From: Bacteroidales bacterium
GTDB lineage: Bacteria > Bacteroidota > Bacteroidia > Bacteroidales > UBA932
Direction: 5' to 3'
DNA length: 49,203 nt
NCBI GenBank assembly: GCA_017442315.1
Contig: JAFRZX010000105.1
Span: 1-49,203 of the forward strand
A program made the position numbers and the translations under genes. This document shows, one piece after another, positions 1 to 49,203 of the stretch; position 1 is the stretch's first letter; each line of letters begins with the position of its first letter. Under the pieces are notes generated by a model. That model was given only the letters and a program-made list of their open reading frames with translations. It did not search any database and was not told the DNA's origin.

Positions 1-183
1 AACGAATCGGACATTAATGCCCTATTAAAAGCTGCAGAGGATTATTTCATCCCGAAAACTGAAGCCGAGGAAATCATCAAGAGCGTCAAGGATGCACTTA
101 AAGATTGGCCGAAAGTCGCCAAAAGACTGGGCGCTCAAGAAAGAGACATCAATCTCTTTATTCAAAGATTCATTACCGAATAA
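1..183 (+). CDS. HipA-like kinase, C-terminal fragment (cut by window edge)
   Basis: The window opens inside a reading frame that gives 60 residues and stops with TAA at 181-183. The segment contains an alternating helical pattern (LLKAAEDYF, EAEEIIKSVKDAL, DWPKVAKRLG) typical of the C-terminal end of HipA-family serine/threonine kinases, the toxin half of HipBA modules. No catalytic residue lies in this part, so activity cannot be judged. The hipB antitoxin gene and the kinase core would lie left of the window. It is followed by a strong inverted repeat at 221-255. Family assignment rests on the tail only. Confidence 0.6.
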   Translation, partial: NESDINALLKAAEDYFIPKTEAEEIIKSVKDALKDWPKVAKRLGAQERDINLFIQRFITE

Positions 184-220
184 CGACTCTTTCCATTTTG
201 GAAACTATCAGTAAACAGCA

Positions 221-255
221 AAAGTGGTATGTGCACATTTTACACATACCACTTT
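221..255. terminator. 13-bp perfect inverted repeat, probable bidirectional terminator
   Basis: The arms 221-233 (AAAGTGGTATGTG) and 243-255 are exact reverse complements around a 9-nt loop. The flanking A-run and T-run make it work in either direction. It sits between the converging HipA-like gene and integrase remnant. A 10-bp word from its left side (CAAAAGTGGT, 219-228) recurs at 1321-1330 beyond the integrase remnant, so a recombination role is possible but weak. Confidence 0.65.
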
Positions 256-328
256 GCGTTACATTGATCTATGATTCATATTCCAGGTGAATTTCGGCAA
301 TAAATCAAATTATTGCTAATATTTAACC

Positions 329-1247
329 CTATCCATACTCCAACAACGAGATGGTCTTACGGTTGGTATCCTCGTCAATCTTGCGGTAGCGGGCGAAGGC
401 GCGGCTACCTTCTTTGTGGCCGCTGAGGGCGCCGACCAGGTTAGGATCCTTAACCTGTTTGTAGAGGTTGCCGACAAAGCAGCGGCGGGCCAGGTGGGAG
501 GATGCGACTTCGTTGAGAGGGCGGATTTCCTGTTCGCTGGTGGTTGGATTATAGACTACAACCGGACGGATAAGACCTGCAGCGAGGAACATCTTCTTGA
601 TGGCAACATTGTATTTCTGTTGCGAGATCAGAGGGAGGAGTTCATTGAATGGCTGGTCCTTATATCTTTCGAGTATTTCCTTTGCAATAGAGTTCAATGG
701 CACACGGACAGTCACCGGACGGCCATCCTTGGTCTTGCGTGGAATATACTCGACTCCTCCATTTATGACATTAGCTTTTGTCATCTTGTATAGGTCACCC
801 ACACGACAGTAGATCAGACATTGGAAGACAAATATATCCCTCTGAACTGCTAAAGCTGGAGTGGCAGACAAATCAGTCTTATATAGTTGATTTCGTTCCT
901 CTATCGTTATATAGTATGGAGTTCCATAGACACACTCCTCTACTGTAAAATGCTTGAACGGATTGTTTTCAGTCTTGCTCTGCTCCACTGCCCAGCGGAA
1001 GAATGTGCGGAGTTTTGTGAACACATCGTTAATAGTATTCTGACCGCGTGGTTGCGGAGTACGAGTCTCCGGGAATGCATCATAAACAGGTTTATATGCA
1101 CGTGAACAGATGAACTTGCCCGTTTCCTCATCGCGAGTGAAGAAAGTATGTTCCTTGCGCAGAAATGTCTCAAATTCCCGAAGGATATCTGGAGTAACAA
1201 CATCGAAGGTCAGACGAAACCCTTATGAATGCCGTAACTGTAGCCAT
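329..1247 (-). pseudogene. Tyrosine integrase with an internal deletion and frameshift
   Basis: The catalytic part is intact and open from about 1222 down to the TAG at 329: an arginine in LIYCRVGDLY, the HLARR box, and the GHKEGSRAFARY segment with the second histidine and the tyrosine nucleophile. There is no ATG at the head of this frame. A TAA at 1223-1225 closes it, and the first alternative start is a GTG at 1024 inside the protein. In another frame an ATG at 1245-1247 begins MATVTAFIRVS, which resembles the usual N-terminus of Bacteroides-type integrases. The two parts meet near 1212. Compared with the usual length of about 400 residues, roughly 100 (most of the arm-binding and early core-binding part) are missing. 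I read this as an internal deletion that also shifted the frame. Confidence 0.75.
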
Positions 1248-1568
1248 ATCCTTTTCTCTAAAAATCCGTGGTGCAAATTAAAAAACGGCTCTCTACCCAT
1301 CAGGATTGGGATATAATTGACAAAAGTGGTTGGTAAAACCGTTGTAACTTGATTGTATTCACATACTTACGCAAAATAAATGAAACCATTTTTGTCCAAT
1401 GAGTGATATTTCCAAAATAAGAAGGCGTTTACGTTGCTTCGATTGAGGCTTTATTAATCTATAACGTCTCCCGATTACCAGAACTCAGAAAAACATCATA
1501 GAATCATTATCTTAGTGCAAATAATTGAGGATTCCCGTAATATAGCAGTGTTTTAAACTTTAATTATT
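1248..1568. other. AT-rich intergenic gap between two recombinase genes
   Basis: I see no supported gene in these 321 bases. The left part, upstream of the integrase remnant, has on the minus strand a near-match to a Bacteroidota -7 element. The word CAAAAGTGGT at 1321-1330 repeats part of the hairpin at 219-230. The rest carries short A/T runs and stops in all frames. It probably holds the promoters of the two genes and perhaps an old attachment site. Confidence 0.4.
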
Positions 1569-2492
1569 ATGGGACATAAATCATTTGAAGAGATTGTCGC
1601 GCTTTGGCAAGCCGACAAGAAACAGTATGTCAAGAGATCGACATACTCTGCCTATTCATTGTTGATCAACAACCATCTCCTGCCCTCATTCTCTGGGATC
1701 AGTGATGTTACGGAAACCCTTGTGCAGGATTTCGTCTTTAAAAAGCTGGAACAAGGCATGAGTCAAAAATCAGTCAGAGACATTCTTATTGTACTGAGGA
1801 TGATTCTTCGGTACGGTGTGAAGCATGGGTACATGGCACATCGGGAAATCGATGTCAAATTCCCGACAGAACGCGAGAAGAATGAAATAGAAGTCTTGAG
1901 TCGGAATAATCAAAGGCAAATCATGAACTATGTGCAGAGTCATTTCAATTTCATGAATCTTGGAATCTATATCTGTCTTTGTGCAGGTCTCAGGATTGGA
2001 GAGGTTTGTGCGCTGGTTTGGGACGACATAGATATCGAGGCCGGCGTAATCAAAATATCAAAGACCATCCAGCGTATTTATGTGATAGAGGGAAATGAGA
2101 AACATACGGAGGTAATCATAGATACACCAAAGTCCCGGAATTCAATTCGTGAAATACCGATTGCAAAGGACTTGCTGAGGATGATAAAGCCTTTCAAGAA
2201 GGTCGTAAACGGAGGTTATTACGTACTGACAAATTCGGACCATCCGACAGAGCCTCGCAGCTATCGGACCTATTATAAGCGTCTGATGAAGTTGCTGGAT
2301 ATGCCAGACCTGAAGTTTCATGGGCTGCGTCACAGTTTTGCCACACGGTGCATCGAAAGCAAATGCGATTATAAGACTGTAAGCGTTCTGCTGGGACACT
2401 CAAGCATCAGCACTACACTCAATCTTTATGTCCATCCTAACATGGAGCAGAAAAAGAAATGCGTGGAGCAGATGTTCAAGACATTGCGATGA
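1569..2492 (+). CDS. Tyrosine site-specific recombinase, intact
   Basis: A 307-residue protein with a short SAM-like core-binding domain (about 1-100) and a tyrosine recombinase catalytic domain (about 110-300). All expected active-site residues are present: R142 in GLRIGEV, K188 in the beta-hairpin, H251 and R254 in HGLRH, H277 in LLGHSS, and the nucleophile Y287 in LNLYVHP. It lacks the extra arm-binding N-terminus of conjugative-transposon integrases, so its size fits XerC/D-like recombinases or DNA invertases. No relaxase or cargo gene is next to it. Its TGA ends 2 bp before the stop of the decayed patatin-like gene on the other strand, which suggests its insertion is linked to that decay. 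Substrate unknown. Confidence 0.85.
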   Translation: MGHKSFEEIVALWQADKKQYVKRSTYSAYSLLINNHLLPSFSGISDVTETLVQDFVFKKLEQGMSQKSVRDILIVLRMILRYGVKHGYMAHREIDVKFPTEREKNEIEVLSRNNQRQIMNYVQSHFNFMNLGIYICLCAGLRIGEVCALVWDDIDIEAGVIKISKTIQRIYVIEGNEKHTEVIIDTPKSRNSIREIPIAKDLLRMIKPFKKVVNGGYYVLTNSDHPTEPRSYRTYYKRLMKLLDMPDLKFHGLRHSFATRCIESKCDYKTVSVLLGHSSISTTLNLYVHPNMEQKKKCVEQMFKTLR

Positions 2493-2494
2493 AT

Positions 2495-2888
2495 TTAATC
2501 TTCTGCCTTGACCGCTTTCCGCACCTGACCTTTACCAAAAATGCAGGAGAGCTGGTCAAGGCATATCTCGTAGCCTTCCTGATACAAGGATTTTCTCATC
2601 TTCCTCCAGCCTCTCTATCAAATCCATTGTCCTGTTATATACGGCATTGCGTTCGGACAAGGCTTTCTGAAGCATAGGATATTTCGGATATATAACCTTA
2701 GCCATTGACATTGAACTGTCGCTCTTTCTATACCCCTTGTTCCTTGTCAGTACTACAACAAGCCTCTCATATCCTTGACTCATCGCATATTCAACAGAAA
2801 TAGAAGATTCGCTATTCTTGCCGACAAGCATAGGAATGCCATAAGTCAATATTACAAACATCTGTATCACCTTCCAAGTAGCAATCAT
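2495..2888 (-). pseudogene. Patatin-like phospholipase remnant
   Basis: The minus strand encodes the C-terminal third of a patatin/RssA-like phospholipase: residues around ISVEYAMSQGYERLVVVLT and TRNKGYRK, then YPMLQKALSERNAVYN and a DLIERLEEDEKILV segment match the family's usual order. After KILV the frame fails, but the next frame continues with YQEGYEICLDQL and ends at TAA 2495-2497. About 20 residues are therefore deleted with a frame change. The N-terminal two thirds, with the GXSXG serine and most of the Asp motif, are absent. The 5' end (about 2888) is not a convincing start. The fragment lies between the intact recombinase and the acyl-CoA synthetase gene. Confidence 0.65.
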
Positions 2889-2928
2889 GTGGCAGATGTC
2901 TACGATGAGTATATATTATACTGTTCTA

Positions 2929-4611
2929 TCATTTGTTCTTCATTTCCTCTTCCACTGTCGGAGCTGATTCCTTATATCTGAATCGACGGATCTTCTGGGT
3001 CGCTGTCTTCTCGAAAGGCTCTTTCATCACCTCAACGGAACTGACCTGCGAAGATTTGTTCACACTCTTATTGGTGATGCTGAGAATCTTCTTTTTCCAA
3101 CCATCTATCTTCTCATATACCTTATCCTCGCTTTCCTTATCCCACTCAATGTAATTTTCCATCGGCTGGACAAGTGCAACCAGATGTCCGTTTCGTTCTA
3201 CAACGATAGATTCACTTACACCCTCCACATTATTGAGAACATTCTCAATCTCTTCCGGATAGATATTCTCTCCGGAAGGGCCGAGGATCATATTGCTGTT
3301 GCGGCCTTTTATATAATAGCGTCCCTTTTCATCTTGAACGGCAATGTCGCTCGTACGGAACCAGCCGTCTTCCGTGAATACGCTCTTGGTGCGTACCGGA
3401 TCCTTGTAGTATCCGAGCATCACATTCGGCCCCTTTGCAACAATCTCTCCCTCACCTGTCTTCGGATTGACATTATGCAGCTTGAGCTGTACATTATATA
3501 CAGGATATCCCATGACCCCTACGCCTCTCCATCCATGCATCGCATATCCGAGCAGAGGGGCGGTCTCGGTCAATCCGTAACCGATTGCGTACGGGAACCT
3601 GGCCTTGAGCAGAAATGCCTCTACCTCCGGGTCAAGCTTGGCACCACCGATTCCATAGAATGTGACGTGACCTCCGAATGTTTTCTTCAGTTTCATTCCT
3701 ATAATACGACACATCAGACCGTTCATGTGCTCATTCATCCATGACAAAGTACGGCTATTCTTAATAGTAGGAAGCACACTGCCTTTATATACCTTTTCTA
3801 TAATCATCGGTACAGTAAGCATTGTGGTCGGCTTAACGATCTTCATAGCCTTCATCAGCAGGGATGCCACAGGAGGTTTAGGCAGATAATATACGGTAGA
3901 TCCTGTGTACATGGGATACAGCATGCCGAGTGTCATCTCAAGGGTATGTGACATCGGCAGGATTGAAAGCCATCGGTCTTTCTCGTTTCTTTTGCACGAA
4001 TGGTAGCAGGTGATGACATTTGAAGACAGATTCCTATGACTCAACACAACGCCCTTTGCACTTCCTGTCGTACCGGAGGTATAGATTATTGTCGCAATGT
4101 CATCAGGAGTAGGTGCGGATGTCCTGCCGTCACAGGTAAACTTGCTGTCATCTTCCTTGATGACATCAAATGTATCCATTTCGATGACAAGAATCATTCT
4201 GTCGATGATTTCCTGACTGATCTTTCCTGCAAGTCTCTTTGATACGAATATCACCTTGCTTTCAGAGTGGTTGATAATGTTTGTCACCTCGTTCTCTGAG
4301 CTGTCAGGAAGGATTGGGATTGAGATTCTACCGAAAGAAACCGTAGCAAAAAATGCTACTGACCAGTTCGGCATGCTCTGCGAGAGAATGGCCACCTTGT
4401 CTCCTGCTCCGATTCCATACTGCGTAAGTTTCTTGGACAGGCTGTCACACTTGTTCTTGAAAGAACCGTAAGTATAACCTCCTGCCTTCGTATCATACCA
4501 CTGGGTATATTGATTTTTAGAATACACTGTCGTGGCGTATTCATATAATTTTGCGAGGGTATCTACATACTTTTCCCTCATCTTCTTCATTCGTTTGTAA
4601 ACCTGTAGCAT
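2929..4611 (-). CDS. AMP-binding long-chain acyl-CoA synthetase family protein
   Basis: This 560-residue adenylate-forming enzyme would activate a fatty or other carboxylic acid to an acyl-AMP and then the CoA thioester. The phosphate-binding motif IIYTSGTTGSAKG lies near residues 175-187. A YGLTETAPLLG box and GWFRTSD follow, then a C-terminal hinge and lid. The lid contains TQKIRR, with the likely catalytic lysine. A basic N-terminus precedes the large domain. It is the second gene of a probable two-gene unit: a 34-codon ORF ends 9 bp upstream. The nearest divergent gene is a LytTR regulator. Substrate chain length cannot be read from sequence. A carrier-protein ligase is also possible. Confidence 0.88.
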   Translation of the reverse strand: MLQVYKRMKKMREKYVDTLAKLYEYATTVYSKNQYTQWYDTKAGGYTYGSFKNKCDSLSKKLTQYGIGAGDKVAILSQSMPNWSVAFFATVSFGRISIPILPDSSENEVTNIINHSESKVIFVSKRLAGKISQEIIDRMILVIEMDTFDVIKEDDSKFTCDGRTSAPTPDDIATIIYTSGTTGSAKGVVLSHRNLSSNVITCYHSCKRNEKDRWLSILPMSHTLEMTLGMLYPMYTGSTVYYLPKPPVASLLMKAMKIVKPTTMLTVPMIIEKVYKGSVLPTIKNSRTLSWMNEHMNGLMCRIIGMKLKKTFGGHVTFYGIGGAKLDPEVEAFLLKARFPYAIGYGLTETAPLLGYAMHGWRGVGVMGYPVYNVQLKLHNVNPKTGEGEIVAKGPNVMLGYYKDPVRTKSVFTEDGWFRTSDIAVQDEKGRYYIKGRNSNMILGPSGENIYPEEIENVLNNVEGVSESIVVERNGHLVALVQPMENYIEWDKESEDKVYEKIDGWKKKILSITNKSVNKSSQVSSVEVMKEPFEKTATQKIRRFRYKESAPTVEEEMKNK

Positions 4612-4620
4612 ATCATTAAT

Positions 4621-4725
4621 TTATTTTTTGATCGGAACATCATTCTTAACCTTTCTGACGCAGTGGTTCAGAATGGTCAATGCAAGTATAGTAAGCATGG
4701 CAAGCATCATGTATTGTAAAATCAT
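4621..4725 (-). CDS. 34-residue single-pass membrane protein (candidate)
   Basis: ATG at 4723-4725 begins a 34-codon frame ending TAA at 4621-4623. The product starts MILQYMMLAMLTILALTI, one hydrophobic span of about 18 residues, and ends with a basic tail (RKVKNDVPIKK). That is the positive-inside pattern of a type-II-like micro-membrane protein. The stop lies 9 bp before the acyl-CoA synthetase start, and a TAATTTTG -7 element lies 24 bp upstream of the ATG, so it would be the first gene of the transcript. It may assist the neighbouring enzyme at the membrane or be a leader peptide. No family recognised. Confidence 0.5.
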   Translation of the reverse strand: MILQYMMLAMLTILALTILNHCVRKVKNDVPIKK

Positions 4726-4748
4726 CGTATGGTTCTTTATTCGGGTCG

Positions 4749-4756
4749 CAAAATTA
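4749..4756 (-). promoter_or_regulatory. -7 element for the acyl-CoA synthetase unit
   Basis: On the minus strand the sequence reads TAATTTTG, matching TAnnTTTG of the Bacteroidota primary sigma factor. The predicted start site falls about 17 bases upstream of the 34-codon ORF. No TTTG is seen at the -33 position, so an activator may be needed. Confidence 0.45.
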
Positions 4757-4810
4757 CAATGGAAAACCGCTAAAGGCTGAGAAATGTTGTGGGGATAAAA
4801 GGAATGTGGT

Positions 4811-4875
4811 ATTTGACGCTATTTAGGGACGAACTTGCGCATTTAGGGGAGTTTGACAAATTTTATATATCTTTG
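4811..4875 (+). promoter_or_regulatory. Promoter of the LytTR gene with phased direct repeats
   Basis: A -7 element TATCTTTG lies at 4868-4875, 23 bp before the ATG, with no -33 TTTG at the expected distance. Two exact copies of ATTTAGGG stand at 4821-4828 and 4841-4848, 20 bp apart. Related words ATTTGACG (4811) and GTTTGACA (4851) keep the same 10-bp phase. LytTR proteins bind imperfect direct repeats spaced about two helical turns, often just upstream of or over the -35 region. The second copy covers the -33 position, so self-activation is a reasonable inference. Confidence 0.5.
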
Positions 4876-4898
4876 TCCCAGCAAAAAATGAGGTAAAG

Positions 4899-5705
4899 AT
4901 GGCTAAATCCATAAGCAAGATAATATCTGGTGCAGGAACAATAATCCACTCGATTCTAGTTCCATTGTTCGTGCTTGTATTTGTCATATATTACAAGCCC
5001 AATGGACTTTATCAGTTTCTGGACATGAACAACGCATCGTTCACATTCAATGCAACTATGCTTTTCTGTGTAGTCTTGGTCTGCCTATCCATAACACGAG
5101 GGTGGCTGTATCTTTTAGGCAGATATTGGAAACCATCTGGTCGCCTGTATCTTATGTGGTGCGTAGCCGAGACTTTGATACTGTCATTATTTTGTTCCCT
5201 ATACATTGTCTTGATATCCCCAGAAAAATTATCTTTCTTTGAAATTGCAGGAACTGCATTTATCAGCCTGCTTGCTATGGCCATATATCCCTACGGGTTT
5301 CTTTGTCTTGGCTTTGAAATATATGCACGGGACCATGAAGATTCTAATCCTGTTGATGAAAACTCACTGATCAGATTCTACGACGAGCATAAGAAACTAC
5401 GCTTTGTCATAGCACCTGAGGCTGTCATATTCATAAAATCCGAAGACAACTATGTACTGATACATTATCTTGACAGGAACCGTGTAAAGAAATTTACTCT
5501 ACGTTCATCTATGAGAGCTCTCGAAGAAGACCTTTTAAAACATGGTCTTGTGCGTTGTCATCGATCATACTTCATAAACCCTACGTTCATAAAAATCGTA
5601 CGTAGGGATGATTCTGGTCTTATTGTAGCTGATATGAGGCAGGATGGAATAGAAAGTATTCCGATCTCCAGAAAATACCAGGAGCATATATCAAAGATTC
5701 TGTAG
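4899..5705 (+). CDS. Membrane-bound LytTR-family transcription regulator
   Basis: A 268-residue protein with about four membrane spans in residues 10-145 and a cytoplasmic LytTR DNA-binding domain from about 165 to 265. Recognisable LytTR landmarks are FIKSEDNYVLIHY, then RSSMRALEEDL, VRCHRSYFIN and the closing IPISRKYQ. There is no receiver domain, so the membrane part probably senses the signal directly. This is a common Bacteroidota arrangement. It diverges from the acyl-CoA synthetase unit and the 174-bp gap holds phased repeats, so it may control itself and that unit. Ligand unknown. Confidence 0.85.
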   Translation: MAKSISKIISGAGTIIHSILVPLFVLVFVIYYKPNGLYQFLDMNNASFTFNATMLFCVVLVCLSITRGWLYLLGRYWKPSGRLYLMWCVAETLILSLFCSLYIVLISPEKLSFFEIAGTAFISLLAMAIYPYGFLCLGFEIYARDHEDSNPVDENSLIRFYDEHKKLRFVIAPEAVIFIKSEDNYVLIHYLDRNRVKKFTLRSSMRALEEDLLKHGLVRCHRSYFINPTFIKIVRRDDSGLIVADMRQDGIESIPISRKYQEHISKIL

Positions 5706-5794
5706 TTCCAGTGACTACAAAAACAATCTCAATATTTTATCATAAACCAGACTCGTATAAAATGGCGGTGTTCACTGATGCCGGAGACGTGCCG

Positions 5795-6856
5795 TCAATA
5801 CACCTTTATCGGATTCAGTCCTTGCGAATCAAACCTGTCATATAACCTGCCATCCGGCGTGAATACAAATACGTCGCCTGTTGTAAGATAATCAGAACAT
5901 CCCACATAGACATAGCCATCGGATGTAACCGACACCGAATAAGCATTCGGAAGTATTGTCCCATCAGTTACAAAATTCCCCATTCCCGTATTGGTTGCCA
6001 TATCATGAATGAATACTGTCCCCGGAAGCGGATTCCAATCAGCATCATATCCGCCGCATAGTATATACAGCAGACCGTTCTTTCCTCCGGCAATGGAACA
6101 GACTGATTCATATGGCAGATCTGAAAGTTTTCCCGAAACGGTATCCAGAGCCTGTACAAGCGAAGGAACAGCCGCATAATCGCCATAACTGAACACATAG
6201 ACCATATTCCCATCCGAAGATGCCACCACCTTTGCAGGATTGACATTGACAGAGACTATATCCGTACGTTCAAAGCCATCTATGGAAATTACGGACAAGG
6301 TATTATTATAGTCAGGATATGCCATGCCACCTGAATCGGCAACATAAAGTTTTCCTCCTGCAGCATCCAATCCATCCGGATTAGGACCTACCTGAGCAAA
6401 TCTGATAGAATAGTCTTCAGGAGAAATCTGTCCTACGTATCCCTCATAATATGTCACATATACTCTGACGCCATCCGTAGCAAAGCACCTGGGAGACAGA
6501 CGGACACCATTATTTTCTGCATTGATCTGCTTCTTCACCCGAAGTTCCCTATCTGTCACAAATATGGTCTGAGAGCCACTTACTGCTATATATATGTCAT
6601 CACCCACAGATATGATATCTTGCGCCAGATCACCAAGATAACGGGAATTTACAGTATAAAACATATCAGGAAAAAATGTCTTTCTCTGAAGATCATATAT
6701 ACCGACATCAGCATCATTATCCCCCCAGTTACCGTTATTAACTACGAATCTTCCGGACATAAAAGCAATCTCTGCAGACTCTTCATCTTGCTTGCAAGCT
6801 ACCGACAATACAAATAAAACAAGCACATAGAAAAACCGGATACCTCTCATTTCCAT
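5795..6856 (-). CDS. BtuG-like beta-propeller lipoprotein, cobalamin capture
   Basis: A 353-residue protein with a lipoprotein signal peptide (hydrophobic stretch, then LSVAC with Cys about residue 21), followed by repeated short beta-rich segments such as DIYIAVSGSQTIFV, YVTYYEGYVG and VYVGCSDYLTTGDVFVF that fit a seven-bladed YncE/DUF5074-like propeller. In Bacteroides, BtuG is a surface propeller lipoprotein that binds vitamin B12 and hands it to BtuB. Here the gene starts 6 bp after the BtuB-like stop, in the same riboswitch-led transcript, which supports that role. Direct B12-contact residues cannot be identified by eye. The alternative start at Met3 would make a slightly shorter signal peptide. 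Confidence 0.78.
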   Translation of the reverse strand: MEMRGIRFFYVLVLFVLSVACKQDEESAEIAFMSGRFVVNNGNWGDNDADVGIYDLQRKTFFPDMFYTVNSRYLGDLAQDIISVGDDIYIAVSGSQTIFVTDRELRVKKQINAENNGVRLSPRCFATDGVRVYVTYYEGYVGQISPEDYSIRFAQVGPNPDGLDAAGGKLYVADSGGMAYPDYNNTLSVISIDGFERTDIVSVNVNPAKVVASSDGNMVYVFSYGDYAAVPSLVQALDTVSGKLSDLPYESVCSIAGGKNGLLYILCGGYDADWNPLPGTVFIHDMATNTGMGNFVTDGTILPNAYSVSVTSDGYVYVGCSDYLTTGDVFVFTPDGRLYDRFDSQGLNPIKVY

Positions 6857-6862
6857 ATTATA

Positions 6863-8806
6863 TCAATAATTAAAACCGACTCTTATTCTCAATGATCTTC
6901 CCGGCATAGGATAACCCTTTACCAGTTCATGATTAGTACCAGCGAGATTCTGGCCTTCCAAACTGAAGTCAACCCTATATACATGCCGCCTCCCAAAGTT
7001 GAAACTGCGACTGAGACAGATACAATGGTCAGCAAAGCCTTCAAGCATGGTTGAAGGAAGAATCTGGCTCTTGGTATATCTTCTTCCGACAGCACTTACC
7101 CTATAGCTGAGATTGGCCCACCTTGTTTCCAGAATCAGACTGCCGCTGCCGCAATGACGTGGTGTATAAGGAATCTGACTGCCGTAGCTCTTGCTATGCG
7201 GATCCGTCACATCTACGGCATATTGCAAAGACCAGTTGGCTGAAACCTGCATTCTAAGCCATTTCGCCAATTCAAATGTTCCAGATAAGTTGATATCGGA
7301 GCCATACATTACCACTTCTGATACATTCCTCATTTTCCAAATGAACATGGTTGGTACAGCAATTATCTTATCCTTGACAAGATTGCAATATGCGTCCATA
7401 GTCATAGAAATCCTACCCCACCCATGATCTTCTATTCCTGTCAGCCCCAGATTGAACTGATGTGCTGTTTCCGGCTTGAGGGCATCATTTCCTACGCGGG
7501 AATAATACAGATCATTGAATGTAGGCATCCTGAATCCTTTCTTATAGCTTGCTCTAAGATGGTAATCTCGGATGAAATTCCAATTCAATCCTACCATTGG
7601 AGACAAATTGAATCTATGCACCTGTTTATTGGCGTTCTTCAGTTTTTCCGTCATCATCATCCCTGTGAGAAAAGCATTGGCTCTCAATCTTCTGCCGGAA
7701 TACTGACAGGACAGTGCGGTAACCGATGTCAACCTGCAAGGAAACGGGCATTCAGGAATATCGGAGTCCAAGGTGTTGACATAACAATCCTCTGCCAATG
7801 CGAAACGCCACTTCTGTCGCACACCAAACATAATTCTGGAAGATATGGAGTATTCATTCTGAATGTATCTGCTGTCCAGCGGTTGAGGATATACAGGATC
7901 ACAATCAAGATGTCTGTTAAAGGACCTGCTATACCCTATATCGGTATGAAACTTCCATTGCCCGCCATTCCAGACATCATACATGACATTAGATATCACA
8001 GACTTATCCCACAGACGCTCAAATGGGTTCTGCGTATATAGTATTACAGAACCTGGCAATCCTCGCTCACTGTCATGACAGTTCAATTTAAGACGCAGCA
8101 TTCCTCTATTGCCCCAATCAGCACACAAGTCTGCCTCTGCTCCTACTGATGCCACATCACTGTTGACACGTTTTTCTGTCGTGACAAGATCACCATTACG
8201 GAGCTTGAAAGGATAGTTCCCCTTTGAAAACATACCATCGGCAGAAAGCTTCATAACCCAGTTTTTTCCAAGTCTGCACCTCACTGAAGCATAAGGGGCA
8301 AATGCTCCGATTGTGGACCCTGTCATTCCAGCCGTGAACTGCATAGGCTTCTGACTGAAGTCAGCCTTCGCGCTTTCGATTTGAAGCACACCTGCTGAAG
8401 CGAGATGTCTGGCGCTGCAGAATATTTCATCAGAAACACCAAATGCAACAGATACAGATGACACATCATGCAGATTGAATCTGGATATGTCAACCTGACC
8501 ATTCTGAGCATCCGAAATAGGAATACCATCATATATCACAGAGGTGTGGGATGCTCCCATATTCCTGACAGACACAGTCTTAAGTCCACCTATACCTCCA
8601 TAATCCCTTATACTGACCCCGGAAAACTGCTCCAAGACTTCGTAAAGATCATGAGCACCAATATACTTTATCATATCATGCGACATAGCACGGACAGGAG
8701 ACAGACTTACTGCGTCTGCATCCTTATAGGACGACACAGTCGCAACATCAAGAGTGTCGCCATAAACGGCGACACAGCATATTGACATCAATAAATTCAG
8801 GAGCAT
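6863..8806 (-). CDS. btuB: TonB-dependent outer-membrane receptor, BtuB-like
   Basis: A 647-residue precursor: a short signal peptide ending near VAVYG, then a plug domain (about 45-150, with SGVSIRDYGGIGGLKTVSVR and VIYDGIPISDAQNG), then a 22-strand-type barrel rich in alternating aromatic/polar segments. It closes in a C-terminal aromatic residue (GFNY). There is no SusC-type carboxypeptidase-like extension. A cobalamin riboswitch in the leader and a BtuG-like gene downstream make corrinoid import the likely function. The ATG at 8806 is the first start, because an in-frame TGA lies shortly upstream. Confidence 0.85.
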   Translation of the reverse strand: MLLNLLMSICCVAVYGDTLDVATVSSYKDADAVSLSPVRAMSHDMIKYIGAHDLYEVLEQFSGVSIRDYGGIGGLKTVSVRNMGASHTSVIYDGIPISDAQNGQVDISRFNLHDVSSVSVAFGVSDEIFCSARHLASAGVLQIESAKADFSQKPMQFTAGMTGSTIGAFAPYASVRCRLGKNWVMKLSADGMFSKGNYPFKLRNGDLVTTEKRVNSDVASVGAEADLCADWGNRGMLRLKLNCHDSERGLPGSVILYTQNPFERLWDKSVISNVMYDVWNGGQWKFHTDIGYSRSFNRHLDCDPVYPQPLDSRYIQNEYSISSRIMFGVRQKWRFALAEDCYVNTLDSDIPECPFPCRLTSVTALSCQYSGRRLRANAFLTGMMMTEKLKNANKQVHRFNLSPMVGLNWNFIRDYHLRASYKKGFRMPTFNDLYYSRVGNDALKPETAHQFNLGLTGIEDHGWGRISMTMDAYCNLVKDKIIAVPTMFIWKMRNVSEVVMYGSDINLSGTFELAKWLRMQVSANWSLQYAVDVTDPHSKSYGSQIPYTPRHCGSGSLILETRWANLSYRVSAVGRRYTKSQILPSTMLEGFADHCICLSRSFNFGRRHVYRVDFSLEGQNLAGTNHELVKGYPMPGRSLRIRVGFNY

Positions 8807-8851
8807 TTTGCAAACTCATAGAGTGTCTGACCCCGGACACCATCAGTTCAT

Positions 8852-9023
8852 ACCGTCATGGCAGGTCTTCTGACTTATCCAGCTCCGGGCCTTCCCATCG
8901 GCATGACAGTGGCTTGAATCCAGAGCATTATAAAGGACTTACAGCTGCGGGCACAGTTCCGGTCTCTCACCGGATTCCCTTTTCAAGTACACGACCAGAA
9001 AGGCCTGTACTCACCATGACCGT
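8852..9023 (-). promoter_or_regulatory. Cobalamin riboswitch (adenosylcobalamin/B12 element)
   Basis: On the minus strand the RNA carries the hallmark parts of the class in order: a P1 5' arm at 9014-9022, the GGTGAGA...CCGG core, GCTGTGCCCGC-type sequence read here as GTGCCCGCAGCTGTAA, and the B12 box AGAAGACCTGCC near 8861-8872 followed by the closing P1 arm. Seven or more P1 pairs can be formed. The 5' end lies a few bases after a TACATTTG element, so it is the start of the transcript. It would lower btuB/btuG-like expression when B12 is plentiful. A GTGTC/GACAC hairpin at about 8823-8841 before the start codon may be part of the expression platform. No U-run is seen, so translational control is more likely. 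Confidence 0.93.
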
Positions 9024-9025
9024 TA

Positions 9026-9033
9026 CAAATGTA
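9026..9033 (-). promoter_or_regulatory. -7 element for the B12 transcript
   Basis: TACATTTG on the minus strand matches TAnnTTTG and lies 3 bp before the riboswitch P1 arm. It falls in the gap after the stop of the upstream membrane gene (9074). No good -33 TTTG is visible. Confidence 0.5.
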
Positions 9034-9073
9034 GCAAAAATAATTAGAAGATGTTTAAAATTTAAACAGTTTC

Positions 9074-9877
9074 TTATCCCTTCAACCAAGTATGTCTGGC
9101 AACAGAGTAAATGGGGACAAAAGGAAGTATGAGAGGAGTCTTCCTGATGTAGGCCTGAAACTCAGGATCCTGTCCGTATGTTTCATTCTGTCTGAGTTCA
9201 AGTCTGCGTGCACCGCTAAACATCACATAGACTATTCCTATATAACCAAGCGAAGCAATAACCCATTGTCCCGGAGTGCAGCATGCACCGAAACAGATGA
9301 CGAAACTTCCTGTCCACATCAGCACCTCTCCGAAATAATTAGGACAACGGACAATACGGTACAAGCCTTTGTCCACAAATCTTCTCGCATTGATTTTCTT
9401 GGCAGCACTCTTCTGTGCATCCGCCACCATTTCAATCACAACACCAGCTGCAGCCACAACTGCTCCGATCCATGCCCACAGACTGTTTACAGATGCACCT
9501 TCAGCTATATTATACAGATAGAATGTTGCCGGACTGATCTGTCCAACATACAGAAGAGCACACGAAATCCATATCATGAACATAACGAAAACGGGCTTCT
9601 TGACAGTATTTTCCGGCTGATAAAGGATATGCTTATAGGTCGCGGACTTCTTCTCCCTTAGAAAAAGATACAATGCCAGCCTTATGCCATAAATGAACAG
9701 TACACAACACAGCAAAGCAACCGGCAAGGTAATGACATCATGAAACATGACTGCAGTAGCGACACTCAATGCTGAAATAGCCAAACCATATCCGATACTG
9801 AAAAAATAGATGAAATAAATCCATCCCAACGAAGACACGGCAAATGATATTGCCAGAAGAATCCAAAGATATACCAT
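9074..9877 (-). CDS. DUF1295/ICMT-like integral membrane enzyme
   Basis: A 267-residue protein with about six to seven membrane spans. The C-terminal half carries FVDKGLYRIVRCPNYFGEVL, the conserved G-Y/R-x-x-R-x-P-N-Y-x-G/E segment shared by isoprenylcysteine methyltransferase-like and steroid 5-alpha-reductase-like (DUF1295) proteins. A basic end with a proline-rich TPLILPFVP follows. The family has mixed activities (methyl transfer or reductase), and sequence alone does not decide. It lies upstream of the B12 riboswitch but is probably a separate transcript, because the riboswitch promoter follows its stop. Confidence 0.75.
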   Translation of the reverse strand: MVYLWILLAISFAVSSLGWIYFIYFFSIGYGLAISALSVATAVMFHDVITLPVALLCCVLFIYGIRLALYLFLREKKSATYKHILYQPENTVKKPVFVMFMIWISCALLYVGQISPATFYLYNIAEGASVNSLWAWIGAVVAAAGVVIEMVADAQKSAAKKINARRFVDKGLYRIVRCPNYFGEVLMWTGSFVICFGACCTPGQWVIASLGYIGIVYVMFSGARRLELRQNETYGQDPEFQAYIRKTPLILPFVPIYSVARHTWLKG

Positions 9878-10064
9878 AATATTATATTTTTATGGCTGCC
9901 ACCTGACAACCAGCTCAATACGATACAAATTTAATACAAAATACAGGATTTTCCCATAAAATTGGGATCAGGAATCAGTCACAAAAGTATGAGTCAAAGC
10001 ATATATGTCGGCAAGTCTTAACAAGAAGTAGCTCTGCCCCGTTACTGCCCCGTTCTTTACGGGA

Positions 10065-10105
10065 AAATCGCCTAACTCGTTGCTATTCAACTCGTTAGGC
10101 GATTT
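10065..10105 (-). terminator. Hairpin after tRNA-Ser
   Basis: Arms 10065-10076 (AAATCGCCTAAC) and 10094-10105 are exact complements around a 17-nt loop. On the minus strand the second arm is followed by GATTTT, a modest T-rich tail. Its place 4 bp after the tRNA-Ser 3' end suggests a terminator/processing hairpin. Confidence 0.65.
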
Positions 10106-10108
10106 CAG

Positions 10109-10193
10109 CGGAGAGTGAGGGATTCGAACCCCCGGACCCGTTAAGATCAACGGTTTTCAAGACCGCCGCATTCGACCACTCTGCCAACTCTCC
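10109..10193 (-). tRNA. tRNA-Ser (UGA)
   Basis: On the minus strand an 85-nt cloverleaf forms: acceptor GGAGAGT pairing with ACTCTCC, D-loop with GGCAGAGTGGTCGAA, anticodon loop CTTGAAA giving UGA, a long variable arm as expected for serine, and the T-loop GTTCGAATC. The discriminator is G. CCA is not encoded, as usual in Bacteroidota. Confidence 0.97.
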
Positions 10194-10254
10194 AAAATGT
10201 TTACGAAAAACATATCTTTTTCAGATAATAACGCTTTCTTTTCGTAAGGGATTG

Positions 10255-10285
10255 CAAAGGTACGAATATTTTCGTAATCTGCAAA
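10255..10285 (-). promoter_or_regulatory. Full Bacteroidota promoter for tRNA-Ser
   Basis: On the minus strand TTTG (10285-10282), 19 bp, then TACCTTTG (10262-10255) match the -33/-7 consensus exactly. The start would fall near 10248, about 55 bases before the mature tRNA. Confidence 0.75.
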
Positions 10286-10330
10286 TTTATTTGCCGATAT
10301 TTTCAGCATCCCGGTTATGTTATAACCTTG

Positions 10331-10906
10331 CTATTCCTTAGCAAAGAATTTATAATGAAACAGCAAGAGATAGATAGCTCCGCATGTGACACAACTGTCA
10401 GCGAAATTGAATACCGCACCAAAGAAAGTCTGCGGATAATCCATCCAAGGCAATTTATAGTCAAATAACGGGAAGTAGAACATATCCACAACCTGTCCGA
10501 ACATAAAGGCAAACGGTGCGCCCTGCATTACTGTCTCCGGCCATATGAGGCCATAAAAGAAACAATCTATGATATTGCCCATCGCACCTGCTGTAATCAT
10601 TGTCAGGCCCACAAGCACCCCCATAGGAGTATCTTCCCTTCTTGCCAGTTTTGAAATCCACCAGCAAAGTCCGCCGAAAAGAATGATCCTGAACAAAGAG
10701 AGCAGGACCTTTCCCCACACTCCGCCGAAAGCCATACCGAAGGCCATGCCTTTATTCAGTACGAAATGAAGCTTGAACCAATCTCCTATGACATCAATCG
10801 TCTCGCCAAGATCCATATTGGTCTTGACGAGCACTTTGATAATCTGGTCAATTATTACCAGTACCGTTCCTAAGATGAAAAGCCCTTTCCCTTTTGAGAT
10901 TTTCAT
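10331..10906 (-). CDS. lspA: Lipoprotein signal peptidase II
   Basis: This 191-residue inner-membrane aspartyl protease removes signal peptides from diacylglyceryl-prolipoproteins. The two catalytic aspartates sit in the family boxes: D114 in [10 protein letters not shown] and D170 in FNFADSCV. An asparagine-containing box [10 protein letters not shown] lies near residues 48-57. Four membrane spans are visible. It follows the DksA-like gene by 6 bp and ileS further upstream, the usual ileS-dksA-lspA order of Bacteroidota. It presumably processes the several lipoproteins in this window. Confidence 0.96.
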
Positions 10907-10912
10907 ATCGGA

Positions 10913-11323
10913 TTACTTGTTCTTATTCATCATCTCCTTTGCCTCAACCGTAAGTGTGGCATGCGGAACTAGACGAAGTCTCTCCTTAGGGATGAGTTTG
11001 CCAGTCATTCTACATACACCGTAGGTCTTGTTCTCAATCCTGATAAGGGCAGCCTCAAGATTCTGGATAAACTTGTACTGACGCTGTGCCAATGCTCCGG
11101 CCTCTTCCTTTGAAAGAGCAGTAGCACCTTCTTCCATTACCTTGAACGTTGGAGACGTATCCTCGATGTCATTACTTGAATCATGAGTTACAATATCACG
11201 GAGTGTCTTATATTCCTTCTTAGCCTTTGCAAGCATTTCAAGAATAATGGCTTTGAACTCCTGGAGTTCCTCATCACTATAACGGACCTTGAATTCAGGT
11301 GCGTTCTTCATTTCTTCTGCCAT
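10913..11323 (-). CDS. TraR/DksA-like protein with a degenerate zinc finger
   Basis: A 136-residue protein with a long N-terminal helical coiled-coil (about 15-90) and a C-terminal DksA-like finger region (about 100-128). The finger reads YGVCRMTGKLIPKERL and then PHATLTV: only one of the four zinc cysteines is kept. DksA-family proteins bind the secondary channel of RNA polymerase. The Bacteroidota members next to lspA are often cysteine-poor, so this is probably the normal form. An aspartate-rich DSSNDIEDTSP segment stands in the coiled-coil middle. Confidence 0.85.
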   Translation of the reverse strand: MAEEMKNAPEFKVRYSDEELQEFKAIILEMLAKAKKEYKTLRDIVTHDSSNDIEDTSPTFKVMEEGATALSKEEAGALAQRQYKFIQNLEAALIRIENKTYGVCRMTGKLIPKERLRLVPHATLTVEAKEMMNKNK

Positions 11324-11369
11324 AGTTTTATTTTTTTAGTTAATATTTCATGCTATCAGCAAACAATAC

Positions 11370-14300
11370 CTACTGTCTGGATACCTTTATTCTTATTACA
11401 CCATCATTCCATTCCACTTCAGAAGCATCCTCTGCTTCTGCCATAGGTGCAGCATCTACTGAAAGAGCCAATGTCTGGGCTGCAACATACTCACCGAAAC
11501 TAGCAAGCGAAGCAGTGATTTCCGCACCATCCTCTCCATCTGCAAATATCCTTACATTGATCTTATCCGTAACATCAAAGCCACTGTTTTTACGAAGGTT
11601 CTGAATTCTGTTGATCAGTTCGCGGGCAATTCCTTCCAATCGCAGTTCCTCAGTCACAGTCACATCAAGAGCTATGGTCATGGAACCTTCTGTAGCTACC
11701 AGCCATCCTGGCATATCTTCAGAAGATATCTCATAATCTCCTGCATTAAGGGTAACATCTCCGGAAGGCAGAGTCAAAACATATCCCATGCCAGATGCTT
11801 CTGAAGCCTGAATTTCTGAGATAACATCTTGTGAAAATGCTCCGAATGCCGCTGCAATCTCCTTCATCTGCTTTCCATAGATCTTTCCAAGGGTCTTGAA
11901 GTTCGGCTTGATCTTCTTGGTAATGAGTCCGGTAGTATCAGAAATGAATTCCGCATCCTTGACATTGACTTCATTCAAGATAAGATCCTTTACCTTTTCA
12001 AGCTGTTCCTTCACCTTAGTATCAATGACTGGAACAATAATCTTGGACAAAGGCTTTCTTACATTGATTTCAGCCTTGCGACGGAGTGCAAGCACCATTG
12101 AAGTTGCCCTTTGAGCAAGGGCCATGCGCTCCTCAAGATCCTTGTCTACGACAGTACCGTCATAGGACGGCATAGGTACGTAATGAACAGACTCTTCTCC
12201 CTCAACAAGGTCAAGATAAAGACGGTCCATAAAGAACGGGGCAATAGGTGCAGCAAGCTTTGCAACAGCCACAAGCACCTGATAAAGTGTCTGATATGCA
12301 GACAATTTGTCTGTATCCATCGTTCCACCCCAGAATCTCTTTCTTCCAAGACGAACATACCAGTTGCTCAGATGGTCACACACAAAATCCTGTACAAGTC
12401 TTCCGGCTGCAGTGATATCGTAATCCTCATATGCGGCAACGACATCCTTCACAAGGGTATTGAGCAAAGATATGATCCATCTGTCTATTTCCGGACGTTC
12501 TGCCACAGGAACAGTTTCAACAGAAGGATTGAATCCGTCGATGTTTGCATATAGGGCAAAGAATGAATAGGTATTGTAAAGTGTACCGAAAAATTTACGA
12601 CGGACCTCGTCGACTCCTGTCACATCAAAGCGAAGATTGTCCCAAGGCTGGGCATTGGTAAGCATATACCAACGGAGGGCATCTGCGCCATATGTATCAA
12701 GTGCCCAGAATGGGTCCACAGCATTGCCAAGACGCTTGCTCATCTTGTTACCGTCCTTATCAAGGACAAGACCATTGGAAATAACTCTCTTGAATGCGCA
12801 CTTGTCGCTTACCATAGTATTTATCGCATGTAGAGTATAGAACCATCCACGAGTCTGATCCACACCCTCTGCAATGAAGTCAGCAGTGATGCCGAATCTG
12901 TCTGAATCAAGATTGCGGAGACCCTCCTGAGCATAAGGCATTGCTCCGGAATCAAACCACACATCAATAAGATCAAGTTCACGCACCATCTTCCTTCCAC
13001 TATCGGATACCAGGAAAATATTATCCACATATGGACGGTGTATATCTATCTTATCGTAATTCTCCTTGGACATATCTGCCGGATCGAATCCTTTCACTGC
13101 AAACGGATTCTCAGACATGATGCCGGCAGCGACAGCCTTGTCGATCTCTGCATAGAGTTCGGCAATGGAACCTATGCATTTAGCTTCCTTACCATCCTCA
13201 GTCTGCCATATAGGGAGAGGTGTACCCCAATAGCGGCTGCGGCTGAGATTCCAGTCCTGGATATTCTCCAGCCATTTCCCGAAACGGCCAGTTCCGGTAG
13301 ACTCCGGCTTCCACATTATCTGCTCATTAAGTTCCATCATACGTTCGCGTACCGCTGTAGTCCTGATGAACCATGAATTGAGAGGATAATAAAGCACAGG
13401 CTTGTCTGTACGCCAGCAATGAGGATAATTATGGGTATGCTTCTCTATTCTGAATGCCTTGTTCTGCTGCTTCAGCATAACACATATGTCAACATCAAGG
13501 GTAGGAGCATCTTCCGGAAGGGACGCGTCATAGGCATTCTTCACATAACGTCCGGCCCACTCAGCATAATCCTCTGACATATTGGCTGCAGCATATGCTG
13601 GATCCAGGTCTTCTATTCTGAAAAAACGGCCTTTGAGGTCCACCTGAGCCTGAGGTTCACCGTTTCGGTCTATAACCTGAAGACCCGGTACACCGGCAAG
13701 GCGAGCCACTTTCGCATCATCGGCACCAAAAGTAGGAGCTATATGCACGATACCTGTACCGTCCTCTGTTGTGACATAATCTCCCGGAATGACCTTGAAT
13801 GCACCTTCGCCCGGATTGAACCAAGGAATCAGCTGCTCATAACGTATGCCGGTAAGTTCGGATCCCTTGAGAGTACCGTCAAGCACCTTGAACGGTACAA
13901 GCTTGTCTCCCGGCTTGTAGTCATCAAAAGGCACCTCGGCAGCCTTTGGATTGAAAAGAGAATTCACCAAAGCCTCTGCAACAACATACAAGGCAGGCTG
14001 TCCGGTATATGGATTGAATGAAAGCACACGTACATAACTGATGTTCGGTCCGACACAGAGAGCTGTATTTGAAGGCAGAGTCCAAGGAGTGGTCGTCCAT
14101 GCAAGGAAATATGCAGGAACACCTTCACTGAACAGGAATTCCGACTTGTCATCCCTGATCACCGCAAACTGTGCGGTGGCGGTAGTGTCCTTTACATCAC
14201 GGTAGCATCCGGGCTGATTGAGTTCATGAGTACTCAGACCGGTACCTGCAGCCGGTGAATACGGCTGGATCGATTTTCCTTTGTAGAGAAGTCCCTTGTC

Positions 14301-14801
14301 ATAAATCTTCTTGAGAAGATACCATAGTGTCTCTATATAGCGGTTGTCATAGGTGATATAAGGATCGTTCATATCCACCCAATATCCCACACGCTCGGTC
14401 ATGTTCACCCACTCGGCTGTATACTTCATGACCTCCTTGCGGCAGGCGTCATTATATTCCTCGACTGAAATCTTCGTACCGATATCCTCCTTTGTGATAC
14501 CAAGCATCTTTTCTACACCAAGTTCCACCGGAAGTCCATGAGTATCCCACCCCGCACGACGGTTTACCTTATACCCGCTCTGGGTTTTGTAGCGGCATAC
14601 AGCATCCTTTATCGAACGTGCCATTACATGGTGGATACCCGGCATTCCATTGGCAGAAGGCGGACCCTCAAAGAAAATAAACTCCGGAGCCCCCTCTCTA
14701 AGTTCCAATGATTTCTCGAACGCATGATTCTTTCTCCATCTCTCAAGCACTTCATTGCCTGTTGCCACAAGGTCAAGGCCTTTATACTCTTTAAATTTCA
14801 T
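11370..14801 (-). CDS. ileS: Isoleucyl-tRNA synthetase
   Basis: This class Ia synthetase of 1143 residues charges tRNA-Ile. Its HIGH-type site is in GMPGIHHVMARSIKD (about residues 53-67). The editing domain contains the WTTTPWTLPSNTA signature (about 235-247). The second ATP site is DGNKMSKRLGN. The anticodon-binding domain and a long C-terminal extension follow. The length and the HHVMA variant match the eukaryote-like IleS2 form common in Bacteroidota. It heads the ileS, DksA-like, lspA group. A TATATTTG -7 element lies 64 bp upstream. Confidence 0.97.
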   Translation of the reverse strand: MKFKEYKGLDLVATGNEVLERWRKNHAFEKSLELREGAPEFIFFEGPPSANGMPGIHHVMARSIKDAVCRYKTQSGYKVNRRAGWDTHGLPVELGVEKMLGITKEDIGTKISVEEYNDACRKEVMKYTAEWVNMTERVGYWVDMNDPYITYDNRYIETLWYLLKKIYDKGLLYKGKSIQPYSPAAGTGLSTHELNQPGCYRDVKDTTATAQFAVIRDDKSEFLFSEGVPAYFLAWTTTPWTLPSNTALCVGPNISYVRVLSFNPYTGQPALYVVAEALVNSLFNPKAAEVPFDDYKPGDKLVPFKVLDGTLKGSELTGIRYEQLIPWFNPGEGAFKVIPGDYVTTEDGTGIVHIAPTFGADDAKVARLAGVPGLQVIDRNGEPQAQVDLKGRFFRIEDLDPAYAAANMSEDYAEWAGRYVKNAYDASLPEDAPTLDVDICVMLKQQNKAFRIEKHTHNYPHCWRTDKPVLYYPLNSWFIRTTAVRERMMELNEQIMWKPESTGTGRFGKWLENIQDWNLSRSRYWGTPLPIWQTEDGKEAKCIGSIAELYAEIDKAVAAGIMSENPFAVKGFDPADMSKENYDKIDIHRPYVDNIFLVSDSGRKMVRELDLIDVWFDSGAMPYAQEGLRNLDSDRFGITADFIAEGVDQTRGWFYTLHAINTMVSDKCAFKRVISNGLVLDKDGNKMSKRLGNAVDPFWALDTYGADALRWYMLTNAQPWDNLRFDVTGVDEVRRKFFGTLYNTYSFFALYANIDGFNPSVETVPVAERPEIDRWIISLLNTLVKDVVAAYEDYDITAAGRLVQDFVCDHLSNWYVRLGRKRFWGGTMDTDKLSAYQTLYQVLVAVAKLAAPIAPFFMDRLYLDLVEGEESVHYVPMPSYDGTVVDKDLEERMALAQRATSMVLALRRKAEINVRKPLSKIIVPVIDTKVKEQLEKVKDLILNEVNVKDAEFISDTTGLITKKIKPNFKTLGKIYGKQMKEIAAAFGAFSQDVISEIQASEASGMGYVLTLPSGDVTLNAGDYEISSEDMPGWLVATEGSMTIALDVTVTEELRLEGIARELINRIQNLRKNSGFDVTDKINVRIFADGEDGAEITASLASFGEYVAAQTLALSVDAAPMAEAEDASEVEWNDGVIRIKVSRQ

Positions 14802-14823
14802 GGTATAGTATCAAATTTTTATC

Positions 14824-14872
14824 TATTTTTGCAGACGGGAACGGTTCCCGAAAATTTCAATCTGCAAATATA
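14824..14872. promoter_or_regulatory. Divergent ileS/cvpA promoters flanking a palindrome
   Basis: A plus-strand -7 element TATTTTTG (14824-14831) faces cvpA and a minus-strand TATATTTG (14872-14865) faces ileS. Between them lies the palindrome CGGGAACGGTTCCCG (14837-14851; 6-bp arms, 3-bp centre). It may be an operator or a short hairpin in either leader. Confidence 0.45.
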
Positions 14873-14889
14873 CACAATTTCACAGATTT

Positions 14890-15384
14890 ATGAACATACT
14901 GGATATCATTCTTTTAATCTGTCTGATTCCCGCCATTTTTCAGGGACTAAGAAAAGGATTCATTTCTCAAGCGATATCAATCGTATCACTTATAGCAGGC
15001 ATATGGATGTCGGCCAAATTCGCAGACATTGTAACTGAGTGGGTATCAAAATATCTGAGCGCTTCCGAACAAGTTCTGAAACTGGTATCCTTCATCCTCA
15101 TTCTGATAGGGGTATTCATAGTACTCGGACTGATCGGCAGACTTCTGGAAGCCACATTCAAATTCGTGATGCTCGGATGGCTAAACAGACTGCTTGGACT
15201 TGTATTTTCACTCGCCAAGGCTCTGCTTATCCTCAGCATGATCATTGTTGCGTTCAATTCCCTCAACAACACCTTCGGATTCGTAAGCAAGGAAGTGCTC
15301 GACGGTTCCATCCTATATCCTCCTCTGAAGGACCTGGCAGATACAATATTTCCATATCTGAAGAACATCATGAAGTTTAATTGA
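14890..15384 (+). CDS. CvpA family membrane protein
   Basis: A 164-residue protein with four membrane spans in the CvpA pattern: an N-terminal DIILLICLIPAIFQGLRKGF segment with the family's G-x-x-KGF box, then IGVFIVLGLIGRLLE and GLVFSLAKALLILSMII. CvpA proteins were first linked to colicin V export; in Bacteroidota their role is unclear, with envelope stress or bile resistance suggested elsewhere. It is followed by tsaB with 6 bp between the two frames. Confidence 0.88.
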   Translation: MNILDIILLICLIPAIFQGLRKGFISQAISIVSLIAGIWMSAKFADIVTEWVSKYLSASEQVLKLVSFILILIGVFIVLGLIGRLLEATFKFVMLGWLNRLLGLVFSLAKALLILSMIIVAFNSLNNTFGFVSKEVLDGSILYPPLKDLADTIFPYLKNIMKFN

Positions 15385-15390
15385 CCTGCC

Positions 15391-16167
15391 ATGGAGAGAC
15401 TTATACTCATAGAGACATCAACAGCACTATGCTCCACAGCTCTTGCAGAAAACGGGGCCGTTGTTGCATACAGGGAGAGTTCTGCACCTAAAGCACATGC
15501 TTCGCTTACAGCTGTCTTCATTCAGGAAATGCTATCCGAGCGTAATATCAGTCTGTCAGACTGCGATGCTGTCTGCGTCAGCATGGGACCGGGTTCGTAT
15601 ACCGGACTCAGGGTGGGAGTTTCCACCGCAAAAGGACTTTGCTTCGGCAGCGGAAAGCCTATGATCGCTGTCGGCACTCTGGATACGCTGGTAGCCCAGG
15701 CTGCAGATGAAGTCCGGAACGACATAATGGCGGCAGTACCAAAGGAAGTCGATAAAAATCCTACATATAAATATATCATCCCTATGATAGATGCCCGCCG
15801 CATGGAAGTATATACGGCAATATTTGCACACGACACAGGTCATTCAGACCTGTCATCAGAAGACAGTTACCCAATCAAAGAGTGGAAGCGGGCAACAGAC
15901 ACAACACCAACAGTCATTGACGAAAACAGTTTTGCAGAATATCTGGAACTAGGTCCATGCCTTTTCATAGGTGACGGAGCTGGCAAATGTTCCGATATCA
16001 TCAGGCATCCCAACGCACATTTCCGTCAGTGCCATCCCAAGGCATCAGCTATGCTTGCTCCTGCTCTGGAAGCTTATAAAGAACAACGATTCGAAGACGT
16101 AGCGTACTTCGAACCGTTCTACTTAAAGGAATTCGTTGCAACAGTCAGCAAGAAGAAACTCTTCTGA
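15391..16167 (+). CDS. tsaB: tRNA threonylcarbamoyladenosine protein TsaB
   Basis: A 258-residue ASKHA-fold protein. The N-terminus LILIETSTALCS and the VSMGPGSYTGLRVGVSTAKG box (about 65-84) are diagnostic of TsaB, the partner of TsaD and TsaE in making t6A37 of ANN-decoding tRNAs. Size is slightly above the usual 230. It lies close behind cvpA and converges with the thioredoxin-fold lipoprotein gene, with only 14 bp between stops. Confidence 0.95.
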   Translation: MERLILIETSTALCSTALAENGAVVAYRESSAPKAHASLTAVFIQEMLSERNISLSDCDAVCVSMGPGSYTGLRVGVSTAKGLCFGSGKPMIAVGTLDTLVAQAADEVRNDIMAAVPKEVDKNPTYKYIIPMIDARRMEVYTAIFAHDTGHSDLSSEDSYPIKEWKRATDTTPTVIDENSFAEYLELGPCLFIGDGAGKCSDIIRHPNAHFRQCHPKASAMLAPALEAYKEQRFEDVAYFEPFYLKEFVATVSKKKLF

Positions 16168-16181
16168 CATTGCGACTACAT

Positions 16182-17333
16182 CTATCTCATAAGCTTGTCC
16201 AATACCTTACGAAGGGACTTTTCATCAACAGCCTGCTCGTTTACAATTTCACCATCCTTAATGAAATACGCGACAGGCAAGACAGACAGGTTGTATGATG
16301 ACACGTATGGGGAATTGCCTCCGCGACTGTCACATACGTTAACCCATGGAAGATTCTGTTCCTTCACAGCCTTTGCCCAGAAAGCCTTGTCGGGATCAAG
16401 AGCCACCTGATATATTTCAAGTCCTTTGGGCGAATATTCATCATACACTTCAGCCAGTACATCTATATTATACATCTTTTGAGCAGCATCTGTCGCACTC
16501 CAGAAATATAACATTATAACTTTGGAATCCACGTCACTGAGTCTGTGCTTCTGACCCATTATATCAGGGAGTTCTATATCCGGAAAACCAATTTCAACGG
16601 CACCGGAGATACGTGTATCCAGTTCAAGGTATCCGAATCTTCTTTCCGCTTCCTTTCTGAGAGCTTTTACATACTTGGATTCAGGCCATTTACGTTCCAG
16701 CGAATCAGCAACATTCTTGAAATGGATGGCATCGGTAGCCTGCCCGAACACAGGCAGATTATCCCCGAAATTCTGATAAAGTACAGGAATTACGGCCAAC
16801 GATCCAGCATTACCCATCACATACTTTACACATTCCCTGTAATATCTTATATATTCCTGAGCAGTCAGACGTCTTAGCTCAAGTGCCTCCTCTACATCTC
16901 CGGCTGCCGAAAGCCTTGAAGAAAGTTCATTCAGCCTCTTTACTGCTGCAGCATATTCCTTCTCCACATGAGCAAGTCTGACTGATTCCTCTGATCCTTC
17001 AACCGTATAATTGCCCAAAGTATCGGCATTTACAGTCACCTTATCTCCTTTTTCAAGAATCAGCGACGCTATCTTGGTGTCCTTATAGAATACATATACA
17101 AATTCCGGCTGCCCTTCCGTCACAGGAACCTTATAAGAAAACCTGCCGTCTGCATCCACAGATACAGTATCAAGAATCTGATACTTGTTCATATCAAGAA
17201 GTCTGACAGTGACTTCCGCTGATCTGGCATCGGACATATTCACGTCCATTCTTGCCACTCGTCCACATGCAGCCGTCAGCGCAACAGCTGCAAAAAGCAT
17301 GATTATTCTACTGAATCTTGACATACTCTTCAT
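16182..17333 (-). CDS. Thioredoxin-fold lipoprotein lacking the CxxC pair
   Basis: A 383-residue lipoprotein: signal peptide ending ALTAAC (Cys about 23), a DUF4369-like beta-rich domain (about 25-110), a helical region, then a TlpA/AhpC-like thioredoxin fold (about 245-383). In the position of WCxxC the sequence reads FWSATDAAQK, so both redox cysteines are missing. The cis-proline region LPVAYFIKDG is retained. It cannot act as a disulfide reductase. A binding or structural role is possible. The start overlaps the 3' end of the HIT gene by 26 bp; Met4 would reduce the overlap. Confidence 0.85.
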   Translation of the reverse strand: MKSMSRFSRIIMLFAAVALTAACGRVARMDVNMSDARSAEVTVRLLDMNKYQILDTVSVDADGRFSYKVPVTEGQPEFVYVFYKDTKIASLILEKGDKVTVNADTLGNYTVEGSEESVRLAHVEKEYAAAVKRLNELSSRLSAAGDVEEALELRRLTAQEYIRYYRECVKYVMGNAGSLAVIPVLYQNFGDNLPVFGQATDAIHFKNVADSLERKWPESKYVKALRKEAERRFGYLELDTRISGAVEIGFPDIELPDIMGQKHRLSDVDSKVIMLYFWSATDAAQKMYNIDVLAEVYDEYSPKGLEIYQVALDPDKAFWAKAVKEQNLPWVNVCDSRGGNSPYVSSYNLSVLPVAYFIKDGEIVNEQAVDEKSLRKVLDKLMR

Positions 17334-17715
17334 AAATTGATGCTGCTATCATGGTGAACTCTTCCACAGACAGTTCAATCTTTTTCTTTCTGAAATCCAT
17401 ATCACCCTCTGTCTGCAAAGGTACAAGATGAATGTGAGTATGAGGAACCTCCATACCGAGAACAGCGACACCTACTCTCTTGCAAGGAACTGCATTCCGT
17501 ATAGCCTCCGCCACTTTACGCGCAAATGCACAAAGGCCCATATAGGTTTCCTGGTCCAGATTGAAAATATAGTCCTCCTCGACATTCTTAGGAATCACAA
17601 GCGTGTGTCCCTTTGCCATTGGCGCAATGTCAAGAAATGCATAGAAATCTTCATTTTCCGCCACCTTATACGAAGGAATCTCGCCATTGGCTATTCTGGT
17701 AAATATTGTCGGCAT
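17308..17715 (-). CDS. HIT family nucleotide hydrolase
   Basis: A 135-residue protein with the histidine triad PHTHIHLVPL (H92, H94, H96) and the N-terminal FTRIANGEIPSYKV and GHTLVIPK segments of the HINT/PKCI branch. Family members hydrolyse nucleoside phosphoramidates or similar adenylated compounds. It follows greA by 47 bp on the same strand and overlaps the next gene, so it is probably co-transcribed. Confidence 0.94.
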   Translation of the reverse strand: MPTIFTRIANGEIPSYKVAENEDFYAFLDIAPMAKGHTLVIPKNVEEDYIFNLDQETYMGLCAFARKVAEAIRNAVPCKRVGVAVLGMEVPHTHIHLVPLQTEGDMDFRKKKIELSVEEFTMIAASIYEEYVKIQ

Positions 17716-17762
17716 AATCAGTTACAGATATCTATTTTACTTGCTCTACAAACAATAAGGAA

Positions 17763-18230
17763 TCATAGAGTTATGTCAAGAATTTCAAATCTTACAGTAC
17801 CTGCAGGGACCTTTGCTTCCACAACTTCACCCACAGCATGTCCCATAAGAGCCTGTCCTATAGGAGTCTTAGCCGCAAGCTTGCCTGCCATAAAGTCCGC
17901 CTCATTCTCACTTACAAGGGTGAAATTCATTATCTGATTGGTATTCAAATTCTTAACTTTTACCTTATTAAGCATCTGCACCTTATCCGTACCTATCTGC
18001 GACTCGTCTATCACACGTGCATTAGCAACAAGATTCTGAAGCTTTGCTATGTTCAATTCAAGAAGACCTTGTGCCTCTCTAGCAGCCTCATATTCTGCAT
18101 TCTCAGAAAGATCACCCTTATCCCTTGCCTCTGCTATTGCCGCAGAAATTACAGGACGCTGTGCGATTGCCTCGGCAAGCTCCTTCTTTAGCTTATCAAG
18201 ACCCTCCTGGGTCATATACTGAAGTGCCAT
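17763..18230 (-). CDS. greA: Transcription elongation factor GreA
   Basis: 155 residues with the N-terminal coiled coil (MTQEGLDKLKKEL) and the family tip containing ARDKGDLSENAEYEAA, where the acidic residues D and E at the tip place Mg2+ for transcript cleavage in RNA polymerase. The C-terminal FKBP-like domain includes SPIGQAL-type sequence, read here as TPIGQALMGH. Full length for the family. It lies 12 bp after the 127-residue hypothetical gene. Confidence 0.96.
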   Translation of the reverse strand: MALQYMTQEGLDKLKKELAEAIAQRPVISAAIAEARDKGDLSENAEYEAAREAQGLLELNIAKLQNLVANARVIDESQIGTDKVQMLNKVKVKNLNTNQIMNFTLVSENEADFMAGKLAAKTPIGQALMGHAVGEVVEAKVPAGTVRFEILDITL

Positions 18231-18242
18231 AATTATTTTATT

Positions 18243-18626
18243 TTAAAATTTTGTTTTCATTATCTCTGAATAGATGACAAGTTTTCTGGCATCTATTCTT
18301 TCTTTATCTGCTTCATTATTTTCTTCAACAACAACCGGCGACGTTCTCTTTACAGAAGGAGACGCCTTTCTGACCGGCTCTGCAACTGAGACAGAATCAT
18401 TCAGCGGATTCACGACCTGATGATTATCCGGAACCGATTCCGGAACCGGCATCCACTCCAGAACCTCTGATTCAACTTCCGGCATCCAGTCGATGACATC
18501 GGATTCAGGCTCCTGCGAAAGTTCCTTTTCAGGTCTCACCGCCTTGCCCTTCTTCTTCCTGGATGCTTCAAATACGGCGGATCCGGCAAGAACCAAGACA
18601 GTTACTATTATATCGAAAATATCCAT
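18243..18626 (-). CDS. Hypothetical single-pass membrane protein
   Basis: 127 residues: one N-terminal membrane helix (IFDIIVTVLVLAGSAVF), a short basic patch (RKKKGK), an acidic low-complexity middle with two near-repeats (VIDWMPEVE and VLEWMPVPE), and a conserved-looking end ARKLVIYSEIMKTKF. The ending resembles a small family widespread in Bacteroidales next to ribF/greA. Function unknown. It starts 1 bp after the ribF stop. Confidence 0.8.
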   Translation of the reverse strand: MDIFDIIVTVLVLAGSAVFEASRKKKGKAVRPEKELSQEPESDVIDWMPEVESEVLEWMPVPESVPDNHQVVNPLNDSVSVAEPVRKASPSVKRTSPVVVEENNEADKERIDARKLVIYSEIMKTKF

Positions 18627-18627
18627 A

Positions 18628-19506
18628 TCACATTAAGTTATAAAGATAGTCTCTGTCCTTTTCCAGTTGCAGCTTTAGTCCTTCCAGAGAATCAAACCTT
18701 ACCTCATCCCTCAATTTAGAGATAAAGCTTATCTCAATGTCCAGACCATATATATCTTCGTCAAAATCGAAGATATGCGTTTCAATGGTACGGGCATTAC
18801 CGGTTCCGACTGTCGGTTTATATCCTATATTGCACATACCATATCTATCTTGACCAAGTGTACGAACCTTAACATGGTACACGCCGTTACCGGGCACAAG
18901 TTTCAACGGTTCATACAATTGCATATTGGCAGTAGGAAAACCTATCGTCCTGCCAAGCCTGTTACCAGCAACCACCACGCCATGAAGCCGATACTGATAG
19001 CCAAGCATTCCAGAAGCACCCTCGACATCTCCAATGTCAAGGCGTTCACGGATCTTAGTAGAACTTACAGGATAGCCCATCGGCGATGATACCATATCTG
19101 TACGTACTACGTCAAGGGTCATCTTCTCTGCAATGCATGCCACCTCATCAGCACCCTTGGAGTCACACCCCATTCTGTTGTCATAGCCAAGCAGAATAGC
19201 CTTCGCCTCATATTTTTCCATGAGCATACGAAGATAATCTTCTGTAGTCATGGTGCTGAAATCCTTTGTAAAATCAAGAACTTCAACATGATCCACTCCC
19301 AAAGACTTCAATATATCCTTTTTCTCCGACAGTGATGTAAGGAGTCTTAGGGAACGGGCCTCTTTCTGCAGCACATTACGGGGATGTGGCCAGAATGTCA
19401 GGACCATGCATTCATCCCCGCGCACTGCAGCAGCTCTTACAAGCTGCTCTATTACAAGACGGTGTCCGAGATGGACACCGTCAAAAAAGCCGGTTGCTAT
19501 AACCAT
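18628..19506 (-). CDS. ribF: Bifunctional riboflavin kinase/FAD synthetase
   Basis: 292 residues. The N-terminal FAD synthetase domain begins with TGFFDGVHLGH (nucleotidyltransferase HxGH site) and contains a VSSTKIRERL box. The C-terminal riboflavin kinase domain has GRTIGFPTANM and the GVYHVKV segment. It makes FMN and FAD. The N-terminus is short, starting directly at the first beta strand. The start overlaps the last 10 bp of the glycogen fusion gene, so translational coupling is likely. Confidence 0.95.
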   Translation of the reverse strand: MVIATGFFDGVHLGHRLVIEQLVRAAAVRGDECMVLTFWPHPRNVLQKEARSLRLLTSLSEKKDILKSLGVDHVEVLDFTKDFSTMTTEDYLRMLMEKYEAKAILLGYDNRMGCDSKGADEVACIAEKMTLDVVRTDMVSSPMGYPVSSTKIRERLDIGDVEGASGMLGYQYRLHGVVVAGNRLGRTIGFPTANMQLYEPLKLVPGNGVYHVKVRTLGQDRYGMCNIGYKPTVGTGNARTIETHIFDFDEDIYGLDIEISFISKLRDEVRFDSLEGLKLQLEKDRDYLYNLM

Positions 19507-22500
19507 CTCACAAGTTCGAAGTCCTGTCTGTGCGGAAGTTTGCTGTTCTTAGCATATATCCTGCCTGCAACCTGATACATTCCGGTTCTCTCAGGAAGGA
19601 TGGTTGCCTGGAACTTGGCTATTCCATCATTGCATTCCACGACATCGAAATCACATCTCTCCTGAATGTGGAGACGGCCCTTATTGTCTGAAACCGCAAA
19701 AAGGAGTTCTACTCCTATTTCCTCTGGCTGAAGATCACCGATATTGAGAACAACCTCTGCATTGAACTCATTGCCTGTAGAGACATCCGAAGTCTGTCCG
19801 TTCGGCTTGCTTACAGAAACAACACTTACATTCTGCCATTCACGACGCATATGCTTCTTCCAAGCAGCAATCTCACGTGCAACCTTATAATCATCAGAAA
19901 CAAGCTGAGCTGTTCTTACAGACTGCGGATCATAGTACTGGTTGATATAGTCAGTGAGCATTCTGTTGGTGGTGAAGTTACATGCCACCATAGCTACGGT
20001 ATTCTTGATATACTCGATCCACTCGGAAGAACGCCTTGTCTTCCTGTCTACATTATAGAATGCTGGAGCGATTTCGTTTTCAATAATAGTATAGATCGTT
20101 GCTGCATCAAGCTCATCCTGATAGTTCTGGTCATCGTAGGTCCTTTCCATAGGAAGAGCCCAACCAGCGCCCTTCTTATAGCCTTCCACCCACCATCCGT
20201 CAAGTACCGAGAAGTGCATTACACCGTTCATGGCAGCCTTCTCTCCTGATGTACCTGATGCCTCAAGAGGACGTGTAGGGTTATTCATCCATACATCGAC
20301 ACCCTGAACGAGATACTTCGCCAAAGTGATGTCGTAGTTAGGCACGAATACGATCTTACCGATGAAACGTTCCTGCTTGGAGATATCTACAATCATCTTG
20401 ATGAGATCCTGGCCTGCCTTGTCTGCAGGATGCGCCTTACCAGCAAAGATGAACTGTACCGGCTGGTTAGGGTCATTGACGATCTCAGCCAGTCTGTCAA
20501 GGTCACGGAACAGGAGATGAGCTCTCTTGTATGTAGCGAAACGTCTTGCGAAACCGATAGTGAGCACATCGTCACGGAGTGTCTCCTTGATAGTAACGAT
20601 CTGGCGTGGTGAATAATGGTTTGTAGCTGCCGGATCGGAAAGTCTCTCCTTGATCTCCTCGATGAGCTTCTTCCTGAGTGTCGTCCTTACATTCCATACC
20701 TCCTCGTCAGATACCTTATAGATACCCTCGAAGCATGATTTGTCATAATGGTGAGTCTTGAATTCCTCTCCGAATACACCTGCATGGATAGCCTTCCACT
20801 CCGGTGCTGTCCATGTAGGATAATGTACACCATTGGTAACATAGCTTACATGAAGTTCCTCTGGAAGATACCCTGGATACATAGGTGCAAATATATCGCG
20901 GCTCACTTCGCCATGAAGCCATGACACGCCATTGACTTCCTGAGAGATGTTGGCTGCAAGATTGGACATGGAGAATTTCTCGTTCACATCGTTTGCATTG
21001 TTCTTGCCAAGGCTCATCATGGTAATCCAGTCTATCTTAAGACGTTCAGGATAGTGACCTATGTACTTTCTCAGAAGACCCTCGTCAAATGCATCATGTC
21101 CTGCAGGTACCGGTGTATGTGTAGTGAACAGAGATGATGCCCTTACCACTTCAAGTGCCTCAGGGAATTCAAGGTTGTCATTCTGGACATACTCACGCAG
21201 TCTTTCAAGACCGATGAATGCGGCATGACCCTCATTACAATGATATACCTCAGGATTGAGTCCGAGGCTGCGGAGAGCACGCATACCGCCGACACCGAGA
21301 AGGAGTTCCTGCTTCAGACGGTTCTCCCAGTCTCCACCATAAAGATGATGGGTAACGGACCTGTCCTCAGGAAGGTTGTCCTCATAGTCGGTATCCATAA
21401 GATAAAGGTCTGTACGTCCTACTTCCACCTTCCAAAGCCTTGCATTGAGGTTACGTCCAGGGAAAGCCACGCTCACTGTCATCCAGTTGCCATCCGCGTC
21501 ACGTACAGGAGAAGCCGGGATCTTCATGAAGTCCTGAGCATCATACTTCGATACCTGAGCACCCTGCGCCGAAAGCATCTGCGTAAAGTATCCATATCTG
21601 TAGAGAAGACCCACAGCGACAAGATTGGTATTCATATCACTGGTCTCCTTAAGGTAATCGCCGGCAAGTATACCGAGACCGCCTGAGTATATCTTAAGAG
21701 AGGTGTCAAGACCGTACTCCATACAGAAGTATGCAATTGACGGGCTCTTTCTCTCTGCCTTCAGAGCCATATAGCCATTGAACTCTTCCATAACCTCCTT
21801 GAGATTAGCCAGGAATGTCACATCCTTTTCGAGTTTCTGGTATTTTCTGAGGCTGACCTTGTCAAGCATGGCAATAGGATTCTCACCGCTTGCGCTCCAT
21901 GCTTCAGGGTCAATAGATTTGAACAGGTTCTTTGCTGATTCATTCCAGCACCACCACAGGTTTCTTGAGAGTGTCTCAAGATCCTTCAAGCTGTCAGGAA
22001 GATGACGTGATACGAACACACTATTCCATGACGGCTGATTTACATCGATTTTTTTGTACTGCATTGATTTTTCATCCCGCATTTCAGGGAATGCTCCTTT
22101 TTCTGAAATTACTTTTTCCAAAGCCTTTGAATAGGCTTCCTTATAATACACTATATTGTTTTCCCATAGGGCTATGTCAGATACCTCTTTGGCATTCTGC
22201 ATATATTTATTTCTAGTATCCTTGCGCAGAGATGCAATCTCCTTCACCCGTTCGGCTACTCCTTCAACTACCTCAAAGTAATTGGAGTCGCTTCTGTCAA
22301 GCACGGTTATACCCGGATGCTTCCTGGTATAATGGCTACGTACCCACAGACCGAAACCGGCAAGAGTCGTTGTCAAGGTCGGCACCCTGAATGCAAGACT
22401 CTCAAGCGGAGTATATCCCCAAGGCTCATAATATGATGGGAACAAGGTCAGGTCAAGACCTGCGAGAAGGTCATAATACGACATATTGAAGACACCATCA

Positions 22501-23735
22501 TTACCATTCAGGTATGAAGGTATGAAATAGACCTTCACCTTGTCACCGGAAGCGTTGTTTAAGTTCAGTTCATCTAGCCTTCTGGTCACAGAATCATATT
22601 CCGGATTCATAAGATAATGAGAACTTCTGGTTACATAGTCGGACTCATTGCCTGCAAGTTTTGCCACAAGCTGCTTGTCCGGACCATTGTGTCCTGACGG
22701 TATCATGATAAAGGCATGAACGCACTTACCTTTGAATTCCGTATGGTTAAGCTTGTCAAGGGCATCAATGAAAACATCGATTCCTTTGTTCTTCCACTCA
22801 TATCTTCCTCCGATTCCCACCAGAACCGCATTTTCAGGAACTTCCTCGCCACTCATGGCGGAAGCTACCTGTACAAGTTTCCTTCTTGCCTTATCTCTTG
22901 CCTGCTCGAATTCCTCATCCGTAGCAGGAGTGAAACTTGGCTCGAATCCGTTAGGGGTAACTACATCTACTTGTCTGCCGAGGAACTGACGGCACTCCTG
23001 AGCCGTTATATCGCTTACTGTAGTAAAGACATGACTGTTCTGAGCTGCCTTCTTTTCAAGTGAATGTCTGGCAACAACATTGAAGTTCCTTGCCTTCTCA
23101 TCAGCATCATATCCGAGAAGGCCATCATACAGAGGCAGATAATTACCAGCTATGCACCTTCCTATAACTGTAGCATGAGTTGTGAATACCGTAGCAATCG
23201 GCACATTCACAGACTTCAGATACAGAAGACCGGTTCCGGTCATCCACTCATGGAACTGTGCCACAACTTTGTCGGAAGAATCCAGATTGAATCTGTAGAA
23301 ACTTTCTATCACTCTTCCTGCCGCATATCCGAACAGAGCTGATTCCCTGTAATCCCAGTTTCCTGTCAGAGAGTCAACACCGAACTTCTTCCAGAAATCA
23401 GTAAGTATTTCATTCTGCCTTGTAAGGAACTGTTTGAAATCGACAAGTATAGCCACTGGCCTGCCAGGAACATTCCATCTTCCGATACGTACTCTCAACC
23501 CCTCCGTCAAAGCATGGGTACGCCATGCCCGGTAAAGCGAAGGATCCTCGATAAAATCGGGATTGCTTTCCGTATCCATCCACACATCCGGACCTACCAT
23601 TATATGGTGGCTTCTGTATTCTCCCTTAAGATAAAGCGACTTGGTTGCAATGACAGTGTAGATTCCACCGACCTTATTGCAGACCTCCCAGCTCACCTCA
23701 AAAAGATAGTCCGGTTTGATAAGTTCTTTTGCCAT
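19497..23735 (-). CDS. Fused glycogen synthase and alpha-glucan phosphorylase
   Basis: A 1412-residue two-enzyme protein. The first part (about 1-560) is a GT3-like glycogen synthase: WEVCNKVGGIYTV near the N-terminus, TTHATVIGRCIAG, VTPNGFEPSF and the PSYYEPWGYTPLES box. The second (about 575-1320) has a DUF3417 N-cap (NLWWCWNESAKNLF) and a GT35 phosphorylase body with FTTHTPVPAGHDAF and the pyridoxal-phosphate region EASGTSGEKAAMNG holding the lysine. A beta-rich tail of about 90 residues ends the protein. One chain could therefore both extend and phosphorolyse glycogen. This fusion is known in Bacteroidota. It is the distal part of the glycogen group, 104 bp after the GH57 stop. Confidence 0.93.
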   Translation of the reverse strand: MAKELIKPDYLFEVSWEVCNKVGGIYTVIATKSLYLKGEYRSHHIMVGPDVWMDTESNPDFIEDPSLYRAWRTHALTEGLRVRIGRWNVPGRPVAILVDFKQFLTRQNEILTDFWKKFGVDSLTGNWDYRESALFGYAAGRVIESFYRFNLDSSDKVVAQFHEWMTGTGLLYLKSVNVPIATVFTTHATVIGRCIAGNYLPLYDGLLGYDADEKARNFNVVARHSLEKKAAQNSHVFTTVSDITAQECRQFLGRQVDVVTPNGFEPSFTPATDEEFEQARDKARRKLVQVASAMSGEEVPENAVLVGIGGRYEWKNKGIDVFIDALDKLNHTEFKGKCVHAFIMIPSGHNGPDKQLVAKLAGNESDYVTRSSHYLMNPEYDSVTRRLDELNLNNASGDKVKVYFIPSYLNGNDGVFNMSYYDLLAGLDLTLFPSYYEPWGYTPLESLAFRVPTLTTTLAGFGLWVRSHYTRKHPGITVLDRSDSNYFEVVEGVAERVKEIASLRKDTRNKYMQNAKEVSDIALWENNIVYYKEAYSKALEKVISEKGAFPEMRDEKSMQYKKIDVNQPSWNSVFVSRHLPDSLKDLETLSRNLWWCWNESAKNLFKSIDPEAWSASGENPIAMLDKVSLRKYQKLEKDVTFLANLKEVMEEFNGYMALKAERKSPSIAYFCMEYGLDTSLKIYSGGLGILAGDYLKETSDMNTNLVAVGLLYRYGYFTQMLSAQGAQVSKYDAQDFMKIPASPVRDADGNWMTVSVAFPGRNLNARLWKVEVGRTDLYLMDTDYEDNLPEDRSVTHHLYGGDWENRLKQELLLGVGGMRALRSLGLNPEVYHCNEGHAAFIGLERLREYVQNDNLEFPEALEVVRASSLFTTHTPVPAGHDAFDEGLLRKYIGHYPERLKIDWITMMSLGKNNANDVNEKFSMSNLAANISQEVNGVSWLHGEVSRDIFAPMYPGYLPEELHVSYVTNGVHYPTWTAPEWKAIHAGVFGEEFKTHHYDKSCFEGIYKVSDEEVWNVRTTLRKKLIEEIKERLSDPAATNHYSPRQIVTIKETLRDDVLTIGFARRFATYKRAHLLFRDLDRLAEIVNDPNQPVQFIFAGKAHPADKAGQDLIKMIVDISKQERFIGKIVFVPNYDITLAKYLVQGVDVWMNNPTRPLEASGTSGEKAAMNGVMHFSVLDGWWVEGYKKGAGWALPMERTYDDQNYQDELDAATIYTIIENEIAPAFYNVDRKTRRSSEWIEYIKNTVAMVACNFTTNRMLTDYINQYYDPQSVRTAQLVSDDYKVAREIAAWKKHMRREWQNVSVVSVSKPNGQTSDVSTGNEFNAEVVLNIGDLQPEEIGVELLFAVSDNKGRLHIQERCDFDVVECNDGIAKFQATILPERTGMYQVAGRIYAKNSKLPHRQDFELVRWL

Positions 23736-23763
23736 GTGATAATATCAATAATTTATTTATTTA

Positions 23764-23797
23764 CCCCGGCCAGAATCTTTTTAGACTCCGTCCGGGG
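23764..23797 (-). promoter_or_regulatory. Stem-loop in the gap upstream of the synthase-phosphorylase gene
   Basis: The arms CCCCGG (23764-23769) and CCGGGG (23792-23797) pair exactly around a 22-base loop. It lies 29 bp before the fusion gene start. It could be an intercistronic processing or attenuation hairpin. There is no T-run after it on the minus strand. Confidence 0.35.
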
Positions 23798-23839
23798 ATA
23801 TAAGTATTAAAGGGGGAAACCCTGTATTCCGAAGTGCTC

Positions 23840-25144
23840 CTACTTCTTTATCGGTTTCTTTGAAACAGGTTTTCTGGCTGTCGAAGCCTTTTTCGCTGTC
23901 TTCTTTACAGGTGTCTTCTCCTCTTTTGCGGCTGCAAAGTTAACATCTGAAACGGAAATTGCATCATTTACTCGCAAAATAAAATCACTTAAAACGTTCA
24001 TATAATTTATAAACGCCTCATATGGAGTATCATACGGGTTAAAATATTTATGCACCGCACCATCTGAGAAGAACTTCGTACACATATAATAGAAGTGGTC
24101 GCTCTCCTGAAGGTGGCCGAAATCAGACCAAAGCGATTCATCATTCAGAAGAGCCAGTTTCTCGGTCTGCTCATTGAGCTTGTTGAATGCATCATTCTGA
24201 AGCTCGTTTCCAAGCCAAGCTGTCACATCGCGCTCCTCATCAGCCCATGAAATCGGATCCGGAACATCCAGTTCTGCAACCGGTCTGTGCTTCTTTGTCG
24301 CCTGCGATGGCGTAACGAACTCAAACTCTCCGTCAGCAAGAACAACTTCCGGAAGGAATCTCATGAAGTCAAATATACCGCTGGCAGCCTTCTGATGTTC
24401 TCCGAATGTTTCGTAGTCCATGAAAAGGTTGACGATATCATCGTTCTTTGCGGCAGTCTTGAGCCAACTAAGATATTTTTCACCTGTCAAAGGCCAGTCT
24501 GCCCATGTCCTGTCTGAAAAACGGAATGCGATATCATCACTGAGACTGGAATTCTTGAGAAGGAGCTTCAGCCCTGATGCCTGCGCACAATTATACACAA
24601 AGTTAGGGCTCTTCCATCCAAGGACGTGTCTTGCACCCTCGGTAAGCATGGTCTTGAATCCCATATCGTATACCATTTCACCGATTGCATCAGAGTAGAT
24701 GAGCTCTGTGTTGCGGAAGGCCTTAGGAGTAACTCCGAAATAGTGTTCTATAGCTTCCTTATGCTTGAGGACCTGGTTCTTGAATTCGATTGGAGAAGCA
24801 AGGGATGCCAAAGAATGATAATAGGTTTCCGACAGGAATTCCACAGATCCTGTCTGTGCAAGCTTACGGAAACTATCTATCACCTCAGGAGCATATCTGT
24901 CGAACTGCTCCAGAACCGATCCTGAAATTGAGAATGCCACCTTAAATGCACCTTTATTAGCCTCGATGAGCTCAAGAAGGAGGGCATTCATCGGAAGATA
25001 ACACTTCTGGGCGACCCTGCGGAGAATGGTTCTGTTGGCGAAATCATCATAATAATGCGAATCCTTTCCGATGTCAAAGAACCTGTATAATCTCAATCTG
25101 TTTGGCTGATGTACCTGAAAATACAGGCATATACTCTTTTTCAT
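23840..25144 (-). CDS. GH57 glycoside hydrolase (alpha-amylase/4-alpha-glucanotransferase type)
   Basis: With the start at the second Met (25144, MKKSICLYFQVHQP) the protein has 434 residues; this leaves 13 bp after the GT4 stop, while the first Met would overlap it. GH57 marks are the N-terminal HQP, the conserved FRNTELIYSD region carrying the nucleophile glutamate, and MDYETFGEHQ with the acid aspartate. The last 30 residues form a Lys/Ala/Pro-rich tail (EEKTPVKKTAKK...), resembling histone-H1 tails, probably disordered. It likely trims or rearranges alpha-1,4-glucan in glycogen turnover. No signal peptide, so cytoplasmic. Confidence 0.9.
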   Translation of the reverse strand: MKKSICLYFQVHQPNRLRLYRFFDIGKDSHYYDDFANRTILRRVAQKCYLPMNALLLELIEANKGAFKVAFSISGSVLEQFDRYAPEVIDSFRKLAQTGSVEFLSETYYHSLASLASPIEFKNQVLKHKEAIEHYFGVTPKAFRNTELIYSDAIGEMVYDMGFKTMLTEGARHVLGWKSPNFVYNCAQASGLKLLLKNSSLSDDIAFRFSDRTWADWPLTGEKYLSWLKTAAKNDDIVNLFMDYETFGEHQKAASGIFDFMRFLPEVVLADGEFEFVTPSQATKKHRPVAELDVPDPISWADEERDVTAWLGNELQNDAFNKLNEQTEKLALLNDESLWSDFGHLQESDHFYYMCTKFFSDGAVHKYFNPYDTPYEAFINYMNVLSDFILRVNDAISVSDVNFAAAKEEKTPVKKTAKKASTARKPVSKKPIKK

Positions 25145-25157
25145 AATTATGGTTATT

Positions 25158-26453
25158 TTAGTTTTTGTCAATTACCTCCTGATAAATACCTTTTATCTTG
25201 GCAGCAACATCATTCCACTTGATGCTGTTCACCTCATCGTATCCGCAACGTGCCGCAAGCTGCGAGATTGCCGGATACTGCAACAGTCCATAAATAGCAT
25301 CCGACATGGCATCCACATCCCAGAAATCAACCTTGAGGGCATATTTCAGGATTTCCGCACATCCCGACTGCTTCGATATGATTGAAGGGACATTGGTCTG
25401 CATCGCTTCTAGCGGAGAAATGCCGAAAGGCTCTGAAATCGACGGCATCACATATACATCCGACAAAGCGAACATCTTATGCACTTCCTTTCCACGAAGG
25501 AATCCGGTAAAATGGAAACGGTCTGAAATTCCAAGTCGCGCGACATGGCGGATACATCTGTTGAGCATATCTCCGCTTCCCGCCATGACGAAACGCACAT
25601 CCTTGCATCTTTTGAGTACCTTCGCTGCAGCCTCTATGAAATATTCCGGACCTTTCTGATAGGTTACACGTCCCAGGAAGGTAACCACCTTCTCCTTTAC
25701 GTTTCTTTCGACTTCAAGTTTTTCCCGCCCTGTAAAATCAACTGCATTATGAACGGCAACGACCTTCTCCGGGTCTATTCCATAACGGTTGATACATATG
25801 TTTCTTGTCAGTTCGCTGACGGCCATGACCTTATCGGCAGCCATCATTCCCTTGGTCTCCAGATCGACAACACGTGTATCCACCTGATCATCACTTGCAC
25901 GGTCATACGAAGTGGCATGCATATGCACCACCAGCGGCTTTCCTGTAAGCTGCTTTGCAGCAATGCCGGCAAGATAAGTCAGCCAGTCATGGGCATGAAT
26001 AACATCGAACTGATCCTTGTACTGCATGGCAATTGTCGCTCCGACCATAGCATAGCGCGCGACCTCTTCCATAAGGTTAGCACCATACTTTCCTGAGAAC
26101 TTGTATTTCTGTCCATACTGGACACGGAAGCCCTTGATCTGTCTTTTGCGTTCTTCCTCAACGATGGTCTTGAAGTCCTGAGGATCGACATATGGAACCA
26201 TATTCGTACCGATATGTACAAACTGCACCTTGCCAAGGAACTCGTCAACCGTTGCACTGACAGTATCAACCGCCACATCGCTGGCATTGATTATCTTCAC
26301 CGCACTTTCATCTTCATCACCGGATGCCGAAGGCATTACGAAAAGAACATCCACATCATTATAGGCCAGACCCTTGGTCATGCCGTAACATGCTGTTCCG
26401 AGTCCTCCTGCAATATGAGGAGGGAACTCCCATCCGAACATCAGAACTCTCAT
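25158..26453 (-). CDS. GT4-like glycosyltransferase, glycogen-synthase type
   Basis: 431 residues with two Rossmann halves. The N-terminal loop FGWEFPPHIAGGLGTACYGM resembles the KxGGL-type ADP/UDP-glucose loop of glycogen synthases. HAHDWLTYLAGI follows, and in the C-terminal half FLGRVTYQKGPEYFIEAA and SEPFGISPLEAM with the E-x7-E nucleotide-sugar site. It overlaps the debranching gene by 4 bp. A glucosyl donor role in glycogen synthesis or priming is likely. Together with the fusion gene it gives the cluster two synthase-type enzymes. Confidence 0.88.
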   Translation of the reverse strand: MRVLMFGWEFPPHIAGGLGTACYGMTKGLAYNDVDVLFVMPSASGDEDESAVKIINASDVAVDTVSATVDEFLGKVQFVHIGTNMVPYVDPQDFKTIVEEERKRQIKGFRVQYGQKYKFSGKYGANLMEEVARYAMVGATIAMQYKDQFDVIHAHDWLTYLAGIAAKQLTGKPLVVHMHATSYDRASDDQVDTRVVDLETKGMMAADKVMAVSELTRNICINRYGIDPEKVVAVHNAVDFTGREKLEVERNVKEKVVTFLGRVTYQKGPEYFIEAAAKVLKRCKDVRFVMAGSGDMLNRCIRHVARLGISDRFHFTGFLRGKEVHKMFALSDVYVMPSISEPFGISPLEAMQTNVPSIISKQSGCAEILKYALKVDFWDVDAMSDAIYGLLQYPAISQLAARCGYDEVNSIKWNDVAAKIKGIYQEVIDKN

Positions 26454-28390
26454 TTGTTTTCCTCCTTATATTTATTCAACAGATAATCGATCCTAAGCAG
26501 AGCTGCCGTACTAAGCGCACACGAAATAGCGCCATGCGGCTCATGAGGTGGATCTCCGTCATAAAGTTCAGAGAAGAGTCCGACACCATGCTTGTTCACA
26601 TCCTGATAGAAACCTTCTGTAAGATATTCCGCCCTTTTGTAAAATACCGGGCCCATCATCTTGAAGCAGACATCGATATAAGGGGCAAGTAAAGCAGGGA
26701 ATGCACATCCCTGATGGTATGCAAGGTCACGGTCAATCTGAGACCCCTCGTATACACCTCTATATGCCTCATTTCTAGGAGACAGAGATCTGAGTCCCCT
26801 CTTCGTAAGAAGTTCATCGTTGATTGTCATCACTACCTCGGAAACAATTTCATCCTCAACAGCGATATTATCAAGACATATTGCGAACAGCTGGTTTGGT
26901 CTTACCGCCTGGTCATTCGGACCATTGTTCACATAATCGACAAGATATCCCCAATCCGGCCTCCAGAACATAGGCTGGAAGTTCTGCTTCACCAGATCAC
27001 GTACCGGAGTCCAGCGTTCCACGAACCCGCTGTTCTTTGAGCCATACCTGGTCTCCATGTCAATGGCGAAACAAAGCGCATTGTACCAGAACGCGTTGGT
27101 TTCTATCTGATAACCTGCTCTTTCAGTCACAGGACGTCCATACACATATGCATTCATCCACGAAAGAGCAACGCCATCCATCTGAGCCCAAAGCAAGCCG
27201 TTAGGATGCATAGCAACTTCCTTTCTGCGACCTGGAGCATAGCTTTCTATGATACCCTTCAGAGTCTCACCATATTTCTTCCACACATGCTTTTCGCTGG
27301 CACCGAAATGAATGTACTGCTGGATTGTATCTGTGAGCCTGAGAGGTGACTCCACCTGAGTTGTCCTTCTGAAAAGACGCTCCTGCTCATCAGCAATGAG
27401 GGTGTCAAGGATCCTTTCAAATTCAGCACAGTTACCGTCAGCATAAAGGGTCAGACCCGGAAGAGCCGTAATAGTCTCACGCAGGAGACCGGTCTCAAGC
27501 CATGAGAAACCGGCGTTGATTCTTATCTTGCCACCTCTGTCGCACTTGAGAAGCTTCGCATTATGCACAAGCAGGTCGTGATATGTCTCTATGTCATCAT
27601 ATTTTCTATGACAATCAGTGAACTTTCTTTTCAGTCCTTTAGGATTGATCTCATTTACCGATGCCGAGAACACGAGTGAATCACCAGGCTTGAACTCAGT
27701 CAGGAAATAGCCCGGTACAAACAGATCCTCCCTGCAATCGAAGCCACGACGATATTCATCGGAATAGGTCACACCGCTATACCAATATGGCTGCGACTTA
27801 AACACAGACTTACATGAAAGCTGAAGATTAAGATCCGGGAATCCATCGTAAAGTCTGAAAGATACACCGCCATCCACTTCATCAAAACCCGTATATGCCT
27901 CTGGGTTCTGACTTGTCAGGCTATGCACGCTTCTGAATGCAAGGAAAGGCTTCAGCATAAGCGAAACCTTGGAAGGAGCCTCAAGAAGCTCATACTTGAT
28001 AAGCACCTGATCATTGTCAGGAACCATCATAATGGTCTTGGTAAGAACGATACCTCCTACTTTATAGGTAATGACAGGTACCGGATCTGCATCAAAATCC
28101 ACAATGTACTTATGTCCCCTTGGCTCATAAGTGTCACCATAGCAGTGAATGCCAAGGTTGAACTGTTTACCACCAAGGACAAGACTTTCATCCAGCGCAG
28201 AAAGCAGCATATACTTTCCGCCACCAAGCTCCTCTACAGGAACAGCGAGCAATCCATGATAACGTCTGGTATTGCAGGCAACTATGGACGAATTGCAGTA
28301 TGCTCCCGTCTCATTGGCTGCAATGAACTCGCGTTTAAGCGAATATTCCAGATTGACAAGCTCGGACTTGTTGAATTTAAGAAAAGCCAT
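26450..28390 (-). CDS. Glycogen debranching enzyme (amylo-alpha-1,6-glucosidase)
   Basis: With the start at Met14 of the longest frame (28390) the protein has 646 residues and sits 31 bp after glgB; the longer start overlaps glgB by 8 bp. The N-terminal GDE domain contains NTRRYHGLLA. The C-terminal (alpha/alpha)6-barrel domain contains DGNCAEFERILDTL, NGLLWAQMDGV and QTNAFWYNAL-like sequence, read here as ETNAFWYNALCF, then PNQLFAI and YHQGCAFPAL. This fits the bacterial GDE family (GH133-like). It removes alpha-1,6 stubs during glycogen breakdown. Cytoplasmic. Confidence 0.93.
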   Translation of the reverse strand: MAFLKFNKSELVNLEYSLKREFIAANETGAYCNSSIVACNTRRYHGLLAVPVEELGGGKYMLLSALDESLVLGGKQFNLGIHCYGDTYEPRGHKYIVDFDADPVPVITYKVGGIVLTKTIMMVPDNDQVLIKYELLEAPSKVSLMLKPFLAFRSVHSLTSQNPEAYTGFDEVDGGVSFRLYDGFPDLNLQLSCKSVFKSQPYWYSGVTYSDEYRRGFDCREDLFVPGYFLTEFKPGDSLVFSASVNEINPKGLKRKFTDCHRKYDDIETYHDLLVHNAKLLKCDRGGKIRINAGFSWLETGLLRETITALPGLTLYADGNCAEFERILDTLIADEQERLFRRTTQVESPLRLTDTIQQYIHFGASEKHVWKKYGETLKGIIESYAPGRRKEVAMHPNGLLWAQMDGVALSWMNAYVYGRPVTERAGYQIETNAFWYNALCFAIDMETRYGSKNSGFVERWTPVRDLVKQNFQPMFWRPDWGYLVDYVNNGPNDQAVRPNQLFAICLDNIAVEDEIVSEVVMTINDELLTKRGLRSLSPRNEAYRGVYEGSQIDRDLAYHQGCAFPALLAPYIDVCFKMMGPVFYKRAEYLTEGFYQDVNKHGVGLFSELYDGDPPHEPHGAISCALSTAALLRIDYLLNKYKEENK

Positions 28391-28421
28391 ATAATAATGT
28401 TTTAAAATATATTGTCCGCAA

Positions 28422-30434
28422 TCATTCATGCATCTTTAAAACTACCGCACAACGGCTAGGCAGATAAAGATACAAAGTCTCATCATATTTGCCGCTTCCG
28501 TTCGCACTCTTCTTATGCACACTAAAATGCACCTCTCCAGTATTTATCCTAGAGAAGCCGTCAAATTCGTTTTCATCCGTATTCAATACAACCTCGTATT
28601 TTCCTGCCGGTACAGCAAAGCCGTAATCGGTGAATGAGGTTGTGGGGTTGAAATTGAGTGCAAAGATACAATTTTTTCTTTTAAAAATAAGTATCTTTTT
28701 TTCTTCATCCTGCACAAAAAGTTCAGGGATATCATCAAGAACCGCCTCCTGACGCACCAGTCCGATCATTGCCTTGTCAAAATTTCTTAAATACCTGTAC
28801 CTCAAATAATCAGGTTCGGCAAGAGACCACTGCCTTCTAGCATGCTTATAGGACCATCCGTTCCCCTCACGAGGGAAGTCTATCCACTCCGGATGACCGA
28901 ACTCATTACCCATGAAAGTGAGGTAGCCGTCTCCGCATGTAGCCATAGTGACCAGACGGATCATCTTATGAAGCGCCATCCCTCTGTCGATTACCGGAGA
29001 CTGTGATTCCTTGTTCATCGAAAAATACATATCCTTATCCATCAGACGGAATGCTATGGTCTTGTCACCCACCATAGCCTGATCGTGACACTCCGCATAA
29101 CTTATCGTCTTTTCATCCTTGCGCTTGTTGGTAAGCTGCCACCACATCTCACCCATGCTCCAATGATCGTCAGGAATCTCCTTGATCCACTTGATCCAGT
29201 TATCAGCCACTCCCATGCTCATACGGAAGTCAAAGCCGACTCCTCCCTGAGCAATCGGGGCAGCCAGTCCTGCCATGCCGCTTACATCCTCGGCAATAGT
29301 GAAAGCATCCTTGTTCATTTCGTGAATAAGTACATTAGCCAGTGCCAGATATGCAACCGCATTCTCATCCACGCCCTGATTGAAATAATTGTCATATCCT
29401 GCAAAGACCTTCTCCAATCCATGATCCCAGTACAACATACTGGTCACTCCATCAAAACGGAACCCGTCGATATGATATTCCTCCATCCAGTACTTGCAGT
29501 TGGACAGAAGAAAATATTTGGTTTCATCCTTGCCGTAATCAAAGCATCGGGAACCCCATGCCGGATGTCTTCCCTGCCATCCCGTATAGAAATACAGATC
29601 CTCTTTTCCATCAAACAGTCCAAGTCCTTCAGCCTCGTTATCCACAGAATGTGAATGCACAATATCCATCACTACGGCTATACCAAGCCCATGAGCCTCA
29701 TCAACCAATGCCTTGAACTCCTCCGGAGTGCCGAAACGCGAACTCAAGGCATAGAAGTTAGCCACCTGATATCCGAAAGAGCCATAGTAGGGATGCTCCT
29801 GAAGAGCCATGATCTGAAGGGTATCATATCCCAGATCTGCAACCTTAGGAAGCACATTCAAGCGGAATTCTTCAAAAGTGCCCACCTTTTCCTCTTCCGA
29901 CGCCATGCCAATATGACATTCATAAATCAAAGGATGAAGGCGCTTGCCCGGCTTTTTATGACGCCATGAATAAGGCTTATCCGGATTCCATATCTGGGCA
30001 CAGAATTGTTTCGTCACAGGATCCTGAACCGTTCTTGTCACATATGCCGGAAGCCTCTCGGCACCTCCGCCCGGCCATTCTATGTACAATTTGTACAAAG
30101 CTCCATGCTCAAGAAACATAGCAGGAAGGACAATCTCCCAGTCTCCCCCTCCAAGAGGTCTGAGAGCATATGCCTCGCTACGTTTCCAATTATTGAAATC
30201 ACCTATCAGATATATCTTATTGGCATTGGGAGCCCATTCCCTGAACACCCATCTTCCCTGAGCATCACGATGCATACCATAATACATATGGTTATTCATT
30301 CCTTTGCTCAACGATCCGTCAACAGAAAGCCTGTCCTTCAGGTCAAGTATCATCCGGTGTCTTCTGTCAATGACATCCTTGTAAGGAAGCAGCCACTCGT
30401 CAGAATCGTAAATCATTTTTTTCTTGGCACACAT
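28422..30434 (-). CDS. glgB: 1,4-alpha-glucan branching enzyme
   Basis: I place the start at Met18 of the longest frame (30434), one base after the xseB stop, giving 670 residues. An N-terminal carbohydrate-binding domain (WVFREWAPNANKIYL, about 60-75) precedes a GH13 barrel with MDIVHSHSV, GFRFDGVTSM (nucleophile Asp), TIAEDVSG (acid Glu) and SYAECHDQAM. An all-beta C-domain ends the protein. The MALQEHPYYGSFGYQV segment makes it the eukaryote-like GH13_8 type, common in Bacteroidota. It adds alpha-1,6 branches to glycogen. Confidence 0.95.
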   Translation of the reverse strand: MCAKKKMIYDSDEWLLPYKDVIDRRHRMILDLKDRLSVDGSLSKGMNNHMYYGMHRDAQGRWVFREWAPNANKIYLIGDFNNWKRSEAYALRPLGGGDWEIVLPAMFLEHGALYKLYIEWPGGGAERLPAYVTRTVQDPVTKQFCAQIWNPDKPYSWRHKKPGKRLHPLIYECHIGMASEEEKVGTFEEFRLNVLPKVADLGYDTLQIMALQEHPYYGSFGYQVANFYALSSRFGTPEEFKALVDEAHGLGIAVVMDIVHSHSVDNEAEGLGLFDGKEDLYFYTGWQGRHPAWGSRCFDYGKDETKYFLLSNCKYWMEEYHIDGFRFDGVTSMLYWDHGLEKVFAGYDNYFNQGVDENAVAYLALANVLIHEMNKDAFTIAEDVSGMAGLAAPIAQGGVGFDFRMSMGVADNWIKWIKEIPDDHWSMGEMWWQLTNKRKDEKTISYAECHDQAMVGDKTIAFRLMDKDMYFSMNKESQSPVIDRGMALHKMIRLVTMATCGDGYLTFMGNEFGHPEWIDFPREGNGWSYKHARRQWSLAEPDYLRYRYLRNFDKAMIGLVRQEAVLDDIPELFVQDEEKKILIFKRKNCIFALNFNPTTSFTDYGFAVPAGKYEVVLNTDENEFDGFSRINTGEVHFSVHKKSANGSGKYDETLYLYLPSRCAVVLKMHE

Positions 30435-30435
30435 A

Positions 30436-30609
30436 TCAGTCAATTTTTTCTCTAGTTCCACGCAAATAGGCACGACAGGCTTCAAGCAATTCCTTTGAAC
30501 GCCTTACGCATCTGTCTATATCGTCAATTCCCGTCTTAGGGTCTTCTACTTTTGCGGCTATCGCTTCAAGCTCTTCAACCGCTTTCATATAATCGAATCT
30601 GTCTGTCAT
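30436..30609 (-). CDS. xseB: Exodeoxyribonuclease VII small subunit
   Basis: 57 residues from the ATG at 30609 (MTDRFDYMKAVEELEAIAAK); an upstream start would overlap xseA. The two-helix coiled coil with AVEELEAIAAKVED and KELLEACRAYL is typical of XseB, which packs along the large subunit. It begins 16 bp after the xseA stop and its TGA is one base from the preferred glgB start, so it bridges DNA-repair and glycogen genes on one transcript. Confidence 0.9.
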   Translation of the reverse strand: MTDRFDYMKAVEELEAIAAKVEDPKTGIDDIDRCVRRSKELLEACRAYLRGTREKID

Positions 30610-30625
30610 ATCATATTTCAATATA

Positions 30626-31822
30626 TCACTGCCTGTTCCCGACATCCGTCGTGACGGTGTCCACCGTACAGTCCAATGCTCCATCAGCAAAAATTACAGA
30701 AACTCTATCTCCTGCCTTACGGCCCTCAACCCCTTTTATGACAATACCGTCCGCATCAGTTGCCAGAGCATAGCCACGCTCCAGGATCCTCCGCGGATCC
30801 GATGCTTCAATCCTTGCCTGCAGTACATTCAAAGCCGACTCCATAGCCGTTATCTTCATTGCAAAACCATTCTTTACCCTGGCTGCGAATGACTCCAGCA
30901 TGGATTCTTCGCGATAAAGGCGGTTTGCGGCTGCCAGTTTTATACGTGTTTCAAAAGAAGCCAATCTCTGGTCCTCCCTCTCATAAATATCAACCATGTA
31001 GTCCGCTAGCGCCGTAGGTGTCTTCAGATATTCGTAGGCCACCATATCGCATACATGGAAATCCTGGTCGTGTCCTATCGCCGTCAGTACCGGCAAGGGA
31101 TACTGAGCGATAACAGAGGCGAGAGCGTAGTCGTCAAAACATGCCAGATCCAGTTTCGCTCCGCCCCCACGCAGGAGCAGCACCGCATCATAATCTTTTC
31201 CGCTTTCCATGATGGAGTCCAAAGCAGAAATAACGGAATCCGGACATCCTGTCCCTTGCATCAAAGCAGGAAACAGCTCTGTATCAAATCTGAATCCATA
31301 AGGGTTCTCATGGAGATGCCGGCAGAAATCACGGTAACCGGCTGCATCTTCCGCAGAAATCACGGCAAGATAATAAGGAAGACGCTTGAATTCCAGAAGC
31401 TTCTGCAGTCCCATAAGTCCTTCCTTCTGGAGACGTTCAATTGCAAGTCGTCTTTCAAGTTCCTTCTGTCCAAGAGAATATTCCGGATCAATATCATTGA
31501 CAATCAATGACATCCCATAAAGTTCACTGAAAGAAACCTGCACCTCCACCAGAATAGTCATCCCCTCCTGAAGAGGAGTACCCGTGACCGACTCGAAATA
31601 TGGCGCAATGAAACGATATCTTGAATTCCAAATTATGGCATTTGCTTTTGCAACAAGCCCGGATGAACCGCTTTGGGAAAGTTCCATATAGCAATGAGCA
31701 CCTTGCCGTGCCTTTATTGCACTGATTTCAGCCTTGACCCATAAACGGGTCGGGAAAAGACATTCCACTCCCTTTTTCAGTCTCGACTGCAATTCAAAAA
31801 GGTCAATAAAGTCTTTTTCCAT
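30626..31822 (-). CDS. xseA: Exodeoxyribonuclease VII large subunit
   Basis: 398 residues. The N-terminal OB-fold includes VKAEISAIKARQGAHCYMEL. The central nuclease domain includes LLRGGGAKLDLACFDDYALA and TAIGHDQDFHVCDMVA, with the conserved D and H residues. A coiled-coil and a short C-terminal segment follow. With XseB it degrades single-stranded DNA. It is the first gene of the leftward run into the glycogen genes and diverges from engB. Confidence 0.95.
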   Translation of the reverse strand: MEKDFIDLFELQSRLKKGVECLFPTRLWVKAEISAIKARQGAHCYMELSQSGSSGLVAKANAIIWNSRYRFIAPYFESVTGTPLQEGMTILVEVQVSFSELYGMSLIVNDIDPEYSLGQKELERRLAIERLQKEGLMGLQKLLEFKRLPYYLAVISAEDAAGYRDFCRHLHENPYGFRFDTELFPALMQGTGCPDSVISALDSIMESGKDYDAVLLLRGGGAKLDLACFDDYALASVIAQYPLPVLTAIGHDQDFHVCDMVAYEYLKTPTALADYMVDIYEREDQRLASFETRIKLAAANRLYREESMLESFAARVKNGFAMKITAMESALNVLQARIEASDPRRILERGYALATDADGIVIKGVEGRKAGDRVSVIFADGALDCTVDTVTTDVGNRQ

Positions 31823-31906
31823 TTATAGCATAATTAGCGGCGCAACAAATTTAGTAAAAAACCGCTTACCCCCATCATTATTTCAAAGTAAATAAAATAA
31901 ATTTCA

Positions 31907-31914
31907 TATATTTG
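31907..31914 (+). promoter_or_regulatory. -7 element for engB
   Basis: TATATTTG matches TAnnTTTG and lies 28 bp before the engB ATG. The -33 TTTG is not clear at the usual distance. Confidence 0.5.
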
Positions 31915-31941
31915 CGCACGTTTTAAACAACAGACTGTTTT

Positions 31942-32550
31942 ATGAAAATTACGGAAGCCCTCTTTTCGGGCAGCAGCACGAGGATTTCAGAAAAGCCGAA
32001 GCAGAAGTTTCCGGAGTTCGCCTTCATCGGAAGGTCGAACGTAGGCAAATCGTCACTCATAAACATGCTCTGTAAAAACCGCAAGCTTGCCATGACCTCA
32101 AGCAAGCCGGGTAAAACCAGGCTAGTCAACCACTTTCTCATCAACAGAGAATGGTATCTTGTCGATCTTCCAGGCTATGGATACGCAAAGATGTCTGCTA
32201 CCGCCAAGCAGAAACTGGAACAGGTAATCCGCAACTATATCAATCTTTCCGAAGAGATGGTCATGCTGTTCGTGCTTATTGACTCTCGTCATGACATAGG
32301 AAAGATAGACATGGATTTCCTGATAGAACTCGGACAGAGTGGAATTCCTTTTGCCATCATTTTCACTAAAGGAGACAAAAACGGACCTAACGTATTGGCC
32401 GCACAGATCGAGAAGAACAGGCAGCAGATACTTGAACTTTGGGAAGAGCTGCCTCCTACATTTGTCAGTTCTTCGGAGACAGGGCTTGGCAGAGAGGAAA
32501 TCCTTGACTACATAGAATCAGTCCTGCACAGCATCAAAGAAAACGTTTAG
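31942..32550 (+). CDS. engB: Ribosome biogenesis GTPase EngB (YsxC/YihA)
   Basis: 202 residues of the TrmE-Era-EngA-EngB class. G1 is FIGRSNVGKSSLI (about 29-41), G2/G3 lie in KPGKTRLV and LVDLPGYGYAK, and G4 is FTKGDK, close to the usual TKxD. It assists assembly of the large ribosomal subunit. prs starts 24 bp downstream on the same strand. Confidence 0.95.
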   Translation: MKITEALFSGSSTRISEKPKQKFPEFAFIGRSNVGKSSLINMLCKNRKLAMTSSKPGKTRLVNHFLINREWYLVDLPGYGYAKMSATAKQKLEQVIRNYINLSEEMVMLFVLIDSRHDIGKIDMDFLIELGQSGIPFAIIFTKGDKNGPNVLAAQIEKNRQQILELWEELPPTFVSSSETGLGREEILDYIESVLHSIKENV

Positions 32551-32574
32551 TACAATTCCAAACCCTCTACATAT

Positions 32575-33525
32575 ATGCACAACGAACACAAACTCAAGAT
32601 CTTCACCTGCAAAGCATCTAAAGACTTTGCTGAAAAGGTAGCCAAGAAACTAGGTCTCAATGTCGGAGACTCGGACGTTCTCACATTCAGTGACGGAGAA
32701 TTCCAGCCATGCTACAATGAAAGCGTCAGAGGAGCGACTGTTTTCATCGTCCAGTCCACATTCCCTCCTACAGACAATCTTTTCGAGCTCCTTCTGATGA
32801 TTGATGCAGCAAAAAGAGCATCGGCACACAAGGTCATAGCCGTAATGCCATATTTCGGATGGGCAAGACAGGACCGCAAGGACAAGCCGAGAGTTTCAAT
32901 CGGTGCAAAACTGGTAGCCAACATGCTTCATGCGGCAGGATGTGACAGGGTAATGACATGCGACCTGCATGCTGATCAGATACAGGGCTTCTTCGATTTT
33001 CCTGTCGATCACATTTATGCAAGTGCTGTATTTCTCCCTCACCTGAAGGCAATGAATATAGAGAATCTTGCCATTGCTGCTCCTGACATGGGAGGTGCAA
33101 AGAGGGCGAATGCCTATGCCAGATATCTGCAGTGCCCTGTTATTATCTGCCACAAATCACGCGAAAAAGCCAATGTGGTCGGTTCCATCACTGCAATCGG
33201 AGATGTACAGGGAAAGAATGTCGTTATCGTTGATGACATGATCGATACAGCCGGGACACTTGCAAAGGCAGCCAATGTCCTTAAGGAAATGGGAGCAGCC
33301 AGCGTCCGCGCATGTGCCACCCATCCGGTATTCTCCGGTCCTGCATACGACAGGATTGCAGAGTCTGCTCTCGAAGAAGTCATCGTATCGGACACCATTC
33401 CTTTGAGCTGCGATCAGAATAAGGACAAGAGCAAGATTACCGTATTGTCAATGACAGATATATTTGCAAACATAATAGATAAGGTATACAACTACGAGGA
33501 AATCAGCTCCAGCTTCATCAATTAG
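32575..33525 (+). CDS. prs: Ribose-phosphate pyrophosphokinase
   Basis: 316 residues, full length. The FSDGEFQP box, the flexible loop with GWARQDRKDKPRVSIGAK (about 98-115) and the PRPP-binding motif NVVIVDDMIDTAGTL (about 217-231) are all present. It makes PRPP from ribose 5-phosphate and ATP for nucleotide, histidine and NAD synthesis. Confidence 0.97.
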   Translation: MHNEHKLKIFTCKASKDFAEKVAKKLGLNVGDSDVLTFSDGEFQPCYNESVRGATVFIVQSTFPPTDNLFELLLMIDAAKRASAHKVIAVMPYFGWARQDRKDKPRVSIGAKLVANMLHAAGCDRVMTCDLHADQIQGFFDFPVDHIYASAVFLPHLKAMNIENLAIAAPDMGGAKRANAYARYLQCPVIICHKSREKANVVGSITAIGDVQGKNVVIVDDMIDTAGTLAKAANVLKEMGAASVRACATHPVFSGPAYDRIAESALEEVIVSDTIPLSCDQNKDKSKITVLSMTDIFANIIDKVYNYEEISSSFIN

Positions 33526-33696
33526 GAATCTTTTTTGATCATGAGGGCGATTGAAGTTCAGACCTTGTCATTCCGTCCGGACGTAAGTGGGGGTAGAGAA
33601 ATCTTTGACATAGACATATTTACAGACATTCTCCCAACGCTGGTTGTCTGACATGGAAGGGACTACACAGTTTTTCAGTTAGCTTCTTATTGGATT

Positions 33697-33945
33697 ATGG
33701 AAATATTTTTTGCAGCTCTGATACTTGTGGCACTATGTATCATAGGACTCTGTTTCAATATCATTTTCAGAAAAAACGGAAAGTTTCCTGAAACTGAAAT
33801 TGAAAACAATAAGGAAATGAGAAAGAGAGGGATCAAATGCGCAAAGGAGGAAGAGCTGAAACTTTGGGGAAAGAAAGATGCAGACGGAAAGCCTGTCTGT
33901 GACGAAAGCAGCTGCAGCAGTTGTGGCAACACCTATTGCAACTGA
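33697..33945 (+). CDS. Small Cys-rich membrane protein
   Basis: 82 residues: an N-terminal membrane helix (FFAALILVALCIIGLCFNII), a basic segment (RKNGKFPETE) and a C-terminal cytoplasmic part with four cysteines in CDESSCSSCGNTYC. The spacing could bind a metal or an Fe-S centre. A similar short protein precedes der in other Bacteroidales, as I recall. It lies 78 bp before der. Function unknown. Confidence 0.8.
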   Translation: MEIFFAALILVALCIIGLCFNIIFRKNGKFPETEIENNKEMRKRGIKCAKEEELKLWGKKDADGKPVCDESSCSSCGNTYCN

Positions 33946-34023
33946 TATATATAACGATCCTGGATAGGGATGAGCGATCATCGCCGTGAGGCGGGATATT
34001 AACAACTTAACTATAATATCATT

Positions 34024-35331
34024 ATGAGTTTATTAGCTATCGTAGGACGTCCGAATGTCGGGAAGTCCACACTTTTTAACCGTCTTGTCGGAATGCGTCA
34101 GGCCATAGTCGATGAAACTGCCGGTGTAACACGTGACAGACATTACGGAAGATGCGAATGGTGCGGTAACGAATTCTCTGTAGTAGACACAGGAGGATAT
34201 ACGTCCAATTCCGATGATATATTTGAAGAAGAAATCCGTAAACAGGTGGTTCTTGCAATCGAAGAAGCCCATGTCGTACTATTCATGACTGAGGCAGGCA
34301 CAGGAATCACTGATTACGACGAAGAAATTGCCGACATTCTCAGAAGAAGCGGAAAGCCTGTAGTACTGGCCGTAAACAAAATAGATTCTGGTGAAAAGAT
34401 GTATGACGCATTCCAGTTCTATTCCCTCGGTCTGGGAGAAGTATACAGCATATCTGCTGCAAACGGAGGAGGTACAGGAGACCTTCTTGATGCAATCATC
34501 AAGCTGATGCCTGCAGAGGACCCTGACAAAGACGAACATCCTGAACTTCCTCATTTTACAATTGTCGGAAAACCTAATGTGGGAAAATCATCACTCACAA
34601 ACGCATTGCTTGGCAAAGAAAGGAACATTGTAACTCCTATTGCCGGTACGACAAGAGATTCAATAGCTACCTTATACAACAAGTTCGGTCATGAATTCAT
34701 GCTCGTGGATACAGCCGGCATGCGCAAGAAGACCAAGGTACACGAAGATCTCGAATTCTATTCTGTGATGAGGTCCATACGCGCTATAGAACATTCCGAT
34801 GTCTGCATACTCATGGTTGATGCACAGACCGGTATCGAATCACAGGATATGGCCATATTCAATCTTATCCAGAGGAACAAGAAAGGATGTGTCGTGGTTG
34901 TGAACAAGTGGGATACCATCGAGAAGGACAGCAACACTATGAAGGAATATACAAAAGCTATCAAGGAACGCCTTGCGCCGTTCAATGATCTGCCGATAAT
35001 ATTCACATCTGTTATAAACAAGCAGAGGATCATGGATGTGCTTGACGCCGCAGCACACGTATATGATAACTACTCACGCAAGATACCTACTTCAAGAATC
35101 AACGAAGTGATGCTTCCTGAGATAGAGAACTACCCACCTCCTGCATGGAAAGGAAAATACATTAAGATCAAATATGTAACTCAGCTTCCGACACGCTCAC
35201 CTTCATTTGCTTTCTTCTGCAATCTTCCACAATATATACGTGAGCCGTACCGTCGCTTCCTTGAGAACAAGCTAAGAAGCAACTTTGACTTCTTAGGATG
35301 CCCAGTACAGGTCTTTCTGAGACAGAAATAG
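34024..35331 (+). CDS. der: Ribosome-associated double GTPase Der (EngA)
   Basis: 435 residues with two tandem G domains and a KH-like end. First domain: [14 protein letters not shown] (8-21), DTGGY and NKID. Second domain: [14 protein letters not shown] (about 182-195), DTAGMRKK and NKWD. The KH domain follows. It works in 50S subunit assembly. It converges with the acetyltransferase gene, 9 bp between stops. Confidence 0.97.
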
Positions 35332-35340
35332 GCGTTGTTC

Positions 35341-35601
35341 CTATGCCAGTCCGTTGTGTTCCAACCATTTTCTGGCATAGGAACATTTTGCTTGTCTAGC
35401 AAGATCTTGTGAATCTGCATATAGATAGGCTGCCGCTACCAGTTTTCCGGCAACACCTCTTCCTCTGAGCTGCTCAGGCACAAAAGTGCTCAAAACATCC
35501 AATGCCGAATCATGTATATCATAAAGAAGGTAAGCGATATAGCCGTCAATGCTTATTTCAAATCGCTTTCTTTCAAGGTCATGGGTTACTGAAGTATCCA
35601 T
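35341..35601 (-). CDS. YjdJ-type GNAT acetyltransferase-like protein
   Basis: 86 residues covering only the acetyl-CoA core: VPEQLRGRGVAGKLV (R/QxxGxG/A loop, about 42-56) and the C-terminal helix with KCSYARKWLEHN. Such mini-GNAT proteins lack the usual N-terminal strand and are common, often of unknown substrate. The small size is normal for this group. Confidence 0.85.
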   Translation of the reverse strand: MDTSVTHDLERKRFEISIDGYIAYLLYDIHDSALDVLSTFVPEQLRGRGVAGKLVAAAYLYADSQDLARQAKCSYARKWLEHNGLA

Positions 35602-35659
35602 TGCATATCGTTTTTAAAATGCGGATCAATCAAGTCTGATGCCATATATGCTAATCATG

Positions 35660-36361
35660 TCATAAAGACAAGATGCTATTGAACAAAGGAAGTATCAATG
35701 CCGTCATCACTCCCATCAATGCTATGGCCAGACCGCTTACAGCACCTTCTATTGCACCCATTTCAACAGCTCTGGCAGTTCCAAGACCATGTGCAGCACT
35801 TCCCATTGCAAGACCTTTGGCAACAGGGCTCTTTATCCTGAACAGCTGCAGACACAAGGGCCCCGACACAGCTCCTATGAATCCGCACAGAACAACGGAT
35901 ACAGCAGTAAGGGAGATATTTCCGCCAATGGATTCGGAAAGTTCCATGGCTATGGGGGTTGTCACTGACTTTGGCTCCAGCGAAAGTATAAAGATGTCAT
36001 CAAGCCCCATCAGGCGGGACAATATATATACACTTGCCACTCCTACAACACTTCCCGTCATTACTGCCGACATTATACTAAGGAAATTCCTCCTAATGAT
36101 GTGACGATGATCATACAGAAGCAGTCCCAACGAGACAACGCAAGGGCCCAGCATGAAATCTATCAGACGATTTGACTCCATATAGAAGCTGCATGGAACA
36201 TCTGTTACCTTAAGGACCATGATTATCACTGGAATACTGATAAGAAACGGATGCAGAAGCGCCAGGCCTGACTTCTTCTTGACCCACAGTCCAAGAAGGT
36301 ATGACCCGATTGTCAACATGAGCATGAAAGGCATGTTCATAACGAATTCCGTCTTCATCAT
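35660..36361 (-). CDS. LrgB/CidB-like membrane protein
   Basis: With ATG at 36361, overlapping the LrgA-like TGA as ATGA, the protein has 233 residues and about seven membrane spans. Family landmarks are FMLGPCVVSLGLLLY, ILSLEPKSVTTPIAME and SAAHGLGTARAVEMG. LrgB/CidB proteins act with LrgA/CidA in controlling murein hydrolase export or small-molecule transport. Related plastid proteins carry glycolate. An upstream longer start (36448) lies inside the LrgA-like gene and is unlikely. Confidence 0.88.
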   Translation of the reverse strand: MMKTEFVMNMPFMLMLTIGSYLLGLWVKKKSGLALLHPFLISIPVIIMVLKVTDVPCSFYMESNRLIDFMLGPCVVSLGLLLYDHRHIIRRNFLSIMSAVMTGSVVGVASVYILSRLMGLDDIFILSLEPKSVTTPIAMELSESIGGNISLTAVSVVLCGFIGAVSGPLCLQLFRIKSPVAKGLAMGSAAHGLGTARAVEMGAIEGAVSGLAIALMGVMTALILPLFNSILSL

Positions 36362-36705
36362 AAGTTTTTCCTCCTTTCTAAAAGCTGCTGTACGATTCCT
36401 GTTGATATAAGGACCATAACCGTAGAAAGTATGATTACTGCAATCCAAGCCAACAGGTCAAGCTTAAGAATTCCCCACAGATCCATGATTCCCATAAATG
36501 CCGGCAAGAAGAATATTGTCATATTGTCTGTAAGAAAGCCGGCTACCGGTCTCACATCATCATCCTTGACCAGACCTAGAAGAAGACTGCATAGAAGAAG
36601 AAGCATACCGATGATGCTCCCTGGTATAAAGTCTGCTGCCAGCGCCGAAATGACATTTCCGGCCACCCAATGAAGCAATATTATAAAGAATCCTTTAAGT
36701 ATCAT
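36358..36705 (-). CDS. LrgA/CidA-like holin-type membrane protein
   Basis: 115 residues, four membrane spans. The family box DFIPGSIIGMLLL (about 25-37) and DNMTIFFLPAFMGIM are recognisable. It overlaps the flippase-like gene start and the LrgB-like start by 4 bp each, so the three genes form one tightly coupled transcript. Confidence 0.9.
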   Translation of the reverse strand: MILKGFFIILLHWVAGNVISALAADFIPGSIIGMLLLLCSLLLGLVKDDDVRPVAGFLTDNMTIFFLPAFMGIMDLWGILKLDLLAWIAVIILSTVMVLISTGIVQQLLERRKNL

Positions 36706-37715
36706 TGTTTCCTGATCATTTCATGTATGTATGACACAGTACCAAATAATATCTGTGTAATCGCCTGAGATGTATGGGAAAGAGTCGCGTATACTACACC
36801 CAATTCGGTTGGGATTTCATATAATGCAGACAAGGCGAGGCTTATTATAAAATGAAATGCACCGATTCCTCCAGGGACAGGCACAGCAAAACCCAAGCCT
36901 CCGACAAGCGATAGAAACAATGCATCAAACATATCAAGCTCTTCAAGAAAAGGTGCTGCCTTTACCGTACATGCCGCCATAACCCAATACATTCCCCATA
37001 TGAGAGCAGTATATGCGAAAAACAGCCATTTCCTATCCATCTTCAGGCAGCTTGACAATCCCTGGAGAATATTTCGGAAAACATCCAAAATCTTACCGCA
37101 GAGTCTGCTGCTGTAACGGAAACGCCATACGGCATAAAATCCGGCTGCCGCTGTCAGGAATGCAAGGGCCACTACCCACCACAAGCTGAAACTTAATCCG
37201 GCTTCAACCGGATGCCATATCTGTTCCATAAAGAAACTTCCGAACCGGTTGAATCCGACGACAACAACCACAGCCAGAAGAACAAGCATGACAAGAAGTT
37301 CCCAGCTGCGTTCCATGACAACAGTACCCAGTACCTTGTCATAAGATGCCTTCTTCTGTCCGGGATGCAGAGGGTCCACGGGAGCTGAATGCCGCGTTAT
37401 CACGCCACAGCGGACAAATTCGCCTATACGGGGGAAAATAAAATTGGAGAGGTTACCAATATTGACACCGTTAAAAGTGGTAACGTATCTTGTCGTTTCA
37501 TCTATAGGCAACAACAGCCGGCGCCAACGAATCGCCCTGAGCCAGAATGCCAATGCCCCGGCAGTCATTGAAAGCAATACAAATCCCCATCTGCAACTTT
37601 CAAGAACATCCATAAAAGTTTTCCACTCAACTTCACGGAACGACACCCACAGGAGGAGAAAAGCCAGACTTGCAGACAATACGTACTTAAATATTTTCCT
37701 TATGTTTACCTTCAT
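36702..37715 (-). CDS. Flippase-like/LPG synthase transmembrane domain protein (UPF0104)
   Basis: With Met13 as the start (37715) it has 337 residues and about eight membrane spans. Marks are the N-terminal basic amphipathic start, AFWLRAIRWRRLLLP, NIGNLSNFIFPRIGEFVR, and PVPGGIGAFHF, typical of the AglD/MprF-like flippase domain. Family members move or modify lipids. No synthase domain is attached. Head gene of the LrgA/LrgB transcript. Confidence 0.88.
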   Translation of the reverse strand: MKVNIRKIFKYVLSASLAFLLLWVSFREVEWKTFMDVLESCRWGFVLLSMTAGALAFWLRAIRWRRLLLPIDETTRYVTTFNGVNIGNLSNFIFPRIGEFVRCGVITRHSAPVDPLHPGQKKASYDKVLGTVVMERSWELLVMLVLLAVVVVVGFNRFGSFFMEQIWHPVEAGLSFSLWWVVALAFLTAAAGFYAVWRFRYSSRLCGKILDVFRNILQGLSSCLKMDRKWLFFAYTALIWGMYWVMAACTVKAAPFLEELDMFDALFLSLVGGLGFAVPVPGGIGAFHFIISLALSALYEIPTELGVVYATLSHTSQAITQILFGTVSYIHEMIRKQ

Positions 37716-37758
37716 GTCAATAGCTACAAGCAAAAGTGCAAATTTATGCAAAATTTGC

Positions 37759-37766
37759 TACCTTTG
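37759..37766 (+). promoter_or_regulatory. -7 element for the PfkB-type kinase transcript
   Basis: TACCTTTG matches TAnnTTTG, 26 bp before the ATG at 37793. No clear -33 TTTG. Confidence 0.5.
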
Positions 37767-37792
37767 TTGATTCAATCTTAAAAAGAACACAT

Positions 37793-38794
37793 ATGGCCTC
37801 TATTTTAGGTATCGGGAATGCCTTGACAGACATCCTGGCAGTGCTGCCGGATGATACATTCCTGAAGACATTCCACCTTCCGAAAGGAAGCATGCAGCAT
37901 GTAGACATGGAGACTGGTGACAAGATATGGCAGACCCTTAAGCCAATGGGGGTCCAGCTTGTAGCAGGCGGGTCAGCTGCAAATACAATCACCGGTACAG
38001 CTATATTCGGAATGGAATCAGGCTTTATCGGCAAGGTTGGTGATGATGACCTGGGACATCTGTTCAAAAGCGATCAGGAACAGTATGGAATCCGTTCTAC
38101 CCTGCTGAAAGGAATACACTCTTCAGGTAAAGCCATGGTATTCATCACTGCGCCCAATGCGGAAAGGACCTTCGCCGTATACCTGGGAGCTGCTCTTGAG
38201 CTCGTACCTGAAGACCTTAAGCCGGAATACTTTGAAGGATACGACTATTTCCACATAGAAGGATATCTTGTTCAGAACCAGGCAACCATACGTCGCGCCG
38301 TCGAACTGGCCAAAGCAGCCGGATGCATAATATCCATAGACATGGCATCATACAATGTTGTCGAATCAAATGACGCATTCCTTCACGACATAGTAGAAAA
38401 ATATGTAGATATCGTATTTGCCAATGAAACGGAGGCGAAGGCATTTACAAAGATGGAACCACGCGAGGCTTTGGATGAAATTGCCAAGCATTGCAGCATT
38501 GCAGTAGTCAAGGTCGGAAAGGACGGTTCGATGGTCAAATGCGGTGACGAGTATCACTACATAGAAGCATGGCCGGCGACACCGGTAGATGCGACTGGAG
38601 CAGGCGACACCTATGCTGCCGGATTCCTTTACGCACATTCACTCGGAATGCCTCTGAGGGTCTGCGGAGAAGTCGGATCGATAATTGCCGCAAAGGTCGT
38701 AGAAGTAGTCGGAACTAAGATTGACATTCCACGATGGAAGATGGCCAAGAAAGAAATAAGAGAGCTCATTGCAGCAAACACCCCTATTGAATAG
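37793..38794 (+). CDS. PfkB-family sugar/adenosine kinase
   Basis: 333 residues from the ATG after the promoter (an earlier in-frame Met lies upstream of the -7 element). PfkB signatures: VAGGSAANTITGTAIFG (about 61-77) and DATGAGDTYAAGFLY (about 264-278) with the catalytic aspartate. The IGNALTDILAVL N-terminus resembles adenosine kinase-type members found in Bacteroidota. Substrate could be adenosine or another nucleoside/sugar. It starts a three-gene run with gaps of 2 and 1 bp. Confidence 0.88.
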   Translation: MASILGIGNALTDILAVLPDDTFLKTFHLPKGSMQHVDMETGDKIWQTLKPMGVQLVAGGSAANTITGTAIFGMESGFIGKVGDDDLGHLFKSDQEQYGIRSTLLKGIHSSGKAMVFITAPNAERTFAVYLGAALELVPEDLKPEYFEGYDYFHIEGYLVQNQATIRRAVELAKAAGCIISIDMASYNVVESNDAFLHDIVEKYVDIVFANETEAKAFTKMEPREALDEIAKHCSIAVVKVGKDGSMVKCGDEYHYIEAWPATPVDATGAGDTYAAGFLYAHSLGMPLRVCGEVGSIIAAKVVEVVGTKIDIPRWKMAKKEIRELIAANTPIE

Positions 38795-38796
38795 AT

Positions 38797-39336
38797 ATGT
38801 TTGAAGCGATAAAAGATATTTTCCGCAGCAGCAGGCTCCGCAAGATGGCAAGCGATATCCCTACGGGATTCATTCCTCTGCCAGAGATATCTACTGCCAA
38901 TGTCGTCATTGATGTGGAAGAGCCAGGGTTCGACCTGCTTAAAGAGGACATTCTTGCATGGGGAAGGTCAACGGGCATAAAGGTCAACATATTCTTTTTT
39001 GACTTCAGGAAACTTGGGAAGGATGAACTTCTGCTGACAAGCATCCAGACAACCATCCTGAAGAGGGAACTGGACTGGATCGGCATGCCTGATATGGACA
39101 AGATATCAACACTGATAGAAGAGCAAAGCGACCTGTTCATATCAATGATAGATGACAGCGATTTCCCGATAGACTTTATCAGCAAATGCACGAAGGCAAG
39201 GTTCAAGATAGGGAGATATCCATATAAAGGAGATGCTTTCGACATGGTTATCACCGGAGGTCAGACAGAAGACCTACGATCTGACTCCCGTCAGATATTT
39301 GCAGCCATAACTGATTTTCTAAACAAAGTGAGATAA
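38797..39336 (+). CDS. DUF6913-like protein of unknown function
   Basis: 179 residues, soluble alpha/beta. Recognisable features are a basic N-terminus with SSRLRKMASDIPTGFIPLP, a VNIFFFDFRKLGKDE segment, and an end ITGGQTEDLRSDSRQIFAAI. A small Bacteroidota family of this shape commonly precedes the DUF368 gene. No catalytic motif is visible. Lies between the PfkB kinase and the transporter, probably co-translated. Confidence 0.75.
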   Translation: MFEAIKDIFRSSRLRKMASDIPTGFIPLPEISTANVVIDVEEPGFDLLKEDILAWGRSTGIKVNIFFFDFRKLGKDELLLTSIQTTILKRELDWIGMPDMDKISTLIEEQSDLFISMIDDSDFPIDFISKCTKARFKIGRYPYKGDAFDMVITGGQTEDLRSDSRQIFAAITDFLNKVR

Positions 39337-39337
39337 C

Positions 39338-40351
39338 ATGAGAAAGATAAAGGATTACATAATGGTCGCTGTAAAAGGAGCATGCATGGGAGCCGCAGAT
39401 GTGATTCCTGGAGTATCAGGAGGAACAATTGCATTCATCACCGGCATATACGACGAGTTCATAAGCTCCATAGCATCAGTCAACTCAGAAGCAGCACGCC
39501 TGCTGTTCACTGGCAGGTTCAAAGAATTCTGGAAACATATAAACGGATCGTTCCTGCTGAGCATAATAGCCGGAATAGGTGTCAGCGTAATATCACTTGC
39601 CGAACTGATGCAGATGCTTTTGAAAGATTTCCCTATTCAGACATGGGGGTTCTTCTTCGGATTGATAGCAGCTTCCAGCATTTTCATATTGAAAGGAATA
39701 TCAGGGTGGAAAGTGCGCGAAGGGCTATTCCTCATTTTCGGCATCATATTGGGTGTCGTCATATGCACCCTGTCCCCTACCCAGACTCCAGACGGACTTT
39801 GGTTCATCTTCATAAGCGGAGCAATAGCGATATGCGCTATGGTACTACCAGGAATATCAGGAAGTTTCATACTGCTCATCTTGGGAAAATACCAATACAT
39901 AATGGAATCAATAACAGGCTGTACAGGCAACATCGCCGCCCTCTGGGGAGGTTCCGGAGCGGATGCAGGCACATTCTGGACATCAGCCTGCATTCTCGTA
40001 GTTTTCCTTGCAGGAGCAGTTGTCGGAATCATATCCTTTTCCAAGTTCCTGCACTGGCTGCTTGCCCGATGGAATAAAGAGACCATGATAATCCTGGCCG
40101 GATTCATAATAGGCTCACTTGTGAAAGTATGGCCATGGAGCAACACCCAAGCCATTGTATACTCACAATTCCCCGAAGCAGCTGCACTTGCCGGATCAGG
40201 AGCACCTCAGGAAATGATCGACGCCACTGTCGCCAGGCTTGCTCCGATGACGGACATGCACATAGCAGGAGCCATCCTGTTCGCTGTTCTTGGGTTCTGC
40301 CTCGTCACAGGAATAGAAGTAGCCGGGAAGCTGATCGGCAAAAAGAAATAG
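39338..40351 (+). CDS. popT: DUF368 membrane protein, PopT-type undecaprenyl-phosphate translocase
   Basis: 337 residues, about eight to nine membrane spans. The family signature GAADVIPGVSGGTIAFITGIYDE (split about 18-40) and its inverted-repeat counterpart MVLPGISGSFILLILGKY are clear. DUF368 proteins (PopT) were shown to recycle undecaprenyl phosphate across the membrane, alongside DedA-type UptA. Its start lies 1 bp after the DUF6913-like stop. Confidence 0.88.
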   Translation: MRKIKDYIMVAVKGACMGAADVIPGVSGGTIAFITGIYDEFISSIASVNSEAARLLFTGRFKEFWKHINGSFLLSIIAGIGVSVISLAELMQMLLKDFPIQTWGFFFGLIAASSIFILKGISGWKVREGLFLIFGIILGVVICTLSPTQTPDGLWFIFISGAIAICAMVLPGISGSFILLILGKYQYIMESITGCTGNIAALWGGSGADAGTFWTSACILVVFLAGAVVGIISFSKFLHWLLARWNKETMIILAGFIIGSLVKVWPWSNTQAIVYSQFPEAAALAGSGAPQEMIDATVARLAPMTDMHIAGAILFAVLGFCLVTGIEVAGKLIGKKK

Positions 40352-40364
40352 AGCAATAACAAAT

Positions 40365-40396
40365 TTTGCATATCACAAAAAAAGTCTCTATATTTG
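40365..40396 (+). promoter_or_regulatory. Full Bacteroidota promoter for tRNA-Arg
   Basis: TTTG (40365-40368), 20 bp, then TATATTTG (40389-40396) match the consensus exactly. The start is expected near 40403, about 50 bases before the tRNA. Confidence 0.75.
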
Positions 40397-40451
40397 CACC
40401 CACTTTCGGAATGAGTCCACTAAAAGCCCCTTCCGAAACGCAATAAGGATC

Positions 40452-40525
40452 GGTTCGGTAGCTCAGTTGGATAGAGCAACAGCCTTCTAAGCTGTGGGTC
40501 TTGGGTTCGAATCCCAACCGAATCA
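40452..40525 (+). tRNA. tRNA-Arg (UCU)
   Basis: 74-nt cloverleaf: acceptor GGTTCGG with CCGAATC (one G-U), D-arm GCTCAGTTGGATAGAGC, anticodon loop CTTCTAA giving UCU in an ACAGC/GCTGT stem, T-arm TTGGGTTCGAATCCCAA. Discriminator A, no encoded CCA. It is the left border of the AT-rich accessory segment. Confidence 0.97.
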
Positions 40526-40536
40526 CGAAAAGAAGC

Positions 40537-40568
40537 AAATCGCGCAACCTTTGGTTGTGCGATTTTTT
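40537..40568 (+). terminator. Rho-independent terminator of tRNA-Arg
   Basis: AAATCGCGCAACC pairs with GGTTGTGCGATTT (one G-U) around TTT, followed by a run of seven T. A textbook terminator 11 bp after the tRNA. Confidence 0.9.
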
Positions 40569-40792
40569 TGTGGTACGGCGGAGCGTCGAAAGTTCGTTTT
40601 CGTAAGCGACGACGGAGCACAAAAAACGGCATTTGCGCCAGCAGAATGCCGATTTGCTTCAGTTTCGATGATGGCCCGCGGAGGAAGGGAAAAAGCCTCG
40701 CAGAGGCTTAATCCCCGAATCACTTTAATCGCCCTCTCAGATGTCTGGGAGGGCGATATTGTTAAGTCTTTCCCCACATTTTCCCCACACAA
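40569..40792 (+). repeat. Hairpin-rich gap with a gapped copy of the tRNA-Arg 3' end
   Basis: No gene is supported here. Three hairpins follow one another: GGCATT/AATGCC near 40627-40650, AAGCCTC/GAGGCTT at 40693-40709, and a 14-bp near-perfect stem at 40728-40757 (ATCGCCCTCTCAGA with its complement, one G-U). At 40710-40723 the sequence AATCCCCGAATCAC matches the tRNA 3' end region at 40510-40526 exactly except for a 3-base gap (AAC). This may be an old attachment-site copy. Confidence 0.5.
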
Positions 40793-41362
40793 TCAAGACT
40801 TCTTCTTGTTTAATAGAATTTCTATTGATTTCAATAACGACTCATACACAGCCTCGACTTCTGCAATTTTAGCATCAAACTCTTGATCAAAAATAGGATT
40901 TGAATTAAATCTACTGACAGTGTTCTTAAGTTCTTCTATCAAAGAATCGAATTTACTTTTATGAGCTACTATATATTCTAAATCTGCACACACATCGCTT
41001 TCATCAACAACAGATGCCTGATAATCATATTTAATCCTCATTTCTTTAAGGGTTTTCCCATAGTCTTCAAGATCTTTTCTCATTGCTTCCCAGGCAGTCG
41101 TATGATTCTCAGCGTCTCTTCCGTTTAAATTGTTATATATAAGTCGGCACAGATGATAATGGCCATAATACAACCTAGCAATTGACTGACGTATTGAATA
41201 TATGTTAGAATCCATCATCAGTAACAACGAAACAGAAAAGATATCTTTAATGTTGGTCAAGAGCTGTGTATACTCCAAAGGGGATAAAGGAGGAATCGGC
41301 GCACAAGATGAGAATCCAAATAGGACAAAACATATAACAAGGATACGAAATAAGTATTTCAT
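40793..41362 (-). CDS. Putative lipoprotein with a HEPN-like helical domain
   Basis: With ATG at 41362 the protein has 189 residues. It starts with a lipoprotein signal peptide (MKYLFRILVICFVLFGFSSC; Cys20). The mature part is all-helical and resembles HEPN proteins of the UPF0332 type: IARLYYGHYHLCRLIY matches the family's (S)RxYYaxFHaA helix, and ENHTTAWEAM and MRIKYDYQAS follow in the usual order. The ribonuclease motif R-x4-6-H is not seen. Ends with an acidic coiled helix and KKKS. An envelope-anchored HEPN fold is unusual. The domain match is by eye, so moderate certainty. Confidence 0.6.
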   Translation of the reverse strand: MKYLFRILVICFVLFGFSSCAPIPPLSPLEYTQLLTNIKDIFSVSLLLMMDSNIYSIRQSIARLYYGHYHLCRLIYNNLNGRDAENHTTAWEAMRKDLEDYGKTLKEMRIKYDYQASVVDESDVCADLEYIVAHKSKFDSLIEELKNTVSRFNSNPIFDQEFDAKIAEVEAVYESLLKSIEILLNKKKS

Positions 41363-41419
41363 AGGCAATAATATTATACTAATTATAGAGTCAACGTCAT
41401 CAAATCTCGAGAGTACGCC

Positions 41420-41749
41420 CTAGCCCCTTTTAACTTTTAATCCAGACTTAAACGCTTCTTTTACCAGCTTCCTTGAGGCCTCTGCCTCATCTGCCATTGC
41501 CTTCTTATGATCACTCGGCGCACCACCAGCATAAATGAAATACTTATCCCTATAGATAACGCAATCAAAAGCATCATCCAAAGTTTTCTCAGTAATTTCT
41601 GAATTTAAACCTCGACAGCCATCAAACACAAACTTAATGGCTTCTTCCAATGCCGGAGCCTTCTCTGTGGCCATAGCCAAATATTTCTGAGCCTCAGCGT
41701 TATCTCGCTCCCTATCTGACGAGTAAAATGTATAAACTTTTTCTTCCAT
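41420..41749 (-). CDS. Hypothetical 109-residue protein
   Basis: Small soluble acidic/basic helical protein. It starts MEEKVYTFYSSDRERDN, has a central DAFDCVIYRDKYFIYAGG beta segment and ends in a basic helix (RKLVKEAFKSGLKVKRG). Family not recognised. Same strand as the HEPN-like lipoprotein, 57 bp upstream of it, so the two may form a pair. Divergent from the DUF4365-like gene. Confidence 0.65.
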   Translation of the reverse strand: MEEKVYTFYSSDRERDNAEAQKYLAMATEKAPALEEAIKFVFDGCRGLNSEITEKTLDDAFDCVIYRDKYFIYAGGAPSDHKKAMADEAEASRKLVKEAFKSGLKVKRG

Positions 41750-41942
41750 AAGTTTCTTAGCGTTTTCATCTTATAATTGGCGATTTCGCCATACTGTGAA
41801 TTCTTTATAATTCATCAACTCATAACAGAGTCACTGGAACTTACAAAGTTAGGTATTCTCAATTGAAAACAACATATTTGATGAATTATAACTAATTTTG
41901 TTATGTCAATATTAGTCTCTAATTATAAATTATATGTAGATT

Positions 41943-43625
41943 ATGTCATTCAAAGCCAAAGTTTCTATAGATGCAAATGGTGTGAAAGAAGAACGTTCTG
42001 TATTATTTATACAGACTCTTTTACTAGGGCGAACTAAAAACTATATTGATAAAGGAACTACTCAATCTAATATTGATGGTTATATTGAGTTACTTGATTC
42101 ATCAAATAGAATCAATGGTAAAATTACCGTTCAGGTAAAAACTGTATCTCAAAGGGATGAAGGGCATAATAAGTTCCCTTGTCCTACATCTTTATTTGCA
42201 TATGCTGAAACGACAACTGATAATGTCTTCCTTTTAGCAGTAGACCATTCTCAAGATAAAGTGTTATATAAACATATTTCACCAAAACTTTTAAACGAGA
42301 ATCGAGATAAAGAACAACAAGAAACCATTACGTTACACTTCACGCAGAACGAGGAGTTACGAAGAGATAACATAGATAATGTATTAGAAGATTGGTTAAG
42401 TATATGCAGTAACCGTGTATATTGTTTAACTAATAGTGAAACTATTTTAGAGGAGAATAGTGAATTGAAGTCATATTTGCAAAACATTCCTAAAATGGCA
42501 ACCGATTTAAGGTCTTGCGATATTACAGAGATTCAAAACTTTACAGATGCGTATAACGGGTTATTAGAATCCGATTTTAGATATATTAAAAGTGTGCAGT
42601 TCCCTAATGTGTGGAAACGAGGCATTGCGATATACGCATACACAGATAATACATTAGAATATTCTCTTTATAATATTAATCTGGGAGAACTTGTTGCACC
42701 GATAGTTCAAATGCCCCAATGCTCAATTTTCGAAATAAAAAACAGGCATGACTATGCTTCATTCTCTTGTACTGAAAATCGGCTAAAAGAAAATCCCAGA
42801 TTATATTCTCTTTCCATCATAAAGAAACATGTAGAAGATTTTATCAAAAATCAGAGGATTATCCCATCTGATGAGACCTTTTTGATAGAATATATTCATG
42901 AGTTTATTGAAGCAAATTGGAGGCACTTGCATTTAAAAAAGTATTCTGAACTGAATGTATGTTCATTGATTCAACACTTTCAATCAAAATACGCTTACAT
43001 TGATAAAATGCCAGTACACTTAGTATCAGGTGGAAAATCTATATACTTAAACACAGTGTATAATGCCATTAAGCTTTTGTCTGAAATTGGCTACACGACC
43101 ATTCAATATCCCTATCCGGCAAAAGGTTCTTATGGAAATACGGGAATGGTATATGATTTTTACTCTCCAACAACAGCATTAGAAAAATCACGAATAGTAA
43201 TTTTAAATACGATACGTGCATATCAAAGTTTTATACAATCAGAGTTTCCTTTGTTAGCTGATAAACTTGATGCTTTTTATGGTGGGAATCTTATTTCTGT
43301 ATTGGTAGACTACTCTGATCCAGAACATAAATTTATATTTCACATTCATTATTTCAGAAGTATCCTGCCATCTAATGAAAAAACTATTATAATTGAAGAT
43401 ATTAGTGAGTCAAGAATAATAAAAGAGAATAATTTATCTTCAGCAACAGATTTCTTAAGAAAAGAATCTGTGATGTTTAATGGCCGTGAGTTCTCTTGTT
43501 TCAGAGGAGGTGGACTGAATGATATGACAATCTTGTTCGGGAGATATAATTGTCTAACTTATTTTTACGAGTTGTTAAAAACTCATTTTGATGATTACTT
43601 TAAAAGTCTAACTCACGAAGATTAA
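41943..43625 (+). CDS. DUF4365-like nuclease-fold protein with a long unknown C-terminus
   Basis: 560 residues. The first 160 resemble DUF4365, a PD-(D/E)XK-related domain found in defence loci: D45 in SNIDGYIEL and Q64-x-K66 in ITVQVKT have the expected D...QxK spacing, and FLLAVDHSQDKVLYKHI follows as in the family. The remaining 400 residues show no domain I know; they end in a mixed alpha/beta region with SCFRGGGLNDMTILFGRYN. AT-rich with rare-type codons for this window. It converges with the Hsp70-like gene across a bidirectional terminator. Likely a DNA- or RNA-acting effector; substrate unknown. Confidence 0.7.
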   Translation: MSFKAKVSIDANGVKEERSVLFIQTLLLGRTKNYIDKGTTQSNIDGYIELLDSSNRINGKITVQVKTVSQRDEGHNKFPCPTSLFAYAETTTDNVFLLAVDHSQDKVLYKHISPKLLNENRDKEQQETITLHFTQNEELRRDNIDNVLEDWLSICSNRVYCLTNSETILEENSELKSYLQNIPKMATDLRSCDITEIQNFTDAYNGLLESDFRYIKSVQFPNVWKRGIAIYAYTDNTLEYSLYNINLGELVAPIVQMPQCSIFEIKNRHDYASFSCTENRLKENPRLYSLSIIKKHVEDFIKNQRIIPSDETFLIEYIHEFIEANWRHLHLKKYSELNVCSLIQHFQSKYAYIDKMPVHLVSGGKSIYLNTVYNAIKLLSEIGYTTIQYPYPAKGSYGNTGMVYDFYSPTTALEKSRIVILNTIRAYQSFIQSEFPLLADKLDAFYGGNLISVLVDYSDPEHKFIFHIHYFRSILPSNEKTIIIEDISESRIIKENNLSSATDFLRKESVMFNGREFSCFRGGGLNDMTILFGRYNCLTYFYELLKTHFDDYFKSLTHED

Positions 43626-43673
43626 TATTGGGAGAGTACCAAAAATAATTAAAACAAAAATCACCAAACTATA

Positions 43674-43715
43674 AAAATAGGTTTCCACAACAAAACCGGT
43701 ATGGAAACCTATTTT
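43674..43715. terminator. Bidirectional terminator, 14-bp perfect stem
   Basis: AAAATAGGTTTCCA (43674-43687) and its exact complement (43702-43715) surround a 14-base loop. The A and T ends let it stop both the DUF4365-like and the Hsp70-like transcripts. Confidence 0.88.
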
Positions 43716-43763
43716 GGCGTTATTTGTCACTTCACTACCAGCAACCACATCATATAAATCCCA

Positions 43764-45026
43764 CTACTTCCAAGCATCATAATCATCCATATAACTAAAG
43801 TTACCCATAGGTCTCTGACGTTGAGGTTTCTTTACTTCTTCAGATGCACCACGCATTGACTTGAATATATCCCGGAATGGTGTCAACTTTATATTGTCAT
43901 TCTCCGTACTGATTGCTAAGCCATAAGCGGTAGAAAGAATTGGGCACAAATTTCTTGATTTAATTTCTGAAATATCTTTCACAGCTTTCTGATTCCATTC
44001 ATTAAATGAAATAACCTTAAGTTCTTTAAATCCATCATACACTCTTATAACATTCGGAAAAGTACTACCACCTCCAGAGTAAATCAATGGACGATTCTTT
44101 AAGGCAGCATTTAGCCTCTCTATTTTCAGATTAGTCTGACTTCTGAATTCATTGATCAATTTCTGATGCAAATGATTAGCAATACGTCCAACTTCTTTGG
44201 TAAACTCAATCAGCCTTGTTGCATTGATTTCTATCACGTTCTTAACATTAGAGTCCAGCGAACGGTTATCCTTCACTTTATCTTCTGCACAAGTTAAATA
44301 ATTCAAGCCTTTATTAATTGAAAAATAATCATACACCTGGGGTTTCCCATTGAGTACTGTGAAAAAAGATATATCCGTTGTACCACCTCCAACATCTATC
44401 ATAAGGCTCATACCGTATGATATTTTGCCTTGACTTGTCAATGGCTTCAGACAAGCGTATGCTTCTGGAAAGACTAACAACCCATACTCTTCCTTGATAC
44501 TATAGGAATACTCAACTATCTCGGTGAGTTCTTTTAGCGTCTGTAAAGTAGCATTCAAAAAACTTTTCTTATCATTCTCAAACACATCCTCGACTAATCG
44601 ATAGGCGCTTGCTACAATTGTAGTCGCAATTTTCTTTGCCATAACGATACTACTGCCATCAGCTGGGGCACCCATCTGAATAGTAAACATTTGTCCATAC
44701 TGTTCTTCTAAATCAAAGAGAAGATTAGCCACATAGAGTATTGAATAAAACAATGATTCTTGTTGAGATAAAGCATTTGAAGAGGACGACATACAAAAGG
44801 CACTCTGTTTAAAATACCGAATAATTCTTCCCTTGTAATTATGGGGAAGAAAGCCATAAGTAAGCCTCGTATCCTCATCAATACCTATTACGGTAGGTAA
44901 TGTATATTTAAGTCCGCCCTTAGAATCATTAAACTTCACAAAAGAGTACTCCAGCTCTACTCCCTCCTTTCTCTCTATACATATTTTTGTCTGATGAGTT
45001 CCAAAATCAAGTCCAACCGTAATCAT
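43764..45026 (-). CDS. Hsp70/actin-fold ATPase, short form
   Basis: 420 residues, essentially only the nucleotide-binding domain of the Hsp70/actin superfamily. Phosphate-1 loop VGLDFGTHQTK (4-14), phosphate-2 DVGGGTTD (211-218) and the adenosine loop IYSGGGSTFP (315-324) are present, so ATP binding is likely. There is no canonical substrate-binding domain or lid. The tail (about 395-420) is basic then acidic/aromatic (KKPQRQRPMGNFSYMDDYDAWK split), perhaps a docking peptide. It starts 3 bp after the SNF2 stop, so the two proteins are likely made together and may work as a complex. Confidence 0.88.
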   Translation of the reverse strand: MITVGLDFGTHQTKICIERKEGVELEYSFVKFNDSKGGLKYTLPTVIGIDEDTRLTYGFLPHNYKGRIIRYFKQSAFCMSSSSNALSQQESLFYSILYVANLLFDLEEQYGQMFTIQMGAPADGSSIVMAKKIATTIVASAYRLVEDVFENDKKSFLNATLQTLKELTEIVEYSYSIKEEYGLLVFPEAYACLKPLTSQGKISYGMSLMIDVGGGTTDISFFTVLNGKPQVYDYFSINKGLNYLTCAEDKVKDNRSLDSNVKNVIEINATRLIEFTKEVGRIANHLHQKLINEFRSQTNLKIERLNAALKNRPLIYSGGGSTFPNVIRVYDGFKELKVISFNEWNQKAVKDISEIKSRNLCPILSTAYGLAISTENDNIKLTPFRDIFKSMRGASEEVKKPQRQRPMGNFSYMDDYDAWK

Positions 45027-45029
45027 ATG

Positions 45030-48000
45030 CTATAAAATTGATATGTAATTCAGAGATATTATCTCATCTTCAATAGTGATTAACGAATCTTCTTTAAGCT
45101 GGGCTATCTTTTCAGCCTTCTCTCTTGCTTCCGTTTGCAGGTCAGATTTTCTCAAACGCAAAGCTCCTTCCACACCTCGACGTTCCTTGGCATCAAGAAA
45201 ACCATATTGAAGAGATAGTTCATAGTCTTTAATTTCGTTATTTAATTTTGTTATACGAACATCATAATACTCTTCCGTCTGCTGTATATTTCTATTTCTA
45301 TCACTTTCGACTTGCTTACGTATTTCCTGTAAACGACGGGATTTTTCTACATTTAACAATTCGGCAAAATCATATCGCATATCTTGAATCATTTCGCTAT
45401 CAGTAGCTAATTGAGTAAGATTAGATTCCTTTCCGGCAACTTGAGAACGAGCAAAAATGCGATCCGTTAAACTTGCATCAGACATTGCAGCCCTTTCATT
45501 GACATCAAAGACTAGAGGATAAAGTGTTTCTGTGGTTTTAGGGACTCCTAAAACCTTTCTACATACTGCAATCTTATAGACAGCCATATAATACGACTTA
45601 CCTGTGCGCAATAAGTCATCAGAATCAAGTGCATAGCTGAAGGAGTTTTGCGATATCTTATCTTTCCTTTGGAAATAATTCAGACATGCTTGAATTATTG
45701 GATGATAGATGTTTAAATACATCATTTTCGAGTTATCGTATGCCTTTTGCTGATTAAAGGTCAACAGAAATTCCTGTTTATCATCAATCTCTCGCTTAAA
45801 TCTATTGAATAATACATCATTCTCATCCCCCAGCGGTTGATACTGAGTAAGAAAATTTTGTAATACTCTAGGATTACTAACAGAGATAGAAAAGCGATAT
45901 ATACCATCTCCAACACTTGCTAATGAACAGGTTGGCATTTCTACTCGAATAACTGATTCAAGATAATTACGAAGTTCAACTTCAGTCACATATGAATTAA
46001 TTGCCAACATTCTATTAATCTCATCCTGGAAATAGGCATCGTTTGTCAAAGCATTATTAAGACCTTCTTTTAAATGCTGTATATTCTCTTCCTCATTAGC
46101 AATCGCACGTTCAACCTGTGCTATTTTCACACGCCTTTCTTCCTCCGTCAAACGACTGATGAACAGTTCTCGTTCTAAATTATTGTAAACTTCTTGAATT
46201 GTATGGGACCCTCCTTTCTCTAAAGGGGCATCAAGAATAGCTTCCATATCTCCTATAGTTCCTCTGAAGATTCCTATTCGGTCTAACAATCTCACGTATA
46301 TATCTTCTTGAATAGAGTCGGACACTATCATATTATATATATTCACCACAGGAGATTTCTGTCCAAACCTATCGATACGACCAATCCTTTGTTCTACAAC
46401 CATCGGATTCCATGGCAAATCATAATTAACCATAGAGTTACAGAACTGCATATCAAGTCCCTCACTACCAACCTCTGAAGACAATAGAATATGAGCATTG
46501 TCATTATTTTTAAACTCATCGAGAATATCTGCTCGGTTGTCAACCTGACCATGAATAATAAGACACCCTAACCCTCTCTTATTCAACCTCAACTTCAGAT
46601 ATTTAAGCGTTTTTCGAAATAGTGCGAATACAACTATTTTCTTTGTTCCATGTTTAAAAACCTCATCAATAATCTTTATCAGTTCATCAAATTTAGCATC
46701 TTCAAAGCCCTCATATAAATCAATTCCCTGATCCAGATTATCTTCTGTATTCATATAAGCAAATACACTACTTGCGACTTGCCTCTTTTTCTGAACTAAG
46801 CCCAATGCTCCCCCTGGGGTCATCACCTCTTCGCCCCATTCATCAGTATACGAATTATCATCAATATATTGTTCTATAACCTCATCAAAGAACCTTCTTT
46901 CTTCCTCGTTCAATATAATCTTTCTTGGATGCGGCTTACGTTCTGCCTGTGAAAGATCTCTCGTCACATCCCTCTTTCTTGTCCTGGAAAAGACAGTATT
47001 CATGACACTCATAGACGATATCAGATACTGAAGACGAGCTCTATTTTTATGCGTATCATCTGAATTCAACAAAGAGATTATTTCCTGATACAACGGATCC
47101 ACAGCAAAGGTTTCACCAATTGTAGTCTCTTTTTCCATCACAGTTATCTCATTTATCGCAAATCTAGTAACAATCTTTGCACTTTCTAATTGCCCTGCAA
47201 TAAGAGATAGCGGTACGTTATTATTCAAATCAGTTAATGCTTCTACAAAAGGGCGATTCTCCTGAAGGCGGTTTTCAAAGATCTGGTAATTATAATATCT
47301 TGTTGAATCCAGTAAATGAAGGAGGTTATATAGATTCTCGGTACTGATCATTACCGGAGTCGCAGTTAAAAAAACTGCTGCATTAGTCCTATCCATAACA
47401 ACTTCTGCCCCTCTAAAAGTCTGAGTCGTCTTATTTCTCATCTTGTGGGCCTCATCACATAGTACGAGACTAAATTTGAAAGAACTCTCTTGAAGGAAAT
47501 CTACAAGATTGGCAGGGCATTTCTTCGAAGGCTTATTCTCCTCTTCTTTCTTACGCATTCGGATCTTCTCATAATTCACGATAGCCCGTACAGGCACTCT
47601 TGAATCAGCCATATCATTTATAAGATCCTTTTGAGTCTCATAGATCTTAAACGATAAGCCAAACTTAAAAGAAAGTTCGTCTTTCCATTTCTTCTGCAAA
47701 GATTTTGGACATACAATCAGAACGTGCTGCAGTTCTTTTCTTGCTTTTAACTCCAACATTATATGACCTGCCTCAATAGTCTTTCCCAAGCCCACCTCAT
47801 CTGCGACGAGCAGTCGTCTGTTCGGTGAATTCAGAAACTTCAACAGAGGTTTAAACTGATATGCACGAAAAAGTGTTTTTGAAGCTTTCAGAGAAGATAT
47901 TGTGCTGTTATTTTTGCTTTTTATTTTAAATGTCGTATTCTTCTTCGAGAAATCCGAGTATGAGCCAAATATTCCATTTATACATCTTTCATAAGGATCG

Positions 48001-48170
48001 GCAATATCACAATCGGGAATCAAATTAACCTCCAATTCATCGGATATATATCCCTCCCAACTAACTTTGTACAATTGTCTTCCTCTACGTGGAGGCATTA
48101 CCTCCACAACAGTTCCATGATTACCAGATTCTGGTTTTACAACTCTGCTACCGATTGAAAACTTACTCAT
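45030..48170 (-). CDS. SNF2-family helicase/translocase, RapA-like
   Basis: 1046 residues. An SH3/chromo-like N-terminus (about 5-50; GSRVVKPESGNHGTVVEV) precedes a SNF2 motor: Walker A DEVGLGKT (124-131), DEAH (239-242), LTATP (268-272), and motif VI QRIGRIDRFGQ (594-604). The C-terminal 400 residues are helical with a long coiled coil (about 930-1025). The layout is like RapA and like helicases of defence islands such as DISARM DrmD, but no DUF1998 or methyltransferase partner is present. First gene of the SNF2-Hsp70 operon. Base composition AT-rich. Confidence 0.9.
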   Translation of the reverse strand: MSKFSIGSRVVKPESGNHGTVVEVMPPRRGRQLYKVSWEGYISDELEVNLIPDCDIADPYERCINGIFGSYSDFSKKNTTFKIKSKNNSTISSLKASKTLFRAYQFKPLLKFLNSPNRRLLVADEVGLGKTIEAGHIMLELKARKELQHVLIVCPKSLQKKWKDELSFKFGLSFKIYETQKDLINDMADSRVPVRAIVNYEKIRMRKKEEENKPSKKCPANLVDFLQESSFKFSLVLCDEAHKMRNKTTQTFRGAEVVMDRTNAAVFLTATPVMISTENLYNLLHLLDSTRYYNYQIFENRLQENRPFVEALTDLNNNVPLSLIAGQLESAKIVTRFAINEITVMEKETTIGETFAVDPLYQEIISLLNSDDTHKNRARLQYLISSMSVMNTVFSRTRKRDVTRDLSQAERKPHPRKIILNEEERRFFDEVIEQYIDDNSYTDEWGEEVMTPGGALGLVQKKRQVASSVFAYMNTEDNLDQGIDLYEGFEDAKFDELIKIIDEVFKHGTKKIVVFALFRKTLKYLKLRLNKRGLGCLIIHGQVDNRADILDEFKNNDNAHILLSSEVGSEGLDMQFCNSMVNYDLPWNPMVVEQRIGRIDRFGQKSPVVNIYNMIVSDSIQEDIYVRLLDRIGIFRGTIGDMEAILDAPLEKGGSHTIQEVYNNLERELFISRLTEEERRVKIAQVERAIANEEENIQHLKEGLNNALTNDAYFQDEINRMLAINSYVTEVELRNYLESVIRVEMPTCSLASVGDGIYRFSISVSNPRVLQNFLTQYQPLGDENDVLFNRFKREIDDKQEFLLTFNQQKAYDNSKMMYLNIYHPIIQACLNYFQRKDKISQNSFSYALDSDDLLRTGKSYYMAVYKIAVCRKVLGVPKTTETLYPLVFDVNERAAMSDASLTDRIFARSQVAGKESNLTQLATDSEMIQDMRYDFAELLNVEKSRRLQEIRKQVESDRNRNIQQTEEYYDVRITKLNNEIKDYELSLQYGFLDAKERRGVEGALRLRKSDLQTEAREKAEKIAQLKEDSLITIEDEIISLNYISIL

Positions 48171-48205
48171 AATGACAGGGATAATGACTTAAATTGATTG
48201 ACTTA

Positions 48206-48213
48206 CAAATATA
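48206..48213 (-). promoter_or_regulatory. -7 element for the SNF2-Hsp70 operon
   Basis: TATATTTG on the minus strand matches TAnnTTTG and lies 36 bp before the SNF2 start. No -33 TTTG at 19-21 bp. Confidence 0.5.
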
Positions 48214-48709
48214 GTAATTCGTTATATAATTGAGAAGATATGTAAAATGCAAAATTAACAGCACCTTGAGCCAAGACAAAGCACATCTAAACTTTATTGC
48301 ATAATATACCACTCAAAAACTTTCAATATGATTTTGCATAACACTTCAAGAATTCGTCTGTTTCTCCTCCCTAATACCGGATAGTTTTGTCTCTTCTTTT
48401 TCATATCATTTTTAGGGAAGAGGCGACTACATATATTATACTATGCCATACATTTTACGGAAGAAGATATTGCTCAGCTATTGCCAAGTTATTGCTCAAT
48501 ATTTCCCAAGTCCAAATGGCATTTCGTGTCACGTACACACATCTTGCAATCTGGACTAACGCCCCTCGGAAGTCTGATCGATTTTGTAACACGACTTTCT
48601 GAATGTATGTGACACATTTGGAGGGAAAACAGGAGTGGTCATAGTGCATATCTTTATAAGATTATAAAGTTATACGGTCAGATTTTCATACGGTTATAAA
48701 CGCATAAAG

Positions 48710-48825
48710 ACATATGTGTATAAAGTATATTTGTATGTTAACACACGAATGTATTTATGTGTTAATATGCGAACACATTAATATGTACACACAAAAACGC
48801 AAGAACACATATATGTGTATGTGTG
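48710..48825. repeat. Palindromic ACACAT/ATGTGT array
   Basis: Within about 115 bp the half-site ACACA(T)/(A)TGTGT recurs about eight times. Clear symmetric units are ACATATGT (48710-48717), GTTAAC (48737-48742), ATGTGTT-N8-AACACAT (48757-48778) and the 14-bp palindrome ACACATATATGTGT (48805-48818). Such clusters act as iterons, centromere-like partition sites or multi-operator regions. Confidence 0.55.
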
Positions 48826-48937
48826 CTCGTGGCAAATCGGACGTAACACGATTTTCACCGAGTTCCGAGGATGATAATTGACGACTTCGGAGGGCTTTGT
48901 CTGACGAACGCACATCTTGCTTTTGGTTCGAAGGGAG

Positions 48938-48958
48938 ATGCCCGGTCAGGCCGGGCAT
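48938..48958. repeat. REP-like palindrome
   Basis: ATGCCCGG (48938-48945) and CCGGGCAT (48951-48958) form an 8-bp GC-rich stem with a 5-base loop. The surrounding GTCATGCCCGG...CCGGGCATC pattern resembles an extragenic palindrome seen in many bacterial genomes. GC-rich in an AT-rich setting. Confidence 0.6.
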
Positions 48959-48961
48959 GAC

Positions 48962-48999
48962 GGAAAGGCCCAAGAACCAATGGATTCTTGAGCCTTTCC
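48962..48999 (-). terminator. Terminator downstream of the HTH remnant
   Basis: Arms 48962-48976 and 48985-48999 pair over 15 bp; on the minus strand the single mismatch is a T-G wobble, so it fits leftward transcription from the HTH gene. No strong T-run follows. Confidence 0.6.
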
Positions 49000-49025
49000 C
49001 TTTTCATCTCTTGCTGAATGAAACA

Positions 49026-49203
49026 TCAACGGTTCAGGAGCCGTTGGATGTCGGACAGGCGGTAGCGTTTCTTGCCGCCGACGGTTAGCGGTACGCGGTA
49101 GCCTCATTTCTCCCACCGCCATAGGGTGGCAGATGCGACCTCCAGCATTTCCATAACTTTGGCACGACTCAGATAGAGTTCCGCCCTTGATTCAGCAACC
49201 GAC
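49026..49203 (-). pseudogene. Excisionase-type helix-turn-helix gene, broken and cut by window edge
   Basis: The minus strand reads from the right edge as a short HTH protein of the MerR/excisionase type used by Bacteroidales mobile elements: LSRAKVMEMLEVASATLWRW, then EK, a TGA stop (49104-49106), then GYRVPLTVGGKKRYRLSD and IQRLLNR to the TGA at 49026-49028. The protein pattern continues in frame across the stop, so a single-base change of a sense codon (for example CGA or AGA) is the simplest cause. The 5' end lies outside. Confidence 0.75.

What the first reader, a model, noticed from the sequence alone, without database searches (positions are those of the whole stretch)
45030..48170. 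SNF2 translocase and lid-less Hsp70 ATPase in one operon
Seen: two large frames 3 bp apart, a complete SNF2 motor (Walker A, DEAH, motif VI) with an SH3-like N-terminus and long coiled coil, followed by an Hsp70-fold ATPase with no substrate-binding domain (Hsp70-like gene at 43764-45026). Known: SNF2 motors occur in defence systems such as DISARM and Zorya, but those carry other partners. Inference: an ATP-driven two-component machine that senses or remodels nucleic acid, perhaps antiviral. I do not recall a named system with just these two parts.
Basis: partly seen in the sequence, partly recalled or inferred. Interest (0 to 1): 0.75.

Follow-up and report, generated by a model that had tools for sequence, protein, structure and literature searches.

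The report
SNF2 motor paired with actin-fold ATPase
Two neighbouring genes, a DNA-translocating motor and a small ATPase of the actin/Hsp70 fold, form a conserved pair that recurs beside bacterial antiviral genes and looks like an unnamed defence module.

Summary
A RapA/DrmD-type SNF2 translocase (45030-48170, -) is followed 3 bp later by an ATPase of the ASKHA (actin/Hsp70) fold (43764-45026, -), on a low-GC island beside a tRNA-Arg gene. "Lid-less Hsp70" is too specific: the protein is ASKHA, marginally nearer MreB/ParM. The pair is a real module. All 16 other family members found with the ATPase as query lie directly behind such an SNF2, and in 299 genomes of the family both genes occur in the same 4. 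Plasmids of cyanobacteria and alphaproteobacteria carry it too. Sister SNF2s carry a sacsin/Hsp90-type GHKL ATPase with an HNH-like tail instead. The 24 coupled SNF2s form one group apart from RapA and a DrmD fragment. The pair is rare, but at least 10 of 18 loci lie near strong matches to known defence genes (BREX, type I/III restriction, Gabija), and once the ASKHA gene is fused to Septu PtuA beside PtuB. I found no name for it in PADLOC 2.0.0, NCBIfam, Pfam or ten literature searches. Most likely it is an SNF2 sensor/translocase with an ATP-switched adaptor. The mechanism is inferred and the function untested.

The parts
45030..48170 (-). RapA/DrmD-type SNF2 translocase, 1046 aa, first gene of the pair
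   Evidence: ORF; Pfam Helicase_C 5e-22, SNF2-rel_dom 1.3e-19; PADLOC DrmD 1e-123; NCBIfam DrmD 333.6 bits, cut-off 610; motifs conserved
43764..45026 (-). ASKHA (actin/Hsp70-fold) ATPase, 420 aa, second gene of the pair
   Evidence: ORF; P1, P2 and adenosine motifs; family profile nearest MreB, 6e-4
40452..40526 (+). tRNA-Arg (tct) at the edge of the low-GC island
   Evidence: GC 0.449 before, 0.364 after
41943..43625 (+). Convergent neighbour with a DUF4365 domain, 560 aa; island cargo, not shown to belong to the pair
   Evidence: Pfam 2.5e-6 above cut-off; PADLOC Aga_REase-PNTD1-PNTD2 1.3e-7

Best explanation
A horizontally transferred, unnamed two-gene antiviral module. Shown: the SNF2 is a RapA-type motor with intact ATPase motifs; its partner is an ASKHA ATPase with intact motifs; the genes are tightly spaced or overlapping, co-occur and have diverged in step; the pair often lies beside defence genes; in one genome the partner is fused to a Septu PtuA ATPase next to a PtuB HNH gene; sister SNF2s carry a GHKL ATPase, and all five of those read end in an HNH-like segment. 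Inferred: the SNF2 binds and tracks along invading duplex DNA, or acts on stalled transcription or replication complexes; its state is read by the partner, an ATP-switched adaptor between motor and effector. Where an HNH or PtuA-PtuB is attached the output is cleavage. In the window, where no nuclease is visible, the output is either motor action itself (displacing phage protein complexes) or recruitment of effectors encoded elsewhere.
For: Pairing: 16 of 16 other family members found with the ASKHA query have the SNF2 directly upstream; same 4 of 299 family genomes from either side; gaps -8 to +14 bp in 22 loci; distance correlation r = 0.95 over 18 pairs. Wide spread: cyanobacterial and alphaproteobacterial plasmids. 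One SNF2 group, support 100/97, 98 with a DrmD fragment added. Defence context: at least 10 of 18 loci with PADLOC E <= 1e-40 in the flank. Effector links: ASKHA-PtuA fusion 1.9e-79 and PtuB 9.9e-73; GHKL partners with TmtA/sacsin matches and HNH-like tails (by eye).
Against: The window itself shows no established defence gene near the pair, and its contig ends 1 kb upstream of the SNF2. Flank genes for the PADLOC scans were picked by eye and five of 18 loci were not scanned, so no enrichment was measured. Several loci are close copies (L004-L007; L001-L002; L069-L070). The PtuA fusion is a single case. Outside the group, L119 and L090 have a GHKL gene two genes away and L131 an Hsp70-like gene 3.6 kb away.
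Confidence: 0.5

Rival explanations
1. An accessory of neighbouring restriction or BREX systems: the pair does not defend on its own but remodels DNA for, or loads and activates, the HsdR, BREX or type III enzymes beside it.
For: Pair next to HsdR in L068 and L069, BrxL in L007, BrxA-BrxB-BrxC-PglX in L080, type III enzymes in L003 and L067; a sister SNF2-GHKL pair directly behind PglX-PglZ in L100.
Against: The neighbouring system differs from locus to locus, and several loci (window, L001, L004) show none of these in the genes scanned.
Confidence: 0.25
2. A RapA-like transcription or repair factor: the SNF2 recycles RNA polymerase or repairs DNA, with the ATPase as co-factor, and lies in islands only as accessory cargo.
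For: Architecture follows RapA; best solved-structure match is RapA, 7.5e-30.
Against: Present in only 4 of 299 genomes of the family, on a low-GC island, in a group apart from RapA, and often beside defence genes.
Confidence: 0.07
3. A maintenance device of mobile elements: the ASKHA protein acts like ParM as a segregation filament and the SNF2 moves or clears the DNA.
For: Nearest named profiles include ParM, MreB and Alp7A; the pair occurs on plasmids and islands.
Against: The Sphingobium, Ensifer and Cyanobacterium plasmids carry their own ParA-type genes (the Ensifer one has the GHKL pair); the pair is mostly on contigs with chromosomal or defence neighbours; one ASKHA is fused to PtuA.
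Confidence: 0.08

Closest known systems
DISARM DrmD (SNF2 helicase)
   Same: Same RapA-like SNF2 superfamily; best PADLOC match of the window SNF2, 1e-123.
   Different: Scores 333.6 bits against a DrmD cut-off of 610, lies outside the branch with a DrmD fragment, no DrmA/B/C seen among scanned flanks, and has an ASKHA partner.
BREX BrxHII and DUF499-system helicases
   Same: Tudor + SNF2 + RapA-type C-terminus (PMC12839542, passages); some pairs lie beside BREX genes.
   Different: Different branch (L089 and L093, with DUF499 neighbours, lie outside the group); two-gene unit; no mention of an Hsp70-, actin-, sacsin- or GHKL-type partner was found in that paper's text.
Septu (PtuA-PtuB)
   Same: L067: ASKHA fused to a PtuA-type ATPase, PtuB next.
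   Different: SNF2 and ASKHA are not Septu parts in the PADLOC models matched, and the window has neither PtuA nor PtuB.
TmtA (recalled as Tiamat), sacsin-type GHKL ATPase
   Same: The GHKL partners of sister SNF2s match TmtA models, 2.1e-75 to 1.1e-51 at best.
   Different: Those are coupled to an SNF2 and end in an HNH-like segment; the window has an ASKHA partner instead.
CoCoNuT CnuD Hsp70-like protein
   Same: Another Hsp70-like ATPase in a predicted defence operon (PMC11090510, passages).
   Different: CnuD has NBD and SBD, degenerate Walker A-like motifs and a McrBC partner by that paper; here no SBD, intact motifs and an SNF2 partner.

Membership tests
DISARM | SNF2 protein over the NCBIfam DrmD cut-off (610 bits) | tested here: not met
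   333.6 bits; L001 353 and L083 429.4 bits
DISARM | DrmA, DrmB, DrmC and a methyltransferase beside it (recalled) | tested here: inconclusive
   None among the PADLOC-scanned flank genes as best match, but the contig ends 1 kb upstream and only chosen flanks were scanned
BREX | BrxC/PglY, PglX and PglZ core in the same locus (recalled) | tested here: inconclusive
   Not among the five window proteins scanned; upstream part of the island is not held. Of 18 ASKHA loci, L080 has BrxA/B/C and PglX, L007 and L118 have BrxL
Septu | PtuA ATPase plus PtuB HNH nuclease | tested here: not met
   Neither in the window pair; met only in L067
Hsp70 chaperones | HSP70 family profile and C-terminal substrate-binding domain | tested here: not met
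   No HSP70 model at E <= 0.1; 420 aa with the last ASKHA motif near residue 370
ASKHA (actin/Hsp70/sugar kinase) superfamily | Phosphate-1, phosphate-2 and adenosine motifs in order | tested here: met
   Present in 18 of 18 aligned members, with drift in the distant ones; fold not modelled
Hma, Zorya and Dpd SNF2 systems | SNF2 nearest to HmaA, ZorD or DpdE | tested here: not met
   HmaA 2.1e-48, DpdE 2.4e-42, ZorD 7.2e-31 against DrmD 1e-123
PDC-M61 (PADLOC candidate) | Both M61A and M61B | tested here: not met
   M61B only 15.1 bits; M61A (482 positions) absent from the whole own genome at E <= 10
Antiviral defence systems in general | Protects cells against phage or plasmids | not testable with these tools
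   Context only: at least 10 of 18 loci near strong defence hits

The most novel reading that the evidence does not exclude
One group of RapA-type SNF2 motors forms an unrecognised, cross-phylum family of two-ATPase immune machines. Its second ATPase is exchangeable between the actin/Hsp70 fold (ASKHA) and the Hsp90/sacsin fold (GHKL), and passes the motor's signal to swappable effectors (PtuA-PtuB, HNH tails, others) or acts through the motor alone.
Probability: 0.45. Interest if true: 0.75.

Novelty: new variant of a known kind. Interest (0 to 1): 0.6.

Why it matters
RapA-type SNF2 motors turn up in many defence systems, and what they sense and how they trigger effectors is open. A minimal motor-plus-switch pair, with a natural fusion to Septu PtuA and a parallel GHKL version, would be a small, tractable system for testing how an SNF2 translocase signals infection, and would add an actin/Hsp70-fold ATPase to the signalling parts of bacterial immunity.

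Tried and rejected
Lid-less Hsp70 as such: rejected; profile evidence puts the protein in ASKHA generally and marginally nearest MreB/ParM. DISARM membership: rejected on score and tree. PDC-M61: rejected; its B model rang in 104 of 198 phylum genomes with weak hits that I took for FtsA and DnaK by size. A fixed three-gene operon: rejected; the gene after the ASKHA gene differs from locus to locus or is missing, as in the window. PDLC00287 (the PtuA model best matching the L067 fusion) rang in 0 of 148 phylum genomes and in 0 of 14 controls at E <= 1e-60, so it says nothing about absence. tblastn of plasmids with the window's ASKHA protein and with L080's found nothing; distant partners came first through the SNF2 and were then found again with L083 and L088 as queries.

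Results against or outside the reading. Three phage-collection or IMG/VR proteins of about 310 aa (L065, L066, L102) match the ASKHA profile weakly (E 5e-6 to 2e-11) with no SNF2 of this group in the stretch; I took them for ParM-like proteins and did not count them. A short remnant on a Rippkaea plasmid (L099) has no SNF2 and was not counted. In one search, 29 of the 31 matching genomes gave only marginal hits (E 3.5e-5 or worse) in frames of 426-483 aa; I dropped them as FtsA by length and score without reading their neighbourhoods. Of 20 SNF2 loci outside the group none shows an ASKHA or GHKL gene directly beside it, but L119 and L090 have a GHKL gene two genes away and L131 an Hsp70-like gene 3.6 kb away; L129's contig holds no neighbour gene and L131's ends in the SNF2. 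The score gap between partnered and other SNF2s (350 bits or more against 235 or less) is partly by construction, because the profile was made from ten ASKHA-linked sequences. The distance correlation is inflated by shared ancestry. RapA, L117 and L084 are long branches. Left out of the first tree: L116, L117, L090, L101, L131; of the second: L116, L090, L101, L131, L125.

Full report
Observation. The two frames exist as described: SNF2, 1046 aa, 45030-48170 (-), and a 420-aa ATPase, 43764-45026 (-), with 3 bp between them. The SNF2 matches Helicase_C and SNF2-rel_dom in Pfam, DrmD in PADLOC at 1e-123 and DrmD in NCBIfam at 333.6 bits, under the 610-bit cut-off; its best solved-structure match is RapA, 7.5e-30. 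Its helicase motifs are conserved over ten aligned sequences. The RapA model covers residues 3-980 of relative L001, so the SH3-like N-terminus and the coiled coil are probably parts of an ordinary RapA-type architecture, as described for BrxHII in passages of PMC12839542.

The partner. The 420-aa protein carries the three ASKHA nucleotide-binding motifs, kept in 18 of 18 aligned family members with drift in the distant ones. It matches no HSP70 model at E <= 0.1. As a family profile its best solved-structure matches are MreB (6e-4), then an actin-family protein (0.03), BiP (0.12) and ParM (0.25). I therefore call it an ASKHA ATPase; no structure could be predicted. Longer relatives (499-613 aa) carry an insert after about residue 66, charged and coiled-coil-like by eye, that the window's closest relatives lack.

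Genomic place. GC is 0.449 up to the end of a tRNA-Arg gene and 0.364 after it. Of 6 congener stretches fetched, 4 have the same DUF368 gene followed by tRNA-Arg. In the two of these with 11 kb of sequence the genes that follow differ from the window's; L138 ends in a fragment 95% identical over 42 residues to the window's 109-aa protein. A 9-bp repeat of the tRNA end recurs at 40715, followed by sequence like that directly after the tRNA in L137 and L138. This fits an integration hot spot. The window is a whole contig (one search places it from base 1 to 49203), so what lies upstream of the SNF2 beyond 1 kb is not known. Island neighbours are a DUF4365 gene and two small genes without a significant match.

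Conservation of the pair. Family members found with the ASKHA protein or its alignment: 9 loci in genome contigs, 3 of 298 other genomes in the family, 1 of 294 others in the order (at E 6.7e-13; the remaining 29 matches there were marginal), 2 of 394 others in the phylum, 1 IMG/VR contig. All 16 have an SNF2 of this type immediately upstream on the same strand; in L070 the ASKHA gene is split between two contigs. In the reverse direction, the same 299 family genomes searched with the SNF2 alignment at E <= 1e-40 gave exactly the same 4 genomes, window included (chance of an identical set of 4, 3e-9). A further pair, L118, came through the DrmD model. Gaps between the genes range from -8 to +14 bp in 22 loci (L082, where the ATPase gene comes first, is not among them). 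Pairwise distances of the two proteins correlate with r = 0.95 over 18 pairs (permutation p = 5e-5, the floor of 20,000 permutations).

Beyond Bacteroidota. A tblastn of plasmids with the SNF2 matched 77 records; I looked at 15. Of the ten top rows six have the ASKHA partner adjacent: Shinella, Cyanobacterium, Leptolyngbya (partner upstream), Sphingobium twice, Aminobacter. The Sphingobium match is weak by the first profile (0.001) but 6e-24 from the Aminobacter protein. Four have a GHKL ATPase: Ensifer, two Rhizobium and the archaeon Methanomethylovorans (the second Rhizobium protein is 84% identical to the first). Ensifer and Methanomethylovorans match TmtA and sacsin models. Five lower rows have neither partner adjacent. 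tblastn with two plasmid ASKHA proteins found 7 records in all, six with the SNF2 and one remnant. Of 4 phage-collection records I read 3, all unannotated faecal scaffolds: L100 has SNF2-GHKL directly behind PglX-PglZ; L104 has an SNF2, cut by the scaffold end, behind PglZ; L101 a cut SNF2 downstream of a type III methyltransferase. All five GHKL partners end in an HNH-like segment by eye; the only model support is a 2.7e-6 match of L085 to a type IV restriction model.

Tree. Among 41 SNF2 rows the 24 partnered ones (19 ASKHA, 5 GHKL) are one side of a branch with support 100/97, and 98 (SH-aLRT) when a motor fragment of a DrmD over the NCBIfam cut-off is included. ASKHA, GHKL and other labels need 3 changes against a minimum of 2. 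Whether GHKL or ASKHA came first is not resolved.

Defence context. Strong PADLOC matches (E <= 1e-40) lie in the fetched flanks of at least 10 of 18 ASKHA loci (window, L001-L009, L064, L067-L070, L079, L080, L118): L067 type III methyltransferase plus the PtuA/PtuB parts, L080 BrxA/B/C and PglX; L003 type III methyltransferase, L007 BrxL, L009 type I methyltransferase-specificity protein and PDC-M55; L068 and L069 HsdR, L070 GajA, L079 a DpdF-like helicase, L118 BrxL and HsdR, with GajB beside GajA in L070. The genes scanned were picked by eye. Window, L001 and L004 gave only weak hits; L002, L005, L006, L008 and L064 were not scanned. So this is a lower bound, not a measured enrichment. As a small control, ten large genes from window 1-40 kb gave one hit at that level, a GlgB model that PADLOC lists among possible alternative Cas3 genes, and weak LeoA/LeoBC/mad8 hits for one protein.

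Clues to mechanism. In L067 the ASKHA gene is fused to a PtuA-type ATPase (1.9e-79) and overlaps a PtuB gene (9.9e-73) by 4 bp. The gene after the ASKHA gene is otherwise variable: TerB in L118, a possible PD-(D/E)XK protein in L068 (by eye; no Pfam match), a protein with one hydrophobic segment in L008, small proteins, or none, as in the window. From this I infer a motor (SNF2) plus ATP-switched adaptor (ASKHA or GHKL) that can be joined to different effectors. What the motor senses, and what the output is where no nuclease is attached, is not known.

Novelty. No model matching the ASKHA partner above its cut-off was found in Pfam or NCBIfam, and PADLOC 2.0.0 gave at most 17.4 bits, apart from the PtuA part of L067 and a coiled-coil match of L082. 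Ten full-text searches listed no paper that I recognised as describing the pair. Of five papers I read passages only (PMC11090510, PMC12839542, PMC3710099, PMC12458937, PMC10853773); all others I saw only as search listings. Subscription papers, most preprints and current DefenseFinder models were not covered. RapA-type SNF2s in defence are known; the ASKHA coupling appears new, hence 'new variant of a known kind'.

Noticed in passing
L067:5789-12599 (-): SNF2 + ASKHA-PtuA fusion + PtuB HNH in one overlapping run, with a type III methyltransferase and a helicase-like gene downstream.
   Followed up: partly
L084:7983-14467, L085:5560-11880, L086:5692-12032, L094:5695-12031, L100:5179-11964: Sister SNF2s coupled, at gaps of 0-6 bp, to a sacsin/Hsp90-type GHKL ATPase with an HNH-like tail; one is archaeal and one lies behind PglX-PglZ.
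   Followed up: partly
window 40518-40526 and 40715-40723: Direct repeat of the tRNA-Arg 3' end (CCGAATCAC) bracketing about 190 bp; the second copy is followed by what lies directly after the tRNA in two congeners, like a remnant of an earlier integration.
   Followed up: partly
window 49020-49203 (-): By eye, the contig end encodes on the minus strand a degraded helix-turn-helix (excisionase-like) protein of the kind found in Bacteroidota mobile elements; not searched.
   Followed up: no
L064:3-2217 and 6843-11236: The IMG/VR copy of the pair lies a few kb behind what look by eye like phage terminase genes, so the pair may also travel on a prophage.
   Followed up: no
L137:1748-10998: A congener has different accessory genes at the same tRNA-Arg site, among them an AAA/SMC-like protein and a helicase-like protein (by eye).
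   Followed up: no
L003:5884-6762 and L079:12717-13637: HNH proteins sit beside the pair: an HNH protein with a sub-threshold EVE match just upstream of the SNF2 in L003, and an HNH_2 protein next to it in L079.
   Followed up: no
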